Shown: positions 1 through 64,000 of the stretch, in pieces
Numbering within the stretch: position 1 is the stretch's first letter
Layout: every line of letters starts with the position of its first letter
NCBI RefSeq assembly: GCF_007860185.1
Contig: NZ_SJPY01000008.1
Coordinates: forward strand, 1 to 64,000
Direction of reading: 5' to 3'
Source of the DNA: Novipirellula aureliae
Lineage (GTDB): Bacteria > Planctomycetota > Planctomycetia > Pirellulales > Pirellulaceae
DNA: 64,000 bases
Notes under the pieces: model-generated
What the model was told of the DNA's origin: nothing
Seen by the model: only the letters and a program-made list of their open reading frames with translations
Databases searched by the model: none
Position numbers and translations under genes: made by a program

Positions 1-133
1 CAAGACAAATTGCTGCGCAGACTGTAAACTCATGAAGGGTCTTCCTTGTTTGTCGAAAGTGCTTGGTTGTTAAACACTTAGACGCAAGAAAGGCCCTTTT
101 TGTTTGGTGTCTCGTGAATAATCCGGGTTAGCC

Positions 134-189
134 GTAGTGGATCTTGTTAAAGATCCCTCGCAACAAGGATCTTTAACAAGATCCACTAC
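134..189. repeat. 56-bp dispersed palindrome, family A copy 1
   Basis: Two 23-bp arms, starting GTAGTGGATCTTGTTAAAG, are perfect inverted repeats around a 10-bp loop (CTCGCAACAA). The same 56-bp unit recurs at 42188-42243 and 63573-63628, and a broken fourth copy lies at 54926-55070. It carries no credible gene. The even size and hairpin form suggest a REP or miniature-element type sequence, which is inference. Confidence 0.85.
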
Positions 190-484
190 CAAGGTTCCAA
201 TTGCAGTTTTGCTTCGCAATCTGCTTTTCCTGTTCATTGTTCTTTCTCGCGGCTTCCGCCGTCTTGCCCCACCAAGCAATGAACCCTTTGCAATGTTCAT
301 TTTGCAATGATCTCTTCGCAAACCAAACGATCACCAAGCCAACCATCGCAAGCTAGAAGCTTACGCCACAAACGAAACGCCCGTGGAAAAGTCCCCCCCG
401 CGTGCGTTTGCTTTTCTGGGTCGGATCGGCATCCGATATCGCTATTTTCGTTTGGACGCGTATAGTCGTCTTGGAAAGGAAAAA

Positions 485-874
485 ATGAACATTGAACTCA
501 CCACCCCCGCGTTGCTTTTCTCAACCATATCACTGCTGTTGCTTGCCTACACCAACCGGTTTCTCGCCTTGGCAACCGTTATCCGCACGTTGCACCGAGA
601 GTATCAAAAGACACCTGATCCCGTAGCGGCCGCACAGATCGCAAACTTGCGTCGGCGGGTGAACTTGATTAGGGACATGCAAACACTCGGTGTCGCTAGT
701 CTCCTCTCATGCACGTTATGCATGGGGTTGCTATTTGCAGGAATTGTATTCTTCGGTAAAGTTGTCTTCGCGATTAGTCTCGTACTGATGGTCGGATCAT
801 TGACGATTTCACTCATTGAAATCCGCATGTCCATCGGTGCGTTGAATCTGCAGCTGAGCGATATGGAAAAGTAG
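485..874 (+). CDS. DUF2721-like small membrane protein, copy 1
   Basis: A 129-residue membrane protein of the DUF2721 type; its biochemical role is unknown. It has an N-terminal hydrophobic segment (about residues 7-25), a polar charged middle and two further hydrophobic segments near residues 65-85 and 88-108. The start at 485 follows GGAAAGG and matches the start of the near-identical copy at 62591-62980. An upstream in-frame extension is possible but not conserved in the other copy. About 100 bp of upstream DNA is conserved between the copies, so both probably share a promoter. The gene lies in an inverted duplication whose 3' edge truncates hsdM. Confidence 0.75.
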   Translation: MNIELTTPALLFSTISLLLLAYTNRFLALATVIRTLHREYQKTPDPVAAAQIANLRRRVNLIRDMQTLGVASLLSCTLCMGLLFAGIVFFGKVVFAISLVLMVGSLTISLIEIRMSIGALNLQLSDMEK

Positions 875-894
875 AACCGTTTGCTGTGAGATTC

Positions 895-1276
895 TGGCGT
901 AAAGTACTGCACCGCGCCTTTGGGGCTTTCGCAGGCACTCTTTTCGAGCAGCCCTTCGTAGATATCCCCTTTGGTATCGGCCTGCATGCTGGACCAGTTC
1001 TCGGTGTCGACAGAATCGACGATTCTCGCGGCGGAGTGTGGCGGGGTTTTGGATATCCTGCCGCGTCTTTTTCAAGATCGCCCTGAGCATCCCGGACTCC
1101 TTGCCCAGTTCATCGAGGATATGCCGGTAGTGTCGTTGGAGTTCTTCGCCGTCGCGCTGCAGCAAGCTGGCCCAATCGAGTCCTTTGGGCACGATCTTTT
1201 TGTTGTACGGAGGCTTCGACTGCTCGTCGGCCATTTTCAGAAAGAGCAGAAACGTGATCTGCTCGGTGTAAGCCAT
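895..1276 (-). pseudogene. hsdM: hsdM remnant (type I N6-adenine methylase), truncated at both ends and frameshifted
   Basis: The reading from 1276 gives a typical HsdM N-terminal stretch (YTEQITFLLFLKMADEQ). After about 80 residues, near 1030-1045, the frame must shift by one to continue with KGDIYEGLLEK and QYFTP, which precede the SAM-binding core in this family. It then stops at the edge of the DUF2721 duplication (895-898), so the whole catalytic domain (SAM motif and NPPY-type motif) is missing. The first ~40 residues of the family are also absent. It lies 24 bp downstream of the STAND gene on the same strand. It cannot encode an active methylase. Confidence 0.8.
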
Positions 1277-1299
1277 GTAGGAAAGCAGACTACAAACAA

Positions 1300-4200
1300 C
1301 TATTCAGCTTCGTTGGAGTCGTCTGGATAGTCGAAACCCGGAATGCCCAAGTAGTCGGCCATCCAAAGCGACTGTGCCTCACCCAACAGGTTTAGGCCGT
1401 CCCTCAGCCTGTTACGCCAGTCAGCCATCTCGTCAATCGTAAGGCCTTGTTTCTCATCAAAGTCTTCAGATGGTTTAATTGCATCCCCCATTGCGACAAT
1501 CAAATTCATGCAGTTCAAGATATTCGGACGGTCCTCAATGACTTCCTCATTCAGCTCAGGGAAATGTTTGAGAAGCTCTTCACAAGAGTCGAATGTTTCT
1601 TGCACAAATGGTTCGACGCGTTTGGCGGCTCGTTGCGCATATTCGAGGAACACCCTCTCTCCGTCTTCGTCGAGATCAACCTTACATCTCGTGAAATCCG
1701 CCATGTGATCGACGTGCTGAAATGTAGTCCCGTATGCAATTGTGAAGTCGTCGAAAACTTTTCTTTGATCCGGATGACTCCATTGTGGCAACCCGAGTTC
1801 GCCCCACGCGGAAATCGGAATCTCTTCCGGAACGAATCGCCAAAGTTGTGTTGCAGGGTCTTCATCCAGCGCATAAGACGCGCCCTTCATGTGAGCATAG
1901 GCCTGTCGGTCAAGACTGCGCCCTTGAACCAACGGTACCAAAACGATCTTGGACCAGAGATAGTCGATCGTTTTCGAGCGAACAATCTTGTCGCGATCGG
2001 GGCGAAGGGCCTCAACTAGCGCTTTCCACATTGCTTCAACTGCAACAAGCGAACCAAGTGGATGCTCTGTATCAAAGCTAATCCAGAGGCATGTTTCTCC
2101 GTACCATGGTACAGTTTCACTAATGATTTTCGCGTCAATTCCTCCCTTCTTGAGTTTTTTGAGCTCTTGTGAAAGTCGATTGGCTGTCGCTTGCAGGCAA
2201 TCTCGCAGTTCTTTTGAACTCCGGACCTTTGTGTTTTTTCGCCTCTTTTTCTTTTGTTTCGATGTGTTAGGCAGGACCTGATCCGGATAGCAAAACAACA
2301 TCCATGACCGCATGGTCTCTAAGAAATCTCGAAGTTCTTTCTGGCTAAAACCGTCGTCGAACTCTAAACGATCAGTGAGGTTTAGAGTCCGTTCCGTTTC
2401 CTGTAGCTTCCGAAGGGCGATTAACGCATCCATGCCATTTAGAACGGATAGTCGAATTGAGTCCTCAATCACTCCCAATTCTTTGCCTTTGTCGAGAATG
2501 GCTTGACGTGCACGTTCACTGACCGCCGTTCTCAAGTCGGGTACTAGCGCGAGAGCCTGAATGGCCTGTGAAAAAAAGTTGCCGAGCGTGTTCGTGAATT
2601 CGTTGAGCGCTCTGTTAAAGGGGTCTAGATTTGACTTGGCGACGAACTTCTTGCCCATTGATTCCATGAAGCTCGAAACAGCGGAACTGGTCGCCATTTC
2701 CCCAAGTGACTTATCAGACCGTGATTCCGCCATGAACCCCCATTCATCCACGGCGGATTTTGGGAGCAGAAACTCGCCACTGAGGCATTTATTGCATTCG
2801 TCCCATGCGGCAGTATCAAGGAGATTTGAGTCTCCGTTCTTTGCCAACACTTGCCGAAAATTGGAAAACGCATTTCCGATCTTTTCTCGAAGTTCACGTA
2901 CTTTTGCGAAATAGTCGTCCCATGATTCTGGGCGAAACCCGAACTCGACCGCACCACGAGAAAGAGCATTGAATTCCGGCAGCCACGGCATCGTTATGTT
3001 TTCAAGCGGCATTCTCTTAGTTGAGTCATCTCCCAACGATTCAAACAGACTCATTTGATGGCCGTAACCCGCAGCACCATACCTCGCATATCCCGGCAGA
3101 CACGCCGAAACAATCTCGACACGTTGTACGGCTAAGTCGTTTACGCTGGTTTCCTGCTCCGCGCTCTTCAAATCCGAAGCTTCCCGCTCAATGTCGATTA
3201 CGAAATGAGCTACCAAGCAGTCGTCATCCTCAACTAGTGCGATGATTGTCGCATCAGAGCGAATTCGTCGTTCAACTTCTTCGCGATGCTCCCGCACCCA
3301 ACCTGTGTACAATTCAGGAGCGAACTTGAAGATGCCTGCTGCGAAACGTGCAAACAGTTGCAATGGTAATAGGTTCCATGCGTCAGTAATCGTTTGATCG
3401 TTCAGCCAACCCGATACGTTGGGGTTTTCCTGTCCAAGATGTCCGAGCCAGTAGAGTGTTTCTCCGAGCGCAGCGAAGTGCGTTACCGAATCGAGATCGT
3501 TTTGCGGTATTGGGAAAGAACCAAGCCACTGTCGAGCGAAATCAAAGACCTCGTTCTTGTTGGATTGGCGATTTTGATAGCCTTTAGAAACGGCGGCCGC
3601 CGCGGCAAAAGATGGTGTCGTTTTCGCAAGCTGCTGAAGAATTGCGAAACCTTTGTCGCCTTTGACGTGTGCTAGGTCCCAGTCCAATGTAAACCACCAA
3701 CTAGTTGGCGAAATTGACCGCACCTCTGCCACGAGGTCCGTGTTCTTCCCCGCGTATTGCTTGATGCCAAGCCATTGGAGCGCAACCAGCACTCCTCGTA
3801 CGCCAGTCCATGTATCGAGTTGAATTCCATCGAGCCTCCGTACAACATCGGAGGTGGCGTTCTCATTCCGAGAAAATGAACAAAGCAGTAAGCTTTCTAA
3901 ATCGTCTTCTATTACAAGCGGCGGAAGTAAAGATTCAATTTTCCCGCGAGGTTGAAGAACTGGATCAGTTAGCTCTCGCGCAATCATCTCGCTCCGAATT
4001 GCATGAAATCCCTCGACATGCTTTCCGTCTGCCGACGTACGAAGTAAATACTCGTTCCCGAATCGCTCCAATGCCCTCGTTGGTTCTGGCAGCGCGATAG
4101 ACTCCGCAAGAGCCTTTAGATCGAGCCTCGCTTCATATGCAGAAGCCACTGCAACAAGCCGCAGTAGGTGAAGTTCCTTGTCGACCAACTCACCCTTGTT

Positions 4201-5598
4201 AACTTCGTCTTTGAGAATGCCAATCTGAGCTTTAACCCGTTGAGATAGGCTTTCGTTTTGAGTTACCAGATAAACAAACTCGAAGAGCGTCTTTCGGTCC
4301 CCAAGTTTTGACCATGCATCTTGAAAATCCAGTTGCTTGTCGCCATAGCCTGCATTCCGCAGGTTCTCAAATATCTGGCTGGCCGATTCCTCGGTGAAAT
4401 CCATCGAGACGTCTGCGAATGCAAAATCCTCCGGAGAAACACGCGATCGGAACCAATCCTCTTCTCTTAGTGTCACCAATACGCGGATTCCGTTAACGCC
4501 CGCCAATTCTCGGACGACTTCGACCCACCAGTTGTCTCCGGGACGTACGTCAATGTAGATCATCGACGGCACGTCGATGATGTCGGCGTGTCCTGCGATT
4601 GCTGCTGCCATGAGGCGGGCATGTTCGAGACTCGCCGCCTTCTCAACTTGATATCGAAAGTCTGACGGCGCCCAGTCGAGTAGGTAGCGGTAGGCCAACG
4701 TTGTTTTGCCTTGCCCAGATGCACCTCGAAGAATGACTACATTCTCTCGCAGAAACGCCTCGTGAATGCTCGTGATGGCGGGGTCTCGTGGAACGTCCAA
4801 CCCTGCGGCAACGTGTTCCGCTCGAACTCGCCCCCCTTGGAAAAACTCTTGGCTCAGTTTTTCGCGAGTTTCAGCATCTGACGATGCCGACTCGATGGGT
4901 TTGATTGATACATTCCACTCCTGAGCGTGTGCATTTCGGTAGGCAACGAACTTGCCAAGTTGCGTCAATTTCTCGACGGTTTTCGAGCGAGTCAAACGCC
5001 TTTGTTTTTCCGCTGATGAAATCAACCACCACATTAGATTTACAAAGGCCACCTCGGGATTACCTGAGGTCATGGTGGCCTTCAATTTGTCGACTACGTG
5101 CTTAGTGAGTGTTTCTTCATCGACAACCTCAACCTCAATACGCTTAAAGACCTCTTTCGCTTCGGCCTCACTCAACCCCTTGATGGTCTTCTTGTTTCCA
5201 TCCTTGTCCGTTTCATCGCGGTCTTTTGTCAGCGTGTCTATGGAGCGTTTGGGGGTATCTTTGTCGTTGTCATACGCCTTTAAGAGTTCAGGCCCAATTT
5301 CGCCGAAAGAAACAATCTTGATTTTGACCGATGCATCACTGGCACAAAGATCACTGATACGACGATAGAACGACGGCTTGAAATTCGATGCTGAGAGATT
5401 AGCTGAGTAGTCTTTAACTTGAACTACTTCGAGTCGCTGCCCAGAACTGTCTTGGATTTCAAGGTCTTCGTTGCCTTCGGGCTGAATGATAGTGTCATCA
5501 GACAGTCCGTCATCAAATAGTCGATACAAGCAGTAAAGAGCCTGCCTTCGGTAGCCACGATAGGTCGCGGTAGGATCGTCTTTGTAAATTCCGTTCAT
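1300..5598 (-). CDS. STAND NTPase with N-terminal PD-(D/E)xK-like nuclease domain (Avs-like defence candidate)
   Basis: A 1432-residue protein. Residues 1-110 look like a Cap4/Mrr-type nuclease module: a GYRRQ helix, acidic D45, then E57 and the QVK strand (Q60-K62), which fits a PD-(D/E)xK fold. Residues 283-560 form a P-loop NTPase: Walker A GASGQGKT at 292-299, a Walker B-like strand SMIYIDVRP at 345-353, and LVTLREEDW at 374-382. The remaining ~870 residues are mostly alpha-helical with no recognised motif, as expected for a target-sensing region. This order (nuclease, STAND, long C-terminal sensor) is that of Avs antiphage proteins, which bind a phage protein, oligomerise and cut DNA. 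Function is inferred. It is intact and sits 24 bp from both broken hsdR and broken hsdM on the same strand. Confidence 0.72.
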   Translation of the reverse strand: MNGIYKDDPTATYRGYRRQALYCLYRLFDDGLSDDTIIQPEGNEDLEIQDSSGQRLEVVQVKDYSANLSASNFKPSFYRRISDLCASDASVKIKIVSFGEIGPELLKAYDNDKDTPKRSIDTLTKDRDETDKDGNKKTIKGLSEAEAKEVFKRIEVEVVDEETLTKHVVDKLKATMTSGNPEVAFVNLMWWLISSAEKQRRLTRSKTVEKLTQLGKFVAYRNAHAQEWNVSIKPIESASSDAETREKLSQEFFQGGRVRAEHVAAGLDVPRDPAITSIHEAFLRENVVILRGASGQGKTTLAYRYLLDWAPSDFRYQVEKAASLEHARLMAAAIAGHADIIDVPSMIYIDVRPGDNWWVEVVRELAGVNGIRVLVTLREEDWFRSRVSPEDFAFADVSMDFTEESASQIFENLRNAGYGDKQLDFQDAWSKLGDRKTLFEFVYLVTQNESLSQRVKAQIGILKDEVNKGELVDKELHLLRLVAVASAYEARLDLKALAESIALPEPTRALERFGNEYLLRTSADGKHVEGFHAIRSEMIARELTDPVLQPRGKIESLLPPLVIEDDLESLLLCSFSRNENATSDVVRRLDGIQLDTWTGVRGVLVALQWLGIKQYAGKNTDLVAEVRSISPTSWWFTLDWDLAHVKGDKGFAILQQLAKTTPSFAAAAAVSKGYQNRQSNKNEVFDFARQWLGSFPIPQNDLDSVTHFAALGETLYWLGHLGQENPNVSGWLNDQTITDAWNLLPLQLFARFAAGIFKFAPELYTGWVREHREEVERRIRSDATIIALVEDDDCLVAHFVIDIEREASDLKSAEQETSVNDLAVQRVEIVSACLPGYARYGAAGYGHQMSLFESLGDDSTKRMPLENITMPWLPEFNALSRGAVEFGFRPESWDDYFAKVRELREKIGNAFSNFRQVLAKNGDSNLLDTAAWDECNKCLSGEFLLPKSAVDEWGFMAESRSDKSLGEMATSSAVSSFMESMGKKFVAKSNLDPFNRALNEFTNTLGNFFSQAIQALALVPDLRTAVSERARQAILDKGKELGVIEDSIRLSVLNGMDALIALRKLQETERTLNLTDRLEFDDGFSQKELRDFLETMRSWMLFCYPDQVLPNTSKQKKKRRKNTKVRSSKELRDCLQATANRLSQELKKLKKGGIDAKIISETVPWYGETCLWISFDTEHPLGSLVAVEAMWKALVEALRPDRDKIVRSKTIDYLWSKIVLVPLVQGRSLDRQAYAHMKGASYALDEDPATQLWRFVPEEIPISAWGELGLPQWSHPDQRKVFDDFTIAYGTTFQHVDHMADFTRCKVDLDEDGERVFLEYAQRAAKRVEPFVQETFDSCEELLKHFPELNEEVIEDRPNILNCMNLIVAMGDAIKPSEDFDEKQGLTIDEMADWRNRLRDGLNLLGEAQSLWMADYLGIPGFDYPDDSNEAE

Positions 5599-5621
5599 TG
5601 ACGACTCGTCATTCCTACTTG

Positions 5622-7274
5622 CTAACTGGCCAAACTCATTTCAGCTTTCAAGGACGTACCGAACAGTTCGTACGCGCGGCCGATGCCGCCGAACTGATTG
5701 AACGGGGCATATTCAAAATCGTCTTGCTCGATCATCACGCTGCTGGCTATGTGGTCCTTGATCGCGACCAGCCATTGCATCTGCTCGTCAGTAAACTCGC
5801 CGCCGCTGGACTGCTGGTCGCTCAGCCACTCGGTAAATCGCTCCTCGACGGTCATGCCGACCGGTCGCAGCGGCGAGTCGGGGTCGATCGCGTGACGGAC
5901 CAACGCCACGAGGTCGACGATGTGTTTGCAGTGCTTGCCGTTGGTGTCGACTTTGTCCGGATGCACCGCGCCGAAGGCTTGCCAAAGTTTGAGCAGCGTT
6001 TGCGGTTGGGACTCGTCGACGTGAAACGGTTTGATCGACAGGCGGCGGGCGAGGTCTTTGATTTGGCTGCACCGCAATCCGGCGGCATACGGACGGCTGT
6101 AGAGGATGCTGATGGCTTCGATTTCGTCTTTGTTGTCTTCGATGAATTGACGAAAACTGGTGACCAGCGTTTCGGCTCGCTTTTTGGCTTCGGGATCGAA
6201 GCTGGAGGTCAGCAGTTGGTCGCGCGTGAATTTGTCGATCACCTGATGCTCGGGTCGCAGCAGGATTTCTCGGAGCTGAGGGTTGTGAAACGGGAGCAAG
6301 GCGGTGCGGACTTGTTCGGCTTCGATTTCGTCCAGCTGGGTGTCGGTGACTTGGTCGGGCGTGACGCTGAATTTGCTGGCTGCCAGCTCGCGGTTCTTGT
6401 CGGCGTCGACGCTGTCGAAGAGCGTGGAGATGACGTGGCTGACGGGCCGGCCGTCGATCTGCTTTTCCACGTCTTTGTGCCAGCCTTCGCTGCGGTTCCC
6501 GGCAAGGCGACTTATCTTGGCTCCGAGAGTGCTGGCGAGGTCGGGATGGACGACGCCTTTGCTGACTTCTTTCAGGACGCGCTCAAGCGAGACGGTGGGC
6601 TGGCGATCAAGCGGCTTTGAATGGTTCTTGTCCTGTTTGCACAGTCCAACGGCGTCGACGATGACGAAGCGGGTTTTGCAGGCGGCGTCGGGCGTGACGG
6701 ACTTGAGCGAGTCCGAGTCGATGCCGCGGCTGCCGCGGCCTTTCATTTGCTCGAAGTAGGACCACGATTTGATGTTCCGCATGAAGATCAGACATTTGAG
6801 CGGTTTGACGTCGGTACCGGTGGCGATCATGTCGACGGTGACTGCGATCCGCGGGTTGTAGGTGTTGCGAAACGATTGCAGCAACTCGTCAGGACGATGA
6901 AATGTGAAGACATCACGACTTCGCGGATGAGGGTTGAGCGAGTTTGTGAAGCGAGTCACTAGCCCCGTCCATTCGTAGGCGAACGGCAACGGGATCGAGT
7001 AATGCGGAATACCTGGCTCCAATCCATCCGCGTACTTGGCTGATTGGATTTCGACGCCTGTGAGTGTATGCCCTTCTGGCTTCGCCTCGACGATCCCGAT
7101 CATCTTTTCATTAACATATAGGGTGTAGTCGGCCAAACCTGTCTTGAGAGGGAACTCACGAACCGCAACACTACGCCCTTCCGAGATGTTCATATCGGAA
7201 AGGTTCTGCACAATCCAACCAGCCGCCGACAAATCGCGGTCGATGTTCAGCCGAGCTAGTTGTTCTGGAGTCAC
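5622..7274 (-). pseudogene. hsdR: HsdR with in-frame internal deletion of the translocase core
   Basis: The 550-residue ORF begins like EcoEI-class HsdR. Its endonuclease core is visible (D49 in GLADY, E63 and K65 in VEAKPEG). At about residue 133 the sequence jumps from FHRPDELLQ to FRNTYNPRIAVTVDMIATG, which is the helicase motif V region, followed by motif VI (EQMKGRGSR) and the EcoEI-type C-terminal domain. Walker A, the DEAD-type box and motifs III-IV, roughly 400 residues of a ~950-residue family, are missing, while the frame stays open. It should be unable to translocate DNA. The junction lies near 6876. It is the first gene of the minus-strand set with the STAND gene and hsdM remnant. 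Confidence 0.8.
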
Positions 7275-7486
7275 GCGAGGAAGATGCCTGTTAGAAACGA
7301 CTCGTTTTGTTCACGCAAACGCTCAACAAGGATACATTCTGCGACTTGGCGTCGCAATCACGGGAGGTAACACAACGCAGTTGGGTGAAAAGGTGCGAGT
7401 GCTGCGTGCCCAATAAACAATGGACCCGCAAGAATTTGTGGAATGCATGGCAGTGAGTTCATCTAACGTCAGCCGCAAGGAGGGTT
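7275..7486. other. Intergenic DNA, no gene recognised
   Basis: About 210 bp between hsdR and the S24-like ORF. A short plus-strand reading from about 7300 to a stop near 7416 looks like a C-terminal scrap, but it has no start site and no recognisable family. Confidence 0.3.
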
Positions 7487-7924
7487 TCATCTATCATCGT
7501 GACTTGCAACCCAACAGACGAATTCACCGATGATTCGCACATCATCGGCGTTGTATTCGGTGATTTGGATTGGCTGACAGTTGCTGTTGAGTGGTTGTAG
7601 CTCGATGGTATTGTATTGCCAGCCGTCTTCAGTGATTTGTTTGGTGGAGCGATAACGTTTGACGGTGTACCGTCCGCCGTCTTCGAGGCCGGTGTGCGTG
7701 TTGGCTTGGACCAGTAGCATACGAGTAAGTTCAACGTGTGGATCGTCCGTTTCGATTGTCTCAGACTTCGTCGCTTTGATTTTTGGTTCCGGCGTGCCGA
7801 TGGAATCAATTTCGATGGTCGATTGGTCGGCGGAAATCAAGGTGGCTGAAGCGGCGAAGGTTGACATGGCTTTTGTCCTGTGGCTACATCGTCGCGGCGT
7901 CAGTCGGTTCACTTCCGTTGCCAT
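7487..7924 (-). CDS. Possible S24/LexA-like peptidase domain fragment
   Basis: A 145-residue ORF with an alternative ATG at 7867. The C-terminal half (GRYTVKRYRS, then WQYNTIELQPLN, then DVRIIGEFV) resembles the beta-rich C-terminal domain of S24/LexA-type proteins, where the first lysine block carries the catalytic Lys. The catalytic Ser region and any DNA-binding domain are not visible, and the N-terminus is low-complexity. It could be a remnant of a regulator linked to the restriction locus, which begins 213 bp downstream. The assignment rests on recall of the motif pattern and is uncertain. Confidence 0.4.
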   Translation of the reverse strand: MATEVNRLTPRRCSHRTKAMSTFAASATLISADQSTIEIDSIGTPEPKIKATKSETIETDDPHVELTRMLLVQANTHTGLEDGGRYTVKRYRSTKQITEDGWQYNTIELQPLNSNCQPIQITEYNADDVRIIGEFVCWVASHDDR

Positions 7925-7979
7925 GACCGCCCAAAAAGCGTGTCCGTATTGTTTTCAACGATGACGCGATACAGGTGCT

Positions 7980-9422
7980 TCATGACGGTAGCCGTTTCAC
8001 AACCGCTACGACATTGCCACTTAGCGGCGGTGTTAAAGGAATGCGTTTCGATTCATCCGATCGAGCGTCTTCGATTTGCGTCTCTGCGCCGATATCTATT
8101 CCGATCCAGCGGATTTCAAACTTGGTGGATGCCGCTCCGGTCTCAAGTCTGACGGTTCGTGCAGGTTCCGTTTTAGGAAAGTAAACCACCGACAGACTGC
8201 GGTCGGAGTTGCTCGCTGCATAGGCTTCGTTCTCGGACCTTTCCGTTAGAAGCTTGTTCGCCGGATCTAAATCCCAGAACGACACCTGCGATTCGACTTG
8301 CCGTGCTGCTTGGAGGCAAGCGACGGCTTTGTCGTTGATCCCCATTCCTGCATCAGGACGATGGAAACGGATCGATGCGGCACCCGCAAGTAAATGTCGC
8401 CAAAAACGCTCGATCGCATCCTGGTCGCTGTGGCCGAACTTGTTGCCATCCGCACCATAAGTCTTGGTTGTGTTCATCGGACGTGGCTTATCGTTCAAAT
8501 ATTTTCGGACAAACAGAAAATTGTCCCAGTGTTTTTGACCTTTGTTGTGATTGTTCTGCGAGACGTCGACATAGGCGTACAATTCGCTGTGGTCAAACGT
8601 TTGCCGATGCCGTTGAGCGTTCAAGTTCCAATCGTCCCACATCTCCGTGACCATGACTTGTTTCCCATCGGATGCAGCGCGGCGATGCAGGAATTCGGCC
8701 CAGTAACGCGACCATGCCGGGTCACCATTGGTCTCATTGTCGATGCAATACAAGACGTGATCATAAGAAAGCGAGTGATCAAGCATTTTGCTGACGAATG
8801 CTGTTTGAAACGCCAGCACGGTCTCGTTGTTTCGTTGCTTTGGCGTCGTGAAAAAGAACGGCTGTCGATTGCTGCCCGGGTGATCGGGATAACGCTTTTC
8901 GAAGCCGCTTTCGGCAGACGTATAGTTGACGTTGTTCAAAGGGTTGTAGGGATGGTCGTGCCAATGAGTTGAACCACGCGAATTTTTTCCGGAATCCGTG
9001 TAGTCGAAGCGGTCCCAAATTTCAATTTGAACAAAGATGCCTCGGCGTTTCGTTTCAGACAACATTCGCTCAAAGCGTTGCCAATACTCTTGGTTCCATT
9101 GGCCGAGGTCATATTTTCCATTTTCAAGACACAAAAAAGGGTAGAGTTCGAAGCCTTTGTCGTTACGATCACTCATCGTGTTTCGAATCACATTCCCGCC
9201 TGCGGCAGCAATACGATCGAGTTGCGGAATCAATTGATCTTTGGGCCACTGGAACAAACTGTCATCGTCGCTGCCGCCCATCAGCATGACGGGCCGACCG
9301 CCAGCGGACCAATACCAAGGATTTTCGGGCCACGGTTCGATCGCAATGGCTGAATTGCAGTTGGCCACCACGAGTATGGCGAACAAGGGAAGGTAAGCGA
9401 TTCGCGAGCTTGACTGGTTCAT
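7980..9422 (-). CDS. Secreted glycoside-hydrolase-like TIM-barrel protein
   Basis: A 480-residue protein with a signal peptide (residues 1-27, hydrophobic stretch ending NSAIAIE). The body resembles GH5/GH140-like TIM barrels: a WPKDQLIPQLDRIAAAGGN segment near residue 60, then a strand ending YCIDNETNG, where N-E is the usual acid/base pair of clan GH-A, and a later VMVTEMWDD strand that could supply the second carboxylate. The last ~90 residues are beta-rich, like a collagen-binding-type C-terminal domain. It is transcribed divergently from the glycan cluster starting at 10538 and probably belongs to the same substrate programme. Family and substrate are not certain. Confidence 0.6.
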   Translation of the reverse strand: MNQSSSRIAYLPLFAILVVANCNSAIAIEPWPENPWYWSAGGRPVMLMGGSDDDSLFQWPKDQLIPQLDRIAAAGGNVIRNTMSDRNDKGFELYPFLCLENGKYDLGQWNQEYWQRFERMLSETKRRGIFVQIEIWDRFDYTDSGKNSRGSTHWHDHPYNPLNNVNYTSAESGFEKRYPDHPGSNRQPFFFTTPKQRNNETVLAFQTAFVSKMLDHSLSYDHVLYCIDNETNGDPAWSRYWAEFLHRRAASDGKQVMVTEMWDDWNLNAQRHRQTFDHSELYAYVDVSQNNHNKGQKHWDNFLFVRKYLNDKPRPMNTTKTYGADGNKFGHSDQDAIERFWRHLLAGAASIRFHRPDAGMGINDKAVACLQAARQVESQVSFWDLDPANKLLTERSENEAYAASNSDRSLSVVYFPKTEPARTVRLETGAASTKFEIRWIGIDIGAETQIEDARSDESKRIPLTPPLSGNVVAVVKRLPS

Positions 9423-10537
9423 GATGGTATCCGGAAGGAAAGAAACGTTTTCACTTCGTTACCCTATCGTGGAACTGGTTTCAATTCCACTCATGCCTGA
9501 GTTGAAAATCGCCACCCTCGATGTGCTAACCAGGGTGTTAGCCGGTGTTGCCATATTAAATAGAGAACCAGAGGAATGGTATGGACTTTAGGAATTCTGA
9601 AACGTGAAGCATCCTTCCGTCGAGCTTGACATGTAGCTGCCACGTGTTGCTCCGCCCGGACAAGCTGGACGCAAGCAGGAAAAACACCCGCTGTGAAACT
9701 CGCTCCGTTTTTTAGTCCACGCTATTCGAGAACCAGAGAGTTTCTGAGGTTGTCTGCTTCCCGGTTGGTCTGCACCGCAGCTACCGCCGTCGGGACGGGC
9801 TGTCGATTTAATCGGTTTGACTCGACTGATTGTTTAACGCCAAGCCATAGGCGACCGATTATGGAAAAGCTGACGCCTTCGGCTAAGCGTTAAACGATTA
9901 AATCGACAGGCCGGGGAGCGGCGGGGGATGTTGGTTTTTGATCCGGTGGAGTTCACCGCGTTAAAACCGCCGCCCAATTGCTGGACCCTATCCGAGTACA
10001 TCAGGGGGAAAACCCACTCAAATTCCACGAAGAAGCGACGAGGCAATGGGAAGCGGTTGCGTTCTGTTAATTGTGGGGGGCGACGTCAGCCGATCCTGCA
10101 TTTAACATTTAATTAACATCGAACGGCGGAGAATGAGGAAGTCACGGTCAACGGTGGGGTTCCGGGAAGAGTGGCGGTCGTTTCGTTCGGCGGTCCCAAT
10201 CTTGTTTTTCCCTGCATTCATGAGCCGATGACGCCAGGCTCGGGCATCCTTTCGTCAACGCTTTTATGACCGGTGGGCCCGGCTCTCAAAATGGGACCGT
10301 CGAAACGTGGCAATCTTACGATCGTGTTTTTTTAAAAAAAATTTGTGCATACGGCATTAGAACTGTTCATTAATTGTGAATTGTGTGGTAGATTGGCACT
10401 CTAGGGCAGAGATTTATGCGTTGTTACTGTCGCAAAGGTGCCGAGGGGTTGGATGGCCTGCTTCGCATCAATTTTGTTGAGAGACGCGTTCCATCGTATG
10501 GAGCCCCGTTCATGAACATTTTGTTGGAGGTGGAGTG
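9423..10537. other. 1.1-kb divergent intergenic region with repeat B
   Basis: This region separates the divergent GH-like gene from the first GH29. It contains repeat B (9800-9909), a small hairpin-forming GCTAAC/GTTAGC pair near 9528-9545 and an A/T-rich stretch at 10325-10345. A perfect 10-bp palindrome GTTCATGAAC lies at 10508-10517, just upstream of the GH29 start. It must hold the cluster promoter, but no -10/-35 pair or CG-centred LacI operator could be called. Short ORFs inside look non-coding. Confidence 0.5.
9800..9909 (+). repeat. ~110-bp palindromic element, family B copy 1
   Basis: Both ends carry CTGTCGATTTAATCG in inverted orientation, and the interior has a second inverted pair (GTTTAACGC). 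The element recurs in reverse at 27332-27441 and, with a GGCGTGTCG end, at 54936-55053. There is no open frame, so it looks like a non-autonomous miniature element. Confidence 0.8.
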
Positions 10538-12313
10538 ATGGCAGTGATGCGTAAAGCAGGTGTGACATGCTGCGTGATATTTTTTGCGTTGCTAGGTCCT
10601 ATGCTTTGGGCCGAGCAAGCTGGAATGGCTGGTTCGCAATCGCAGGAAACCGCCGAGCAGCGTTCAGAAAGATTGCAGTGGTGGAACGCTGCTCGCTTTG
10701 GGATGTTTGTTCATTGGGGCGTCTATTCCGTAACCGGCGGCGAATACAAGGGTAAGATGCCGACCAACAGCGCTGAATGGATGATGAACAAGGCCCGGAT
10801 TCCAATTGCGGACTACAAGACAGAGAATGTCGATAAGTTCAACCCCACCGAGTTTGATGCCAAGGCGTTTGTGGAACTGGCCAAAGAGGCGGGCATGAAG
10901 TATCTCGTCATCACTGCCAAGCATCACGATGGCTTCGCCATGTTTCATTCGAAGTGCAGTCCCTACAACGTCGTCGACGCCACGCCGTTTGGGCGTGACA
11001 TCATGAAGGAACTGGCCGACGCCTGTGCAGAGCAAGGGATTCGATTTGGTTTCTATTATTCACAGTGCCAGGATTGGCATCATCCTGGCGGCATGGGAAA
11101 CAGTTGGGACAAGACGATCGAGCGAGTCAGTTTTGACGAGTATGTTCGAGAGAAGGCGGTTCCCGAAGCAAAACAGTTGCTGACCGATTATGGCCCCATC
11201 TCGATTTTCTGGTGGGACACTCCTCGAGAGATGAGCAAGGAGGCCTTTGAAAGTCTGCACGGTGTGACGGCCCTCCAGCCCGGCATCATCACCAATGATC
11301 GTCTAGGCAAAAACTCACCGGGCGACTACAAGACCTTTGAGCGGAATATCCCAAGGCTTGCTCCGGCGGGACAAGACTGGGAGGTTTGCATGCCCATCAG
11401 TGGCAGTTGGGGGTACAAGAAGTCCGATACCAATTTCAAGTCTGCGTCGACTCTCATTCGAAATCTGGCAGATATCGCTAGCAAGGGTGGAAATTACCTT
11501 CTGAACGTTAGCCCCACCGGCGAAGGGACGTTGTTGCCCGAAGCCGTCGATCGACTCAAGGCGATCGGTCGCTGGATGAAGACCAACAGCGAATCGATTT
11601 ATGGCACGACTGCCAGTCCCTTGGGCCGTTTGGCTTGGGGACGTTGCACGAAGAAGGAAGTCGGCGACGGTACGATCCTGTATCTGCACGTTTTTGACTG
11701 GCCCGAAGATGGAGAACTGCTGGTGCCCGGTTTGAAGAGCCAGATCGAGCAGGCCTACCTGATGGCCGATTCGACGGCCTTAGAAACTCGCCGACAGGAT
11801 TCGGGAATCGTCGTTGCCCTGCCTGCACGGGCCCCCGACTCGATCAACAGCGTTGTGGTGCTAAAGGTCCGCGGAGCATTGGACATTGAGGCCGGTTTAG
11901 CGATGCCCAACGAAGAGGGATCCTTGGTTCTTTCCGCCGACGTGGCCTATATCCACAACAACGAAGGGGCGGACCAAGCCCGTGTACAACACCAAGAGGA
12001 CACTCCCAATATTGGTTATTGGACCGATGAAAACGCTTGGGTGGAATGGTCGTTTCAGGTCGATCGACCAGGGCAATATGAGATCATAGCCGAATTGGCC
12101 GTCGAGCAAGATTCAAGCCGTTTTCTGGTCGACTTGCCAGATCAGCAAGGGTTAGTGGAAGTCGCTTCGACCGGAGGGTATGGCAACTATGTCCATCGAT
12201 CGCTGGGGAAGTTTAGCATTGACAAGGCGGGTAAGTGCAGCCTCCGTATCAAGCCCGACAAGGGCCATTGGCAGCCCATCAACCTTCGCAAGCTGGTCCT
12301 GAAAAAGCAATGA
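10538..12313 (+). CDS. GH29 alpha-L-fucosidase, secreted, with C-terminal beta domain
   Basis: Removes terminal alpha-L-fucose by a retaining mechanism. A signal peptide ends near WAEQA. The GH29 core shows ARFGMFVHWGVYS, KYLVITAKHHDGFAMF and the nucleophile strand IFWWDTPRE (Asp at about residue 227). The general acid varies in this family and was not assigned. The core ends near residue 350, followed by the usual beta-sandwich and an extra ~130-residue C-terminal region (from about 460) that resembles a carbohydrate-binding module. ATG at 10538 has GGAGG 7 bp upstream, better than the overlapping GTG at 10535. It is the first gene of the glycan cluster, with the regulator 65 bp downstream. 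Confidence 0.9.
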   Translation: MAVMRKAGVTCCVIFFALLGPMLWAEQAGMAGSQSQETAEQRSERLQWWNAARFGMFVHWGVYSVTGGEYKGKMPTNSAEWMMNKARIPIADYKTENVDKFNPTEFDAKAFVELAKEAGMKYLVITAKHHDGFAMFHSKCSPYNVVDATPFGRDIMKELADACAEQGIRFGFYYSQCQDWHHPGGMGNSWDKTIERVSFDEYVREKAVPEAKQLLTDYGPISIFWWDTPREMSKEAFESLHGVTALQPGIITNDRLGKNSPGDYKTFERNIPRLAPAGQDWEVCMPISGSWGYKKSDTNFKSASTLIRNLADIASKGGNYLLNVSPTGEGTLLPEAVDRLKAIGRWMKTNSESIYGTTASPLGRLAWGRCTKKEVGDGTILYLHVFDWPEDGELLVPGLKSQIEQAYLMADSTALETRRQDSGIVVALPARAPDSINSVVVLKVRGALDIEAGLAMPNEEGSLVLSADVAYIHNNEGADQARVQHQEDTPNIGYWTDENAWVEWSFQVDRPGQYEIIAELAVEQDSSRFLVDLPDQQGLVEVASTGGYGNYVHRSLGKFSIDKAGKCSLRIKPDKGHWQPINLRKLVLKKQ

Positions 12314-12378
12314 ATAAAGACCGTAGGGAGAGGAATTGTCGCCAAGTTGGATGTTGTTGTTTGTTGAATTGAGGTGTT

Positions 12379-13419
12379 ATGTCCATTGTTAAAGTCGCCG
12401 AACTAGCCGGTGTATCCCACACCACCGTGTCTCGCGTTATCAATAGCGAGGGGAGTGTGCGTTCTGAAACGGCGGATAGGATCAGGGCCATCATGGAAGA
12501 CATTGGGTACGTGCCCAAGCCTCCATCGCGTCGCCGTGGTCCCCGACGTCTAAACGATACCAGCTTCAAAACCGGCAATATTGCGTTTTTGACATCCAGC
12601 GAAAGCCTTAAGGTCCTGACGCGTTCGCCCATCATGGCAAATGTGTTGCAGGGCATTGAAGAGGCTCTGGCTTCGCATGGAATGAGCATGGTGCATGGAG
12701 CGGTGGGTTCAAAGCGACCTTTGCCGCCGATTGTTGCCAAGGGAGGTGTGGATGGAGTGATTGTGTGGCCCCATCTTGACGCTGTATCGCCTGAGGCGAT
12801 GGAAGTACTTCGAAGGTACAAGGTGGTGTATGTCATGAGCGGCATTAGCGAGCGTCTTACCGCTGACCGCGTGCGGGTGAACCATGGCAAGGTTGGCCGT
12901 TTGGCGGTGAGTTATTTGGCGAGCAAGGGCTGCAAAACGCTTGCCTACGTGACTCCTTCCTCGCTGATCTCCAGGGTCAATTTGTGTGATCGCTGGGCGG
13001 CATTTTCGTCGCTGGCGGAGGAGCAAGGTTTGAGTGCGAGGCAGTGTGAGATTGAGCAGTCCCAATTGGATTTGTTGGAGATTGACCGAGATCGTGATCT
13101 TTTGATCCAAAAGACACTGAAAGCCTTCTTGGCCCAAGGGCAGCGGCCCACCGGTATGTTTGTGACCTGCGATGCACTGACGGCAAAACTCTACCCCATC
13201 TTAAAAAGTCTGGGCATACAGATCGGTCGCGATCTTGAGATCCTCTCCTGCAACAATGAGACGTCGCTATTGGCGGGCTTGGAGCCTCGTCCCATTTCCA
13301 TTGACATCCAACCCGAAGAAATCGGAAGGAAAGCCGTCGCACAACTGCGCTGGCGAATCCAACATCCAGAAGAAGAGAGCCAAGTCACCATCGAGGTGCC
13401 ACCGAAGTTTCTTGAGTAA
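12379..13419 (+). CDS. LacI-family transcriptional regulator
   Basis: A 346-residue LacI/GalR repressor. The N-terminus is a clear helix-turn-helix (VAELAGVSHTTVSRVINSEG, residues 5-24) with the hinge near residue 50. The hinge is followed by an unusual Arg-rich run (SRRRGPRR), then the periplasmic-binding-protein-like effector domain (about 65-340). It sits between the first GH29 and the cytosolic lyase, so it is the obvious local regulator. The effector is unknown; fucose or an uronate-derived product would be reasonable inference. Confidence 0.9.
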   Translation: MSIVKVAELAGVSHTTVSRVINSEGSVRSETADRIRAIMEDIGYVPKPPSRRRGPRRLNDTSFKTGNIAFLTSSESLKVLTRSPIMANVLQGIEEALASHGMSMVHGAVGSKRPLPPIVAKGGVDGVIVWPHLDAVSPEAMEVLRRYKVVYVMSGISERLTADRVRVNHGKVGRLAVSYLASKGCKTLAYVTPSSLISRVNLCDRWAAFSSLAEEQGLSARQCEIEQSQLDLLEIDRDRDLLIQKTLKAFLAQGQRPTGMFVTCDALTAKLYPILKSLGIQIGRDLEILSCNNETSLLAGLEPRPISIDIQPEEIGRKAVAQLRWRIQHPEEESQVTIEVPPKFLE

Positions 13420-13489
13420 GGGTTTTCGTTGATCCCAAAATTTGATGAGAACGATAGTCCTACACCAGTTATCGCCGCGCTTGATGTTG

Positions 13490-13617
13490 TTTTGCGATGA
13501 CTTGGCCGTAGCCTAGGCTTCCAGCCTGGGTTTTGTTTTGCGGCGACTTGGCCGTAGCCTAGGCTTCCAGCCTGGGTTTTGTTTTGTTGTGGTCCCAGGC
13601 TAGAAGCCTAGGCTACG
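13490..13617. repeat. Tandem plus inverted GTAGCCTAGGCTTCCAGCC repeat
   Basis: Two near-identical direct units with a 47-bp pitch (about 13488-13530 and 13535-13577) carry GTAGCCTAGGCTTCCAGCC. They are followed at 13594-13616 by the inverted form (CCCAGGCTAGAAGCCTAGG). This can fold into a long hairpin between the regulator and the lyase gene and may attenuate or stabilise the transcript. It looks like a dispersed genomic repeat inserted in the operon. Confidence 0.75.
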
Positions 13618-13670
13618 TTTTTTGCGGCGAAGCCGCCTTATTCACTGCCATTGAGATGCAGGTTTTTTTT

Positions 13671-15866
13671 ATGCAAGATATTAAAACGTTCTTTAGCTGG
13701 CTGGACCTGGACCGCAAAGGGCTCGAAGCGGTTAAGGCTGAGGTCGAGCGAAACAACGATGATGCGGCTGCCGAGGCCTTGTTGGCGTATTTTCGTACTC
13801 GCGACAACGTAACGTATTATGATGGCTGGGAAAAACCGAAGCCCGGTACTCCCTTTGACACCACCAAAGCGGACGCCATCTGCCGTAACCATCTGGTGCA
13901 TGTGGATCTCCCTGAAGACATCGATTGGCACGCGGATCCGCATGGCGATCCGGAATGGACCTATTGTCTGAACCGTCATGAATTCCTGACGGAGCTTGGT
14001 CGCGCCTATTGGTATACGGGAGATGAAAAATACACCCAGGCCTGGAAGCGAATTCTAGGCGACTGGATCGTGAAGAATCCGATGCCCGACATGGAGTGGA
14101 TGCTGCATGTCGATGGCGAGGTAAGTCGCCCACATTTCATGAAGCAAGGAACCTGGCGTCCGCTGACGATCGGCATCCGTATGTATACCTCCTATGTACC
14201 TTGCTTCTATCACTTCCTCGATTCTCCCGAGTTAACGCCGAAGTTCTTGGTTACCATGTTGACCAGTATGGTCGAGCATGCCCGCCATACGCGTCTCTAC
14301 TACACGCGTCACAAGAGCTACTTCAATGTGTCGCCCAACTGGGGGCTGATGGAATCGAATGGTCTCGCTCACATGGGCATTCTCTTTCCAGAATTCAAAG
14401 AGGCCCTTGACTGGAAGGCCGAGGCCATGAGTCGCTTTGAAGAACAGATTCGCATGCAAATTTGTGAGGAAGGCATGCAGGTCGAACGCGCTTCGGGCTA
14501 CCATTTGGTTTGCACATTCTGTTTTACGCAAATTTTAGATTTGGCTCTCCGTAATCAGGTGCGCGTCAGTGATACCTACATGGCAAACGCTGAAAAGATG
14601 ATTGACTTTGTGGTCAGCATCATGAAACCGCACGGCGTCTATCCCATGCTGAAAGATGCCGACGAGAGCGATGTCTTTGGTGAACGCGCCTCCGGTGGTT
14701 TGTGGGAAGACATCAATAATCTGAACATGCTCGAAGACCACAATGATTTGCGTTGGGTCCTGAAGGCTGGGGCACGCTTGTTTCATCGACCGGATATGCT
14801 TTGGATTGCAACCCATGGCGAGCAAGGCGAAAAGCCAACCCTCGGATCTTTGGCAATGCCGGATTCGGGTTTTGCGGTCATGCGCAGCGGTTGGGACCAC
14901 GATGATCTCTACTGCGTTTACACCTGTGGTGAACTGGGGGTGATGGATCAGAGCTGTGTGCACGGAAATGCCGATGCCTTGAGTGTCGACATTTCGGGCC
15001 ACGGCGAGACCCTGCTGATAGATCCAGGTCGCTATCTCTACGAAGGTCCTTGGCGCGTTTGGTTCAAGTCAACCGCTGCTCATAATAGTATCACCGTCGA
15101 TGGCCAGGATTCTTCCGAATTGGCTGATGAGTGGATGTTCAAGACCAAAGCCAAGAGCACGCTACGCTGCTTCTCAAGCACCGAAAAGTTTGACTATGTC
15201 GACGGGTCCCACGACGGCTTTGAGCGTTTAGGTGATCCGGTAACGCATCGTCGTAGGGTCGTCTTCGTGAAGCCCCATTTTTGGCTGGTCGTGGATGAGC
15301 TGACCGCTAAGGCCCAACATCAGTACGACCAGTATTGGCATTTTGGTCCCGAGGCTCAGGTTACCGAGGGCAAGGACTTGAGTGTGACTGCGATCTATCA
15401 GAACGAGGTTGGTATCCTGGTCAAGCCAGTGCGAACCGACGGCTTGTCTTTGACGCATCACCGCGGTAGTGAAGATCCCATTCAAGGCTGGGTTTCCTAT
15501 GACTATGCCGTCAAGGTTCCGGCTCCGGCCCTACAGTACCGACGGACCGCGGGCCAGACAACCTTGGCCACACTGCTGGTTCCCTTTCAGGCAGGTGATG
15601 TTGAAGTCACGGCCAAGTCAGTTGGCGAAAATCACTTTGAGGTGGCGAATCGCCATTCGACCTTCGTCATCCTCTTGGGTGACGGAACGCCGCAAACCAT
15701 TGGCGACTTTGAATTCGATGCCGAGATGCTCTGTGCCGAGTTTGATGCGGATGGCAAATTAGCTGATTGCAGTGCTGCCAAGGCCAGTCTCATTAAGTAT
15801 CAGGGGCAAACAATACTCGACGCCACGGTTCGACACAAAGTCGATCGTTCGAACACCTTAAGCTAA
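13671..15866 (+). CDS. Heparinase II/III-like polysaccharide lyase without signal peptide
   Basis: A 731-residue protein with a helical (alpha/alpha) toroid up to about residue 370, holding conserved YFNVSPNWGLMESNG and ERASGYHLV segments, then a Hepar_II/III beta domain (from about 395). The beta domain has the family block VHGNADALSVDISGHGE, LIDPGRYLYEG and TAAHNSITVDG. The enzyme should cleave uronic-acid-containing chains by beta-elimination, with catalytic Tyr/His in the toroid and the His-rich beta segment. ATG 13671 is preferred: upstream starts at 13656 or in the repeat are less plausible. No export signal is visible, so it probably acts on imported oligosaccharides. The GH3 gene follows 29 bp downstream. 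Confidence 0.82.
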   Translation: MQDIKTFFSWLDLDRKGLEAVKAEVERNNDDAAAEALLAYFRTRDNVTYYDGWEKPKPGTPFDTTKADAICRNHLVHVDLPEDIDWHADPHGDPEWTYCLNRHEFLTELGRAYWYTGDEKYTQAWKRILGDWIVKNPMPDMEWMLHVDGEVSRPHFMKQGTWRPLTIGIRMYTSYVPCFYHFLDSPELTPKFLVTMLTSMVEHARHTRLYYTRHKSYFNVSPNWGLMESNGLAHMGILFPEFKEALDWKAEAMSRFEEQIRMQICEEGMQVERASGYHLVCTFCFTQILDLALRNQVRVSDTYMANAEKMIDFVVSIMKPHGVYPMLKDADESDVFGERASGGLWEDINNLNMLEDHNDLRWVLKAGARLFHRPDMLWIATHGEQGEKPTLGSLAMPDSGFAVMRSGWDHDDLYCVYTCGELGVMDQSCVHGNADALSVDISGHGETLLIDPGRYLYEGPWRVWFKSTAAHNSITVDGQDSSELADEWMFKTKAKSTLRCFSSTEKFDYVDGSHDGFERLGDPVTHRRRVVFVKPHFWLVVDELTAKAQHQYDQYWHFGPEAQVTEGKDLSVTAIYQNEVGILVKPVRTDGLSLTHHRGSEDPIQGWVSYDYAVKVPAPALQYRRTAGQTTLATLLVPFQAGDVEVTAKSVGENHFEVANRHSTFVILLGDGTPQTIGDFEFDAEMLCAEFDADGKLADCSAAKASLIKYQGQTILDATVRHKVDRSNTLS

Positions 15867-15895
15867 ACGTTACGAAGAAAACCATTAACAAGGAG

Positions 15896-17752
15896 ATGAC
15901 GAAATTGTACGACAATAACAAAGACCCAAAGAAACGTGAGGCATTTATCAATGACCTCCTATCGAAGATGAGCCTGGACCAAAAGGTCGGCCAATGCTTT
16001 ACGATTCACTGGGGTGGCTCCATGGTCACTCCCTATGTCATGGAGGCGGTGGAACGGCTGCATATTGGCGGTATCCGTGTCACTCCGTTTGGCCAGAACT
16101 CTCGTCGTGGTCAACATTACCACCAGAGTTTGAATTATGACTATGACTATCCCAAGGATTACAAAAAGATCAAGCAGAATCTGTTCATTCCTGGTCCTGC
16201 TGTTTATGTCTCACCCGAGCAGTATGCAGAGCGTCTGAATCAGTTGCAAGCGTTGGCCGCCAACCGTAATCCGGGTGTACCTTTGCATGTGTCCATTGAT
16301 CAAGAGGGCGATATCAGCCGCGACTTTAGTTTCGCCGGAATCAACCTCTTTCCCTCCGCGATGGGTTTGACCTCCACCGGCGATCCTCAATTGGTCTATG
16401 AAGCGTGCAAGGCCGTGGCTTTGCAGCTTAGTGCCATTGGCGTCACCAACCTGCACTCACCCGTGCTGGATGTCAACATAAACCCCAACAACCCCGAGAT
16501 TAACATTCGTGCGTACGGTGATGATCCCGACATCATTGCTGAATACGCCTTGGCCTCAATCAAGGGTTATATGGATGGTGGACTCGTTCCTACCGCCAAG
16601 CACTTCCCCGGTCGCGGTGACTCTGATATCGACGCGCACTATGCCGTCCCCAATGTACCGGGTGACTGGGATCGTCTTGACGCTGTGGAACTCAGACCCT
16701 ATCGCGCTTTGATCGAAGGTGGCCTGCCCAGTGTCATGCTGGCTCATACCACGGTACCTGCTGCTGATCCCAGTATGCAGATTTCAACCGTCTCTCCGGA
16801 AATCGTTACCGGTCTTTTGCGTGAGCGTTTGGGCTTCGAAGGTGTGATCACCACCGACAGTATCACGATGGGTGCCCTGATGGAAAAATACGGCGTGGCC
16901 AAGTCGTGTGCTCTGGCCTTGAAGGCGGGTTGCGACCTGATCCTCAACAAGGTCGAAGACGAATTCCGCGATCAAGCTTGGATCGAAACCAAACGCTTCG
17001 TCGAAGATGGCGAGATCTCTGAAGAGCAGCTCAATGCTTCCGTCAAACGCGTACTCACCATGAAGTACAATCTTGGTCAGTTCGATAAAATGGGGCAAGT
17101 CGATGCGGCACAAGCCGGTGCTCCGATCCGTGACCAGCGACTCATCAAACTGTCCACGACCGTGGCAGAGAAGTGCTGCACCTTGCTACGTGATACGGAG
17201 AGTTTGCTACCGCTCAGGCCTGAGCAGACCGTCATGGTCATCGAGCAACAGGTGCTGGACGGTTACAGTGGATTCGACGTTTTCTGCAACAACAAATGCT
17301 TTAACCAAGCCATGGTTGAGCAGTCCAAGAACATCTACTGCGTCGACACCAAGTTCAAGGCAACTCAGGAAGATACTGATTTCCTCATGAACTATGTGGA
17401 TGAAGTGGACGTGATCGTTGCCACCAACTACTACTGGCGTCTATGCCCGGCCAACAACACCGCGCTGATTCGGCAACTCATCGCCAAGGGCAAAAAAGTC
17501 ATTGTCGTGACCAACTGTCCTTACGAGTTGGGTGCGGTGCCTGAGGCTGTGACCGTGATTTGCAACTACTCCGTAACGCCAGAGAGTCTGAAGGCTGCGG
17601 CCCGCATGATCTACGGCAAGCTGGACTCCCAAGGCACGTGGATGCTTAAGCACTACGCGAAGCCCACCGAGGCCAACATGGAGTCGACTTACGAGATCAA
17701 AGGTGGCATCACCGACTCGGGTGACAATGAGATCGACCAAGTCGTGTTCTGA
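15896..17752 (+). CDS. GH3 beta-N-acetylhexosaminidase-like enzyme, cytosolic
   Basis: A 618-residue GH3 protein. The NagZ-type signature is clear: KHFPGRGDSDIDAH (about residues 235-248), whose Asp-His pair is the acid/base of the N-acetylhexosaminidase branch, and the nucleophile Asp321 in VITTDSITMGAL. The C-terminal ~200 residues form the second GH3 domain. No signal peptide is visible. The Shine-Dalgarno AAGGAG (15890-15895) directly abuts ATG 15896; the in-frame TTG at 15905 has 9-bp spacing and may be the true start. It likely releases GlcNAc or GalNAc from imported oligosaccharides next to the cytosolic lyase. Confidence 0.86.
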   Translation: MTKLYDNNKDPKKREAFINDLLSKMSLDQKVGQCFTIHWGGSMVTPYVMEAVERLHIGGIRVTPFGQNSRRGQHYHQSLNYDYDYPKDYKKIKQNLFIPGPAVYVSPEQYAERLNQLQALAANRNPGVPLHVSIDQEGDISRDFSFAGINLFPSAMGLTSTGDPQLVYEACKAVALQLSAIGVTNLHSPVLDVNINPNNPEINIRAYGDDPDIIAEYALASIKGYMDGGLVPTAKHFPGRGDSDIDAHYAVPNVPGDWDRLDAVELRPYRALIEGGLPSVMLAHTTVPAADPSMQISTVSPEIVTGLLRERLGFEGVITTDSITMGALMEKYGVAKSCALALKAGCDLILNKVEDEFRDQAWIETKRFVEDGEISEEQLNASVKRVLTMKYNLGQFDKMGQVDAAQAGAPIRDQRLIKLSTTVAEKCCTLLRDTESLLPLRPEQTVMVIEQQVLDGYSGFDVFCNNKCFNQAMVEQSKNIYCVDTKFKATQEDTDFLMNYVDEVDVIVATNYYWRLCPANNTALIRQLIAKGKKVIVVTNCPYELGAVPEAVTVICNYSVTPESLKAAARMIYGKLDSQGTWMLKHYAKPTEANMESTYEIKGGITDSGDNEIDQVVF

Positions 17753-17772
17753 GTGGAAAAGCAAATGATGAC

Positions 17773-17802
17773 CTGCCGAGTCGGTTCTTACCGGCTCGGC
17801 AG
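17773..17802 (+). other. Intercistronic hairpin
   Basis: A 12-bp stem (CTGCCGAGTCGG paired with CCGGCTCGGCAG, one G-T wobble) with a 6-nt loop lies 20 bp after the GH3 stop. No T-run follows, so it is more likely an RNA-stability or partial attenuation element than a terminator, separating lyase/GH3 from isomerase/transporter expression. Confidence 0.65.
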
Positions 17803-17834
17803 CATGCACGCTGCGGAGGTCGTGGAAGTGATGG

Positions 17835-18623
17835 GTGGACTTTGTGGTATTTCAACCTGGTTTGGTTTCAGTAACGTTCAAAGAAAGGACGTGTGTTGAG
17901 GTGATCCAATACGCGCGGGCCGCCCGGCTCAAGACGATCGAGTGGCACGGCCTCAACCATGTCGTGCATGGCGACGTGAAGGCCGCTCGCCGCATTGGCG
18001 AGGCCACCGTGGAGGCTGGTCTAGGTGTCGCTGCATACGGCTCGTACTACGTTCTCGGGGAAAGCGAACGTCGGGGACTTTCGTTTTCCGATGTACTGCT
18101 TTCTGCGAAGGCCTTGGGGGCTCGTATGGTTCGGGTCTGGGCTGGAAACCGCAGCCCGGATGAGGCGTCGACCCGATTCCGAGAACAAATTTCGGACGAA
18201 GCAAGGCGTATCGCTGACTTGGCGGCGGAAGCGGGAATTCAACTGGTTTTTGAATTCCATCAGGGGTCACTGACGCAAACCGGCGAGTCCTGTGCGGCTC
18301 TCATGGAAGCAGTGGATCACTGCAATGCGAGAGCCTATTGGCAGCCTGCCCCGGAGCTGGACGTGAACCAAAATCTGGATCAACTTCGCTGTGTCTTGCC
18401 ATGGCTGGTTGGTCTGCATGTTTTCCACTGGAAACCCACGGACTTGGATCGGCATCCTCTGGCGCAAGGCGAGTTGGAGTGGGCTCGTTATTTGGATTTT
18501 GCCGGGCAGCACCATGATTCGCTCGACGTGTTACTGGAATTCGTAAAGGGAGACTCGGTTGAGCAGTTCCACAAGGATGCTGCGACCTTGCACCGGCTAT
18601 TGGCACATAGGACTATTGTATGA
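17835..18623 (+). CDS. Sugar phosphate isomerase/epimerase-like TIM-barrel protein
   Basis: A 262-residue xylose-isomerase-like (AP endonuclease family 2) barrel. Visible features are the first strand LVSVTF, RLKTIEWHG, a VFEFHQG strand with a probable metal-binding Glu/His, and GLHVFHWKP near residue 195 with a metal-binding His pattern. Such enzymes isomerise or epimerise sugars using a divalent metal. The GTG at 17835 is the listed start but has no strong ribosome site, so the exact N-terminus is uncertain. Its stop overlaps the transporter start by 4 bp (ATGA), indicating translational coupling. Probably converts an imported or released sugar; the substrate is unknown. Confidence 0.75.
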   Translation: MDFVVFQPGLVSVTFKERTCVEVIQYARAARLKTIEWHGLNHVVHGDVKAARRIGEATVEAGLGVAAYGSYYVLGESERRGLSFSDVLLSAKALGARMVRVWAGNRSPDEASTRFREQISDEARRIADLAAEAGIQLVFEFHQGSLTQTGESCAALMEAVDHCNARAYWQPAPELDVNQNLDQLRCVLPWLVGLHVFHWKPTDLDRHPLAQGELEWARYLDFAGQHHDSLDVLLEFVKGDSVEQFHKDAATLHRLLAHRTIV

Positions 18624-20428
18624 CAATTTATGACTACATCGTGATCGGTTTTTATCTGGTTTTCATGTTCATGCTGGGGCCGATCTACAAGAGCTTCAGC
18701 AAGACATCGAGTGATTTTTTCCGTGGTGGGGGAGGAATGCTATGGTGGGTCGTGGGCAGTTCCGCATTTATGACAACGTTTACGGCCTGGGCCTTCACCG
18801 CCGGTGCTGCCGAGGCCTACAAAACCGGCACGCTTTTTTTGGTGATCTTCGTCTGCAATATATTATCTCTGGTTTTCTGCTATTTCTTCGTGGTAGCCAA
18901 GTACCGCCAAATGCGGATCATCACCGTTATGGAGGGGGTGCGCAGGCGTTTTGGCAAAACCAGTGAACAGATACTGAGCTGGCTGCTGGTGGTGGTTAAA
19001 GTTCTCTACGGTGGGGCCATGTTGTTTAGCATTGGCGTCTTTATGTCCGCCGTCTTCAACGTGCCCATGCATTACATGATTATTGGACTGGGGACGATCA
19101 TTACCCTGATGACGGTCCTTGGCGGTTCCTGGTCTGCTACGGCTGGTGATTTTGTTCAGATGATTGTGGTGGTCATCATTACGATCATCATGGGTGTTCT
19201 GACACTCGTCGAGGTGGGTGGTGTTGGGGCGTTCCTAGAAATAGTTCCTGCCCGCCATTTCGATTGGACGGAATTTTCCAGACCGAGTGTGTTGGTAATC
19301 TTCATCGTCACGCTCTTTATCAATCAGTGCATCCAAATGAACAGTCTGCTCGAAGGGGCTGCACGTTTTATCTTTGTGAAAGATGCGCCTAGCGCCAAAA
19401 AGGCAGTCTTGGTACAAATGGCCGGCCTGATTCTCCTGCCCTTAATCTGGATCGTGCCCCCGATGATGGCAGCCGTCACGCATCCGAACATCGCCGCAGA
19501 GTTTCCCAGGTTAGACGATGCCACTCAAGCGGCCTATGTTGCCATGGCCATTGACCTACTGCCGGCGGGTCTGTTCGGACTGCTCGTCTGCGGCATCTTT
19601 GCCGCCACGGTGACGTCCTTGAACAGTCAATTGAATGTCATCGGTGGTAGCTTTGTCCGGAATATCTATATCCAAGTGATCCGTCCAGAAGCCTCAGAGA
19701 AAGATCAGATTAAGGTCGGCCGCCTCTTCATGCTGACTTACGGAGCGCTATGGATTCTATTGGGCCTTGGCTTCCAGCAGATGGAAGGGCTGGATCTGTT
19801 CAACCTACTGCTTTTGATAGCGGCCGCGACCGTTCTGCCGCTGACCGCGCCACTGTTTCTAGGGATCTTCTTCAAGAAGACTCCCTCGTGGGCGGGCTGG
19901 AGCACCATGGTCGCCGGTTTTGTGCCAGCGGTGATTTTGGGATTGTTTTTTCAAGTCGAATGGTTTGTCCAGTGGGTTTGGCAGAATCCTAAGATGACGA
20001 CCGGTGACGTCATCGGAATGATCTGGCGGACCGATGATCTGAGTATTCGCGAAATTCTAAATCTGAAGCTTGCGCTGACCACCGGCGTGGTGGCTGCGGT
20101 GAGTACGGGATGGTTCTTCTTCTCCATGTTGTTCTACCGCAAGGACGAGAAACCCTACGTGGATGACGCTGATAAATTCTTCGCTGATATGGAAACCCCG
20201 ATTCAGCCTGAAGAAGCGGAGCTCGGCGACCATGACAATGAAGCCCGCCAGTATCGAGTGTTGGGCAATCTCTGTTTCGGTTACGGTCTCTTTATTCTGC
20301 TCCTGATTTTTGTTCCCAATCCACTTTCCGGGCGGCTGATTGTCTTTTGCTGCGCAGCTATCGTTTCGGCAATTGGTCTTGTACTCAAAGGGCTCAGCAA
20401 GCGAGCGAGTTCGAATGAACACGGTTAA
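18620..20428 (+). CDS. SSS-family sodium/solute symporter
   Basis: A 602-residue, strongly hydrophobic protein with about 13-14 membrane segments and the layout of the solute:sodium symporter family (TC 2.A.21). The N-terminus (YDYIVIGFYLVFMFMLGP, then SSDFFRGGGGMLWWVVGSSAF) is typical. A charged cytoplasmic loop near residues 510-545 separates the final two or three helices. It should import a monosaccharide, uronate or short oligosaccharide using the sodium gradient. It is coupled to the upstream isomerase by a 4-bp overlap. As the only transporter in the cluster, it links the secreted and the cytosolic enzymes. Confidence 0.88.
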   Translation: MTIYDYIVIGFYLVFMFMLGPIYKSFSKTSSDFFRGGGGMLWWVVGSSAFMTTFTAWAFTAGAAEAYKTGTLFLVIFVCNILSLVFCYFFVVAKYRQMRIITVMEGVRRRFGKTSEQILSWLLVVVKVLYGGAMLFSIGVFMSAVFNVPMHYMIIGLGTIITLMTVLGGSWSATAGDFVQMIVVVIITIIMGVLTLVEVGGVGAFLEIVPARHFDWTEFSRPSVLVIFIVTLFINQCIQMNSLLEGAARFIFVKDAPSAKKAVLVQMAGLILLPLIWIVPPMMAAVTHPNIAAEFPRLDDATQAAYVAMAIDLLPAGLFGLLVCGIFAATVTSLNSQLNVIGGSFVRNIYIQVIRPEASEKDQIKVGRLFMLTYGALWILLGLGFQQMEGLDLFNLLLLIAAATVLPLTAPLFLGIFFKKTPSWAGWSTMVAGFVPAVILGLFFQVEWFVQWVWQNPKMTTGDVIGMIWRTDDLSIREILNLKLALTTGVVAAVSTGWFFFSMLFYRKDEKPYVDDADKFFADMETPIQPEEAELGDHDNEARQYRVLGNLCFGYGLFILLLIFVPNPLSGRLIVFCCAAIVSAIGLVLKGLSKRASSNEHG

Positions 20429-20557
20429 CAGTAAAATCGACAATTCGTATTTCAAATACCTTACCGAGCTGCCACCTTCGTCGCCGAGTCGCGATGGCAA
20501 GTTGATGGCTCATGATCTTGAGTGATTGATCAACTCGCGAACGAAAGGCGAAAGAAA

Positions 20558-21964
20558 ATGAAAATGAAAAGAGTTCACTGGATGGTTGCAGTCATGCTGA
20601 TGATGCCACTGATGCTTCATTCCAACCAGATATCCCTGGCGGATGAGCCACGCTTGGCGGATGAGCCTACTCAGGCGGATGGGCCTACTCAGGATGAAAG
20701 AATGGATTGGTGGCGCGACGCTCGATTCGGCATGTTCGTTCATTGGGGCTTGTATGCGATACCAGCGGGGGAACACAAAGGGAATCGGGTGAGAGGGAAC
20801 GCTGAATGGATCATGGATAAACTGGATATTCCCGTAAAGGAATACGAACAGTTTGCCGGCCAGTTCAATCCTGTCAAGTTTGATGCTGATGAGTGGGTGT
20901 CCATCGCGAAAAACGCAGGCATGAAATACATTGTGATTACGACAAAACATCATGACGGTTTTTGTCTGTGGGATTCTGAAATTACCGACTATGACATCAT
21001 GGATGCTTCGCCCTTCAAGCGTGATATCCTGCACGAATTGCAAAACGCGTGTGAAAAGGAGGGGATTCGGCTTTGTTTCTACCATTCGATTGTGGATTGG
21101 CATCACCCGCAGGCACAAGCGCCTCTCTATCCCAACTACAACGCCGGTCAGCGAGATCAAACGGTTTCCAATCCCGCATTTCCCCAGTACTACGATGGCT
21201 ATCTGAAACCACAGGTAAAGGAACTACTGACCCGATATGGAGACGTGGGGGTCATGTGGTTTGATGGTGACTGGATCCCGGACTACACGCGTGAAATGGC
21301 CCGGGACATGCACGACTTCATTCGTGAGACGCAGCCAAACACGATTATCAACAACAGGGTAGACAAGGGCCGAAAAGGCATGGCGGGCATGAACGAAGAA
21401 GGGAACTTCCTTGGTGATTTTGGGACACCAGAAAAGGAAATCCCCGACACTGGCCTGGATGGAGCCGACTGGGAATCATGCCTGACAATGAACAATACAT
21501 GGGGGTTCAAGCGATCCGATGAGAATTGGAAGAGTAAGGAGGTGCTCATCCAAAGCCTGATCGAGATCGTTTCGAAAGGCGGAAATCTGTTGCTCAACGT
21601 GGGGCCGACTGCCGAGGGACTGATCCCGGCCGCCAGTGTTGAAAGGCTGCGGGATATGGGGGCTTGGCTGGCCGTCAATGGAGAAGCCATCTACGCTGCT
21701 AAAGCGAGCCCGTTCAACAAACCGCAGTGGGGACGCTATACCTCAAAGCACGGTCACGTCTATGCACACGTCTTCGATTGGCCCCAGGACGGTCGGCTTC
21801 CGATCGACCCGAGTGTCAAGGTCCAGAAAGCTTGGTTGCTGGCAGGACCAGGTGACGCCCTCGAGATTGAGCATGGTAATGGTGGCGATTCAATCGTGGT
21901 TCCCGAAGAAGCGCCGGACCCAATCGCCACGGTGATTAAGCTGGTACTGGTTGAGAGAGAATAG
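20558..21964 (+). CDS. GH29 alpha-L-fucosidase, secreted, second copy
   Basis: Start at ATG 20558, after GAAAGGCGAAAG. The signal peptide (MAVMLMMPLMLHS region) is followed by a short repetitive linker (ADEP/ADGP units, residues about 28-45) and then the GH29 domain: ARFGMFVHWGLYA, KYIVITTKHHDGFCLW and nucleophile strand GVMWFDGDW (Asp at about residue 236). At 468 residues it lacks the C-terminal extension of the first GH29. The two are clearly different in sequence, so they likely cut different fucosyl linkages. The beta-helix gene starts 7 bp downstream. Confidence 0.9.
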   Translation: MKMKRVHWMVAVMLMMPLMLHSNQISLADEPRLADEPTQADGPTQDERMDWWRDARFGMFVHWGLYAIPAGEHKGNRVRGNAEWIMDKLDIPVKEYEQFAGQFNPVKFDADEWVSIAKNAGMKYIVITTKHHDGFCLWDSEITDYDIMDASPFKRDILHELQNACEKEGIRLCFYHSIVDWHHPQAQAPLYPNYNAGQRDQTVSNPAFPQYYDGYLKPQVKELLTRYGDVGVMWFDGDWIPDYTREMARDMHDFIRETQPNTIINNRVDKGRKGMAGMNEEGNFLGDFGTPEKEIPDTGLDGADWESCLTMNNTWGFKRSDENWKSKEVLIQSLIEIVSKGGNLLLNVGPTAEGLIPAASVERLRDMGAWLAVNGEAIYAAKASPFNKPQWGRYTSKHGHVYAHVFDWPQDGRLPIDPSVKVQKAWLLAGPGDALEIEHGNGGDSIVVPEEAPDPIATVIKLVLVERE

Positions 21965-21970
21965 ACTGCC

Positions 21971-23776
21971 ATGAGCACCACCAACCTAACAACGTCGATG
22001 TTCCTGGCATTTCTCGTGTCGTGGCTTCCCAGTGCGACGACTGGGGCAGAGCCTTGGAGTATTCGTTTTATTGAACCGTCGTCTGCGAATCTTTTCAAAC
22101 CGATCATCACCTCCAGCGGCATCAGGATCGAATCGCTCGGCGCCAATTCGTCCCAGCGGAAGGACCACCCTGAATATGTTTCGCTGCATTATCGATTGTC
22201 TGGAGCCATCACGGCCTTGTCGTTCGACTATGCGCAGACGGGTGACGCGTCCCAGATGCCGGTCCAGTTGCTTGATGTAACCGGTCGGGAACTCTGGCGT
22301 TACGAGGGCCAAGGCGATGCGCCGCAGCGCGTGGAACTCAGCAACCTGACAACGCGGGGCCTGTTGGTCTTTCGTGTCAGCAGGTCTCGAGGCGCGAAGC
22401 TGCTGAAGGGATGGTCACATTCGATTTCAAACGTGTCGGTTACCAAGGACGTCACGGCACCGGTCACCGATGCGGACGGTTTCATTGTGTTGGACGACCT
22501 CGACGAGTTGCGTGGCTATGCCAGTGCGGACAAGTCGATGATCCGGATGAAGCCGGGCGTTTATGAACTCGACACGGCCTTCTTCCGCCACTTTATTGAA
22601 TTCAGCGGCAATGATAACCATTGGGACCTGACGGGCGTCACGATCAGCGCCTCGCTTGACTTGTTCCGCCAATTCGGACGCGATCAAGGAACGGACGGGT
22701 TTTATTGTGTGATTGACGTGACCGGCGACCGGAATGTTTTGGAGGGTCTGACCGTGAAAAATCACGGCGAAGGCTATGGCCTATCCAGCCGCAACAAACT
22801 CTTCAATATCACCGGTTCGGACTGTCTCGTCAGCAACGTGACGGCCCTTACCAGTGGATCAAATCCCTGGGGTTACGGCAGTTTATTTGGCATTGCGGGG
22901 GGAGTGGTCCGCAAAATGAACGGCATTCGTATTGGTCAGCCAGCCAGAAACACGCGGTTGATTGGAAGCCGAGTTCATATGCGCGCGATGGGACATGCGA
23001 TTTTTGTTCAGGGGGCGATCGACACCCTGATCGAAGATTGTCACGTGGATGGCCTGCTAAGACCGACCGACGAGATTCTGGCTGAATCCTCCGGCTACGC
23101 GTTCGAGCAGGGATTCCGAGTTCCCGGTTACGGCGAAGGTGTGCAAATCGGACCAGACCGATTGATCCCGGCGGGCGAAATCGTTTCGCTGAGTGAGGAT
23201 GGCATCCGCATGTATCCGGGCAGCGAGGGTGTGGATTCGGGGGCCTCGATCATTCGGAATTGCACCGTCACGAATATGCGGCGAGGGATTTGTACCGGGC
23301 TTAGCGCTGCGTCTGATAAAGTGATCCATTGTGAGGTCAGAAACTGTATCGCGGCGGGCTTCAACATCGGATCCGGTGACACTCTTGTTGGCTGTGCCGC
23401 CGACGCCAAGTATGCAGAGGCTCTTTGCGTGCCCTATCTGAGTTCTGAAGGCGCGAGAGTTGAACTGGAACTGCTCGACAGTCGTGAAGGAATGGCCAAC
23501 AACCTCGTGGCCAAAATCAATGGGCGCAAACACGACATCACCCTGCGGACATCCGAGCCCGCGTTTGTTCCCAGGGACATGGCGATCGAACTGGCATCGA
23601 AGAACGGCTACGGCAGCTTCCAAAAAGGGAAACGCAGCGCACGTGGTATCACCCTCAACAACCAGACTTCTGCTCGTGTCCTACTGTTTCCTGATGCCAT
23701 CGGTAACACCATCATTAGCCAAGGACCGGTGAGCGATCAGGGCGAAGCGGACAACACGATTCAATTGGGAAGGTAA
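21971..23776 (+). CDS. Secreted right-handed beta-helix protein, possible lyase or hydrolase
   Basis: A 601-residue protein with a signal peptide ending near TTGAEPWS. Residues about 30-150 look like a beta-sandwich domain. From about 170 to 500 the sequence has the repeating N/D/G-rich strand-turn pattern of a right-handed parallel beta-helix (NVLEGLTVKNHGEGYG, CLVSNVTALTSG, SIIRNCTVTNMRRGICTG). Beta-helices host PL6-type lyases, GH28/GH110-type hydrolases and epimerases, but no specific catalytic triad could be assigned. Its place between GH29 and HAD genes suggests action on the same extracellular glycan. Only 3 bp separate it from the next gene. Confidence 0.7.
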   Translation: MSTTNLTTSMFLAFLVSWLPSATTGAEPWSIRFIEPSSANLFKPIITSSGIRIESLGANSSQRKDHPEYVSLHYRLSGAITALSFDYAQTGDASQMPVQLLDVTGRELWRYEGQGDAPQRVELSNLTTRGLLVFRVSRSRGAKLLKGWSHSISNVSVTKDVTAPVTDADGFIVLDDLDELRGYASADKSMIRMKPGVYELDTAFFRHFIEFSGNDNHWDLTGVTISASLDLFRQFGRDQGTDGFYCVIDVTGDRNVLEGLTVKNHGEGYGLSSRNKLFNITGSDCLVSNVTALTSGSNPWGYGSLFGIAGGVVRKMNGIRIGQPARNTRLIGSRVHMRAMGHAIFVQGAIDTLIEDCHVDGLLRPTDEILAESSGYAFEQGFRVPGYGEGVQIGPDRLIPAGEIVSLSEDGIRMYPGSEGVDSGASIIRNCTVTNMRRGICTGLSAASDKVIHCEVRNCIAAGFNIGSGDTLVGCAADAKYAEALCVPYLSSEGARVELELLDSREGMANNLVAKINGRKHDITLRTSEPAFVPRDMAIELASKNGYGSFQKGKRSARGITLNNQTSARVLLFPDAIGNTIISQGPVSDQGEADNTIQLGR

Positions 23777-23779
23777 CGT

Positions 23780-24685
23780 ATGCGGCAATCAACTGAAAAA
23801 TCTCGATTAACAGAGTTCCTACCGGAGCATGCCTTTTTTGTTGGTGTGGATTCGGATGGCTGTGTGTTTGACAACATGGGCATCAAACAGGAGGAGTGTT
23901 TCTGCCCTGCGATGATTGGCTACTTTGGACTGCAACCCGTCGCTCGGGCGGCCCGTCAATGCAAGGTCTTTGCCGATCTGTACAGCAAGACACGCGGCTC
24001 GAACCGGCACATCACGATTGTTCGGATTCTTGAGCAGCTCCTGCCCTCCCATCCGATCGTGACGGAACGAGGATTCATCGTCCCTCAATTTTCGCATTAT
24101 TGCGCTTGGGTCAAAGATCCCAACAGTCTGCTCAGTATTGATGGATTGCGTGAAGCTGCGGATGCGGCAACATCGGACGAAGCCAAACGCGAGTTGAGGC
24201 AAGCCTTAACTTGGAGTCTGCGCGTCGATGAATTGGTTGCCGAGATCGTCAAGGACATCCCGCCGATTCCCGGTGTCCATGAATGTCTAGCTCGCCTGCA
24301 AAACCAAGCGGACATCATGGTCTGTTCGAGCACCCCCATGGAGGCCCTTGAGCGAGAGTGGGGAGAGCACGGGCTCGACGACTATGTGCAGTTGATCGCC
24401 AGCCAGGAAATGGGAACCAAAGCTGAGCATCTGAAGCTGGCTACTCAAGGAAAGTACGAAAAGGATCATGTCTTGATGATCGGTGATGCCCCTGGGGATG
24501 GAAGAGCCGCACAGACCGTCGGGGCACTCTTTTATCCGATCATCCCCGGTCACGAGATGGAAAGTTGGCGCCGTTTGCATGAGGAGGCCATCGAGAAATT
24601 CTTGAGCCAAACGTACGCTGGACAGTACCAACAGAGTCTCATGGATGAGTTTGACGCCTGTTTACCTGATCATCCGCCCTGGTAG
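23780..24685 (+). CDS. HAD-superfamily hydrolase, probable sugar-phosphate phosphatase
   Basis: A 301-residue protein. HAD motif I is DSDGCVFD (nucleophile Asp24 and Asp26), motif II is VCSST, a motif III lysine follows (TKAEHLK or KYEKD), and motif IV is MIGDAPGDGR. An ~140-residue insertion between motifs I and II forms the helical cap. No signal peptide is visible, so it is cytosolic. It follows the beta-helix gene with a 3-bp gap and probably dephosphorylates an intermediate from this glycan; the substrate is unknown. Confidence 0.82.
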   Translation: MRQSTEKSRLTEFLPEHAFFVGVDSDGCVFDNMGIKQEECFCPAMIGYFGLQPVARAARQCKVFADLYSKTRGSNRHITIVRILEQLLPSHPIVTERGFIVPQFSHYCAWVKDPNSLLSIDGLREAADAATSDEAKRELRQALTWSLRVDELVAEIVKDIPPIPGVHECLARLQNQADIMVCSSTPMEALEREWGEHGLDDYVQLIASQEMGTKAEHLKLATQGKYEKDHVLMIGDAPGDGRAAQTVGALFYPIIPGHEMESWRRLHEEAIEKFLSQTYAGQYQQSLMDEFDACLPDHPPW

Positions 24686-24732
24686 TCGGAAAGTCAGGAA
24701 AGAACCAACCAGAGACCCCCTAACCCCTAGAA

Positions 24733-27129
24733 ATGACAACCATGACAATTTTTAGCCGATTCACTTTTACCTTGCTTGTTCTGCTGCATGTCAGCAGCCT
24801 CAACGCCCAAGTCGCCGACGAATTTGGCCGGCGCAGTGGTCACCCCTATTTGCTCTACACCGATGCAAACATCGCCAAACTGAAGGAGCGTGTGCAAAAC
24901 GAACCAATCGTGGCGGAAGCCTGGCGCCGGATCCTCGCGGACGCGGATTCCGCCCTCGCGTCTTCGGCGGACAACGGTGGACAAGGCCGGAGGGGCGGGC
25001 GCGGTAACCGGGGCGGAGGAACCGATGCACTCCTTCTCGCCTACCGGATGACCGGCGAGTTGAAATACGCCGAGCCCGTCAAAGCGACGTTGATGTCCCA
25101 GATGCAGGCTCGTCGCCCCGTCGGCGGCGGAGTATCCAGTGGCGGCAGTCTCATGAAGCGTGATCCTCCTTGGCACGCGGGCCTCGGCTCGGGCAACGCC
25201 CCCGAGGCTTTTGGTATCGCCTACGACACGATCTACGACATGTTGACGCCCGACGAACGCAAGACGCTCGCACACAACCTCGCTGAAAACGGTGTCTTGC
25301 CAGTGCTCAACGATTGGGTGCTCGGCGACAAACGCATCCATGCGCTCGACACGATGGGGCATAACTGGTGGCCCACCGCAGTATTCGGTGCTGGAATCGG
25401 TGCCATGGCGATCATGGACGAAGACCCACGGGCGCTCGACTGGGTACGCCGCGTGCGCGGCGCCTCCGACGAGTGGCTGCGATACGCTGGCAGCGTACTC
25501 GAAAACAAGCCACCCAATTTTGATTCCAAGGGGGCGTTCTACGAGAGCGTCGGCTACTCGGACCTCGGGATCTCGGCCTACCTACCCTTCATGCTCTCGT
25601 GGAACTTGGCGTTTACAGAGCGACTGCCCGAGTCTCCGATCACCAGCCAGATGGGCGAGTGGTTCATCAATACGCTGTACCCCCGATCGGGGCGACCGAT
25701 GGCGGTTGACTTCGGTGACAGCAGTCTGAACTCGAGCGGCGCTCGGTCGGTCATCCTGCTATGGAATGTCGGTTACCGCAAACCTCGTTATCTGTGGTAT
25801 TTGAGCCAGTTCAATTCGGACCTCGCCAACCGTGGGCTGCTCTCGAACTCGCCGCGTGACCTGCTCTTTGCACCCACGCCGGCCGAGATTGCGGCGATCC
25901 CCTCGCAACCCGACCTGCCGACGGCAAAACTTTATGGCGATATTGGCTGGACCATCTTGCGTGATTCCTGGGAAAACGATGCCACCATGCTGGCGATCAA
26001 GTCTGGCTGGACCTGGAACCACTCTTATGCGGATACGGGGACGTTCAGTCTGTTTCACAACGGCCAGTATCTGATCGGAGAAAACGGCCATAGCGGATAT
26101 GGTACCAAGGAGTACGATGGCTATTTCCGTCAGAGTATCGCGCACAACGTCATGACGTTCAACGGCAAAGCGGAAAACCCCGAAGACACCTATTTCGGCT
26201 CGAAATTCCCTGGCACGATGTCACACCTGCTCGACGCCGGCGACCTGCGCTACGTTCTCGCGGACGCGACGGGGCCAACCTCGAACAACTTTATTCGGAA
26301 TTATCGGAGCTTCGTCTGGGTCGGTGACGCCATCTTCATCATCGATGACGTAAAGAGCTTCGAGCCCGGCCAGTTCGAGTTCCTACTCCATCCCAATGCC
26401 GAGGCGACGGCCAAAAGAACCAACCTGGATCTGCGTATTTCGTTGGACAATTCCAGCGTTGTCGTACGACCGCTTTTCCCTGAAACCTTTCCCGAAGGAG
26501 GATTGCCGACAGACTATCCAGAGAATATGCGTCTGGTCGAGAAGCAGGGCTTAACAGGCAACCGCCGCCCAACCACCTATTACGGGTTTGCACCAGCGAA
26601 ACTGACGCGCAGGACGAAGTTCATCACCGCGATCTTGCCTGTCACCGAAGGCGTCGATCTTCCTCAGATTGAACGCCTGAGAGGGATCGAACACATCGGC
26701 GTGCGTGTGCGGCAGAATGCCATGGTGACGGATCTCTACATAAACCTGGAAGCCGACGGAAGCGTCCGCCATCGCAACGCCAATCTGGAAATGCCCAACG
26801 GTTGGGAAACGGACGCTTACCTGCTAGGCATGAGCTATCCTGAAGGTGCCGATCCGAACGATCCCGATGCAATCATTCGCTACATGGTTATCGATGGCAG
26901 CTACCTGCGCCGCGATGGCATCGTTGTGCTCGATTCGCTTTCAAAAGTCTATCTGACGATGTCACCCCAGGGCGACGATTTCGAAGTGCTCCTGCAAGGC
27001 CAGCCAGTCATCAACGCTTTGCTTAGGGCGACGAAGAAACCAGCAGAGGTTCGGCTGAACGGCCAGCTCGTTCACCCGGCCTACAACCAAGAAGCAAAGA
27101 ACCTCTGGCTATCGGTGAAAGCGCCGTAA
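24733..27129 (+). CDS. Secreted heparinase II/III-like polysaccharide lyase
   Basis: A 798-residue protein with a signal peptide ending SSLNAQVADE. An N-terminal helical region is interrupted by a Gly/Arg-rich loop (GGQGRRGGRGNRGGG, about residues 78-95). The alpha/alpha toroid follows (MGHNWWPTAVFGAGIGA, FYESVGYSDLGISAYLPF) and then a Hepar_II/III beta domain from about 400, with SLFHNGQYLIGENGHSGYG and IAHNVMTFNG. It should depolymerise an uronic-acid-containing polymer outside the cytoplasm, complementing the signal-less lyase at 13671. In-frame ATGs at 24733 and 24742 are both possible. Last gene of the cluster. Confidence 0.8.
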   Translation: MTTMTIFSRFTFTLLVLLHVSSLNAQVADEFGRRSGHPYLLYTDANIAKLKERVQNEPIVAEAWRRILADADSALASSADNGGQGRRGGRGNRGGGTDALLLAYRMTGELKYAEPVKATLMSQMQARRPVGGGVSSGGSLMKRDPPWHAGLGSGNAPEAFGIAYDTIYDMLTPDERKTLAHNLAENGVLPVLNDWVLGDKRIHALDTMGHNWWPTAVFGAGIGAMAIMDEDPRALDWVRRVRGASDEWLRYAGSVLENKPPNFDSKGAFYESVGYSDLGISAYLPFMLSWNLAFTERLPESPITSQMGEWFINTLYPRSGRPMAVDFGDSSLNSSGARSVILLWNVGYRKPRYLWYLSQFNSDLANRGLLSNSPRDLLFAPTPAEIAAIPSQPDLPTAKLYGDIGWTILRDSWENDATMLAIKSGWTWNHSYADTGTFSLFHNGQYLIGENGHSGYGTKEYDGYFRQSIAHNVMTFNGKAENPEDTYFGSKFPGTMSHLLDAGDLRYVLADATGPTSNNFIRNYRSFVWVGDAIFIIDDVKSFEPGQFEFLLHPNAEATAKRTNLDLRISLDNSSVVVRPLFPETFPEGGLPTDYPENMRLVEKQGLTGNRRPTTYYGFAPAKLTRRTKFITAILPVTEGVDLPQIERLRGIEHIGVRVRQNAMVTDLYINLEADGSVRHRNANLEMPNGWETDAYLLGMSYPEGADPNDPDAIIRYMVIDGSYLRRDGIVVLDSLSKVYLTMSPQGDDFEVLLQGQPVINALLRATKKPAEVRLNGQLVHPAYNQEAKNLWLSVKAP

Positions 27130-27331
27130 CATGTTGCCCGCAACTTCACGACAAGAGAGGACTAGACCAAGAGTGGGCTGACAACGTTCAATCTGCTCTT
27201 TGTTTGGTCGGGCTGTTTTTCCAGTCATCGTGAATAAAACGTTTGGCTTCAATGCTAGCCCGGATTATTCATTAGCCGTTTTGGCGACAGCCACGGCTGC
27301 GTGATTTGTCGTGTGAACCGTGGCTAACGGC

Positions 27332-27441
27332 CTGCTGATTTAGTCGTTTAACGCTTAGCCGAAGGCGTCAGCTTTTCCATAATCGGTCGCCTATGGCTTG
27401 GCGTTAAACAATAAGTCGAGTCAAACCGATTAAATCGACAG
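27332..27441 (-). repeat. Palindromic element, family B copy 2
   Basis: Reverse-orientation copy of the element at 9800-9909; much of the internal sequence is identical over 60 bp. An 8-bp direct repeat GCTAACGG flanks it (27323-27330 and 27445-27452), consistent with a target-site duplication. Confidence 0.78.
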
Positions 27442-27714
27442 CCCGCTAACGGCAAAACGGCTAATACGCAGACTGTTTTTTCGAGCAATGAACGTAAACG
27501 CTTGAAGGCGTAGACGTTAGCAAAGCAATTTGCAAGCCCATGAATCATCCGGGCTAGCCCGGAGCCCGAAACGCCCCACAGGCCGGAGGCCGACACATCC
27601 TTGCCGGTGGTGTGAGCCACCGGTAGTGGATCACAACCGAATCACAAGCCCGGAGGGCGAAACACCCGCGATGATGTATCGGCCTCCGGCCTTGCAGCGA
27701 CCTAAACGCATTTG

Positions 27715-27790
27715 ATTCGGTGGCTTACACCACCGGCAAGGATATGTCGGCCTCCGGCCTGAAAACAATGCGACGTCGGTCGAGAAGTGC
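27715..27790. repeat. GC-rich dispersed repeat shared with 63693-63770
   Basis: The stretch with GGCCTCCGGCCTGAAAAC and CGACGTCGGTCGAG reappears in reverse complement at 63693-63730, followed in both places by GCCGGTGGCT-type dyads. It has no gene and looks like a dispersed intergenic repeat. Confidence 0.65.
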
Positions 27791-27809
27791 TCGATGGCGT
27801 TCACGTCGT

Positions 27810-27968
27810 CGGCACCGAGCAAAGAGGCCGAAGGAGGAGTCCAAGATCGCATACAGTCGCCGCCATCGTTTCGGCGAAACACCGTTCGCGGTCATCAAGG
27901 TGATGTTCGATCGGCCTCGCTTCTTGCTCCGAGGCATCGAGGGAGTCGAGCAAGAGTGGCAATGGGGA
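27810..27968 (+). pseudogene. C-terminal fragment of an IS1182/IS5-like transposase
   Basis: About 53 residues read ESKIAYSRRHRFGETPFAV, then VMFDRPRFLLRGIEG and EQEWQWG. This matches the end of DDE transposases in which the catalytic Glu region and the RG(I/L)E..EW motif lie close to the C-terminus. Nothing N-terminal remains and the terminal TAYNL-type end is lost. It is a relic marking an old insertion. Confidence 0.55.
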
Positions 27969-28143
27969 TCGCGACTGCCAGCTATCCGATTCGGCTTGGG
28001 GGCCAATCGCGGTGCACGCTGGGCAACCCCATGTGGCAGTCCCTTTTCGAGACGCGCGCAGGTGCGCGCGTATTTCTTTGCTTAATAGCCCTTTCCCCCC
28101 CTGAGTCCGATTTGAAAGCAGCCACAATCACAGGGAGGGTCTT

Positions 28144-29007
28144 CTAGTTGTTTCGCTGATTCAAGAAATTGCCGACGTAGATGAGATACTCAAACGGCAG
28201 ATCCTCTTCAGCGACGTCGACGAGAACTTCGCCTAGCGTACTGTAGATAACCTTTTCGCCAACCGATTGACCAGCCTGTTGGACAATGGCGATCGGAGTT
28301 TCGGGAGCGTAGTTGAGCAACAGCTTTTCGACGAAATGCTGCAACTCCGCTCGCATCGTAAACAGCACCATCGTGTTGCGATGCACGGAAAGCTTCTCGA
28401 TCGTATCGTCGGTTTTGATCCAATCGCCAGCCGTCAATGTAACGCTCTTCGTGTTTCCTCCGGACGTGATTCCCATTCCGATCGCGGCATTGGCGGCGTT
28501 GAACGAACTGAGTCCAGGGACCACTTGCGGGTTTAGATCCTCGAACTCTTTGAGCATCCACGTGCACGGACCGTAGATCATCGGATCGCCGTTATCCAAA
28601 GCCGCAACGGTCCGACCGGCCTGAACCGCATCACGGACCAGACGAACGAGTCTTAAACGTTTCTGTTGATACTGCTCCGCTCGCTTGCGATCTTCTCCTT
28701 CATATTGTGAAGGATCGCGGCTATAGAACGGAATCATTCCAGAAAACTCACTGTGGACCTCCTTCCCTTTGAGGTAGTCGCTGAACGTCTCCGCGTGATC
28801 GCCACGACAAAGGACAAGATCGGCACTTTCGATCACCTTCGCGGCTCGAAGCGTCATCAAGTCGGCATCCCCAGGGCCAATTCCGACAAGATAGAAGTGT
28901 GTGGACTCGTGTTCGTCAGCACGGCAACGTGATGATTCCGCTGGCACGAGAGCAGCGAAGGTGAGTAGACCGAGAAGGCATGGCAGAGATCGAATGGATT
29001 GAAACAT
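28144..29007 (-). CDS. Tetrapyrrole-methylase-family SAM enzyme with an export signal
   Basis: The mature part is a CobM/CbiF-like SAM-dependent methyltransferase: GIGPGDADLMTLRA (SAM-binding loop), LDNGDPMIYGP, VPGLSSFNAANA and a C-terminal IAIVQQAG...STLGEV block. This family normally methylates precorrins or uroporphyrinogen in the cytosol. Here, from ATG 29007, the protein starts with a convincing signal peptide (SIRSLPCLLGLLTFAALVPAES), so the methylase would be exported. It lies 62 bp after the DUF1559 gene on the same strand. No other corrin genes are nearby. The substrate is unknown and may not be a tetrapyrrole; a cytosolic role with a miscalled start is the alternative, but the first ~35 residues have no family counterpart. 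Confidence 0.78.
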   Translation of the reverse strand: MFQSIRSLPCLLGLLTFAALVPAESSRCRADEHESTHFYLVGIGPGDADLMTLRAAKVIESADLVLCRGDHAETFSDYLKGKEVHSEFSGMIPFYSRDPSQYEGEDRKRAEQYQQKRLRLVRLVRDAVQAGRTVAALDNGDPMIYGPCTWMLKEFEDLNPQVVPGLSSFNAANAAIGMGITSGGNTKSVTLTAGDWIKTDDTIEKLSVHRNTMVLFTMRAELQHFVEKLLLNYAPETPIAIVQQAGQSVGEKVIYSTLGEVLVDVAEEDLPFEYLIYVGNFLNQRNN

Positions 29008-29069
29008 GATTGGCTTCGTGTTGAGGGAGTTAAGTGGAAAAAATAGCAAGAAAAGGGACAGTATTTCGC

Positions 29070-30125
29070 CTAAGGAAGCTCAATGACTTCACGCCCATTT
29101 CGAGTTGACATCGCTCGCCAGGTCGTCGTGTCGACGGTATCAGTGACGAAGTGGACGCTGCCATCGCCGTACACGACGTTGACACCGCCAGTGTGAAGGC
29201 TTCGTGTCGCCAAGAAGCCCCAATTGTTTTTCACCACATCGGAAGTTTTGGCGTTGGGTGATGCGTAAGCGTTGAAGGCGGTGTCGCCGTCTTTGCCATG
29301 AATCCAAGCGTTGCATCGCGCACCGGACCAGGATGCAGCACCAATAACAGCGGTTTCTAAGACTGGGTTGTCGCCTGGTGCCCCGTTAAAACCAAGTCCA
29401 GATCCCTGCATACTGCCTGGACCTCCCGGATACGAAGCCATGTAGCGGTAGTGCGGAAGCGCCTGGGTTGGTGGTGGTGTCGGATACGTGCCTCCGCCAC
29501 CGATCAGCGATTCGGCGAGCATCAGCGTGTTCGACGAACCGTCCATCATATCGCGAAATCCCGTTTGTGATCCACGCCAAAACATGCCATCGGTTTTCGC
29601 TCGTGAGTCATAGTTCTTGTCCGTGCCTGATCCTGTACAGACGACATAGTTAGTCCCCGCAAACGTGTTCGTGCCGACCGTATTGATCGGATCTTGGGTT
29701 TCCGTTGGGCAAAGGAATGTGGGAACCACGGTCTGGGCTGCTTGAGCGTGGACGGGATTGAACTGCTGATTGTTTTGCATTCCTGTGTAAAGCGGATTCG
29801 CGTAGTCGATCAACTCCTCGAGGCTCTTGTTCTCGATGAATGGCAAAATTTGAGCCTGGACCGAGAACCCGTAAACCATGCTGGCATTGGAGGTCGAGTA
29901 TTGTGGACCAGGAAAGACTTTGTAGGCCGATTCGTAGTTGTGCATCGCTAGGCCGATCTGCTTCAGGTTGTTGCTGCACTGCATCCGTCGAGCAGCTTCG
30001 CGAGCAGCTTGAACCGCCGGCAGTAGCAGTCCGACGAGGACGCCGATGATCGCGATGACAACGAGCAGTTCGACCAAGGTGAAGGCTCTTCGTTGGTGGT
30101 TTGGGTTGGTTCGATTGATATTCAT
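29070..30125 (-). CDS. DUF1559 protein with type IV pilin-like N-terminus
   Basis: A 351-residue protein with a prepilin methylation motif (RRAFTLVELLVVIAIIGVLV, residues 12-31), the DUF1559 signature QAAREAARRMQCSNNLKQIGLA, and the C-terminal NVVYGDGSVHFVTD block. These proteins are expanded in planctomycetes; they are thought to be processed by prepilin peptidase and exposed at the envelope. The methylase lies downstream and a Cys-rich protein upstream, on the same strand. Confidence 0.92.
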   Translation of the reverse strand: MNINRTNPNHQRRAFTLVELLVVIAIIGVLVGLLLPAVQAAREAARRMQCSNNLKQIGLAMHNYESAYKVFPGPQYSTSNASMVYGFSVQAQILPFIENKSLEELIDYANPLYTGMQNNQQFNPVHAQAAQTVVPTFLCPTETQDPINTVGTNTFAGTNYVVCTGSGTDKNYDSRAKTDGMFWRGSQTGFRDMMDGSSNTLMLAESLIGGGGTYPTPPPTQALPHYRYMASYPGGPGSMQGSGLGFNGAPGDNPVLETAVIGAASWSGARCNAWIHGKDGDTAFNAYASPNAKTSDVVKNNWGFLATRSLHTGGVNVVYGDGSVHFVTDTVDTTTWRAMSTRNGREVIELP

Positions 30126-30391
30126 CTAGTGGAAGCGGAAAAAAGGTTGATTAAAAAAACGAAATGTCGGAGAAGGTCGCTCCGCGCCAGCCACGAAAAC
30201 AATGCTTTGTGAGGAGCAAACGATCGTATAGCCAGCGCGGAAGCGGTATCGCGCATCGACGAACGCTCCAATGCGATCGTGGCATCGGCGCAGCCGTCAA
30301 CGCGAACAGGTTCGGTTGCTTTTGGTAGTGGACGAGGCGACGTGTCCTGTGCGGCTGGAATCGTTGCCCCGCCCACTACGACAGAAATTGC

Positions 30392-31057
30392 CTAGCCGAA
30401 GCTCAGCAATGAAGAAGCAGCTCGCCACGGCACCGGCGGCTCGGGAGCGTCGCTGCGAGTGTCTGCATCGTCATTGCAGATCGCTACGCAGAACAAGAAT
30501 GGCGGGTCGAGCCTTGGCGTTAACTGTCGCGGTTTCTCGACCGTGGTCGAAGAGAGGACCGACCACAACCACTGAATGCCTCGGCATTTCGCAGAGTCTT
30601 CGAGAAGTACAATGCGAAGGTTTGACGAACTTTCTGGCGAGGTTAATCGTGTCTCTTCCGCTTCAGACGCTTCGCAAGTTGCCGACCCTGTCGAGTTGCT
30701 GCAACAGCAACAACTCTTCGATGCAGGCTCACCTACGCTGGCGATTTTTGTGGTTGCCTTCGACAATCGGGCAACCAAAAACGTGGGCGGTTCGACACCA
30801 TTCTCACGTGCCCACTGAAGTTTTTCTGCATCGCTATGGCAACAGCATTTGTCCCAGCAAAACTCGGCTGTCGAGCAACCACAAGCACAATTTTCGCAAG
30901 GATACCGGCCCTCCACGACAGCAGACGGCTTGGCCATCGGCATTCCTGTCAGTCCAGCAGCGAACACAGCCAACAAGAGAAAGCTGGCAAAGCGATAGAG
31001 GCGTCGAAACACCAGCGGCTGTTGAAAAAATGCAAACAAAATTGGCACGATGCCCAA
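30392..31057 (-). CDS. Cys-rich exported or membrane protein of unknown function
   Basis: A 221-residue protein with an N-terminal hydrophobic segment (FLLLAVFAAGLTGMP, about residues 27-41) and two cysteine clusters: CENCACGCSTAEFCWDKCCC (about 53-72) and SCCCCSN (about 114-120), followed by a basic, proline-rich tail. The first cluster looks like a metal-binding module known as a conserved hypothetical of planctomycetes. The role is unknown. It is the first of three minus-strand genes, 266 bp upstream of the DUF1559 gene, so cotranscription is uncertain. Confidence 0.6.
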   Translation of the reverse strand: MGIVPILFAFFQQPLVFRRLYRFASFLLLAVFAAGLTGMPMAKPSAVVEGRYPCENCACGCSTAEFCWDKCCCHSDAEKLQWARENGVEPPTFLVARLSKATTKIASVGEPASKSCCCCSNSTGSATCEASEAEETRLTSPESSSNLRIVLLEDSAKCRGIQWLWSVLSSTTVEKPRQLTPRLDPPFLFCVAICNDDADTRSDAPEPPVPWRAASSLLSFG

Positions 31058-31189
31058 AACGGACCGCGATCGGCTCGCTCCTCACGCTGCAGATTCTAGC
31101 GGAGCCAGCTTTTTCCCCATAGGTCCCCCCCGAAAAAAGTCCAATGCGATTTGCTTCTCCCTATGCGTCCTCTCCCTATGCGTCCTCGG

Positions 31190-31352
31190 AACGCGCCCAA
31201 GCACTTCGTGTTTAATCATCTGGATCACGCGTCGACATGAGCCTGCAAGTTCGGTGATCGAATAGGCGTTTTCTTGATCTTGCAGTCTGCAAATGTGAAA
31301 ACGCCATCAAACGATTCGGTGTATTTCTTGTCACGATCTCGCATCATGTAAG
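31190..31352 (-). pseudogene. Integrase-core (rve) transposase remnant
   Basis: On the minus strand from about 31352 the sequence reads MRDRDKKYTESFDGVF, then KKTPIRSPNLQAHVDA, the DDE integrase region containing the second Asp and the SPNLQAHVE helix. After a frameshift it continues IQMIKHEVLGRV. It belongs to the same family as the fragment at 49615-49856 (QTIKHEVLNAF). Most of the gene is missing. Confidence 0.6.
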
Positions 31353-31480
31353 TGCAGACGATGGAATAGCTTAAGACAAACAATAGAACCAGAAAAACAT
31401 AGAGTCCGTTCGAAAAGAGTTGTGTACGGGGAGGTTATACTAGTGGACTCTATTTTAAGGCGGCTTCGTCGCAACACGTA

Positions 31481-31529
31481 GCAGCGTCTCTCCGAGACGC
31501 TGGATTTGCGAGTCTCGGAGAGACTCGCC
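31481..31529. repeat. Double palindrome with GTCTCTCCGAGAC core
   Basis: Two adjacent perfect hairpins, GCGTCTCTCCGAGACGC (31484-31500) and a related one with core AGTCTCGGAGAGACT (31508-31528), lie 5' of the sialidase gene. They resemble a dispersed intergenic palindrome and hold no gene. Confidence 0.75.
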
Positions 31530-31614
31530 AACGTGAAAGTCCGCGCAAAATAGCATCAATCGCGGCGATTACTCATGTAAGAAACCGAAATCCCCTTCAA
31601 TTCAATGTGAGACA

Positions 31615-32796
31615 ATGATGAACCCCAAGTGTATGCAAACTCGATCGTTAATCGTCTTCATGCTGCTAATGCCTTACGGTACGAGCAATGCCGATGATAG
31701 GGCGACGACAGCTTACTCAGGTGATGCCATCTTCGTAGCAGGGGAAGACGGCTATGACACGTATCGAATCCCGGCCTTGGCGGTCACTAACAGGGGGACC
31801 GTTCTAGCGATCTGCGAAGGCCGCGTGAACGCTAGCAGCGATGCTGGCGACATCGACCTCGTCATCAAACGTTCCACCGACAGCGGGGAGACCTGGAGCG
31901 ATCTGAATGTGATCTGGAGCGACGAGCGGAATACCTGCGGCAACCCTTGCACCGTCGTCGATCGTGATACGGGCACGATTTGGTTACTTAGCACGTGGAA
32001 TCATGGCTCCGATCACGAACGCCAAATCATCAATCAGCAGAGCAAAGACACTCGCCGAGTTTTTGTCCTGGCGTCCCAAGACGATGGACTGACCTGGAGC
32101 GAGCCGCAGCAAATTACCGATAATGTAAAGCTCGAGGATTGGACATGGTATGCGACCGGGCCCGGCAGCGGCATCCAAATCCAGCAGGGACCACATCAGG
32201 GGCGTTTGGTCATCCCCTGCGACCACATCGAAGCGGATTCCAAACGCTACTACTCGCACGCAATTTTCTCAGACGACCACGGTCAGACATGGCAACTTGG
32301 CGACAGCACACCCAATCACCGCGTTAACGAATGTCAAGTCGTCGAGATAGCGGGAGGTCGCTTGATGCTCAATATGCGAAACTATGATCGATCGCAAAAG
32401 AGTCGTCAAATCGCGTTCAGCGACAACGGTGGCGAAACCTGGAAAGACCAAACGTTCGACACCACTCTGGTCGACCCCATCTGCCAAGCCGCGATCGAGC
32501 GGTTCTGTTTCGAAAAGGGTGAAAGTGAGAGCGTGTTATTATTCAGCAACCCCGCTTCGACAAGCAGCCGGACGAAAATGACGCTGCGAGCCAGTTACGA
32601 CAGCGGGAAAACTTGGACGGGACAACGAGTGCTGTTCGCGGCAGCGGCTGCCTATTCCGATCTCGCTGTGTTGCCAAATGGCACGATTGCGTGCTTCCAT
32701 GAAGCCGGCCAAAAAAACGCCTACGAATCGATTCGTTTCACTAAAATCAAGCTGTCGCAGCTTACTGCCAGTCCCGAAGTTTCAGACGACAAGTGA
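31615..32796 (+). CDS. Secreted exo-alpha-sialidase-like protein (GH33-type beta-propeller)
   Basis: A 393-residue protein with a signal peptide ending TSNADD. The propeller starts at YDTYRIPALAV, where the RIP motif supplies the first arginine of the catalytic triad. Five Asp boxes are visible: STDSGETWS, SQDDGLTWS, SDDHGQTWQ, SDNGGETWK and SYDSGKTWT. A later MRNYDR and ASYDSGKTW region is consistent with the remaining blades. It should release sialic acid or a related sugar outside the cell. Starts at 31615 and 31618 are both possible. Its 3' end lies against the decayed cytochrome gene on the opposite strand. Confidence 0.85.
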   Translation: MMNPKCMQTRSLIVFMLLMPYGTSNADDRATTAYSGDAIFVAGEDGYDTYRIPALAVTNRGTVLAICEGRVNASSDAGDIDLVIKRSTDSGETWSDLNVIWSDERNTCGNPCTVVDRDTGTIWLLSTWNHGSDHERQIINQQSKDTRRVFVLASQDDGLTWSEPQQITDNVKLEDWTWYATGPGSGIQIQQGPHQGRLVIPCDHIEADSKRYYSHAIFSDDHGQTWQLGDSTPNHRVNECQVVEIAGGRLMLNMRNYDRSQKSRQIAFSDNGGETWKDQTFDTTLVDPICQAAIERFCFEKGESESVLLFSNPASTSSRTKMTLRASYDSGKTWTGQRVLFAAAAAYSDLAVLPNGTIACFHEAGQKNAYESIRFTKIKLSQLTASPEVSDDK

Positions 32797-32829
32797 AACA
32801 ATTAGGTGACCGTTGACGGTCACAGCCAC

Positions 32830-33933
32830 CAGCCGGTCCACAACTACCAAAAGCTTCGGCTTCTTGGATTCGATTGTCACTGATGGTCATCTTCGCTGTC
32901 ACACGGCTGGGGCACTCGGCATTGTCACGCAGAATCCGCTTCATCAAAGTGTTGCCTCCAAGGAAGGCATGCCGTCCAAAGGGGGTTCGTTGCCTAAGAA
33001 ACGGAAAATCACGCCCGCCCGGGTTGTGCGCGATTCGAGTCGCGATCGGATCTCCGTCGACATCGGTTGTCGGCATGTGACAAGCTTGACAGCTCTTCGC
33101 CTCCTTACTCGGATGGTCGACTTCATCGTTGAATACAGAATTGCGCCATTCAAGGTAAGGCGTTTGCTCATGAAATTCACCTGCAGTTTGCCGCCCGCCG
33201 GCATCAACGGCGTTGGTCATCACCGTGTGACAAGTCGCACAGAGTCCCGATTTCAAAACATGGTTGCTATCGTCGGTGTGTAACCGACGAAGTGTTGCAT
33301 GGGCATGGTAAAAGGATCGGCATGCGGACCAAAGATCTTCCTTTCTTGGTTGATTTCAAAACGCCCCGTAAAGGAGGCATCCGTTCCAAGGTTTTGATCC
33401 GCGATCTGATGGCACACGGTGCATGAAACGCCGTCCACTCCAAGCTGGGAACGCTGATCCTGATTCGTCAAGTACGCTAAAACTTCACCATCCGGACTTT
33501 TCGGCGTAGGCGCGACCGTCGGCGTATGGCAACGAGTACATTTTTCTTCGATCGCCCCTTTCATGGACGCCGTTGCAGCAACTTCAGCGGATAAAACGGC
33601 TCGCCAAAATGGGTCGCGAGAAGAGTTGGCCATCATCGACGGTTGCCATAAATCATAGGGAGCTACGGGACGTCGTTTCGCGTCTCGCATTGCCATGGCC
33701 CTCTGAGAATTGGAATGACAAACCGCACAGTTCTTTGAATCAAGAAAATGGGACTCATTCTGCGCTCTCAGCGAAACGGCGGCATCCACGCGGTCAGCAC
33801 GATCGCTCGCGACCGATGCTGTGGGGGGATCCTTGGCGAAAGAAGGCCAGGGTGCCGATGAGCCAACGAAACAAAGCAGTCCACTCGAAAACAACACGAA
33901 CAACCGGGTGAAACGCGTTGACAGAAAAAACAT
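32830..33933 (-). pseudogene. Exported multiheme cytochrome c, frameshifted and 3'-truncated
   Basis: The 5' part (33933-33253) has a signal peptide (LFVLFSSGLLCFVGSSA) and heme motifs CAVCH, CTRCH and CTVCH. After PMQHFVGYTPT the frame breaks; the neighbouring frame (from about 33256) continues SGLCATCHTV and CQACHMP, giving at least five CxxCH sites. It resembles the multiheme c554-like proteins of planctomycetes that end with a beta-sandwich, but that part has decayed, ending against the sialidase gene. Two disruptions argue for a pseudogene. Confidence 0.72.
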
Positions 33934-34253
33934 GAGTTCACTTTCTCTTGACTCATCTACGATCTGGAAACGAAGAGATCGAAGATCAGTGGGTGGGGGC
34001 CTAAGCGAACGATCTACGGCTGGGTGTCGCCGTTTTCGGAGAGAGAAACTTGGCGATGAAGCTATATTCTATCACCGTTTGTAGTCCACATCATCTTGGA
34101 GTTGCTTAGCGAGGGTCAGACCTCAGGCTGGTAAAACGAAAGCGAGGACGCCCCCCTTCTGTTTTTATTTAAGCCTCCTCCGAAGAATCGGTGGGTGGAC
34201 TTTAGAATTTTGTCTACTAGATGGTAGGTTTTTTAGGCATCGCAGGTATCCTC
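33934..34253. other. Intergenic DNA, nothing recognised
   Basis: About 320 bp between the cytochrome pseudogene and an integrase remnant. No coding family, hairpin with T-run or repeat copy was seen. Confidence 0.4.
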
Positions 34254-34735
34254 TCAACCGCTATCGATGTCAGGCGGACGATTCATCGCCACGATGAGCT
34301 CGTTGCCCAAACCCAGGTGGTTTCTTTCAGTGTGATAATGAACGAGGAAACCCCGCACAGCTTGTCTCGCCGCGGTCTCACCAAAGAGAATCAGTTTGTA
34401 AAGGCATTCAAATTCGGGCTGCGCGGTGGTAGCCGAACTGGCTTCACGCCTTCGCCCGCGTAGGAAGTCTCGAAACGCCTTGCTGAACATTGAATCCCGG
34501 TCCATGATCAAGTACTTTTTGTCTTTGAGAAAGCCATCTTCATGGTTGGTCAACTCACTGGCAATTGTCTTCATCCACGCCTCGTTCAGATTCGTGGTGC
34601 AGGAGCGCGAAATTGACTCGCCGTGTTTTCAGCTCCATGACAACCCATTGTCGATGCCATCGCAGGGTCATGTCCGCTGTGAACAGAGTCTCAAACTGCT
34701 CGAGTGTTTTGCGTCCGAGATCCGTCGATGTCGAT
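34254..34735 (-). pseudogene. Integrase-type transposase remnant with internal deletion
   Basis: Reading from 34735, GRKTLEQFETLFTADMTLRWHRQ matches the helix-turn-helix region of the transposase fragment at 46985-47305. It then jumps to TRRVNFA, frameshifts, and continues TNHEDGFLKDKKYLIMDRDS, followed by YHTERNHLGLGNELIV near the end. The middle of the DDE domain and part of the PPRSPNLNAY block are deleted or scrambled. Confidence 0.72.
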
Positions 34736-34827
34736 AGCTTGAATGACCGGTTTTCGCAGTGTCTAATGCTCGGCTGAGTTTTTTGACCGCACGGCGTGGC
34801 CGCAATTCACGAACTTCCTGTCCGCGT

Positions 34828-37800
34828 CTATTCGACAACCACTCGGAACCCGGCGTGATAAACCCTTTGCCAAGCGGGGTATCCCAGCCGATAGCTGGAG
34901 GTGGCCCGGAACGGGCGATCGTGCCAGGAGCCACCACGGAGAACTTTCTCTCCGCTGTCATTGATGCGTCCGTCACCTTCGGAATACGGGTACGCTACGT
35001 AATCTGATCGTGTCCATTCGGCAGCGTTACCATGCATATCGAACACCCCCCACGCATTGGGCTCAAAACTGCCGACCTTGGCAAGGTGAAGTGTCCCGTC
35101 GTCTGATCGAGGGTCTTGCAACTTGAAATCAACCGTGTGATTGGGGTTGCTCATTGGTTTGGGATCCACACCTTTGACCGCCATCTGTTGGACCGAGATA
35201 TCCGAAAGGTTGGCGTGTTTGGAAAAATCAGTATCGAGGTCGCCGAAGGACAACGGCGTATCGGTTCCAGCTCGACAGGCCCATTCCCACTGAGCCTCTG
35301 TAGGCAGCGTCACCTTGCGACCGGTCTTCTCTGAGAGCCAATCGCAGAACGCCTTTGCTTTGTCCCATGAGACACGGATCACCGGGTACTGCATGTGGTT
35401 CATGTAATAACCCCGCTTAACCTGGTCCTTGTAGTGCATATCGTAGACGCCGTTAAGATATTCGGGATCAAACTGCCGAAACTGCTCCAGGGACACTTCA
35501 GTGGCTCCGATGAAGAATGGCTCGCTGATCGCGACGCGTGAGATTGGTTGCTCGACGGGCGTTTCGTCGTTGCTTCCCATCGAGAACTCACCCGATGGCA
35601 CACTGACAAGCTTCATTGTCACTCCATCACCAAGCTCGAAGTCAAGTGTCTTCTGCTGATGGGCACCGACGCGCGAGGGTCGTGGCTGGACGACGTCGCG
35701 TTCAAGCGGTTTCGGAAGGACGATCTTTTTCGCCTTCTCGTAAGGGTTAAGTATTTCCTCTGGATCATAGCTGACCAAATCGTACATCCGACGCAATTCC
35801 TTTCGTCGCTCGAGAACGGTTGCGTTCGCTCCCGCTTCGCTCCACGTGCCATGATAAGGAGCGTTCAGATCGATCCAGGTAATGAGGCGTTCCCACGCTT
35901 CCTGATCAAGCTCCACGTTGTGGTGTCCCTTTTGCAGCATTTGGACGAGTTCACTCGTATCGGCATGGAATTCAAGCGGGGTCAGTAGATGATAATCACC
36001 TTCGGGACCGTTGCGACGAACATAGGGATGAAGCATCGCGTGGGCGGCCTTCGCGTTGGAAAGATCAGGGATGCCGGCTTCGGCGAACTTGCGGCCTGTG
36101 TTCGGTCCGGTTCCGATGATGCGATCAGCCACCTGATAGCGTCCCGCCTTATCATGGCCGTCTGGCGTCATGTTGTGCGATCCATCGTGACAGCTCACAC
36201 AATAGGTATCAAGCACAGGTTGAACTTCTCGTTGGAAGCTGAATCCTCGCGTCGACCCGTAGAACGATTCCAGTTCGCTCGGTGCACGCAGCATGGCTGT
36301 GGCGCGTCGTTGCACTGGAGGCATGTTTTGGCTTTCGTGGCAGCCGACACACGAAAGCCTCTCACCGGGCATCGCCACCGTCCAACTTCGCATTAGTTGG
36401 AGCGACTTACCTTGCTCGTCGAGCGGTTGCATTGCAAAGGGCGTATTGGCTGGGACGGTAAAACTAGCAGATCCGTCCGCCTCGACTGGCGCGGTTCCGA
36501 GGACCTGCTTCGCGTCCCAACCAGCCTCCATCGCCATCGAATAATGGCCTCCCTTGTGACGCGGGCCGTATTCATAACGATAGACCCGCAGGCCTTTCAC
36601 AGTGCCACGGGGGACATCTTGCAGTCCTGGTCCTTCGTAAATATCGTTGATCAGCACTGTGGCCTCTTGACTCTCCAAGTTGATCCGGTCCGGCATGATC
36701 GGCGGGCGTTTTGTAGCGCGGAGTGGAAGCGGTTCGAAGTAGCCTCCCTCACCGTCCATTTTTTTCAAACACAACATATTGTCAAATACGTCGAGCAGGT
36801 AGACGGAGTTGCCCGTCATCGCCAGGAAATATTTGTCGCTCAATGGGTAGGGGGTGTAGAACATAGGGCTATACACTTTAGACAAATTATCAATCACCAG
36901 CGGCTCAACTTCTTTGCCTCGGCCGGTGATCAGTTGGACGGCGCCGTCGGCCTCCTGACGCCCCTTCGAGACGTCAAACAAACACAACGCCCCACCCTTC
37001 GGATTACTATGGTGGCCAGTCACCGTCGCCAGGAACTTAGTGTTGTGGCCTGGGATCTGTCTGGCGAAGAAGATGCTGTTTGGCCAATAGGAGTTACTGC
37101 CATAGAACGCCTTTTGGTCCGTTCCGTCCGGATTCATCGTCATCAATACGCGGCTAAAATAGTGAGCCGAGTCGGTGTATTCCCAGCGAGCATACATGAC
37201 GCGGCCACTTTCCATCATCGCCGGATGCCAACTCGCATCCTGGTCAAAAGTCAGCCGACGAACACCTGTTCCATCTGGATTCATGCGGTACAAATTGGCG
37301 ACGTAAGACTTGCCTCCAACACACGGGACGCCTTCATAGCTAGCGGTCGAGGCGAAGATAATTCGTTCATCGGGTAGGTAACAGGCGTCATAGCAATCGA
37401 TGTCGGCGCCCATGTCCGGAGTGACCCTCTGTGGCTTGCCAAGCGGCTCGCCGCTACGGGGATCGATCTTCTGTTCAAACACGGCATACCCCATACCTTT
37501 ACCTGGAGCAGCGCTCAGTTCGTTTATGTCGCAATGGGAGGCGAACAACAATCGGTCGCCATCAAAATGCAAATCCACATCACCGACAAACTTGCCACCG
37601 TCCGGTTTGTAGACAGTCTTGATCTCGCCATCGCAAATCGGCGACATGACCACCAATTCGTCGTCAAATCCACCCGCTGGACCACAAGAAACGCGAGTTT
37701 GCCAATTCGCAGAGAATCGCTTGCCCTTCTTACTGCGGACCATCAGCAGGTGGTCAAAGTCCAAAAGCGGGTTGGCTAACAACGCCTCTTTTTTAAGCGC

Positions 37801-38598
37801 CGCAAACTCTTCACTTTTTTCGTTGTCCATCGCATCGAGCCGACTCAAGAATTCTTCTCCTTTGGCGTATTTGTCGCCGTAGGTGTTGATCAGGTCTTCG
37901 ATGGCTAGTCGCAGTGATTCACGATCGCCTTCGCCGCTGGCATGGTGGCCGCCCTTCATCAAGGGGCCGTTGAGCACGCCGCCGTTTTCTTCCGGCAGGG
38001 GCACTGCGGGTTCCCTGCTGGTAGGCCGGGCAGCTTTGGCATTTTTGCTTTCTTTCAGCTTGGCAACCTTTCGGCCGACTTTGACGGCACTCTTGGTTTC
38101 GGCGACATCGAGGACGGTCTGGCCCGTTTGGGGGCTGCGCACGACGGCGCCCCAAACGACTTTGCGGTCGCTGTCGAGCACGAGAGTTTGAACGTCCTTC
38201 AAGCGGGATTCAAAACCGTCGCGATTCCAGATCGTTATCTTCTCGATTTCCACCAACTCTCCGAGATCAACCTCCCAGCTCGGCGTGGGTAGATCATTGA
38301 CGGTGTGTGTAACGCTACCCGAAGTCCAATTGCCATTGGTATCGCCATCCACAGCACGCGCAGAAACGCCACCGTGCGCGGTCGAGGTTTGCTTGGTTTC
38401 TTTCCCCAACGCTACGTTCTTTTCACCGCTGAAGACCTGTACTTCGGCAACAGAAAGCGTTCGACTGTTTCCAGGCAGAGTGATGGTTACAAATCTGCCT
38501 TCGACACTTTCAGCGAAGACAGCGCCCGACGAGCTAAACCAGGGCAGGAAAGTAACAACACAAGCAAACCACAGGGATGCGCGGACAGGAAACTTCAT
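34828..38598 (-). CDS. HzsA-like cytochrome protein fused to discoidin and SUMF1/FGE domains
   Basis: A 1256-residue exported protein from ATG 38598 (GGAGA 8 bp upstream; longer starts are unlikely). Order: signal peptide, F5/8-type discoidin domain (about 30-165), basic Ala/Lys linker, then a hydrazine-synthase-alpha-like propeller region (about 240-740) with repeated DGTGVRRLTFD-type strands. Two heme c motifs follow, CVGCHES near 749 and CVSCHDG near 799. The last ~270 residues are a formylglycine-generating-enzyme-like domain (VPSGEFSMGSNDETPVEQ, LPTEAQWEWACRAGT, LRGGSW, GFRVV). The FGE domain most likely serves as a binding or unknown catalytic module, since no sulfatase is nearby. It is divergent to the related gene at 39028. 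Electron-transfer or substrate-binding role is inference. Confidence 0.82.
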   Translation of the reverse strand: MKFPVRASLWFACVVTFLPWFSSSGAVFAESVEGRFVTITLPGNSRTLSVAEVQVFSGEKNVALGKETKQTSTAHGGVSARAVDGDTNGNWTSGSVTHTVNDLPTPSWEVDLGELVEIEKITIWNRDGFESRLKDVQTLVLDSDRKVVWGAVVRSPQTGQTVLDVAETKSAVKVGRKVAKLKESKNAKAARPTSREPAVPLPEENGGVLNGPLMKGGHHASGEGDRESLRLAIEDLINTYGDKYAKGEEFLSRLDAMDNEKSEEFAALKKEALLANPLLDFDHLLMVRSKKGKRFSANWQTRVSCGPAGGFDDELVVMSPICDGEIKTVYKPDGGKFVGDVDLHFDGDRLLFASHCDINELSAAPGKGMGYAVFEQKIDPRSGEPLGKPQRVTPDMGADIDCYDACYLPDERIIFASTASYEGVPCVGGKSYVANLYRMNPDGTGVRRLTFDQDASWHPAMMESGRVMYARWEYTDSAHYFSRVLMTMNPDGTDQKAFYGSNSYWPNSIFFARQIPGHNTKFLATVTGHHSNPKGGALCLFDVSKGRQEADGAVQLITGRGKEVEPLVIDNLSKVYSPMFYTPYPLSDKYFLAMTGNSVYLLDVFDNMLCLKKMDGEGGYFEPLPLRATKRPPIMPDRINLESQEATVLINDIYEGPGLQDVPRGTVKGLRVYRYEYGPRHKGGHYSMAMEAGWDAKQVLGTAPVEADGSASFTVPANTPFAMQPLDEQGKSLQLMRSWTVAMPGERLSCVGCHESQNMPPVQRRATAMLRAPSELESFYGSTRGFSFQREVQPVLDTYCVSCHDGSHNMTPDGHDKAGRYQVADRIIGTGPNTGRKFAEAGIPDLSNAKAAHAMLHPYVRRNGPEGDYHLLTPLEFHADTSELVQMLQKGHHNVELDQEAWERLITWIDLNAPYHGTWSEAGANATVLERRKELRRMYDLVSYDPEEILNPYEKAKKIVLPKPLERDVVQPRPSRVGAHQQKTLDFELGDGVTMKLVSVPSGEFSMGSNDETPVEQPISRVAISEPFFIGATEVSLEQFRQFDPEYLNGVYDMHYKDQVKRGYYMNHMQYPVIRVSWDKAKAFCDWLSEKTGRKVTLPTEAQWEWACRAGTDTPLSFGDLDTDFSKHANLSDISVQQMAVKGVDPKPMSNPNHTVDFKLQDPRSDDGTLHLAKVGSFEPNAWGVFDMHGNAAEWTRSDYVAYPYSEGDGRINDSGEKVLRGGSWHDRPFRATSSYRLGYPAWQRVYHAGFRVVVE

Positions 38599-39027
38599 CA
38601 CAATTCTCCATCTTCGGGTAGGCAGTAAAGACGCGTGGAAATAGATGTAGGGGTAGGCCATAACATCGTAGCAGCTCTAAACATGGTAGCAGCTCTAAAC
38701 ATCGGGTGGATGAGACTGTCCACCCGTTGATGCTCCAAACAGACACGTACCAGCGTATTGATCGCGAATTAGCAATGAAGAACCCTAATTGACGCAGGTA
38801 TCAGAAAGGCGAGAAATGCGTGTATGCCGCATATCGTGAAGAGATGATTTGGTGCGATTGTCGTTCTGCTGTCCGAGCGGAGAGCAGAACGACATTGCGG
38901 GCACGCGGCCATGAAGATTGCTTTGCTACCGACCCTGCAACTGAAATCGTCTACAATGAATTTCAACATTCGAATCAAGCAAAGACAACGCTCCTACCGC
39001 TAATCCCATTGCCCCCCGTAACCAGCC
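38599..39027. promoter_or_regulatory. Divergent intergenic region between two HzsA-like genes
   Basis: This 429-bp region must carry both promoters. It holds a perfect tandem repeat GTAGCAGCTCTAAACAT (38668-38684 and 38686-38702) followed directly by a hairpin CGGGTGGA/TCCACCCG (38703-38710 and 38719-38726). A second dyad built on TCGTTCTGCT and AGCAGAACGA lies near 38862-38891. The tandem repeat could be a regulator site. No -10/-35 pair was called. Confidence 0.5.
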
Positions 39028-41547
39028 ATGTTTCGCTCTACTTCTCGACCAAAGTTCTGGCGTCAAATCATTGTCTTGCTCGTCATCAGCGCGGCGGGTC
39101 TGCTGACATCGCCGACTTCGTTCGCTCAGCCAACTGCGTCTGAGCGTATCGATGAGTTGCAGCAGCAATGCGATGCGTTGGAGCTAGCGATCAACGACCT
39201 GATCGACACCTTTGGAGATCGTTACCGAAGCGGCCAAGGCTACGCAGCCCGTCTTGATTCACTCGAAAGTGAATTAATGCTAGTGTCGAAAAGAACGAGT
39301 GCCGCCGAGTTGGAGCAATTGCAGATTGCGTGTTCTGAACTGCGCCACGATGCGTTACTGGCTAATCCGCTGCTGTGCGAGCAACCACTTCTGTTTGTGA
39401 CTCGGCATCAATACAAACGCGATCATCACAACAGCGCCACGATGTTTCAAACGGGTGAGATCAATGAAGCGAGTTTTCAAGGGGGCGGTGCACTGAAGAC
39501 GATTGATTTTTCCCAAGACGGCAAAGTCACGACGTTGGTCGATTTGCCCGAAGGGATCGTGCGCGATCCCGATGTTTGCTTCACTGGCAAATCGATTCTC
39601 GTTTCGATGCGACTGAACCCTAGCGACGACTACCATCTTTACCAACTTGCCGCTGACGGTTCTGAGCGACAACAATTGACCAGTGGCGAAGGCATTTCGG
39701 ACATCGACCCGATCTATCTGGCTGATGGTCAGATTCTATTTAGCTCCACTCGCGAGCCGAAGTACTGTCAGTGCAATCGCCACATTATGTGCAATCTGTT
39801 CACGATGGATTTGGACGGAAGCAATCTGGATCAAATCGGGCACAGCACATTGCATGAAGGTCATCCATCGCTGCTGAGCGATGGACGAGTGATGTACGAT
39901 CGCTGGGAATATGTTGATCGCAACTTTGGTGATGCTCAGGGGCTATGGGTTGTCAATCCCGACGGCACCAACCATGCTATTGTCTACGGAAACAATACCG
40001 CCTCGCCCGGCGGCGTGTTAGAGGGATGCAGTGTTCCCGGTACCGATCTCATTTTAGCGACCTTCACCTCTTGCCATGATCGCCCCTGGGGTGCGTTGGC
40101 GTTAATCGACCCGAGTCGCGCCTTGGACGGCAAGCAGGCGGTGCTGCGCACATGGCCGGAATCGGCGATCGATCTTGTCGACGTTGGCAATTATGACACA
40201 TTCAAAAAAGTCCAACCTAAATATGAAGATCCCTACCCGTTGTCGGCAAACTATTTCTTGTGTTCACGGATGACCGGCGAAGGCGAAAGAATGGGAATCT
40301 ATCTGGTGGATTTGTTTGGCAATGAGATTTTGGTTCATAGTGAAGACGCCGGTTGCTTCGACCCCATGCCGCTCGCACCAAGACCTAAGCCAGTCGCTTT
40401 GCCATCAAGAATCGACTTAGCAAAACAAGAGGGTACGTTTTATGTCGTCGATGTGTATGTGGGTTCGGGAATGGAGCAGATTGAACGCGGAACGGTGAAA
40501 TGGTTGCGAGTGGTCGAGGTGCCCGAGAAGCGATTCTGGACTCCTGAATCCTGGAACGGCAGCGGCACGCAAGCGCCCGCCATGGCGTTTGACGATTTCA
40601 ACAATAAGCGTATTTTGGGGACCGTTCCGGTGGAAAGCGACGGTAGTGCTTACTTTCGCATTCCAGCAGATAGGTTTGTCTATTTTCAATTGTTGGACGA
40701 AAATGGCATGATGCTCCAATCGATGCGCAGTGGCACGATGGTACGACCAGGCGAAACGACCGGTTGTGTTGGCTGTCACGACAACCGACATCAAAGTATT
40801 CCACCGGGTGGCAGAGCAATAGCGATGAAGCGTCAGCCAAATGAGTTGACACCATGGTATGGAGCAACACGAGCTTTCAGTTACAACCGAGACGTCCAAC
40901 CGGTCTTCGACAAGCACTGTATTTCCTGTCACGATTATGACCAAGTCGCTGGCGAGCAGTTGAACCTTGCCGGAGATCTGGGGTTGGTTTTCAACACGTC
41001 CTATCTAGAATTGCGAAGCAAATCAATGGTCCACGCCGTCGGAGCCGGTCCGGCGACGATTCAGCTGCCGAAGAGTTGGGGATCGCACGCTAGTCGGCTG
41101 GCCGCAGTCCTACAAGATGGGCATGAAGATGCGGACATCGACAAAGACATTCAGCTTGATCGTGAAGCATTTGATCGAATCGTTACCTGGATCGATATTA
41201 ATGCCCCCTACTATCCGGAGTACGCCAGTGCATATCCCAAGAATCGCTATGGTCGATCACCGCTGAACATGCAAGAACTTACCATGCTCAGTGAATTGAC
41301 CGGTATCAATCTGAAGGACCAGAAGCAGGCATCGCAAATCAGTTTCACTCGTCCCGAAATGAGTCCTTGCTTGGTGACACTTCGTCAGCAAGATTCAGCA
41401 AGCTACCATGAAGCGTTGGAGTTGATCCGAGTCGGTGCAAAACGATTGATCGAGCGACCTCGTGCGGACATGCCCGGCTTTCAACTCGATGGCCAGGATG
41501 CAGTACGTGAACGCAAATACCAAGCCAGCCAACGGCAAATGCAGTGA
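39028..41547 (+). CDS. HzsA-like exported cytochrome protein
   Basis: An 839-residue protein with a signal peptide ending TSFAQPT and a helical start (ERIDELQQQCDALELAINDL) shared with the divergent neighbour. The central propeller-like region has PDGTNHAIVYGNN and LFTMDLDGSNLDQIG strands. Heme c motifs CVGCHD (about residue 579) and CISCHD (about 630) follow, then the helical C-terminal block (VTWIDINAPYYPEY). It resembles the alpha subunit of hydrazine synthase, which in anammox bacteria binds c-type hemes, but the family is wide in other planctomycetes with unknown roles. No hydrazine synthase beta/gamma or hydrazine dehydrogenase genes are here. It lacks the discoidin and FGE domains of its divergent partner. 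Confidence 0.8.
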   Translation: MFRSTSRPKFWRQIIVLLVISAAGLLTSPTSFAQPTASERIDELQQQCDALELAINDLIDTFGDRYRSGQGYAARLDSLESELMLVSKRTSAAELEQLQIACSELRHDALLANPLLCEQPLLFVTRHQYKRDHHNSATMFQTGEINEASFQGGGALKTIDFSQDGKVTTLVDLPEGIVRDPDVCFTGKSILVSMRLNPSDDYHLYQLAADGSERQQLTSGEGISDIDPIYLADGQILFSSTREPKYCQCNRHIMCNLFTMDLDGSNLDQIGHSTLHEGHPSLLSDGRVMYDRWEYVDRNFGDAQGLWVVNPDGTNHAIVYGNNTASPGGVLEGCSVPGTDLILATFTSCHDRPWGALALIDPSRALDGKQAVLRTWPESAIDLVDVGNYDTFKKVQPKYEDPYPLSANYFLCSRMTGEGERMGIYLVDLFGNEILVHSEDAGCFDPMPLAPRPKPVALPSRIDLAKQEGTFYVVDVYVGSGMEQIERGTVKWLRVVEVPEKRFWTPESWNGSGTQAPAMAFDDFNNKRILGTVPVESDGSAYFRIPADRFVYFQLLDENGMMLQSMRSGTMVRPGETTGCVGCHDNRHQSIPPGGRAIAMKRQPNELTPWYGATRAFSYNRDVQPVFDKHCISCHDYDQVAGEQLNLAGDLGLVFNTSYLELRSKSMVHAVGAGPATIQLPKSWGSHASRLAAVLQDGHEDADIDKDIQLDREAFDRIVTWIDINAPYYPEYASAYPKNRYGRSPLNMQELTMLSELTGINLKDQKQASQISFTRPEMSPCLVTLRQQDSASYHEALELIRVGAKRLIERPRADMPGFQLDGQDAVRERKYQASQRQMQ

Positions 41548-41574
41548 TAACAGAATCTGATTCATTTCAAATAT

Positions 41575-41670
41575 TTCTCTGCGGCCCTCTGCGTCTTCGC
41601 GCCCTCTGCGTTAAATAACACCAGCAATCCGATCGAAACGCGGAGATCGCAGAGACGCAGAGGGTACCTT
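41575..41670. repeat. Inverted CTCTGCGTC repeat
   Basis: Several CCCTCTGCGTC-type units (41582-41610) face the inverted GACGCAGAGGG (41654-41664) downstream of the HzsA-like gene. Similar units occur widely between bacterial genes. It may act as a 3' end signal, but no clean T-run was seen. Confidence 0.5.
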
Positions 41671-42085
41671 CCCCGACCGCCCTCTTGCTTGAATGAAGTT
41701 TTTGGCGACCTCTTTATCAAAGACTTCCATGTACTGCATCTGGACTCGATGCCGCCCCGTGCCCTCCGCGAACTGTTTTACGGCATAGCCAAGCAATTCC
41801 TTCATACTCTCAATTGCAGTTGCGGGCTCGTCGGGCGTTGGTGCTAATTTGCGTTCTTCACGGAATCTTTCCATGAACGCCTTTCGTGATTTCATCGCCT
41901 CGTTTTGTTGCATGCTCGTAGCGGAACGCAAAGCATTTGCAAAAGCCCATAATCGCTCCTTCGATATAACCGATGGTTGCTTCCATCGTTTTTGGCTTCT
42001 TCAAAGTGCGTACGCTGATCAATCCCGCAAGTCGATCCACATGCAAGCGTAGGTTGGCTTCGATTTGGTCGCGATCCTCATTCAT
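41611..42085 (-). pseudogene. Unrecognised coding fragments, partly shared with the right end
   Basis: Two overlapping minus-strand readings (41931-41611 and 42085-41858). The second translates to MNEDRDQIEANLRLHVDRL and KKPKTMEATIG, and the copy at 63513-63350 keeps nearly the same peptide with a few conservative changes, suggesting a once-coding segment. The first ends in a charged, helical sequence (MKELLGYAVKQFAEG). No family was recognised and neither is complete. Confidence 0.35.
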
Positions 42086-42310
42086 TTGTATGGTGAGGCG
42101 AGACGGCGGAAGCCGTGAAAAAGAACAATGAACAGGAAAAGCAGATTGCGAAGCAAAACTGCAATTGGATTGATGGTCGGAACTTTAGTAGTGGATCTTG
42201 TTAAAGATCCTTGTTGCGAGGGAACTTTAACAAGATCCACTACGGCCAAATGCTCGCCAAGGTTTCGCATCCATGGAACGCTGCGGGGATACTCAGCGAT
42301 CCCTTCGATC
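41960..42310 (+). repeat. Internal copy of the right-end repeat block
   Basis: This ~350 bp matches 63350-63690 in direct orientation, including the MNEDRD-coding segment, GAACAGGAAAAGCAG, palindrome A and ATGGAACGCTGCGGGGA. It lacks the DUF2721 gene that accompanies the block at both window ends. Confidence 0.75.
42188..42243. repeat. Palindrome family A copy 2
   Basis: Arms GTAGTGGATCTTGTTAAAG and its complement, with a loop inverted relative to copy 1 and a one-base mismatch in the right arm. It lies 130 bp upstream of the TlpA-like ORF. Confidence 0.82.
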
Positions 42311-42372
42311 CACTTTGACGGAATTCCATCTTCCCCGACGCCGGCACCGACGAGGTAATTGCAAATTGCAAA

Positions 42373-43443
42373 TTGCAAATTGTGAATTGCAGTGCTACTT
42401 CGGTGCTATCTTGGTACGTTTTGCTTTGCTGCGTTCTTCGTTGCGGACTTGTGCGTGATGTCGATGGATCGTGGAATGAAATGGGAACCGCAACGCTGCC
42501 CACTGCCAACGCCGTGTCGGTTGGAATTCATGCATTGAACACATCCGGGACCACGGTAAAGGTAACGTTTCATGAATTGAAACAACAAATGGAATACGTG
42601 CCTGTTGAAGCGGAATCCAGTGTCGGGATTGAACTGAAAACGCCCGCGAGCATTGCATCCGTTGCGAAGAGACCCGACCCGGAATTCATCAAACTGGTCA
42701 ATCGCATTCGAGAGCTAGAACAGCGATCAAAAACAATCGATTCCACGACACCGGACGAGCGACAGAAACTCATGGACGACACTCGTGGGTTGCTCAGCGA
42801 TGCCGATGATCCATTGAAAGTGCGTTTAGTGCTCGCCTTTGCCTCCGATCTGAGTCGCCAATTCGAACAGCTCGGTGAATACGATAATGCGATCGTTGTC
42901 TACGATCTCGCAATTGAGACGCTGCAGTCTGTTGAGGACGAAATGGTGAAACGGATGACGACCTCGCTTCTAAAGTACCGTGACCGATTGCAGAGTAAGT
43001 TCAACATGATCGGCAAGCCGATCGAACTCGATGGCGAAACGCTATCGGGTGTGGACTTTAGCTGGCAAGACTACCAGGGCAAGATTGTGCTGGTCGATTT
43101 CTGGGCATCTTGGTGCGGCCCTTGTCGCTCGGAGATCCCAAATGTTCTCAAACAGTACGAGCGATTTCACGAGCAAGGATTTGAGGTGGTTGGAATCTGC
43201 TTAGACTCGAATCGACAAGTCGCCGAAGACTATGTCAAAACGGAAGGTTTGCCGTGGCTATCTTTGTTCCAAGACGAAGCAGGCTGGAAGCATCCGATGG
43301 CAATCCGATATGAAGTTCATTCCATTCCGACAGCAATCCTCGTTGATCGCGACGGAAACGTTGTCTCCGTATCAGCACGCGGTGACGAGCTCAGCAAGTT
43401 GCTTGAAGCAAGGTTTGCAGTGCAGGAGAATAACCAACACTGA
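42373..43443 (+). CDS. TlpA-like thioredoxin-fold protein with a rearranged N-terminus
   Basis: From about residue 205 the protein is a TlpA/ResA-type thiol-disulfide domain: a GKIVLVDFWASWCGPCRSEI strand-helix with the WCGPC redox pair near residue 247, FEVVGICLDSN, and the cis-Pro segment VHSIPTAILVDRDGN. Before it is a ~130-residue helical domain. Residues 30-70 (SWNEMGTATLPTA, SVGIHALNTSG) look like the tail of a secreted laminin-G/DUF1583-type domain. The first ~28 residues are encoded by AAATTGCA repeat DNA; they form a hydrophobic stretch (VLSWYVLLCCVLRC) that might act as a signal anchor. The gene is thus probably a fragment fused to a new 5' end. Expression is uncertain. Confidence 0.65.
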   Translation: MQIVNCSATSVLSWYVLLCCVLRCGLVRDVDGSWNEMGTATLPTANAVSVGIHALNTSGTTVKVTFHELKQQMEYVPVEAESSVGIELKTPASIASVAKRPDPEFIKLVNRIRELEQRSKTIDSTTPDERQKLMDDTRGLLSDADDPLKVRLVLAFASDLSRQFEQLGEYDNAIVVYDLAIETLQSVEDEMVKRMTTSLLKYRDRLQSKFNMIGKPIELDGETLSGVDFSWQDYQGKIVLVDFWASWCGPCRSEIPNVLKQYERFHEQGFEVVGICLDSNRQVAEDYVKTEGLPWLSLFQDEAGWKHPMAIRYEVHSIPTAILVDRDGNVVSVSARGDELSKLLEARFAVQENNQH

Positions 43444-43512
43444 AAGACGTTCTCGCGGGCAGCTAAGTGTGCCCGACTTGTTTCATTCGTAACTCCGCTG
43501 CTTACTGCCGGC

Positions 43513-43785
43513 TTGAACCGATTCCTGCCAGATCCAAATGATCCTCTTCGTTCGACAATTGAGGGTACCGTTCGACTTGAGGTCGACCGTAAGAAAGCAG
43601 AAATCAAGAAACTGGTATTGGTCCGACGAACCCCAACAGCCGACTGGCGGATCGATCCTGAAATCATTGAGAGATTGAAAGAAACCGAGAAAGCGAGGCA
43701 CGATATGAAATCGAAGAGAGAGGAACCGAACACGCGCTCGATCGCAGAGGAAAAAGCTGAGGAAAAAGACAAAACCCATGATTGA
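43513..43785 (+). CDS. Short charged protein, probably a gene fragment
   Basis: A 90-residue reading from a TTG, with a beta-strand segment (IEGTVRLEVDRKKAEIKKLVLV) followed by an acidic/basic helical tail ending EKDKTHD. It looks like the C-terminus of a larger protein whose 5' part is missing. Its stop overlaps the next gene's ATG by 8 bp, so translation coupling is possible. No family recognised. Confidence 0.35.
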   Translation: MNRFLPDPNDPLRSTIEGTVRLEVDRKKAEIKKLVLVRRTPTADWRIDPEIIERLKETEKARHDMKSKREEPNTRSIAEEKAEEKDKTHD

Positions 43786-45124
43786 GAACTTCGGTCGCAA
43801 CCTCCAAATCGAGCCGGCAAAGTACTGTTGCCCCAAATCTGAGTCGGAGCTACTGGCGTTTCTTGACGCAAATCGTGACGAGAATATTCGTGCGATCGGA
43901 CGATTGCACTCTTGGAGCAACGTCATACAGTCCGACGGGGCGCTGGTCGACATGAATCATTTCGACGTATTGTCGCTGGAGAAATTTGAGGGGGTATCGG
44001 CCGTACGCGTTGGTGCAGGATGTCAGATCAAAGAGGTCATTCACATGCTTCAACTTCATGGACTGACCCTGCCAACGCTTGGCTTGATCGACGAACAGTC
44101 TGTCGCGGGGGCGATCTCCACAGGCACTCACGGCTCGGGAAAAGAAAGTTTCTCGCATTTTGTACTTGGCGTTCGGATTGCAACCTTCGGCGATGGCGAC
44201 AGCAAGGCAAAGCTGTGCTCGATTAACTCAGGCCAACCAAGGCTACTCCGCGCGGCACGCTGTTCTCTGGGATGCCTTGGAATCATTACCGAAGTAGTGC
44301 TTCCCGTACGAGAACAGTATGGAATCGAGGAGCATCTCAAGCGATACAACTCGCTCGAAGAAGTGTTAGCGAAAGAGGCCGAATACCCTTTGCAACAGTT
44401 CTATCTCGTTCCCTGGCGATGGGACTACTTTGTCCAACATCGCAGAGAATCGAATCGAACGCATAGTTGGCATGCGATTGCCTATCGCTGGTTCTGGTCG
44501 CTGGGGATGGACACAGTCTTCCATCTTTTTATTTGCATACTCGCGCGCTGGTTGCCAAGTCGCTGCACGAAGCTGGCCTACCGACATCTCATTCCCCGGC
44601 TAATTCCTCAGAACTGGAAAGTCGTGGATCGTTCCGATCGACAATTGACGATGCAGCACGAGCGGTTTCGGCATATCGAAGTCGAGACCTTCGTCGCGGG
44701 ACGACACCTCAATTCAGCGATCGAGACAGCTCGCGATCTATTAACAACCTACGCATCGAAGTCATCATCGGAAAAATACGTGCATCACTATCCGATCTGT
44801 ATTCGTCGTGTCTTGCCCGACGATACGCTGGTCTCACCTGCTTCAGGTGGGGATGAGCCGTGGTACACGCTCAGCTTTATTAGTTACGCGCGACCTGCGG
44901 AACGACAAGGCTTTGAAGCCTTTGCGAATGAAGTCGCGCAAACGATGATAAAACAATTCAACGCGAGGCCCCATTGGGGAAAATTCTGTCCTATCAAATC
45001 GACGATGCTTACGCGTCTGTACCCACAGTGGGAGGAATTTGCAGCATTTGTTCGGATGGCCGATGGAGCCTCTCCATTCGCGAATCCATGGCTTCAAGGT
45101 TTGCTCGAAAAGAATGCGGAGTGA
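43778..45124 (+). CDS. FAD-dependent aldonolactone-oxidase-like protein
   Basis: A 448-residue protein of the VAO/PCMH flavoprotein fold with the D-arabinono/L-gulono-lactone oxidase layout. The FAD-binding half shows AIGRLHSWSN, VGAGCQIKEV, LGLIDEQSVAGAISTGTHGSG and GCLGIITEVVLPVRE. The C-terminal half has HYPICIRR and RPHWGKFCP, typical of the ALO domain. It should oxidise an aldonolactone or alditol with FAD. The HSWSN block replaces the HxH site that carries covalent FAD in some relatives, so the flavin may be held non-covalently or through that His. No signal peptide is visible. The 3' neighbour is a kinase/TPR scrap. Confidence 0.8.
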   Translation: MIENFGRNLQIEPAKYCCPKSESELLAFLDANRDENIRAIGRLHSWSNVIQSDGALVDMNHFDVLSLEKFEGVSAVRVGAGCQIKEVIHMLQLHGLTLPTLGLIDEQSVAGAISTGTHGSGKESFSHFVLGVRIATFGDGDSKAKLCSINSGQPRLLRAARCSLGCLGIITEVVLPVREQYGIEEHLKRYNSLEEVLAKEAEYPLQQFYLVPWRWDYFVQHRRESNRTHSWHAIAYRWFWSLGMDTVFHLFICILARWLPSRCTKLAYRHLIPRLIPQNWKVVDRSDRQLTMQHERFRHIEVETFVAGRHLNSAIETARDLLTTYASKSSSEKYVHHYPICIRRVLPDDTLVSPASGGDEPWYTLSFISYARPAERQGFEAFANEVAQTMIKQFNARPHWGKFCPIKSTMLTRLYPQWEEFAAFVRMADGASPFANPWLQGLLEKNAE

Positions 45125-45387
45125 TCAGAGACGTCTTTCAACTAACGACCATCGCTATTGAGGAAAAGCAGCGTGAAAGAAACACCGAATCCCTACTGTG
45201 GCAATCGATGCTTCAGTGGCAATTAGGCGATCAAGCGACAGCAAGGAAAACACTGGCGAACGCCACTTCATTAATCGATCAGAACAGTCAGCCAGTCGGA
45301 GTCCATGTTCACGGAAATGCTGCCACTGAACTGATTGCGTTGCGTCGCGAAGCTGAGGACTTAATTGGAAATGCTGACGTCAATTGA
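45122..45387 (+). pseudogene. C-terminal TPR fragment of a WD40/Ser-Thr-kinase-type protein
   Basis: About 85 residues (TESLLWQSMLQWQLGDQA, ARKTLANATSLIDQN, ELIALRREAEDLIG) match the C-terminal TPR-like end of large planctomycete kinase/WD40 proteins. There is no start or upstream domain, and it joins straight onto the end of the flavoprotein gene. It is probably debris. Confidence 0.5.
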
Positions 45388-45538
45388 CGCTTCAATCGGG
45401 AATCCCCACACGTGAGCCGAGCATGTTCGAACCCTTTCGACCACCGCGCGCCGAGGATGCTGATAAAGCCAGAGGTGTTGCAAAGATACTTTACATTGTG
45501 AAACCATACAACAATTTCATTAGCAGAGTTTTGAACAA

Positions 45539-46267
45539 GTGGGTCTACGACACAAGATGCCAGCGACCACAGAGTCGTTGCCCGATAGCACAAACAACCC
45601 GTATAAATCATCGGTCTTGAGTGACTCTCAGCCCGTTTCGAGAAGTTCGGGTACTGAGGTTGGTCGCATCCTCCGTTACACGGCAGCTTTGCTAGGCGGC
45701 ATGGCCACCGCGTCGTTGGCTGCAGCAATTGCTTTCTGCTTGACAATCATTGTGCTGACCGATCCACTTAGTCGACTGCTTGGACTCGGTAGCGTGTTCG
45801 ATGGGTTTCTATTGTTTGGCAACCCACTTCTCGCTGCAATCAGTGGGCTGCTGGGAGGCGTTGCCGGTGGCTTAACGATTGACGAGCCGAGGCAACGCTC
45901 ACGAAACATTTCGTTGGTGACGTGTAGTTTACCATCGCTTCCTTTACTCTTTGTCGGGATTTCAGAACCTGGAGAACTGCTTTTCAGTTTGGTTCTGGCA
46001 CTTCTATTATTCGCTTCTGCTGGACCGAGTGTGCTGGTGACTTTGTCGCTTCTCGGGTTTGTCAACGTCTCCCGCCGCCGCCCGCCGCACATGAACCGCG
46101 ACACGTTGTTGCACTGGATCAAAGAGAGACACTCAGCCGGACGAAGCATGAAGTTCTCGGACGTTTGTTTGGAGAACCGCGACATGGCACTCGCCGTCAA
46201 ACGGACGTTCGGCAGTTGGCGCAACGCGCTCAGAGAAGCGGAAGCGGATGATCAGCCCGCGACGTAG
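45539..46267 (+). CDS. Membrane protein with HNH-repeat-like C-terminal motif
   Basis: A 242-residue protein. A probable better start is the second ATG (MPATTES, 45557). Hydrophobic segments lie at about residues 43-72, 85-110 and 130-170, giving roughly four membrane helices. The last ~50 residues are soluble and read LHWIKERHSAGRSMKFSDV, NRDMALAVKRTFGSWRNAL, which resembles the homing-endonuclease-associated HNH_repeat motif (FGSW..AL). That motif usually binds DNA, which is odd on a membrane protein. A strong hairpin follows the stop. Confidence 0.55.
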   Translation: MGLRHKMPATTESLPDSTNNPYKSSVLSDSQPVSRSSGTEVGRILRYTAALLGGMATASLAAAIAFCLTIIVLTDPLSRLLGLGSVFDGFLLFGNPLLAAISGLLGGVAGGLTIDEPRQRSRNISLVTCSLPSLPLLFVGISEPGELLFSLVLALLLFASAGPSVLVTLSLLGFVNVSRRRPPHMNRDTLLHWIKERHSAGRSMKFSDVCLENRDMALAVKRTFGSWRNALREAEADDQPAT

Positions 46268-46273
46268 CCCGAC

Positions 46274-46301
46274 AACGCCACACGTTAGCCTGTGTGGCGT
46301 T
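46274..46301 (+). terminator. Probable intrinsic terminator
   Basis: A perfect 10-bp stem AACGCCACAC/GTGTGGCGTT with an 8-nt loop, 7 bp after the preceding stop, followed by a T-rich CTTGTTTC. It likely ends the transcript of the membrane-protein gene. Confidence 0.65.
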
Positions 46302-46492
46302 CTTGTTTCGGATCATAACACTTGCAACTGCCCCAATGCAGGCACTACAATCAAGCGTGAGCCGAGCGAGTCGTGAGTGTTGGCATGATTGATTCTGCAA
46401 AAGGCTTGCGGAACCCCTAGAACGCGGAGAAGCTCAACGCACGATCTATGCTGCTCTGCATCTATGCAAACCCGCATAGATCGCAATTTGTT

Positions 46493-46885
46493 ATGTCGAA
46501 ACAAAAAGCACCAATCTACAATCCTGACCCTAAAATGCAACCTCCAGCGGTATTCTCGCTTTGCTTCATCATCCTTTTGACCTTCGTCGGATGCGACGCC
46601 GTTCCGGAGCACAAAACGACACTTGGCTCCCACACATTGACGAGTGTCGATGCATCAGAGGAGCCTATAGGCGGAACGTCTGGTACTAACCAGGATGATG
46701 ATACAGGAATCACAACCAATTTCTTCGAGAGCGCCAATGGGCGATACAATATCACGCTCGAAAACGAAGTCATGACGGTCAACGGCTTTAAGTACACACT
46801 CAATAAACCGGGGAGCGTGATCCGCATCGTGGACACCCAAGTCGAGTTCAATGGAGTTGCTGCATCTCCGGACACGGAATCGTGA
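46493..46885 (+). CDS. Small lipoprotein of unknown function
   Basis: From ATG 46493 (or 46535) the N-terminus is a lipoprotein signal (PPAVFSLCFIILLTFVGC) with Cys after a FVG lipobox. The mature part (~100 residues) is acidic, with a Gly/Thr/Asp-rich stretch and two short beta motifs (GRYNITLENEVMTVNGFKY, VDTQVEFNGV). No family recognised. The 3' end abuts transposase debris. Confidence 0.55.
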   Translation: MSKQKAPIYNPDPKMQPPAVFSLCFIILLTFVGCDAVPEHKTTLGSHTLTSVDASEEPIGGTSGTNQDDDTGITTNFFESANGRYNITLENEVMTVNGFKYTLNKPGSVIRIVDTQVEFNGVAASPDTES

Positions 46886-46984
46886 AATAACCAATATGAC
46901 TTTGACTTCGCGGCGATGCGACGAAGGTAGGATAAAAACCTCTGGGGGTGACCGGGAAAAGTGCCAGTCCAGAAGTGAGTACGA

Positions 46985-47305
46985 GTAGCCGAAGTTCAGG
47001 CCACTGTTCTCTTTGCGATCGGAGTAGTCCCACCCATTGGCAACCAATTGTCGATGCCATCGCATGATTGTGTCCGCTGTGAACAGAGTCTCAAACTGCT
47101 CGAGTGTTTTGCGTCCGAGGATTTTGCCTTTAACTGCCAATCGACGTCGCTGATCATCGGTCAGCAAGATTCGCTTCTTAGCAAATTTCTCTTTGAGAAC
47201 GGCATTCTCCGTGCGGAGGTACTCAATGACTTCTTGTTGTTGTCGATTGACCGAACTGGCAAGAATGATCAGCATTAACTGCCACGGCTGCAGAATGAAT
47301 TTCAT
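46985..47305 (-). pseudogene. N-terminal fragment of an integrase-type transposase
   Basis: Reads MKFILQPWQLMLIILA, VNRQQQEVIEYLRTEN, ILLTDDQRRRLAVKGK, RWHRQLVANGWDYSDR: the helical N-terminus of an rve-type planctomycete transposase whose middle relic is at 34254-34735. Homology stops near 46985-47010 and the catalytic DDE domain is absent. About 70 bp here (47045-47120) match 34645-34720 nearly exactly. Confidence 0.75.
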
Positions 47306-47617
47306 CGGCGTCTCGGTAGTCTGGAAAACCCGAAAGGCTCATTGGTGCGAAACGAAATGTAAACCAGCATTGACAAGCTCCTGAGCGATCAGCGTTTGTC
47401 GCCGTTCCGGTGAGAACGGTTGCGGGAAGACTGCCGACGCGACTAAGCACGTCAGTTCAGCTGAGGAACCTTGTTCACAGAGCTTAAAGTACCATTCTTT
47501 TTCGTGTTTTATTGTCGGCTGAGTTTATTTACGCCACCGGTTGTGCGATAATGATTTCGCGTTCCCAAATCAAACCAACTGCATTCTGACTACAACTTCA
47601 AGCAGCGATAAACCCCT
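47306..47617. other. Intergenic region upstream of the acetylesterase
   Basis: About 310 bp between the transposase fragment and the esterase gene. A minus-strand reading near 47330-47450 (ERRQTLIAQELVNAGLHF) may be an old coding scrap. No promoter elements were identified with confidence. Confidence 0.3.
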
Positions 47618-49252
47618 ATGAAATGTTTTCTTGCACTTTGCGTTTTGGTGTTCTCGACCTCGGCCGCGGCCGTCGAATTGGATTTGCCCGCCGTGTTCTC
47701 CGACCACATGGTGTTGCAGCGCGAGATGGACGTGCCGGTTTGGGGCAAAGCCGATGCAGACGCCACGGTTGAAGTTTCGTTTGCCGGGCAGGTTGTTAAA
47801 ACTCAATCCGACGAAGCGGGAAACTGGCGTCTGAAGCTCAGTCCGATGGAGGCGTCGGCCGAGTCTCGTGTCTTAACAATCAATGTCACTCAGGGTGATG
47901 ATCGGATCGAACATTCCATTGAGGATGTGCTGGTAGGAGAGGTTTGGCTCAACGGCGGGCAATCCAACATGTATCGTCCTTTCCGCATGTTGGTCGGGGA
48001 CGCCAATCAAAAAGAACATCAACCGATTGTCGATTACCTGCGCAATGAGGCAGCCACTGCCAACGATCCGTTGCTCCGCCAGTTTCGCAGCGGCCCCGAG
48101 ATGAATGCAGACGCCCCTCAATTCAAAGGTCGCGGCCATTGGTCAAAAGCGGTTGCTGGTGATGTCAACGAATTCTCTGGCACCGCGTATTTCTTTGCTC
48201 GCGAGCTGCGACGTGAACTGGATGTGCCCGTGGCGTTTCTGAGCTGCAATCTTGGCGGAACGCTTATTGAAGCATGGATGCCCCGCGAAGCATTTGAGCT
48301 CTCTTCCACTTCCCAAGAGTATTACCGTAGCCAGATCGCCAAACATCAGAACGCGGAGAGTCTCTGGGACGAAAACCAGTCGCGTGCGGACTACAAGAAT
48401 GCATTGGAAGCTTGGAAGAAAAGAAAAGCCGAAGGCAAGAACGCTGGTCGCGAACCTCGCCGACCCGTGGCACCCACCAAAGACAAAAGCGTACCCTGCA
48501 CGCTCTACAATGGCATCATTCACCCGGTGGCCACCTACGGCATCCGCGGGTTCCTTTGGTACCAAGGCGAAAGTAACTCAAATCACTTCCCCAAAGAGTA
48601 CGGTAACCGGATGGTCGCACTCATCACTAGCTGGCGCAAAGCTTGGGGCCAAGATGATTTGCACTTTCTCTGGTGTCAGCTGGCGTCCTACAAGCCTGTG
48701 AACGACCAGCCGGTTGGTGATGAAGTTGGCCAAGCGCTTGTCAAAGACGGCCAACGCTATGCGTTAAAGCTTCCCAACACCGGCATGGCAGTCCTCAACG
48801 ATATCGGCGACGCCACCGACGTACACCCCAAAAACAAATTTGATGCCGGCAAACGCCTTTCGCTGTGGGCATTAAACAAAGCGTATGGCAAAAAAGACAT
48901 CGTATTTAGCGGCCCGCTCTTCCGAGACTCCCGAATTGAAAGTGACAAAGTCATCATCACATTCGACCACGCCCACGGTGGTCTTATGACCGGTAAAAAA
49001 CATCTGATGGACCCGGTCGTTGAAACGAATGAGCCCCTCGAGCGATTCCAAATCTGTGGCGACGACAACCAATGGGTCTGGGCGAAGGCGGAAATCACCG
49101 GCCCGGATAGCGTGACCGTATGGCATCCTCAAATCAAGCAACCCACCGAAGTCCGCTATGCCTGGGCAGCCAACGCCGATCTTGCCAATCTGTACAACAA
49201 GGCGGGCCTTCCGGCTTCGATGTTCAAGACGAGCACGCGACAAGCCAAGTGA
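47618..49252 (+). CDS. Sialate O-acetylesterase-like SGNH hydrolase, secreted
   Basis: A 544-residue protein with a signal peptide ending SAAAVELDLP. Domain order follows the family: an N-terminal beta domain (FSDHMVLQREMDVPVWG), then the SGNH catalytic domain with block I GGQSNM (Ser near residue 115), GFLWYQGESN and the final VHPKNKFDAGKRLS holding the catalytic His (Asp-x-His), then a C-terminal beta domain. It removes O-acetyl groups from sialic acids or other acetylated sugars. It could act with the sialidase at 31615, but they are 15 kb apart. The start has no obvious strong ribosome site. Confidence 0.88.
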   Translation: MKCFLALCVLVFSTSAAAVELDLPAVFSDHMVLQREMDVPVWGKADADATVEVSFAGQVVKTQSDEAGNWRLKLSPMEASAESRVLTINVTQGDDRIEHSIEDVLVGEVWLNGGQSNMYRPFRMLVGDANQKEHQPIVDYLRNEAATANDPLLRQFRSGPEMNADAPQFKGRGHWSKAVAGDVNEFSGTAYFFARELRRELDVPVAFLSCNLGGTLIEAWMPREAFELSSTSQEYYRSQIAKHQNAESLWDENQSRADYKNALEAWKKRKAEGKNAGREPRRPVAPTKDKSVPCTLYNGIIHPVATYGIRGFLWYQGESNSNHFPKEYGNRMVALITSWRKAWGQDDLHFLWCQLASYKPVNDQPVGDEVGQALVKDGQRYALKLPNTGMAVLNDIGDATDVHPKNKFDAGKRLSLWALNKAYGKKDIVFSGPLFRDSRIESDKVIITFDHAHGGLMTGKKHLMDPVVETNEPLERFQICGDDNQWVWAKAEITGPDSVTVWHPQIKQPTEVRYAWAANADLANLYNKAGLPASMFKTSTRQAK

Positions 49253-49614
49253 AATTGAATCACGAATGCCACCAACATTCGACGAGTTCCGCAGCGGGGC
49301 CGTGCGTTTCAATTTCTTCTAACCCTACACCAAGACGTCTTCTGGGTTTCATTATGTGAATCGTTTCATTTTCTTGGATCCACAGAGCACCACCGCGTGT
49401 GGTCAAACAAGTCGAACGAGCATTTAGGTCGGTGAAATCTGAGGTTGGTTTGTCGTCTGCGGTCGAATTCTGGATCGAGATCGAACCAAAATTCAGCGGT
49501 GTCGATAAAATGCCGGTTCAAAATGGCCGCACCGCGCAGCAGGCATCACACCGATATCTTGAGATCAGAGTGTCGCGAGCGAGTGAGAGTGGAACGAGCT
49601 GTCACGATGCTGAC
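49253..49614. other. Transposon-derived intergenic DNA
   Basis: Near 49397-49450 the plus strand reads VERAFRSVKSEVGL, which resembles the C-terminal block of IS1634/IS4-type transposases (AFR.LK..LGL), after which similarity is lost. The rest holds nothing recognised. Confidence 0.4.
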
Positions 49615-49856
49615 TCAAGCAGCCAGTCGAAAATATGACTTTAGATGCCCGCCCAGACGGTCTCTACAAACCACTTCCTCCTTACGGAACTTCACAGTCG
49701 CCACCGGATCGCCTTCACGCACCGGAGGCAAATGATCCCGGGCACTGTGACAACGTTCGGTGCTGTACCAGATGGCGGTTTCTTTCAATACGTGATCAAG
49801 GTGTGCGTCGGTCACGATGCAGAACGCATTGAGCACTTCGTGTTTAATCGTCTGAC
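49615..49856 (-). pseudogene. C-terminal fragment of an integrase-type transposase
   Basis: Reads QTIKHEVLNAF, WYSTERCHSARDHLPPVREG and RLGGHLKSYFRLAA, the end of an rve-type transposase of the family also seen at 31190-31352. The DDE core is absent. The upstream portion (49683-49856) is duplicated at 53689-53862, up to the REP array. Confidence 0.7.
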
Positions 49857-49942
49857 AGATGGAAAGGTGTCAGGACTCTTTAGACAGATGGAAAGGTGTC
49901 AGGACTCTTTACCAGCGGTTTGATTGGTATTATTCTATTGAC
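49855..49942. repeat. REP-like array upstream of RAYT copy 1
   Basis: Two direct units of GATGGAAAGGTGTCAGGACT, the second followed by TTTACCAGCGGTTTGATTG. The core AAGGTGTCAGGACTC is the reverse complement of the units downstream of the RAYT genes, so each RAYT is bracketed by oppositely oriented REP units. Confidence 0.85.
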
Positions 49943-50650
49943 ATGCCCCGGCCTAAACGTGCTGACGAGAAAGATGCGATTTACCATGCCTTGAATCGAG
50001 GCAATGGCCGGTCGACGATTTTTAAGAAGGATGCAGATTACGAGGCTTTTGAAAACATCCTCGCCGAAGGTCTGACGCGGTCCTCCTGTCGCATTCTTTC
50101 CTATCAACTAATGCCCAATCATTGGCACTTTGTACTTCAACCCACTGTAGATGGCGGAATGAGCGACTTCTTGCGTTGGGTTAGCCTGACGCATACGATG
50201 CGTTATCATGCCCATTACAAAACCGCAGGGGAGGGACATGTTTATCAAGGCCGATTCAAAAGTTTTCCGGTTCAGGATGACGGTCACTTCCTGGTTTTGT
50301 GCCGATACGTTGAGCGTAACGCGAAACGCGCCAAACTAGTGAAGGATGCCGAAGATTGGCGTTGGGGTTCGTTGTATCGCTGGAGTCGATCAAGTGAACC
50401 GTTGCCTCGATTGTTAACTCCGTGGCCGATTCCACGCGAAGCGAATTGGATTCGACGGGTCAATGAGCCTCTTGATGAAAAAGAAATCGATTCAATCCGT
50501 TGGTCGATCCGGCGCGGTAGTCCGCTTGGGGAACCAGGATGGGTGGAGTCAATCGCACGTCGCTTGGACCTTGAATCAACCTTACGCCCTCGGGGACGCC
50601 CGAAGAAAAAGCTACCAAACGAGTCTCGATTGCTAAGAAATGAGTCCTGA
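49943..50650 (+). CDS. RAYT (REP-associated Y1 transposase), copy 1
   Basis: A 235-residue IS200-like single-strand transposase from ATG 49943 (MPRPKRADEKD). Key motifs: the HUH pair in MPNHWHFVLQP and the catalytic Tyr in CRYVERNAKRAKLV. Also visible are HVYQGRFKSF and a basic tail (RPRGRPKKKLP). RAYTs cut and paste REP sequences that border them, and here oppositely oriented repeats lie on both sides. An upstream in-frame extension would translate the REP units and is unlikely. Copies 2 and 3 differ at only a few positions. Confidence 0.9.
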   Translation: MPRPKRADEKDAIYHALNRGNGRSTIFKKDADYEAFENILAEGLTRSSCRILSYQLMPNHWHFVLQPTVDGGMSDFLRWVSLTHTMRYHAHYKTAGEGHVYQGRFKSFPVQDDGHFLVLCRYVERNAKRAKLVKDAEDWRWGSLYRWSRSSEPLPRLLTPWPIPREANWIRRVNEPLDEKEIDSIRWSIRRGSPLGEPGWVESIARRLDLESTLRPRGRPKKKLPNESRLLRNES

Positions 50651-50704
50651 CACCTTTATCTTCACGATTGCCAAGAAATGAGTCCTGACACCTTTATCTT
50701 CACC
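50640..50704. repeat. REP-like array between RAYT copies 1 and 2
   Basis: Two direct units of AATGAGTCCTGACACCTTTA separated by CACGATTGCCAAG. The first unit contains the stop codon of RAYT copy 1. Confidence 0.85.
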
Positions 50705-51234
50705 ATTGGCACTTTGTACTTCAACCCACTGTAGATGGCGGAATGAGCGACTTCTTGCGTTGGGTTAGCCTGACGCATACGATGCGTTATCATGCCCATT
50801 ACAAAACCGCAGGGGAGGGACATGTTTATCAAGGCCGATTCAAAAGTTTTTCGGTTCAGGATGACGATCACTTCCTGGTTTTGTGCCGATACGTTGAGCG
50901 TAACGCGAAACGCGCCAAACTAGTGAAGGATGCCGAAGATTGGCGTTGGGGTTCGTTGTATCGCTGGAGTCGATCAAGTGAACCGTTGCCTCGATTGTTA
51001 ACTCCGTGGCCGATTCCACGCGAAGCGAATTGGATTCGACGGGTCAATGAGCCTCTTGATGAAAAAGAAATCGATTCAATCCGTTGGTCGATCCGGCGCG
51101 GTAGTCCGCTTGGGGAACCAGGATGGGTGGAGTCAATCGCACGTCGCTTGGACCTTGAGTCAACCTTACGCCCTCGGGGACGCCCGAAGAAAAAGCTACC
51201 AAACGAGTCTCGATTGCTAAGAAATGAGTCCTGA
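50704..51234 (+). pseudogene. RAYT copy 2, missing its N-terminus
   Basis: Starts abruptly at the HWHFVLQP codons right after a REP unit, so the first ~58 residues are lost; the catalytic Tyr region and the C-terminus are intact and almost identical to copy 1. An internal ATG at 50743 gives 163 residues lacking the HUH motif, so it should be inactive. The junction at REP sequence suggests REP-mediated recombination or RAYT action. Confidence 0.85.
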
Positions 51235-51349
51235 CACCTTTATCTTCACGATTGCCAAGAAATGAGTCCTGACACCTTTATCTTCCACAAGAAATGAGTC
51301 CTGACACCTTTATCTTCTCAAGAAATGAGTCCTGACACCTTTATCTTCC
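51221..51349. repeat. REP-like array, four units, abutting truncated IS21
   Basis: Four direct units of AATGAGTCCTGACACCTTTA (starting about 51223, 51260, 51293 and 51324). The last runs straight into the truncated istB gene, replacing its 3' end. Confidence 0.85.
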
Positions 51350-53520
51350 ACGAAAATGCCAAGTTGCTCGTCAACAGCACACTGCCTCGCTCGTAGCGCT
51401 CGGCCAGTAACGTAAACAACACTTCCATCTCTTCTCGACTCTGCTGCACGTAGCCCAGGTCGTCGATGATGAGTCCCTCGAATGATGACAGTTGTTTGAT
51501 CAACTTCGGAAGTCGCAAGTCCCGCTTGGCCATCAACAGTTGCTGCACCAACAAGCTGCAAGTCGTGAACAACATGCTCCGGCCTTGCAGCACGAGTTGC
51601 TCGGCCAGCGCGCACAAGGCATGGCTCTTTCCCGAACCGGGTTTGCCAAACAGCAGGATGTTCTCCCGGCGGTTTAGAAACGTCCCGTCGCGAAGTGTCT
51701 CCAGTTGGCGACGCACATTCATCGGCAAGCGATCGAATTGAAACGATTGCCAACTCTTGCCCAGCGGAAGACTCGAACGAGTCATCAGCCGTTTGATCCG
51801 TCCTTCGCGGCGTGTCTCGCACTCCAGCGTCGTCAACTCCAAAAGATAATCTAAGTGACTCAAGTTCTCCGCTTCGGCTCGCGTCGCCGCTGCCACGAAT
51901 TGATCCCGGAACGTCGGCATCCGAAGTTCGCGGAACTGCGTCGTCAATGTTTCGATCTTGCCGGATTTGGCTGCTACCCGAGAGGCCGCCGTCGTCTTGC
52001 GGCGTGTCTTGGTGGTCGTCGTAGTCATCGTTAGAACCTTCCTTGTCAAACGTGTAAAGTAAACAATCAAAGTCACTAAGGCACGGCGGCTCGACATCAA
52101 TGTCGGTAACCGCCGGAAGTGAATTGGCATCGGCAACCGATTGACGCAGCTGATCCAGATCGATCGCTTCACCGGAGGCCATACGAACCCGCAGTCCATC
52201 CTCGACAGCTTGCTGACTTTCGTCGGCAGCAAGCTTCAGGATTTGCAGATAGAGTTTGTCGGCGACCTTGTCGCTGTGGTTGGACCTGAGCATGTCGTAG
52301 GCGAAGCGAAACTGGCTGCTCGGGAACATCTCTTCGCGGTAACGGTAATCGGCAAAGGCACCAGGTTTTCGGACGAGCGAATCAATGACATGTCGATAGT
52401 TGATACTGGCCGCCTTTTTGCCGACAAGCCGCTGCATTGTTTGGATCAATCGGCCTTGATGGGTGACGGTGATTGTTTCCGCGCTGATTCGCACATCGAC
52501 CTTGCCACCGATCAAACGACTGGGGACCGAATAGGTGTTGGCACGAACGGTGATCGTACTACTTTTACTTACGCGAATGCCTCCGAGGCAGTCATCTGTG
52601 TCTAACCGTTCGACGGGTAATCGACTCAGTACCTCACGTTCTTGCGTAAACCTAGCTTGACGATTTGCGTTGGCTCGTTCGATGATGCTTTGAACGAATC
52701 TCATGTAATCTTCGCGGTCTGCAAAGTCACGGCTACCACGCAGCAATAAACCTTGGTCAATTCGATCTTTAAGATGCCCATTCTGCGATTCGACATCGCC
52801 GTTTTCGTTAGCACAGCGTGCGTTGGTTCGTTGGGCTGTGCAACCGTAGTGATCCATCAATGCTGCGTACCGCTTGGTAAGTGTCGTCCGATCCGAGTGG
52901 TTACGAACTGCCGCACTAAGAGAGTCGGTGCGATGTTGCTGTGGTACACCGCCAAACTTCGCAAACGCATTTTGAATACCTTCGCTTAGTGCTTCAAAGG
53001 ATTCGGAAAAACAGAGCGACACCGATTCGAAGTTGCTGTAGGTCAGGACACAGTGAAAGAGGCTGTGATTGAATTGGGATCCCGCGATCTTGACCCCTAG
53101 TTCATTGCAGACAGTAAAATCGCTGGCAGCGAATCTGCCGGGATGATGATCCTGGGGAAAGAATACCGTTTTGTTTGGCCCATGCAGAGACCGCCACGCT
53201 GCGACGCGACGTTCAAATGTTCGGCGCGTGGAGTCAGGAAACTCGGCGGGATGCATTCGCTGTAGATCGTCGAAGAGCGTTTTTGCCTTGAGTCGTGGTT
53301 CGGCTTGGAGCGTTCGCTCGATATCGGGCCAGACTTCGGCAAAGGGATCAATGCGAGTTCGGTAGTTGCGGTCGCTTTTACGCTCGGAGGGAAGTCGCTC
53401 GTCATCACGGTAAGACCGCGCAGTTTTATTATCCATCGAAGCCATCCTGGCAGAAGCGGCGAGTGACTTGCCAACAGCTAGCCATCGCCTAAGTTCAAGA
53501 ACTTGTCCATCCGTGGTCAT
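51310..53520 (-). CDS. istA: istA, IS21 transposase, with read-through over istB
   Basis: From ATG 53520 (AGGAG 8 bp upstream) the protein has the IS21 helix-turn-helix region, the DDE core (ASDFTVCNELG, GVPQQHRTDSLSAAV, CANENGDVESQNGHLKDRI) and the beta domain (VRANTYSVPSRLIGG). A normal IstA would end near residue 495, at the istB start, but no stop occurs and the frame stays open for ~240 more low-complexity residues across istB. The catalytic part looks intact. Confidence 0.82.
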   Translation of the reverse strand: MTTDGQVLELRRWLAVGKSLAASARMASMDNKTARSYRDDERLPSERKSDRNYRTRIDPFAEVWPDIERTLQAEPRLKAKTLFDDLQRMHPAEFPDSTRRTFERRVAAWRSLHGPNKTVFFPQDHHPGRFAASDFTVCNELGVKIAGSQFNHSLFHCVLTYSNFESVSLCFSESFEALSEGIQNAFAKFGGVPQQHRTDSLSAAVRNHSDRTTLTKRYAALMDHYGCTAQRTNARCANENGDVESQNGHLKDRIDQGLLLRGSRDFADREDYMRFVQSIIERANANRQARFTQEREVLSRLPVERLDTDDCLGGIRVSKSSTITVRANTYSVPSRLIGGKVDVRISAETITVTHQGRLIQTMQRLVGKKAASINYRHVIDSLVRKPGAFADYRYREEMFPSSQFRFAYDMLRSNHSDKVADKLYLQILKLAADESQQAVEDGLRVRMASGEAIDLDQLRQSVADANSLPAVTDIDVEPPCLSDFDCLLYTFDKEGSNDDYDDHQDTPQDDGGLSGSSQIRQDRNIDDAVPRTSDADVPGSIRGSGDASRSGELESLRLSFGVDDAGVRDTPRRTDQTADDSFESSAGQELAIVSIRSLADECASPTGDTSRRDVSKPPGEHPAVWQTRFGKEPCLVRAGRATRAARPEHVVHDLQLVGAATVDGQAGLATSEVDQTTVIIRGTHHRRPGLRAAESRRDGSVVYVTGRALRARQCAVDEQLGIFVEDKGVRTHFLRR
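51318..52028 (-). pseudogene. istB: istB, IS21 helper ATPase, C-terminally truncated
   Basis: From ATG 52028 (preceded by AAGGAAGG) the protein shows the IstB AAA+ features: Walker A LLFGKPGSGKSHAL, Walker B LIIDDLGYV and the sensor LLTSNLAFS. The normal ~50-60 C-terminal residues after the sensor are missing, replaced by ten residues read from a REP unit. Loss of the final helical part probably abolishes transposition assistance. Confidence 0.82.
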
Positions 53521-53688
53521 CGCGGTCTCCTGAAAAGGGGTGAACCGAGATGATGCTATTGAATTGCCCAACAAGGGAATTCTAATTGTCGCTGATTCGG
53601 GAAACGCTCCGTCGTGAAACACGCCGCCAGATCAGCTCAACAGGGGAATTCTAATTGTCGCCGGGAGGGAAAACTAATTGTCGCTAGA
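51345..53688 (-). mobile_element. IS21-family element, right end truncated
   Basis: Contains istA and istB in the usual order on the minus strand. At the istA side (53575-53688) there are three terminal repeats with CTAATTGTCGC (GGGAATTCTAATTGTCGC twice, then AACTAATTGTCGC), typical of the multiple end repeats of IS21. The istB side lacks an end and is fused to a REP unit. The sequence outside the left end (from about 53689) duplicates 49683 onward. Confidence 0.85.
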
Positions 53689-53862
53689 CACGGAACTTCA
53701 CAGTCGCCACCGGATCGCCTTCACGCACCGGAGGCAAATGATCCCGGGCACTGTGACAACGTTCGGTGCTGTACCAGATGGCGGTTTCTTTCAATACGTG
53801 ATCAAGGTGTGCGTCGGTCACGATGCAGAACGCATTGAGCACTTCGTGTTTAATCGTCTGAC
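53689..53862 (-). pseudogene. Duplicated integrase C-terminal fragment
   Basis: Near-identical copy of 49683-49856 located just outside the IS21 left end. Together with the following REP array and RAYT copy 3 it shows a segmental duplication around the IS. Confidence 0.8.
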
Positions 53863-54043
53863 AGATGGAAAGGTGTCAGGACTCTTTAGACAGATGGAAA
53901 GGTGTCAGGACTCTTTACCAGCGGTTTGACAGATGGAAAGGTGTCAGGACTCTTTACCAGCGGTTTGATTGGTATTATTCTATTGCAGATGGAAAGGTGT
54001 CAGGACTCTTTACCAGCGGTTTGATTGGTATTATTCTATTGAC
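53861..54043. repeat. Expanded REP-like array, four units
   Basis: Four direct units of GATGGAAAGGTGTCAGGACT (about 53866, 53894, 53932 and 53989). The last two carry the longer spacer CCAGCGGTTTGATTGGTATT that leads into the RAYT start. The corresponding array at copy 1 has only two units, so the array has grown or shrunk. Confidence 0.85.
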
Positions 54044-54751
54044 ATGCCCCGGCCTAAACGTGCTGACGAGAAAGATGCGATTTACCATGCCTTGAATCGA
54101 GGCAATGGCCGGTCGACGATTTTTAAGAAGGATGCAGATTACGAGGCTTTTGAAAACATCCTCGCCGAAGGTCTGACGCGGTCCTCCTGTCGCATTCTTT
54201 CCTATCAACTAATGCCCAATCATTGGCACTTTGTACTTCAACCCACTGTAGATGGCGGAATGAGCGACTTCTTGCGTTGGGTTAGCCTGACGCATACGAT
54301 GCGTTATCATGCCCATTACAAAACCGCAGGGGAGGGACATGTTTATCAAGGCCGATTCAAAAGTTTTCCGGTTCAGGATGACGATCACTTCCTGGTTTTG
54401 TGCCGATACGTTGAGCGTAACGCGAAACGCGCCAAACTAGTGAAGGATGCCGAAGATTGGCGTTGGGGTTCGTTGTATCGCTGGAGTCGATCAAGTGAAC
54501 CGTTGCCTCGATTGTTAACTCCGTGGCCGATTCCACGCGAAGCGAATTGGATTCGACGGGTCAATGAGCCTCTTGATGAAAAAGAAATCGATTCAATCCG
54601 TTGGTCGATCCGGCGCGGTAGTCCGCTTGGGGAACCAGGATGGGTGGAGTCAATCGCACGTCGCTTGGACCTTGAGTCAACCTTACGCCCTCGGGGACGC
54701 CCGAAGAAAAAGCTACCAAACGAGTCTCGATTGCCAAGAAATGAGTCCTGA
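54044..54751 (+). CDS. RAYT (REP-associated Y1 transposase), copy 3
   Basis: Full-length 235-residue copy from ATG 54044, with HWH and the catalytic Tyr (CRYVERN) intact. It differs from copy 1 at a few positions (for example QDDDHF instead of QDDGHF). Near identity of the copies indicates recent duplication. It is bordered upstream by four and downstream by five oppositely oriented REP units. Confidence 0.9.
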   Translation: MPRPKRADEKDAIYHALNRGNGRSTIFKKDADYEAFENILAEGLTRSSCRILSYQLMPNHWHFVLQPTVDGGMSDFLRWVSLTHTMRYHAHYKTAGEGHVYQGRFKSFPVQDDDHFLVLCRYVERNAKRAKLVKDAEDWRWGSLYRWSRSSEPLPRLLTPWPIPREANWIRRVNEPLDEKEIDSIRWSIRRGSPLGEPGWVESIARRLDLESTLRPRGRPKKKLPNESRLPRNES

Positions 54752-54922
54752 CACCTTTATCTTCCTCGATTGCCAAGAAATGAGTCCTGACACCTTTATC
54801 TTCCTTTATCTTCCGATTGCTAAGAAATGAGTCCTGACACCTTTATCTTCACGATTGCCAAGAAATGAGTCCTGACACCTTTATCTTCACCAAGAAATGA
54901 GTCCTGACACCTTTATCTTCAC
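54736..54922. repeat. REP-like array, five units
   Basis: Five direct units of AATGAGTCCTGACACCTTTA at about 54739, 54779, 54826, 54865 and 54896, with short variable spacers including a CCTTTATCTTC slippage near 54800. It ends beside the interrupted palindrome A. Confidence 0.85.
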
Positions 54923-54925
54923 ATG

Positions 54926-55070
54926 GGATCTTTAACGGCGTGTCGATTTAATCGTTTAACGCTTAGCCGAAGGCGTCAGCTATTCCGCAAACGGTCGCCT
55001 ACGGCTTGTCGTTAAACAATAAGACGAGTCGGGCTGATTAAATCGACACGCCGTTAACAAGATCCACTAC
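54926..55070. repeat. Palindrome A (right arm) interrupted by element B
   Basis: The A arm is split: GGATCTTTAAC (54926-54936) and AAGATCCACTAC (55059-55070). Between them lies a B-type element (54936-55053) with terminal inverted repeats GGCGTGTCGATTTAATC. TTAA(C) occurs on both sides (54932-54936, 55054-55058), as expected for a 4-5 bp target duplication. The left A arm is missing, lost at the REP array. Confidence 0.8.
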
Positions 55071-55280
55071 TGAAATCACCGCAAGACAGCATCAAACGGG
55101 GCGATAACTGATGTAGAGCCGTTTCTGTTGTTAGCCGGTCCAGACTTCCTTTGTACCACAAGATGATGCAAGGGTTCTCTGAAAAATTCGGTATACTGGC
55201 ACTCGTCGCAGAACGGCTTAGTCTCTTCAAGCGTGGCGAAGTCACGATTTTGAAAATCTCGCAAACATCTTTTCACTGAC

Positions 55281-55661
55281 ATGATACGCAACTTGATCGG
55301 CAAGAAACAATCGGATTGGGACGACGTTGAATCCGTCGCGAGAAAGCTTGCGTTTTGGGATCGATGGTGGGTTCTCTTACTGATCGTGTTCGCGATTGTC
55401 ATCGCCTCGATGGTCGCATTTTTTGTATTCTTGTTCAATTTTGTTCGTGATCTCAATCCGAACAATGCTCTTGGCGTCAACGTCAACGAGATATTTCTAG
55501 TCGTTGCTTTTCTACTGGGAGCAACACTGGGGATGCACCTTCACGCGGCTATTGGCTACTTTGCGAACGCCTTGATCACCGGGTTCCGGTCCGAGCGTTT
55601 ATTTGTTAAGTATTTCGATGAACGAAAAACAATGGATCCGAAAGACCAAACCCATGATTGA
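55281..55661 (+). CDS. Small two-helix membrane protein
   Basis: A 126-residue protein with two clear membrane segments (WWVLLLIVFAIVIASMVAFF, about 29-48, and EIFLVVAFLLGATLGMHLHA, about 70-89) and charged ends. No family recognised. Its stop overlaps the ATPase start by 8 bp, so the two are translationally coupled and probably function together. Confidence 0.6.
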   Translation: MIRNLIGKKQSDWDDVESVARKLAFWDRWWVLLLIVFAIVIASMVAFFVFLFNFVRDLNPNNALGVNVNEIFLVVAFLLGATLGMHLHAAIGYFANALITGFRSERLFVKYFDERKTMDPKDQTHD

Positions 55662-56817
55662 TCGGCTTGCTATTTCCGGATACCGGTCGATTCGTTCGAT
55701 CATTTTGCAACTTGGGTGGCTGAATGTCATTACGGGAGCGAATGGTTCGGGTAAGTCAAATCTGTACCGGGCATTGCGACTTCTGGCGGACGCGGCCGAT
55801 GGACGACTCGTGCATTCTCTGGCTCAAGAAGGTGGCTTTGACTCCGTCAGATGGGCTGGTCCCGAGACCATTACGAGAGAAATGATTCGTGGCGAGGTCC
55901 CGATCCAAGGCACCGTCCGCAAAAAGCCCGTGAGTCTGAGAATGGGCTTTACCGGCGATCCGTTCAGCTATTCTCTCGAACTCGGGCTGCCGCAACCTTC
56001 GCAATCCATGTTTGATGGCGACCCCGAGGTCAAACGCGAATGCTTGTGGCGTGGCACTGCAATGGATGCGAAATCACTTTGTGCCGATCGTCGGCAGTCG
56101 TCACTACGGTGTCGAAGCGAGAAAGGCAAATGGCAAGATGTCGATTTCCCGATCACGACCTATGCCAGCATGTTATCGGAGTATGCAGATCCGTTCGCTG
56201 CACCGGAGTTGATCGTGATCAGAGACATCCTTCGGTCCTGGCGTTTTTATGACACGTTTCGCACTGACGCCGACGCACCCGCACGTCGGACGTCCGCAGG
56301 CACTCGCACGCCGGTGATGTCAGGCGACGGTAGCGACTTGGCTGCTGCGATTCAGACGATCCGGGAAGTAGGAGACCGCGAGGCACTTGACCGAGCAATC
56401 CATGACGCTTTTCCTGGTGCCCGCGTTCACGTCCAAACAACCGATTCTGGGATGCAGTTGAAGTTGACTCAGCCAGGCATGCTGCGTGACTTAACCGCTG
56501 CGGAACTCTCTGACGGCACGCTTCGTTTTCTATTGTTGGTTGCAGCTTTGCTAACGCCACGTCCACCCGAGTTGATGGTGCTCAATGAGCCGGAAAATAG
56601 TCTCCATCCTGATCTCGTTCCCGCGCTCGCACGTCTCATCACACTTGCTGCCGAGAGGAGCCAAGTGATTGTGGTAAGCCATAGCCAGCCGCTCGTCGAG
56701 CAACTCGAGTCGGACGAGATTTGCGTCCCCATCCGACTTGAAAAGCGACTCGGTGAAACGATCATGCAAGATGCAAACCTGCTCAGTCAATGCGGCTGGA
56801 ATTGGCCGGCACGCTAG
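55654..56817 (+). CDS. AAA/ABC-type ATPase (AAA_21-like)
   Basis: A 387-residue protein from ATG 55654, starting IDRLAISGYRSIRSI with Walker A GANGSGKSNL (about residues 30-39), an ABC-like signature LSDGTLRFLLL, Walker B LMVLNEPENSLHPDL and the switch His in VVSHSQPLVEQL. This is the layout of the RecF/OLD-like predicted ATPases without TOPRIM or coiled coil. Such ATPases occur in toxin or antiphage pairs as well as in repair. Coupling to a small membrane protein makes a defence role possible but unproven. Confidence 0.8.
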   Translation: MIDRLAISGYRSIRSIILQLGWLNVITGANGSGKSNLYRALRLLADAADGRLVHSLAQEGGFDSVRWAGPETITREMIRGEVPIQGTVRKKPVSLRMGFTGDPFSYSLELGLPQPSQSMFDGDPEVKRECLWRGTAMDAKSLCADRRQSSLRCRSEKGKWQDVDFPITTYASMLSEYADPFAAPELIVIRDILRSWRFYDTFRTDADAPARRTSAGTRTPVMSGDGSDLAAAIQTIREVGDREALDRAIHDAFPGARVHVQTTDSGMQLKLTQPGMLRDLTAAELSDGTLRFLLLVAALLTPRPPELMVLNEPENSLHPDLVPALARLITLAAERSQVIVVSHSQPLVEQLESDEICVPIRLEKRLGETIMQDANLLSQCGWNWPAR

Positions 56818-56853
56818 GAAAACTTAACAGGCAAACAGAATAGCCGTTCAATC

Positions 56854-57198
56854 ATGAAGCGTCCCAACATCCTGTTCGTTTGCAGTAAGAACCCATGGCG
56901 GAGTCCAACGGCGGAAGCGATCTATCGTAACAACGATCGCATTTCGGTTCGCTCACGCGGCACCTCGAGGTCCGCCGTGCAAACAATTCGAGCGAGTGAC
57001 ATCGTTTGGGCAGACGCGGTTTTGGTGATGGAAGACAAACACCGACAACGAATCTTGGCCGACTTCCCCGACGAATCAAAGTTGACGCCAGTGCATGTGT
57101 TGGACATCCCCGACGACTACCCATTCATGGATGACGAATTGGTAGTCCTGATCCGATCGGCTACTGAGCCGATTATCGCTACGATCCAGCGGAACTGA
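56854..57198 (+). CDS. Low-molecular-weight phosphatase-like protein
   Basis: A 114-residue short LMW-PTP-like protein. The P-loop is VCSKNPWRSPTAEAIY, which keeps C-x5-R-S although the classical Gly and second Cys are replaced. Downstream, DIPDDYPFMDDEL matches the acidic loop that supplies the general acid. It may dephosphorylate phosphotyrosine or arsenate-like substrates. The next gene starts 5 bp downstream. Confidence 0.75.
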   Translation: MKRPNILFVCSKNPWRSPTAEAIYRNNDRISVRSRGTSRSAVQTIRASDIVWADAVLVMEDKHRQRILADFPDESKLTPVHVLDIPDDYPFMDDELVVLIRSATEPIIATIQRN

Positions 57199-57203
57199 TT
57201 TCA

Positions 57204-57488
57204 ATGCCAGACCGAAACAAACTTCGTGTTGGTGATCAGATCCGGTTGATGTTTGTTCCTGAATGCGACCTAGCTCAGCGTGAACGTGAGATTATGGATG
57301 GAACTGAAACCTCTGATTCGACTGCAACTATTATCGAACGAATCATCGCCATGGATCCGGTAGTGACAATTGTGCGCATCGACAAGTTCGGCGCACCTTG
57401 GTTCGAGGTCGAACTCGCGGAAGCCGATGGCATACACTATCATTCGTTGATAATTCTTGTTGACGAGTCCTGGGAACACTGCGACTGA
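57204..57488 (+). CDS. Small protein of unknown function
   Basis: A 94-residue beta-rich, acidic protein (VGDQIRLMFVPECD, VVTIVRIDKFGAPWFEVEL, DESWEHCD). No family recognised. Close spacing (5 bp before, 0-6 bp after) suggests it is cotranscribed with the phosphatase and metallopeptidase genes. Confidence 0.55.
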   Translation: MPDRNKLRVGDQIRLMFVPECDLAQREREIMDGTETSDSTATIIERIIAMDPVVTIVRIDKFGAPWFEVELAEADGIHYHSLIILVDESWEHCD

Positions 57489-57494
57489 TTGACG

Positions 57495-58415
57495 ATGCAA
57501 CTCATTCTTCCGTCCATTCCAAACGCACTTGAGAACGGGGAGCGTTTTCCACAGCCAAACTGGTCGGCGATTGCCGAATGGGTTGATACACATGTTCGCA
57601 ATTGTTCACTGAACCAAGTTTGGACAGAATTGGCTCGCGAATGGCTGGAGATGCTGAGGGTCTCTTTGGGTGACGACTACACCATCGCCGAGTCTGCGGA
57701 GTTTCTGTTGGTTGCGAAAGATGACGTGCGGCTTTCCAATCGGATACTTGAAAGTTGCGAGCATACCCGACTAACAATTCTTAAAGCACTTCCCGTTGTC
57801 GCACGCGATGATGGCTTCGGTAAACATGTCGTACTGGCCTTCGCGGACACCAACAGTTACTACGATTACATCTCCGACTTCTATCCAGACGAAGGTGAAT
57901 TTGCTCTCTCGGGAGGCTTATTCCTTGATCGAGGGTATGGACACTTCGCATTCTGCATGGCTTATGGAGACGACCATGAACGCACTATCGCCCACGAACT
58001 CAATCACAATTTACTGCGTCACCTACCGTTGCCGCTTTGGTTGAACGAAGGCGTTACGCAGGTAATGGAAGACACTGCTGTTGGCAGTTCTTATTTCATT
58101 GTCGATCACGAAATCGTAAGACGACATCGAGCGTATTGGAATTCAGAAACCATTGACGCGTTCTGGTCGGGTGACTCATTCTTTTCACCGGACGACGGGC
58201 AAGAACTCAGCTACCACCTCTCGCAAGTCCTTTTCCGCAACCTGGTTTCAGACTTTTCGAAGCAGATTCCGCAGTTCCTAAACACCGCAGACTACGCGGA
58301 TGCCGGCAATGGAGCATTGCAACAGCTTTGTGGCGTATCGTTGGGTGACCGAGTGAAGCAGTTCCTGGGTCATGGATCGTGGGAGCCTGGGCGAACCTAT
58401 TCTGATGTCGACTGA
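57495..58415 (+). CDS. Gluzincin-type zinc metallopeptidase-like protein
   Basis: A 306-residue protein from ATG 57495 (a TTG at 57489 is also possible). The zinc motif HELNHNLLRH (His167, Glu168, His171) is followed by PLWLNEGVTQ, where Glu185 is the third ligand, as in the peptidase MA / DUF1570 group. The N-terminal half is helical and lacks an export signal. Substrate unknown; might process a partner encoded in the same cluster. Confidence 0.75.
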   Translation: MQLILPSIPNALENGERFPQPNWSAIAEWVDTHVRNCSLNQVWTELAREWLEMLRVSLGDDYTIAESAEFLLVAKDDVRLSNRILESCEHTRLTILKALPVVARDDGFGKHVVLAFADTNSYYDYISDFYPDEGEFALSGGLFLDRGYGHFAFCMAYGDDHERTIAHELNHNLLRHLPLPLWLNEGVTQVMEDTAVGSSYFIVDHEIVRRHRAYWNSETIDAFWSGDSFFSPDDGQELSYHLSQVLFRNLVSDFSKQIPQFLNTADYADAGNGALQQLCGVSLGDRVKQFLGHGSWEPGRTYSDVD

Positions 58416-58470
58416 TGGGCACGATCGCCCGCAAGTTGGACAGAGCGGCCCCTCGATGCGATTAATGCGA

Positions 58471-58647
58471 TCAAGAGTGTGTCCTTACTCTCTCGTTGTG
58501 ACTCCTTGCGGTGTTGACTGTCGGCGACCGACGCGAGGATAGTAAAACGAGTGAATCGATCATGAGGACTGCCAATCGCCGTAGGAACCCAGGGTAATCA
58601 TTGATGTCGTAGTAAACACCGTTGCCGAGGGAATGGTCCGTTGTCAT
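58471..58647 (-). pseudogene. RDD-family membrane protein remnant
   Basis: From ATG 58647: GVYYDINDYPGFLRRLAVLM, then DSLVLL, which is the start of an RDD-family membrane protein (YY...DY..F.RR......D). After the first helix the frame continues into unrelated sequence and stops, so only the N-terminus survives. It follows the small membrane gene at 58679 on the same strand. Confidence 0.5.
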
Positions 58648-58678
58648 TGAAGTTGGCTGCTCTTCGTTGGCGGGGGAT

Positions 58679-59017
58679 TCAATCGCATACTTGTGCGTTA
58701 AGACGACGATTGTGACGCTGATTTCGAACTCCCACAACCAAACATCCAATCGCGATCACGAAGCTAGACAATCCTGCCGTCACTGATACTTGAATCACGC
58801 TTTCCAATTCGATCGGCTGACCATTGGATTCGATGCCACTCAGCGTCGTATTTGTTGGGATAATTTGCCAATCTTGATTCAAGAGAAACAATGCAGGAAA
58901 AGAAACGATCGCGGTCACGATCAGCAAAATCGCGCCGACTGCAAAAAAACGATGTGTCCTGCGCGGGGCAGGAGTGTTGGAAGGTAAGCTTTCCGTCGGA
59001 CGATAGGGATTCGGCAT
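58679..59017 (-). CDS. Small membrane protein, MPNPY-type
   Basis: A 112-residue protein beginning MPNPYRPTES, a start common among short planctomycete membrane proteins. It has two hydrophobic segments (FFAVGAILLIVTAIVSFPAL, about 24-43, and VSVTAGLSSFVIAIGCLVVG, about 77-96). The role is unknown. An RDD remnant lies 32 bp downstream. Confidence 0.6.
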   Translation of the reverse strand: MPNPYRPTESLPSNTPAPRRTHRFFAVGAILLIVTAIVSFPALFLLNQDWQIIPTNTTLSGIESNGQPIELESVIQVSVTAGLSSFVIAIGCLVVGVRNQRHNRRLNAQVCD

Positions 59018-59201
59018 CGGCAGCGATCGAGCGGTTTGGTTGTGCGATGGAAGCCTTCATTGCGGCTGGTACAAATGAGTATACTGAAGTATCGAACGAT
59101 CCGTCCCATGCGAGAGCCAATCCACATGTCAAAAATCATAAAGCGTGACGGTAGTGATCATTCGTTGGTGGTTTCGGAGTTAAGAAGGACTGAAGTAAGC
59201 A

Positions 59202-59882
59202 ATGCACAGTGACTCAATCCCCCTGATTCTGTTTTCAGGGCTCGCTGCGGATTGCGAGGTCTTTGCTCTGCAGTCGCTCGCGTTCGAAAACCTGGTCGTG
59301 CCGAGTTGGCCGGTTCCCAAATCAGATGATACGATTGACAGTTACAGCAAACGATTAGCCGGCGAGTTGCGGCAGTTTGGACCAGCGGTGATTGGTGGCG
59401 CGTCGTTCGGTGGGATCGTGGCTTTGCATGTTGCCAAATACCTCGATCCGTTGGCCGTGATCCTGATTGGTAGTATTCGCTCTTCGGACGAGTTGCCGCA
59501 ATACGCAAAATGGGCTCGTCCGCTGCGGCCACTCGTTTCACTGCTGCCTGTCCGGCTGATGCAGATTGCTTGCGTACCGATTGGATCGAAGGCGTTAGGC
59601 TGCTGGTTTCCACACCTCAGCGGACTGGCCCGTCAATTCTGTCACAGCGATCCGAGAGTATTTAAGTGGTCGCTATCGCGAATCCTCGATTGGGATTCCA
59701 CACCGCAATTTGACTGCCCCATCTTTCACATTCACGGTGACCGCGACATGGTATTGCCGATCCGACACACAACGCCAACGCAAATCGTCGCTGGTGGCGG
59801 TCACGTCATTTCACTGACGCACGCGCGTGAAGTGAACGCATTCATTCGTTTGGTATTGAAACAATTGAACAAGGAATACTAA
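59202..59882 (+). CDS. Alpha/beta hydrolase
   Basis: A 226-residue protein with an alpha/beta hydrolase core: an oxyanion strand ILFSGLAAD, nucleophile elbow GGASFGG (Ser near residue 69), acid region HIHGDRDMVLP and catalytic His in AGGGHVISL. No signal peptide. Likely an esterase or lipase-like enzyme of unknown substrate. Confidence 0.8.
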   Translation: MHSDSIPLILFSGLAADCEVFALQSLAFENLVVPSWPVPKSDDTIDSYSKRLAGELRQFGPAVIGGASFGGIVALHVAKYLDPLAVILIGSIRSSDELPQYAKWARPLRPLVSLLPVRLMQIACVPIGSKALGCWFPHLSGLARQFCHSDPRVFKWSLSRILDWDSTPQFDCPIFHIHGDRDMVLPIRHTTPTQIVAGGGHVISLTHAREVNAFIRLVLKQLNKEY

Positions 59883-59902
59883 TTGATCTGTCGAGAATAG
59901 GG

Positions 59903-60628
59903 TTAAGTATCCGGACGGATTCCGAATACTTCAACATCAACGCCGTCGCAGTAGTGAACTAGGTCTGGATGCTTGCCAGCCGCAGGCAATCCGGTCGCCG
60001 CGATGAGACCATCTTGTATTTTGAGAACGGTGGCTCGCTTAGCAAGATAGGGTTGGTGATGAACTTGTCCGACGTGAATAGCTCCTCGTCGCTCGACAAA
60101 CAACAGATAGCGTTCGAGTAGAAAATGCTCCAGGGTGCCGGGCTGCGATTCACCGAGTTCCTGGCCGACGATGTAGCTTACGGAGTGAGTTGCAGAAGAA
60201 CCACTGCTTGCTCGTTCACTCCAATAGGTGGCATGGTTACCATCACGTATATCGTTCATTTTGGAATAAAAATAGGGAAGTGCCCACCCTGAGCGAGCGG
60301 CCCAAACGGCCAAACGAGAGCTTGCGTCCAGTGAAAAAAAGTAGACGCCAGGTCGCCCTCGGTGAACGACATAGGTGCGAACATTGGTTTCATAGAAGTT
60401 GAATGCGAACGCTTGCGGCAGCCATCTTGGTTTAATGCGACGCATTTTGAAGGGCACCACACCCACGAACGCTCTCCCCTCAAACATATCGATTTGCAGT
60501 TGGCTGGGGAGAACGCTGCGAAGTGCGTTGGAAGGCAATTCCCAGTGGCAGAATAGCAACGATTCCCAACGCTGGGTTCCGTCGGCTCTTCCGCTGGGCC
60601 GAAGCGTCGGTGCAATACGATCAATCAT
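59903..60628 (-). CDS. DUF2071 (YqjF-like) protein
   Basis: A 241-residue protein with the DUF2071 pattern: LLFCHWELPSNALRSVLP, AFVGVVPFKMRRIKPRWLP, FNFYETNVRTYV, GVYFFSLDASSRLAV, and a C-terminal HHQPYLAKRATV. The fold resembles acetoacetate decarboxylase, but the activity is unknown. It converges with the hydrolase gene upstream (20-bp gap). Confidence 0.82.
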   Translation of the reverse strand: MIDRIAPTLRPSGRADGTQRWESLLFCHWELPSNALRSVLPSQLQIDMFEGRAFVGVVPFKMRRIKPRWLPQAFAFNFYETNVRTYVVHRGRPGVYFFSLDASSRLAVWAARSGWALPYFYSKMNDIRDGNHATYWSERASSGSSATHSVSYIVGQELGESQPGTLEHFLLERYLLFVERRGAIHVGQVHHQPYLAKRATVLKIQDGLIAATGLPAAGKHPDLVHYCDGVDVEVFGIRPDT

Positions 60629-60866
60629 GTTATTGGTTTAACCGCCGTTGTTTTCCATTTGTAACCGAGGGAGTAGTGAAATCATTTAAATGCATCATAG
60701 TGATGACGCCACGTATAGCAGCCTCTGACGCTTGACTTTGCATCCAGAGTATTCTTTTAGGAAATGTGGATATCCAGTGCGTCCGATACATTTTCAGGGG
60801 ACATTCGGTCGTGGAATGCCCCCCTGCAATTATCTATTGAATCCTCCCGCCTTTGAGACACTCACC

Positions 60867-61766
60867 ATGCCCATTTTGTTGATGATAAATCTAAAGGGGG
60901 GAGTTGGCAAAACGGCATCAACGGTCGCAATCGCGGAAACGCTTGCAGACCAGGGGCAGCGGACGCTAGTGATTGACGCGGATCACCAAAGCATGGCAGG
61001 TGAACTGCTTGTTGGTGAACAACGCATCCTGAAGGCGGAAAAGTCAAAAGCGACACTTCACGATATGTTTCTAAAGATGGCAGACCTTGGATTCGAGCCG
61101 AGCCAACTCAACGAGTTCGCCATCCCAAATGCATCCAATGTTCAATCGGCTGCCGAGAACCTGTCGGTTGTGCCATGCTCTTTCCGAATCGATGACTTCT
61201 TCGGATGCGTCTCAAAGTCAAGGCGTATTTGCCGATCGTACGCGAGCGAACGGGATTTGCAGACGCACTTGGGTCGTCAGATGCGGAAGGTGCAACGCTG
61301 GGTTCGCGAAGAATACGATTTTGTCCTCGTCGATTGCCCCCCGAGTATCGCGATGCAAGTCAAGATGTTTCTAAGAATTGCCGACGGCTACATTATTCCG
61401 AGTATTCCGGATCAGTTGTCCGTGCGAGGATCTGCAAATTTGGTGAATCGTCTGAACAAACTCAATTTCACAAGAATTGAGGGGCTAGGAACGCTTTGGA
61501 CACTCTACCGCGAACAAGTTGCACTGCACCGCGAGGTCGTAAGCGACCCTTTCTCAGGGATACCAGACCCGTTCCAGACAATCATTCCTAACGCCACCAA
61601 GTTGGCCTCGGCCGTGGATCCTCGCGGATACTTGAACCCGGTCGCAACTTGCGAGGTCAAGTATGGAAAGCCATTTGCCGAGAGATATCGCCATCTGGTC
61701 GACGAGATCTATTGTCGATGCGAGCTCTATGGTATCGAAACCATCGGCTCTTTGCTGATTGGGTGA
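60867..61766 (+). CDS. ParA-family ATPase without adjacent ParB
   Basis: A 299-residue protein from ATG 60867: deviant Walker A NLKGGVGKTASTVAIAE (residues 8-24), switch DADHQSMAGELL, and FVLVDCPPSIAMQVK (Walker B-like). It has no N-terminal DNA-binding helix and no ParB or centromere-like gene next to it. It could position a cellular cargo or be the remnant of a plasmid partition system. Sequence upstream to 60732 is in frame but has no start support. Confidence 0.82.
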   Translation: MPILLMINLKGGVGKTASTVAIAETLADQGQRTLVIDADHQSMAGELLVGEQRILKAEKSKATLHDMFLKMADLGFEPSQLNEFAIPNASNVQSAAENLSVVPCSFRIDDFFGCVSKSRRICRSYASERDLQTHLGRQMRKVQRWVREEYDFVLVDCPPSIAMQVKMFLRIADGYIIPSIPDQLSVRGSANLVNRLNKLNFTRIEGLGTLWTLYREQVALHREVVSDPFSGIPDPFQTIIPNATKLASAVDPRGYLNPVATCEVKYGKPFAERYRHLVDEIYCRCELYGIETIGSLLIG

Positions 61767-61780
61767 CCATGATCACCATC

Positions 61781-62302
61781 TCATTCCAACAAACGCTGCA
61801 TTCGATAATTCGTCAACCATTGAATACGGCGGCGAAGCATTGACTCGGCATCGAGTCGACCGATCGCCGGTGCGTACGGCGCGGCACATGTCAAAAAGCT
61901 GAGCAGCCACGGCTTGCTGCATTCCATTCCCGCATCGTCACGGAAAACGGGCACATCCGGCGACAGAATCGCCCAGTCGCTCGAAGCGGCGGGATCATTG
62001 TCGCGGTGAAAGGCGTATATCGGATCGTCGAACAGCGTGGCGTACAACGCACTGCTGCGACAGAGCGTTTCCTCTTGAGCCGTCGCGCCCCGCAAGAACC
62101 CACCGCCAGGCTCGATGCCGTTTGCAAAATTGAGTGCCAAGGGACGATGCCCTTCTACGACCAGAGCGCGGGCTGCGGCCAGTGTGGTTTCGTTTGCGAC
62201 CGTCACCAAGGTTTCAGCGTGCGTGTCGTCGTGAGACCGCTGCGTGGCATCCGGCAGACTGGCATCGGGCGTCGTTCGTTCATCGTCAAGATAGATTTTC
62301 AT
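61781..62302 (-). pseudogene. Truncated macro-domain (TIGR02452-like) protein with chimeric N-terminus
   Basis: The first 10 residues from ATG 62302 (MKIYLDDERTTP) match the start of cyclic-phosphate-processing receiver (cREC) proteins. They are followed, without the rest of that domain, by a TIGR02452/PARG-like macro domain: LNFANGIEPGGGFLRGATAQEETLCRSSALY, with the catalytic loop GGGFLRGATAQEE. The C-terminus stops soon after SFLTCAAPYAPAIGR, short of the family end. It looks like a deletion fusion and is probably not functional, though the ADP-ribose loop is preserved. Confidence 0.6.
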
Positions 62303-62317
62303 TCGGTTTCGATCCAA

Positions 62318-62566
62318 TGGAACTTATCGGCACTCAGTTCGGACTCGCCATCCCGCGACCTGAAAGACGCGCACTTGCTCGACAACGTCACCATCCCAGG
62401 AAGATTTGCGAACGTGGCGAATATTGATCTCTTGGAAGCGGCGGAGAAGAAGCTAGCAATCAATTCGACGCGATACCCGATCGATAAGTCCAAGGGCGTC
62501 GCAACGAAGTATGACAAACTCGAATAAACGGAGCCTTGGATACCACTCGAGATTGAGTCGCAGGTA
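62318..62566. other. Intergenic region with an unplaced coding scrap
   Basis: On the plus strand, 62378-62527 reads LLDNVTIPGRFANVANIDL, EKKLAINSTRYPIDKSKG, which looks protein-like and ends with a stop, but has no credible start and no family was recognised. Confidence 0.3.
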
Positions 62567-62590
62567 GCCAGAATCGCTCAGCAAACGGTT

Positions 62591-62980
62591 CTACTTTTCC
62601 ATATCGCTCAGCTGCAGATTCAACGCACCGATGGACATGCGGATTTCAATGAGTGAAATCGTCAATGATCCGACCATCAAAGCGAGACTAATCGCAAAGA
62701 CGACTTTACCTAAGAAAACCATTCCTGCAAACAACAACCCCATGCAGACTGTGCATGACAGCAGGCTCGCGACACCGAGAGTCTGCATGTCACGAATCAA
62801 GTTTACCCGCAGGCGCAAGTTTGCGATTTGTGCGGCAGCCACTGGATCTGGTGTCTTTTGATACTCTCGGTGTAGCGTCCGTATCACTGTCGCCAACGCC
62901 AAGAATCGGTTGGTGTAAGCGAGCAAGAGCAATGATATGGTTGAGAAAAGCAACGCGGGAGTGGTGAGGTCGATGTTCAT
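62591..62980 (-). CDS. DUF2721-like small membrane protein, copy 2
   Basis: A 129-residue protein nearly identical to the one at 485-874 (differences include residues near the middle: RLRV for RRRV, TVCMG for TLCMG, AGMVFLG for AGIVFFG). Same start context GGAAAGGTAAAAT. Both copies keep an intact frame, suggesting either a recent duplication or selection. Confidence 0.75.
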   Translation of the reverse strand: MNIDLTTPALLFSTISLLLLAYTNRFLALATVIRTLHREYQKTPDPVAAAQIANLRLRVNLIRDMQTLGVASLLSCTVCMGLLFAGMVFLGKVVFAISLALMVGSLTISLIEIRMSIGALNLQLSDMEK

Positions 62981-63907
62981 ATTTTACCTTTCCGCGACGA
63001 TTATACGCACTAAATACGAAATAGCGATATCTGTTGCTGATCCAAGCCGAAAAACAAACGCCCGACACAGCGTCATCGAAGTTTGAAGCGTGAAGGTCAA
63101 AAAGAAAGGAGTGTGGTGACGCCCATTGCCGATCCAGCTATCGAAGTGACCGTCGCATCGCCGCAGCCACGCCGATGGTGACTTCGGTCATGCGGGGATA
63201 GTCTAGCGTTTCGGGCGTATCGGTGGCTTGGTGATCGTTTGGATTGCGAAGAGATCATTGCAAAATGAAAATCGCGAATTTGTCATTGCTTGAGGAGTTT
63301 GACGACCGGCTTGGAGAAGTTCAATTTGCAATTTGCAATCGCTCCTTCAATGGAACCGATGGTTGCTTCCATCGTTTTGGGCTTCTTCAAAGTGCGTACG
63401 CCGATCAATTCCGCAAGTCGATCGACATGCAGGCGTAGGTTGGCTTCGATTTGGTCGCGATCGTCATTCATAAGTGTAGCGGGCGAAAGGGCGGAAGCCG
63501 TGAATAAGAACAATGAACAGGAAAAGCAGATTGCGAAGCAAAACTGCGAAGGGATTGATGGTCGGTGCTTTCGTAGTGGATCTAGTTATAGATCCTTGTT
63601 GCGAGGGATCTTTAACAAGATCCACTACGGCTAAATGCTCGCCAAGTGATCGCATCTATGGAACGCTGCGGGGATAATCAGCGAGCCCTTCTCGACCGAC
63701 GTCGCATTGTTTTCAGGCCGGAGGCGGACATATCCGCTGCCGGTGGCTCACGCAACCGGCAGCGGATGTGTCGGCCTCCGGCCTGTGGATCGTTTCGGCC
63801 TCCGGCCTGTGGGGTGATGGTGCAACTAAGCTTATGCCATTTCTTTGTTTTCTGGTAGTCGTTCAACATTTCCGAGCGAGCCAAGTCATTAGATATTGTT
63901 GCGGAAT
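62981..63907. other. Intergenic repeat region
   Basis: Contains the DUF2721 promoter region, the repeat block 63350-63690, palindrome A copy 3 (63573-63628) and GC-rich GGCCGGAGGC/GCCTCCGGCC dyads at 63714-63805. No intact gene other than those listed was seen. Confidence 0.55.
63573..63628. repeat. Palindrome family A copy 3
   Basis: 56 bp with arms GTAGTGGATCTAGTTATAG and the complementary AACAAGATCCACTAC end; two substitutions weaken the left arm. Outer edge of the right inverted duplication. Confidence 0.82.
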
Positions 63908-64000
63908 CTAAGCAATGCGAGTTTCGGGACCGGATTTGTCGAGTTGAACAAGCAAAGCCAGGATTGCAACGGCGAAATAGAGACGGTCTTGGACGCGGAG
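63908..64000 (-). CDS. C-terminus of a gene running off the window (partial)
   Basis: Minus-strand reading from the window edge gives 30 residues (DRLYFAVAILALLVQLDKSG) and a stop at 63908-63910. It has a short hydrophobic stretch like the end of a membrane protein. Too short to assign. Confidence 0.3.
   Translation of the reverse strand, partial: LRVQDRLYFAVAILALLVQLDKSGPETRIA

What the first reader, a model, noticed from the sequence alone, without database searches (positions are those of the whole stretch)
895..7274. Intact nuclease-STAND NTPase embedded in a dead type I restriction locus
Seen: a 1432-residue protein with D45/E57/QVK62 nuclease-like residues, Walker A GASGQGKT and a long helical C-terminus, 24 bp from both an hsdR lacking its motor and an hsdM fragment. 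Known: Avs proteins (STAND NTPases with Cap4/Mrr-type nucleases) sense phage proteins. Inference: this may be a planctomycete Avs-like sensor, kept intact while the surrounding restriction system decayed. Its ~870-residue sensor region has no motif I recognise.
Basis: partly seen in the sequence, partly recalled or inferred. Interest (0 to 1): 0.75.

Follow-up and report, generated by a model that had tools for sequence, protein, structure and literature searches.

The report
Avs-like nuclease sensor, new sensor fold
This gene, probably from a planctomycete, encodes a three-part immune-type protein (a DNA-cutting domain, a molecular switch and a large sensor) of a widespread bacterial family that the defence-gene models tried here do not recognise and whose sensor half matched no solved structure.

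Summary
An intact 1432-codon gene (1300-5598, minus) lies 23 bp from an hsdR remnant that lost its motor and 23 bp from a frameshifted hsdM remnant. Its N-terminus is a Cap4/DUF4297-type nuclease: D45, Q60 and K62 are identical in 49 of 50 aligned relatives (the other is a gap). The middle is a STAND NTPase. The model of residues 1-640 matches Avs3, SAMD9, Avs4 and Avs5 best among solved structures.

It is not a recognisable member of the Avs families that could be tested: no Avs model hit it in PADLOC, while three PADLOC Avs2 models hit another gene on the same contig (E about 1e-190). The sensor (residues 545-1432) is confidently modelled (pLDDT 84) but has no solved or viral structural match at E<=0.001.

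Sixty genome loci encode relatives, in 11 phylum-level groups of the tree. The sensor's last part is less conserved than the NTPase in 989 of 990 pairs. Three relatives carry a trypsin-like domain plus an upstream metallo-beta-lactamase gene instead of Cap4. Of ten hand-picked close neighbours seven are defence or nuclease genes; hsd genes are rare.

Most likely an Avs-like abortive-infection sensor; trigger unknown, nothing tested at the bench. The dead restriction locus looks incidental.

The parts
1300..5598 (-). STAND gene, 1432 aa: nuclease + NTPase + sensor
   Evidence: Open frame; relatives at 60 genome loci
4915..5574 (-). Cap4/DUF4297-type nuclease domain and following linker, residues 9-228
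   Evidence: Pfam Cap4_nuclease on residues 11-144, E 0.0011, 19.6 bits against a cut-off of 26.2; 16 of 40 members at E<=0.01; profile hit to solved DUF4297 9c1m_A, E 2.3e-6; model
5413..5466 (-). Predicted active site D45 ... Q60-V-K62
   Evidence: Identical in 49 of 50 rows, the other a gap
3919..4914 (-). STAND NTPase, residues 229-560
   Evidence: nSTAND3 and nSTAND_NTPase5 hit in 40 of 40 members at E<=0.01; Foldseek Avs3 E 1.3e-11, Avs4 1.9e-8, Avs5 4.2e-8
4702..4725 (-). Walker A GASGQGKT, residues 292-299 (K298)
   Evidence: K298 in 55 of 55 rows with a letter there, of 56
1303..3918 (-). C-terminal sensor region, residues 561-1432
   Evidence: Model of residues 545-1432: pLDDT 84.3, pTM 0.81; 0 PDB and 0 viral matches at E<=0.001; least conserved part
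5622..7274 (-). hsdR remnant, motor missing, the two ends in one frame
   Evidence: Pfam EcoEI_R_C 9.9e-30; comparison with intact HsdR
889..1285 (-). hsdM remnant, frameshifted and truncated at both ends
   Evidence: Pfam HsdM_N 1.8e-5
383..874 (+). DUF2721 gene bounding the hsdM remnant (not part of the system)
   Evidence: Pfam DUF2721 4.1e-35

Best explanation
The gene is a single-gene, Avs-like (NLR-type) defence sensor that probably works by abortive infection. The C-terminal region binds a phage molecule; the STAND NTPase, with ATP, then drives oligomerisation; this brings the N-terminal Cap4-type nuclease domains together, which cut double-stranded DNA. Shown here by computation: the three-part architecture, the conserved nuclease and P-loop residues, the fold kinship of residues 1-640 with Avs3/4/5, the faster divergence of the sensor, and effector exchange within the family. 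Inferred from characterised Avs and Cap4 proteins: trigger binding, oligomerisation, DNA cleavage and cell death. The family is separate from the Avs families tested here and its sensor matches no solved structure found. The surrounding type I restriction locus is a decayed neighbour that the family in general does not need.
For: Foldseek of the 1-640 model: Avs3 (8dgc) ranks first, then SAMD9, Avs4 (two chains) and Avs5; HerA-DUF4297 is seventh. Cap4/DUF4297 nuclease by profile with D45/Q60/K62 identical in 49 of 50 rows. NTPase residues R378, E440, H532, R535 identical in 56 of 56 rows and K298 in 55 of 55 with a letter. The last C-terminal part is less conserved than the NTPase in 989 of 990 pairs and than the nuclease in 984. 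Effector exchange: L052, L055 and L063 have a trypsin-like N-terminus and an overlapping upstream gene; on L055 these are Trypsin_2 E 0.0013, below its cut-off, and Lactamase_B 2e-5; the three sit in a 7-row Bacillota clade (100/100) whose other four rows have the nuclease residues. Such nuclease-protease pairs are antiviral effectors in PMC12799240 (passages and one section seen). Seven of ten hand-picked close neighbours are defence or nuclease genes. Patchy occurrence: 1 of 98 genomes, the window's own; 3 of 392 in the phylum sample, itself included. Ten plasmid records match, one over at least 80% of the query.
Against: No activity or phage trigger has been tested. Pfam matches of the window protein are all below the curated cut-offs. 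TM-scores to the Avs structures are low (0.23-0.30 by query), and most of the 50 Foldseek rows shown are general AAA-type ATPases, so the NTPase drives much of the match; a regulator of the maltose system (8bob) is sixth (that it is the STAND protein MalT is recalled). No conserved partner: no Pfam family in more than 3 of 101 flanking proteins at E<=1e-5, no cluster of neighbours in more than 7 of 68 loci. No background rate of defence genes was measured. Several relatives are short or split ORFs, for example L048 (555 aa) and L059 (679 aa), ending well inside their loci.
Confidence: 0.72

Rival explanations
1. Guard of a restriction or other defence system, like PrrC: the nuclease-STAND is held silent by, or watches, the neighbouring complex and fires when a phage inhibits it.
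For: It sits between hsdR and hsdM remnants; in L054 the gene lies 99 bp behind an hsdR-hsdM-hsdS run; in 19 of 62 loci with an upstream ORF that ORF is on the same strand within 60 bp, and several of these are defence genes. Regulation of PrrC by a restriction-modification protein is in the abstract start of PMC3874168 (search listing).
Against: HsdM hits in 3 of 66 loci and HsdR in 1 (three plasmid proteins of each kind as queries, E<=1e-8); in the window the complex is dead yet the gene is intact; the close upstream genes belong to unrelated families.
Confidence: 0.08
2. A STAND regulator with a non-defence role, for instance transcription control or programmed DNA cleavage in stress.
For: No function has been measured; the maltose-system regulator structure 8bob is the sixth structural match.
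Against: Invariant nuclease residues, exchange for a known antiviral effector pair, plasmid carriage and patchy occurrence, several defence neighbours.
Confidence: 0.1
3. The gene is itself a relic, open by luck in a decaying locus.
For: Both flanking hsd genes are broken and some relatives elsewhere are split or short ORFs.
Against: Full length with no stops; it carries the residues that are invariant over the family; 46% identity to the Bythopirellula relative over residues 4-1419.
Confidence: 0.08

Closest known systems
Avs3/Avs4/Avs5 (AVAST) STAND sensors
   Same: Effector + STAND NTPase + large C-terminal region; all three are among the five best solved structures for residues 1-640
   Different: No Avs hit in PADLOC, no hit in NCBIfam; profile comparison with the Avs2-type protein of the same genome aligns only about 98 columns round the P-loop (E 0.0019) and nothing credible in the sensor (E 0.41); the sensor model has no PDB match at E<=0.001
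Cap4 / DUF4297 nucleases (HerA-DUF4297; LmuA of Lamassu)
   Same: N-terminal nuclease domain by profile
   Different: Here joined to a STAND NTPase in one chain
Nuclease-protease pairs (PMC12799240)
   Same: Relatives L052, L055 and L063 have a trypsin-like N-terminus and an upstream gene; the L055 one hits LmuA 2.2e-80, RTasMBL 3.1e-50 and Avs1a 1.9e-33, and 3 of 101 flanking proteins hit Avs1a at E<=1e-20
   Different: The window protein has the Cap4 effector; the Avs1b model hits neither it nor L055 or L063. Whether the paper's supplement already lists this STAND carrier was not seen.
PADLOC candidate PDC-S73
   Same: Weak hit, E 0.0029, residues 283-316, over the P-loop
   Different: No match to nuclease or sensor

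Membership tests
STAND NTPase superfamily | P-loop NTPase of nSTAND/NACHT type | tested here: met
   40 of 40 members hit nSTAND3 and nSTAND_NTPase5 at E<=0.01, the window protein below the curated cut-offs; structural matches Avs3/4/5, SAMD9, CED-4
Cap4/DUF4297 nuclease | PD-(D/E)XK-type core with D...QxK | tested here: met
   the reading of these residues as a PD-(D/E)XK site is recalled knowledge of the fold
Cap4/DUF4297 nuclease | Double-stranded DNA cleavage | not testable with these tools
   Needs biochemistry
AVAST (Avs) | Effector-STAND-large C-terminal region layout | tested here: met
AVAST (Avs) | Sequence hit to Avs family models | tested here: not met
   No Avs family among PADLOC hits at E<=1, none in NCBIfam. 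Avs1b, three Avs2 models and Avs3b miss the window gene and the tested relatives' genes, while the Avs2 models hit G000:C8:71041-75546 at 4.2e-183, 1.6e-191 and 2.3e-190. At E<=1 Avs1b and two Avs2 models also ring in 7, 10 and 9 of 14 control genomes, so weak hits mean little. That PADLOC holds Avs3a, Avs4 and Avs5 models was not checked by name.
AVAST (Avs) | Sensor of the solved Avs3/Avs4 kind | tested here: not met
   0 PDB matches at E<=0.001 for residues 545-1432, Avs not among the 50 rows shown
AVAST (Avs) | Activation by a phage protein | not testable with these tools
   Trigger unknown
Type I restriction accessory (PrrC-like) | Constant linkage to an intact hsd operon | tested here: not met
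   HsdR and HsdM together in 1 of 66 loci; remnants only in the window

The most novel reading that the evidence does not exclude
A further class of bacterial NLR-type sensor with a sensor fold not seen before, whose effector (Cap4 nuclease, protease/MBL pair, or none) is exchangeable, and which is often placed directly behind other defence genes because it responds to phage attack on those systems rather than to one structural phage protein.
Probability: 0.12. Interest if true: 0.75.

Novelty: new variant of a known kind. Interest (0 to 1): 0.52.

Why it matters
Avs proteins are among the closest bacterial counterparts of animal and plant NLR sensors, and their known triggers are a short list of phage proteins (PMC12931631, passages). 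A family spread over 11 phylum-level groups, with a confidently modelled but structurally unmatched sensor, points to further, unknown triggers. The Cap4-to-protease/MBL exchange inside one clade is a natural experiment in effector swapping.

Tried and rejected
Viral contigs gave no relative, by single protein or by alignment (48 stretches matched a pattern, none confirmed). One phage record has a relative, next to a Septu-like gene pair, so it may be a bacterial defence island. The C-terminal model found nothing at E<=0.001 in PDB or viral models. Profile A5 against solved sequences gave five designed helical proteins (best E 0.004) and a ribosome-inactivating protein at E 0.57. Promoter scan: 1 found, 4.4 expected. 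A conserved partner gene was sought by clustering 853 ORFs of the loci: beyond the family itself the largest cluster spans 7 loci and was not identified. That the family is Avs1 because of its protease/MBL relatives was tested and dropped. hsdS: one HsdS query found nothing in window 1-12000 at E<=0.01, but HsdS varies greatly and the same query also missed the HsdS of L054. Rows dropped before counts: L001, L003, L040 and members under 900 aa from the 56-row alignment; for A4 and A5 the six rows from loci below L010, then nine members with no or an unsuitable N-terminus and L031 (40 rows in A4), or four members and then L052 and L066 (44 rows in A5); three neighbours from A3, two of them from L014, a near-copy of L004 (101 of 104); 11 of 56 rows, leaving 45 and 990 pairs. 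The ten proteins were picked for closeness and size; nine lie upstream, one (L024) downstream.
Full report
Observation. Upstream in the same direction lies an open 550-codon hsdR remnant and downstream an hsdM remnant, each 23 bp away by ORF ends. Measured against three intact plasmid type I systems (L074-L076), hsdR has lost about residues 144-490, the motor, with both remaining pieces in one frame, and hsdM keeps only about residues 22-153 with a frameshift. In those three systems the stretch between hsdR and hsdM holds hsdS and accessory genes; in the window it holds the STAND gene, and one HsdS query found nothing, which is weak evidence because HsdS varies. The genome has no other EcoEI-type HsdR C-terminus, and its three N6-methylase matches are partial: one in a 118-codon frame with a stop, two in long frames of 904 and 1207 codons.

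Host. That the window is from a planctomycete is inferred: genome G472, given as the same phylum, has a 15834-base contig with the same fragment as a Candidatus Brocadia contig of that length (L003 and L069).

Nuclease. Pfam Cap4_nuclease matches residues 11-144 at E 0.0011 when residues 1-640 are scanned (19.6 bits, cut-off 26.2), and 16 of 40 members at E<=0.01. A profile of the 40 members hits the solved DUF4297 protein 9c1m_A at E 2.3e-6. Six of seven relatives scanned hit LmuA models in this region, as does L010. E41, D45, Q60 and K62 are identical in 49 of 50 rows that should carry the domain, the fiftieth (L067) being a gap; E57 is E in 41 of 50. The model runs helix, three strands, helix, strand over residues 9-97.

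NTPase. All 40 members hit nSTAND3 and nSTAND_NTPase5 at E<=0.01. K298 is kept in 55 of 55 rows with a letter there, and R378, E440, H532 and R535 in 56 of 56. The 1-640 model (pLDDT 87.2, pTM 0.72) finds Avs3 bound to terminase first (E 1.3e-11), then SAMD9, Avs4 bound to portal and Avs5; the sixth is a maltose-system regulator and the seventh HerA-DUF4297; most of the other rows shown are AAA-type ATPases. TM-scores are low, 0.23-0.30 by query for the Avs entries, as expected if domain placement differs, though that was not examined.

Sensor. Residues 545-1432 give a confident model (pLDDT 84.3, pTM 0.81): helices with two alpha/beta parts. There is no match at E<=0.001 in the PDB (best 0.054) or among viral models (best 0.098), and no PADLOC family in more than 1 of 44 members at E<=0.01. 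Mean pairwise identity over 990 pairs is 0.31 for the nuclease part, 0.35 for the NTPase and 0.21, 0.22 and 0.18 for three C-terminal parts; the NTPase exceeds the last part in 989 pairs. A fast-changing sensor would show this, but faster change alone does not prove sensing.

Family. One scan of the species-genome collection gave 60 loci, including one pair with the same match score and length (L039/L040) and several short or split ORFs. The tree of 52 rows names 11 phylum-level groups, 8 rows being ungrouped. Closest to the window are Bythopirellula (Planctomycetota, 46%) and an Obscuribacterales bin (41%); the three form a 100/100 group in which the other two are nearer each other (100/98). 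Transfer between phyla is likely, with the caution that one is a metagenome bin. Occurrence is patchy: 1 of 98 related genomes, the window's own, and 3 of 392 in the phylum sample, itself included. Ten plasmid records match, one over at least 80% of the query.

Effector exchange. L052, L055 and L063 begin with a trypsin-like sequence instead of Cap4 and overlap an upstream gene. On L055, which was scanned singly, the domain is Trypsin_2 (E 0.0013, below its cut-off) and the upstream protein is Lactamase_B (2e-5), LmuA (2.2e-80), RTasMBL (3.1e-50) and Avs1a (1.9e-33); L063 hits the same LmuA model (PDLC03855) as L055 with its N-terminus; L052 rests on likeness. The three lie in a 7-row Bacillota clade (100/100) whose other four rows, L049, L051, L053 and L060, have the nuclease residues; their nearest sister within it is uncertain (82/50). 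PMC12799240 (passages and one section seen) describes such nuclease-protease pairs as antiviral effectors in AVAST, Lamassu, Hachiman and DRT systems, and mentions further loci in a supplementary figure that I did not see. L024 and L043 begin near the NTPase and lack the nuclease.

Context. Of ten close neighbours picked for closeness and size, seven are defence or nuclease families (Mrr, NERD, SMODS, two AbiEii, REase-ARP, YhcG), two had no hit and one is an oxidoreductase. Across 101 flanking proteins no Pfam family occurs more than 3 times at E<=1e-5. HsdM queries hit 3 of 66 loci and HsdR 1, namely L054, where hsdR-hsdM-hsdS precede the gene. The hsd neighbourhood of the window therefore looks like one of many contexts. 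No background rate of defence genes was measured.

Is it an Avs? By layout and NTPase fold it looks as if it works like one. By sequence it is not in the modelled families that could be tested: no Avs hit in PADLOC at E<=1, nothing in NCBIfam. Avs1b, three Avs2 models and Avs3b miss the gene and the tested relatives. As a control, the Avs2 models hit an open frame about 65 kb away on the same contig, G000:C8:71041-75546 (E 4.2e-183, 1.6e-191, 2.3e-190), listed as a 1552-codon ORF. Profile comparison of the family with that protein aligns only the P-loop region (E 0.0019) and nothing credible in the sensor (E 0.41). Presence of Avs3a, Avs4 and Avs5 models in PADLOC was not checked by name; for Avs3 and Avs4 the structural test of the sensor stands in.

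Literature. Searches for STAND/Avs/Cap4 combinations showed no title or abstract start that names this family; bodies were seen only as passages, and one section of one paper. A main Avs paper (PMC10028730) is not held. DefensePredictor (PMC13092281, passages) validates systems with PD-(D/E)XK and P-loop domains whose sequences I did not compare. Prior mention therefore cannot be excluded. PMC12931631 (passages) says that Avs1-4 act by nucleases that cleave phage and host genomes and Avs5 by a Sir2 domain.

Mechanism. Shown: anatomy, conserved sites, fold kinship, faster sensor divergence, effector exchange. Inferred: ligand binding by the C-terminal region, ATP-driven assembly, nuclease activation and abortive infection. 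The trigger is unknown.

Noticed in passing
G000:C8:71041-75546 (L089:6973-11631), about 7 kb beyond the window end: Open frame strongly matching three PADLOC Avs2 models (E 4.2e-183, 1.6e-191, 2.3e-190) on the same contig; used as a control.
   Followed up: partly
G000:C10:255068-255391: Match to PADLOC Avs3b (E 1.4e-15, 279-codon frame) elsewhere in the same genome.
   Followed up: no
window 401-898 and 62567-63064: Inverted near-copies (86% nt) of a DUF2721 gene region bracket about 62 kb; same-genus genome G002 has one close copy. May mark an island or rearrangement.
   Followed up: partly
window 60732-61766: ParA-like ATPase ORF near the second DUF2721 copy, judged by eye from a KGGVGKT motif.
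   Followed up: no
L052:5351-9263, L055:8272-13189, L063:8287-13183: Gene overlapping a trypsin-STAND gene, metallo-beta-lactamase-like on L055: the known nuclease-protease pair on this STAND family.
   Followed up: partly
G000:C2:31336-31545: N6-methylase fragment in a short frame with a stop, possibly debris of a methylase gene.
   Followed up: no
L007:1794-4563: Pair matching PADLOC PDC-M62A/B and PtuA/PtuB upstream of a relative, in a record labelled Bacteriophage sp..
   Followed up: no
L048:9992-11659, L059:9959-11998: Relatives whose ORFs end after the NTPase (555 and 679 aa) well inside their loci: decayed copies or sensor-less forms.
   Followed up: no
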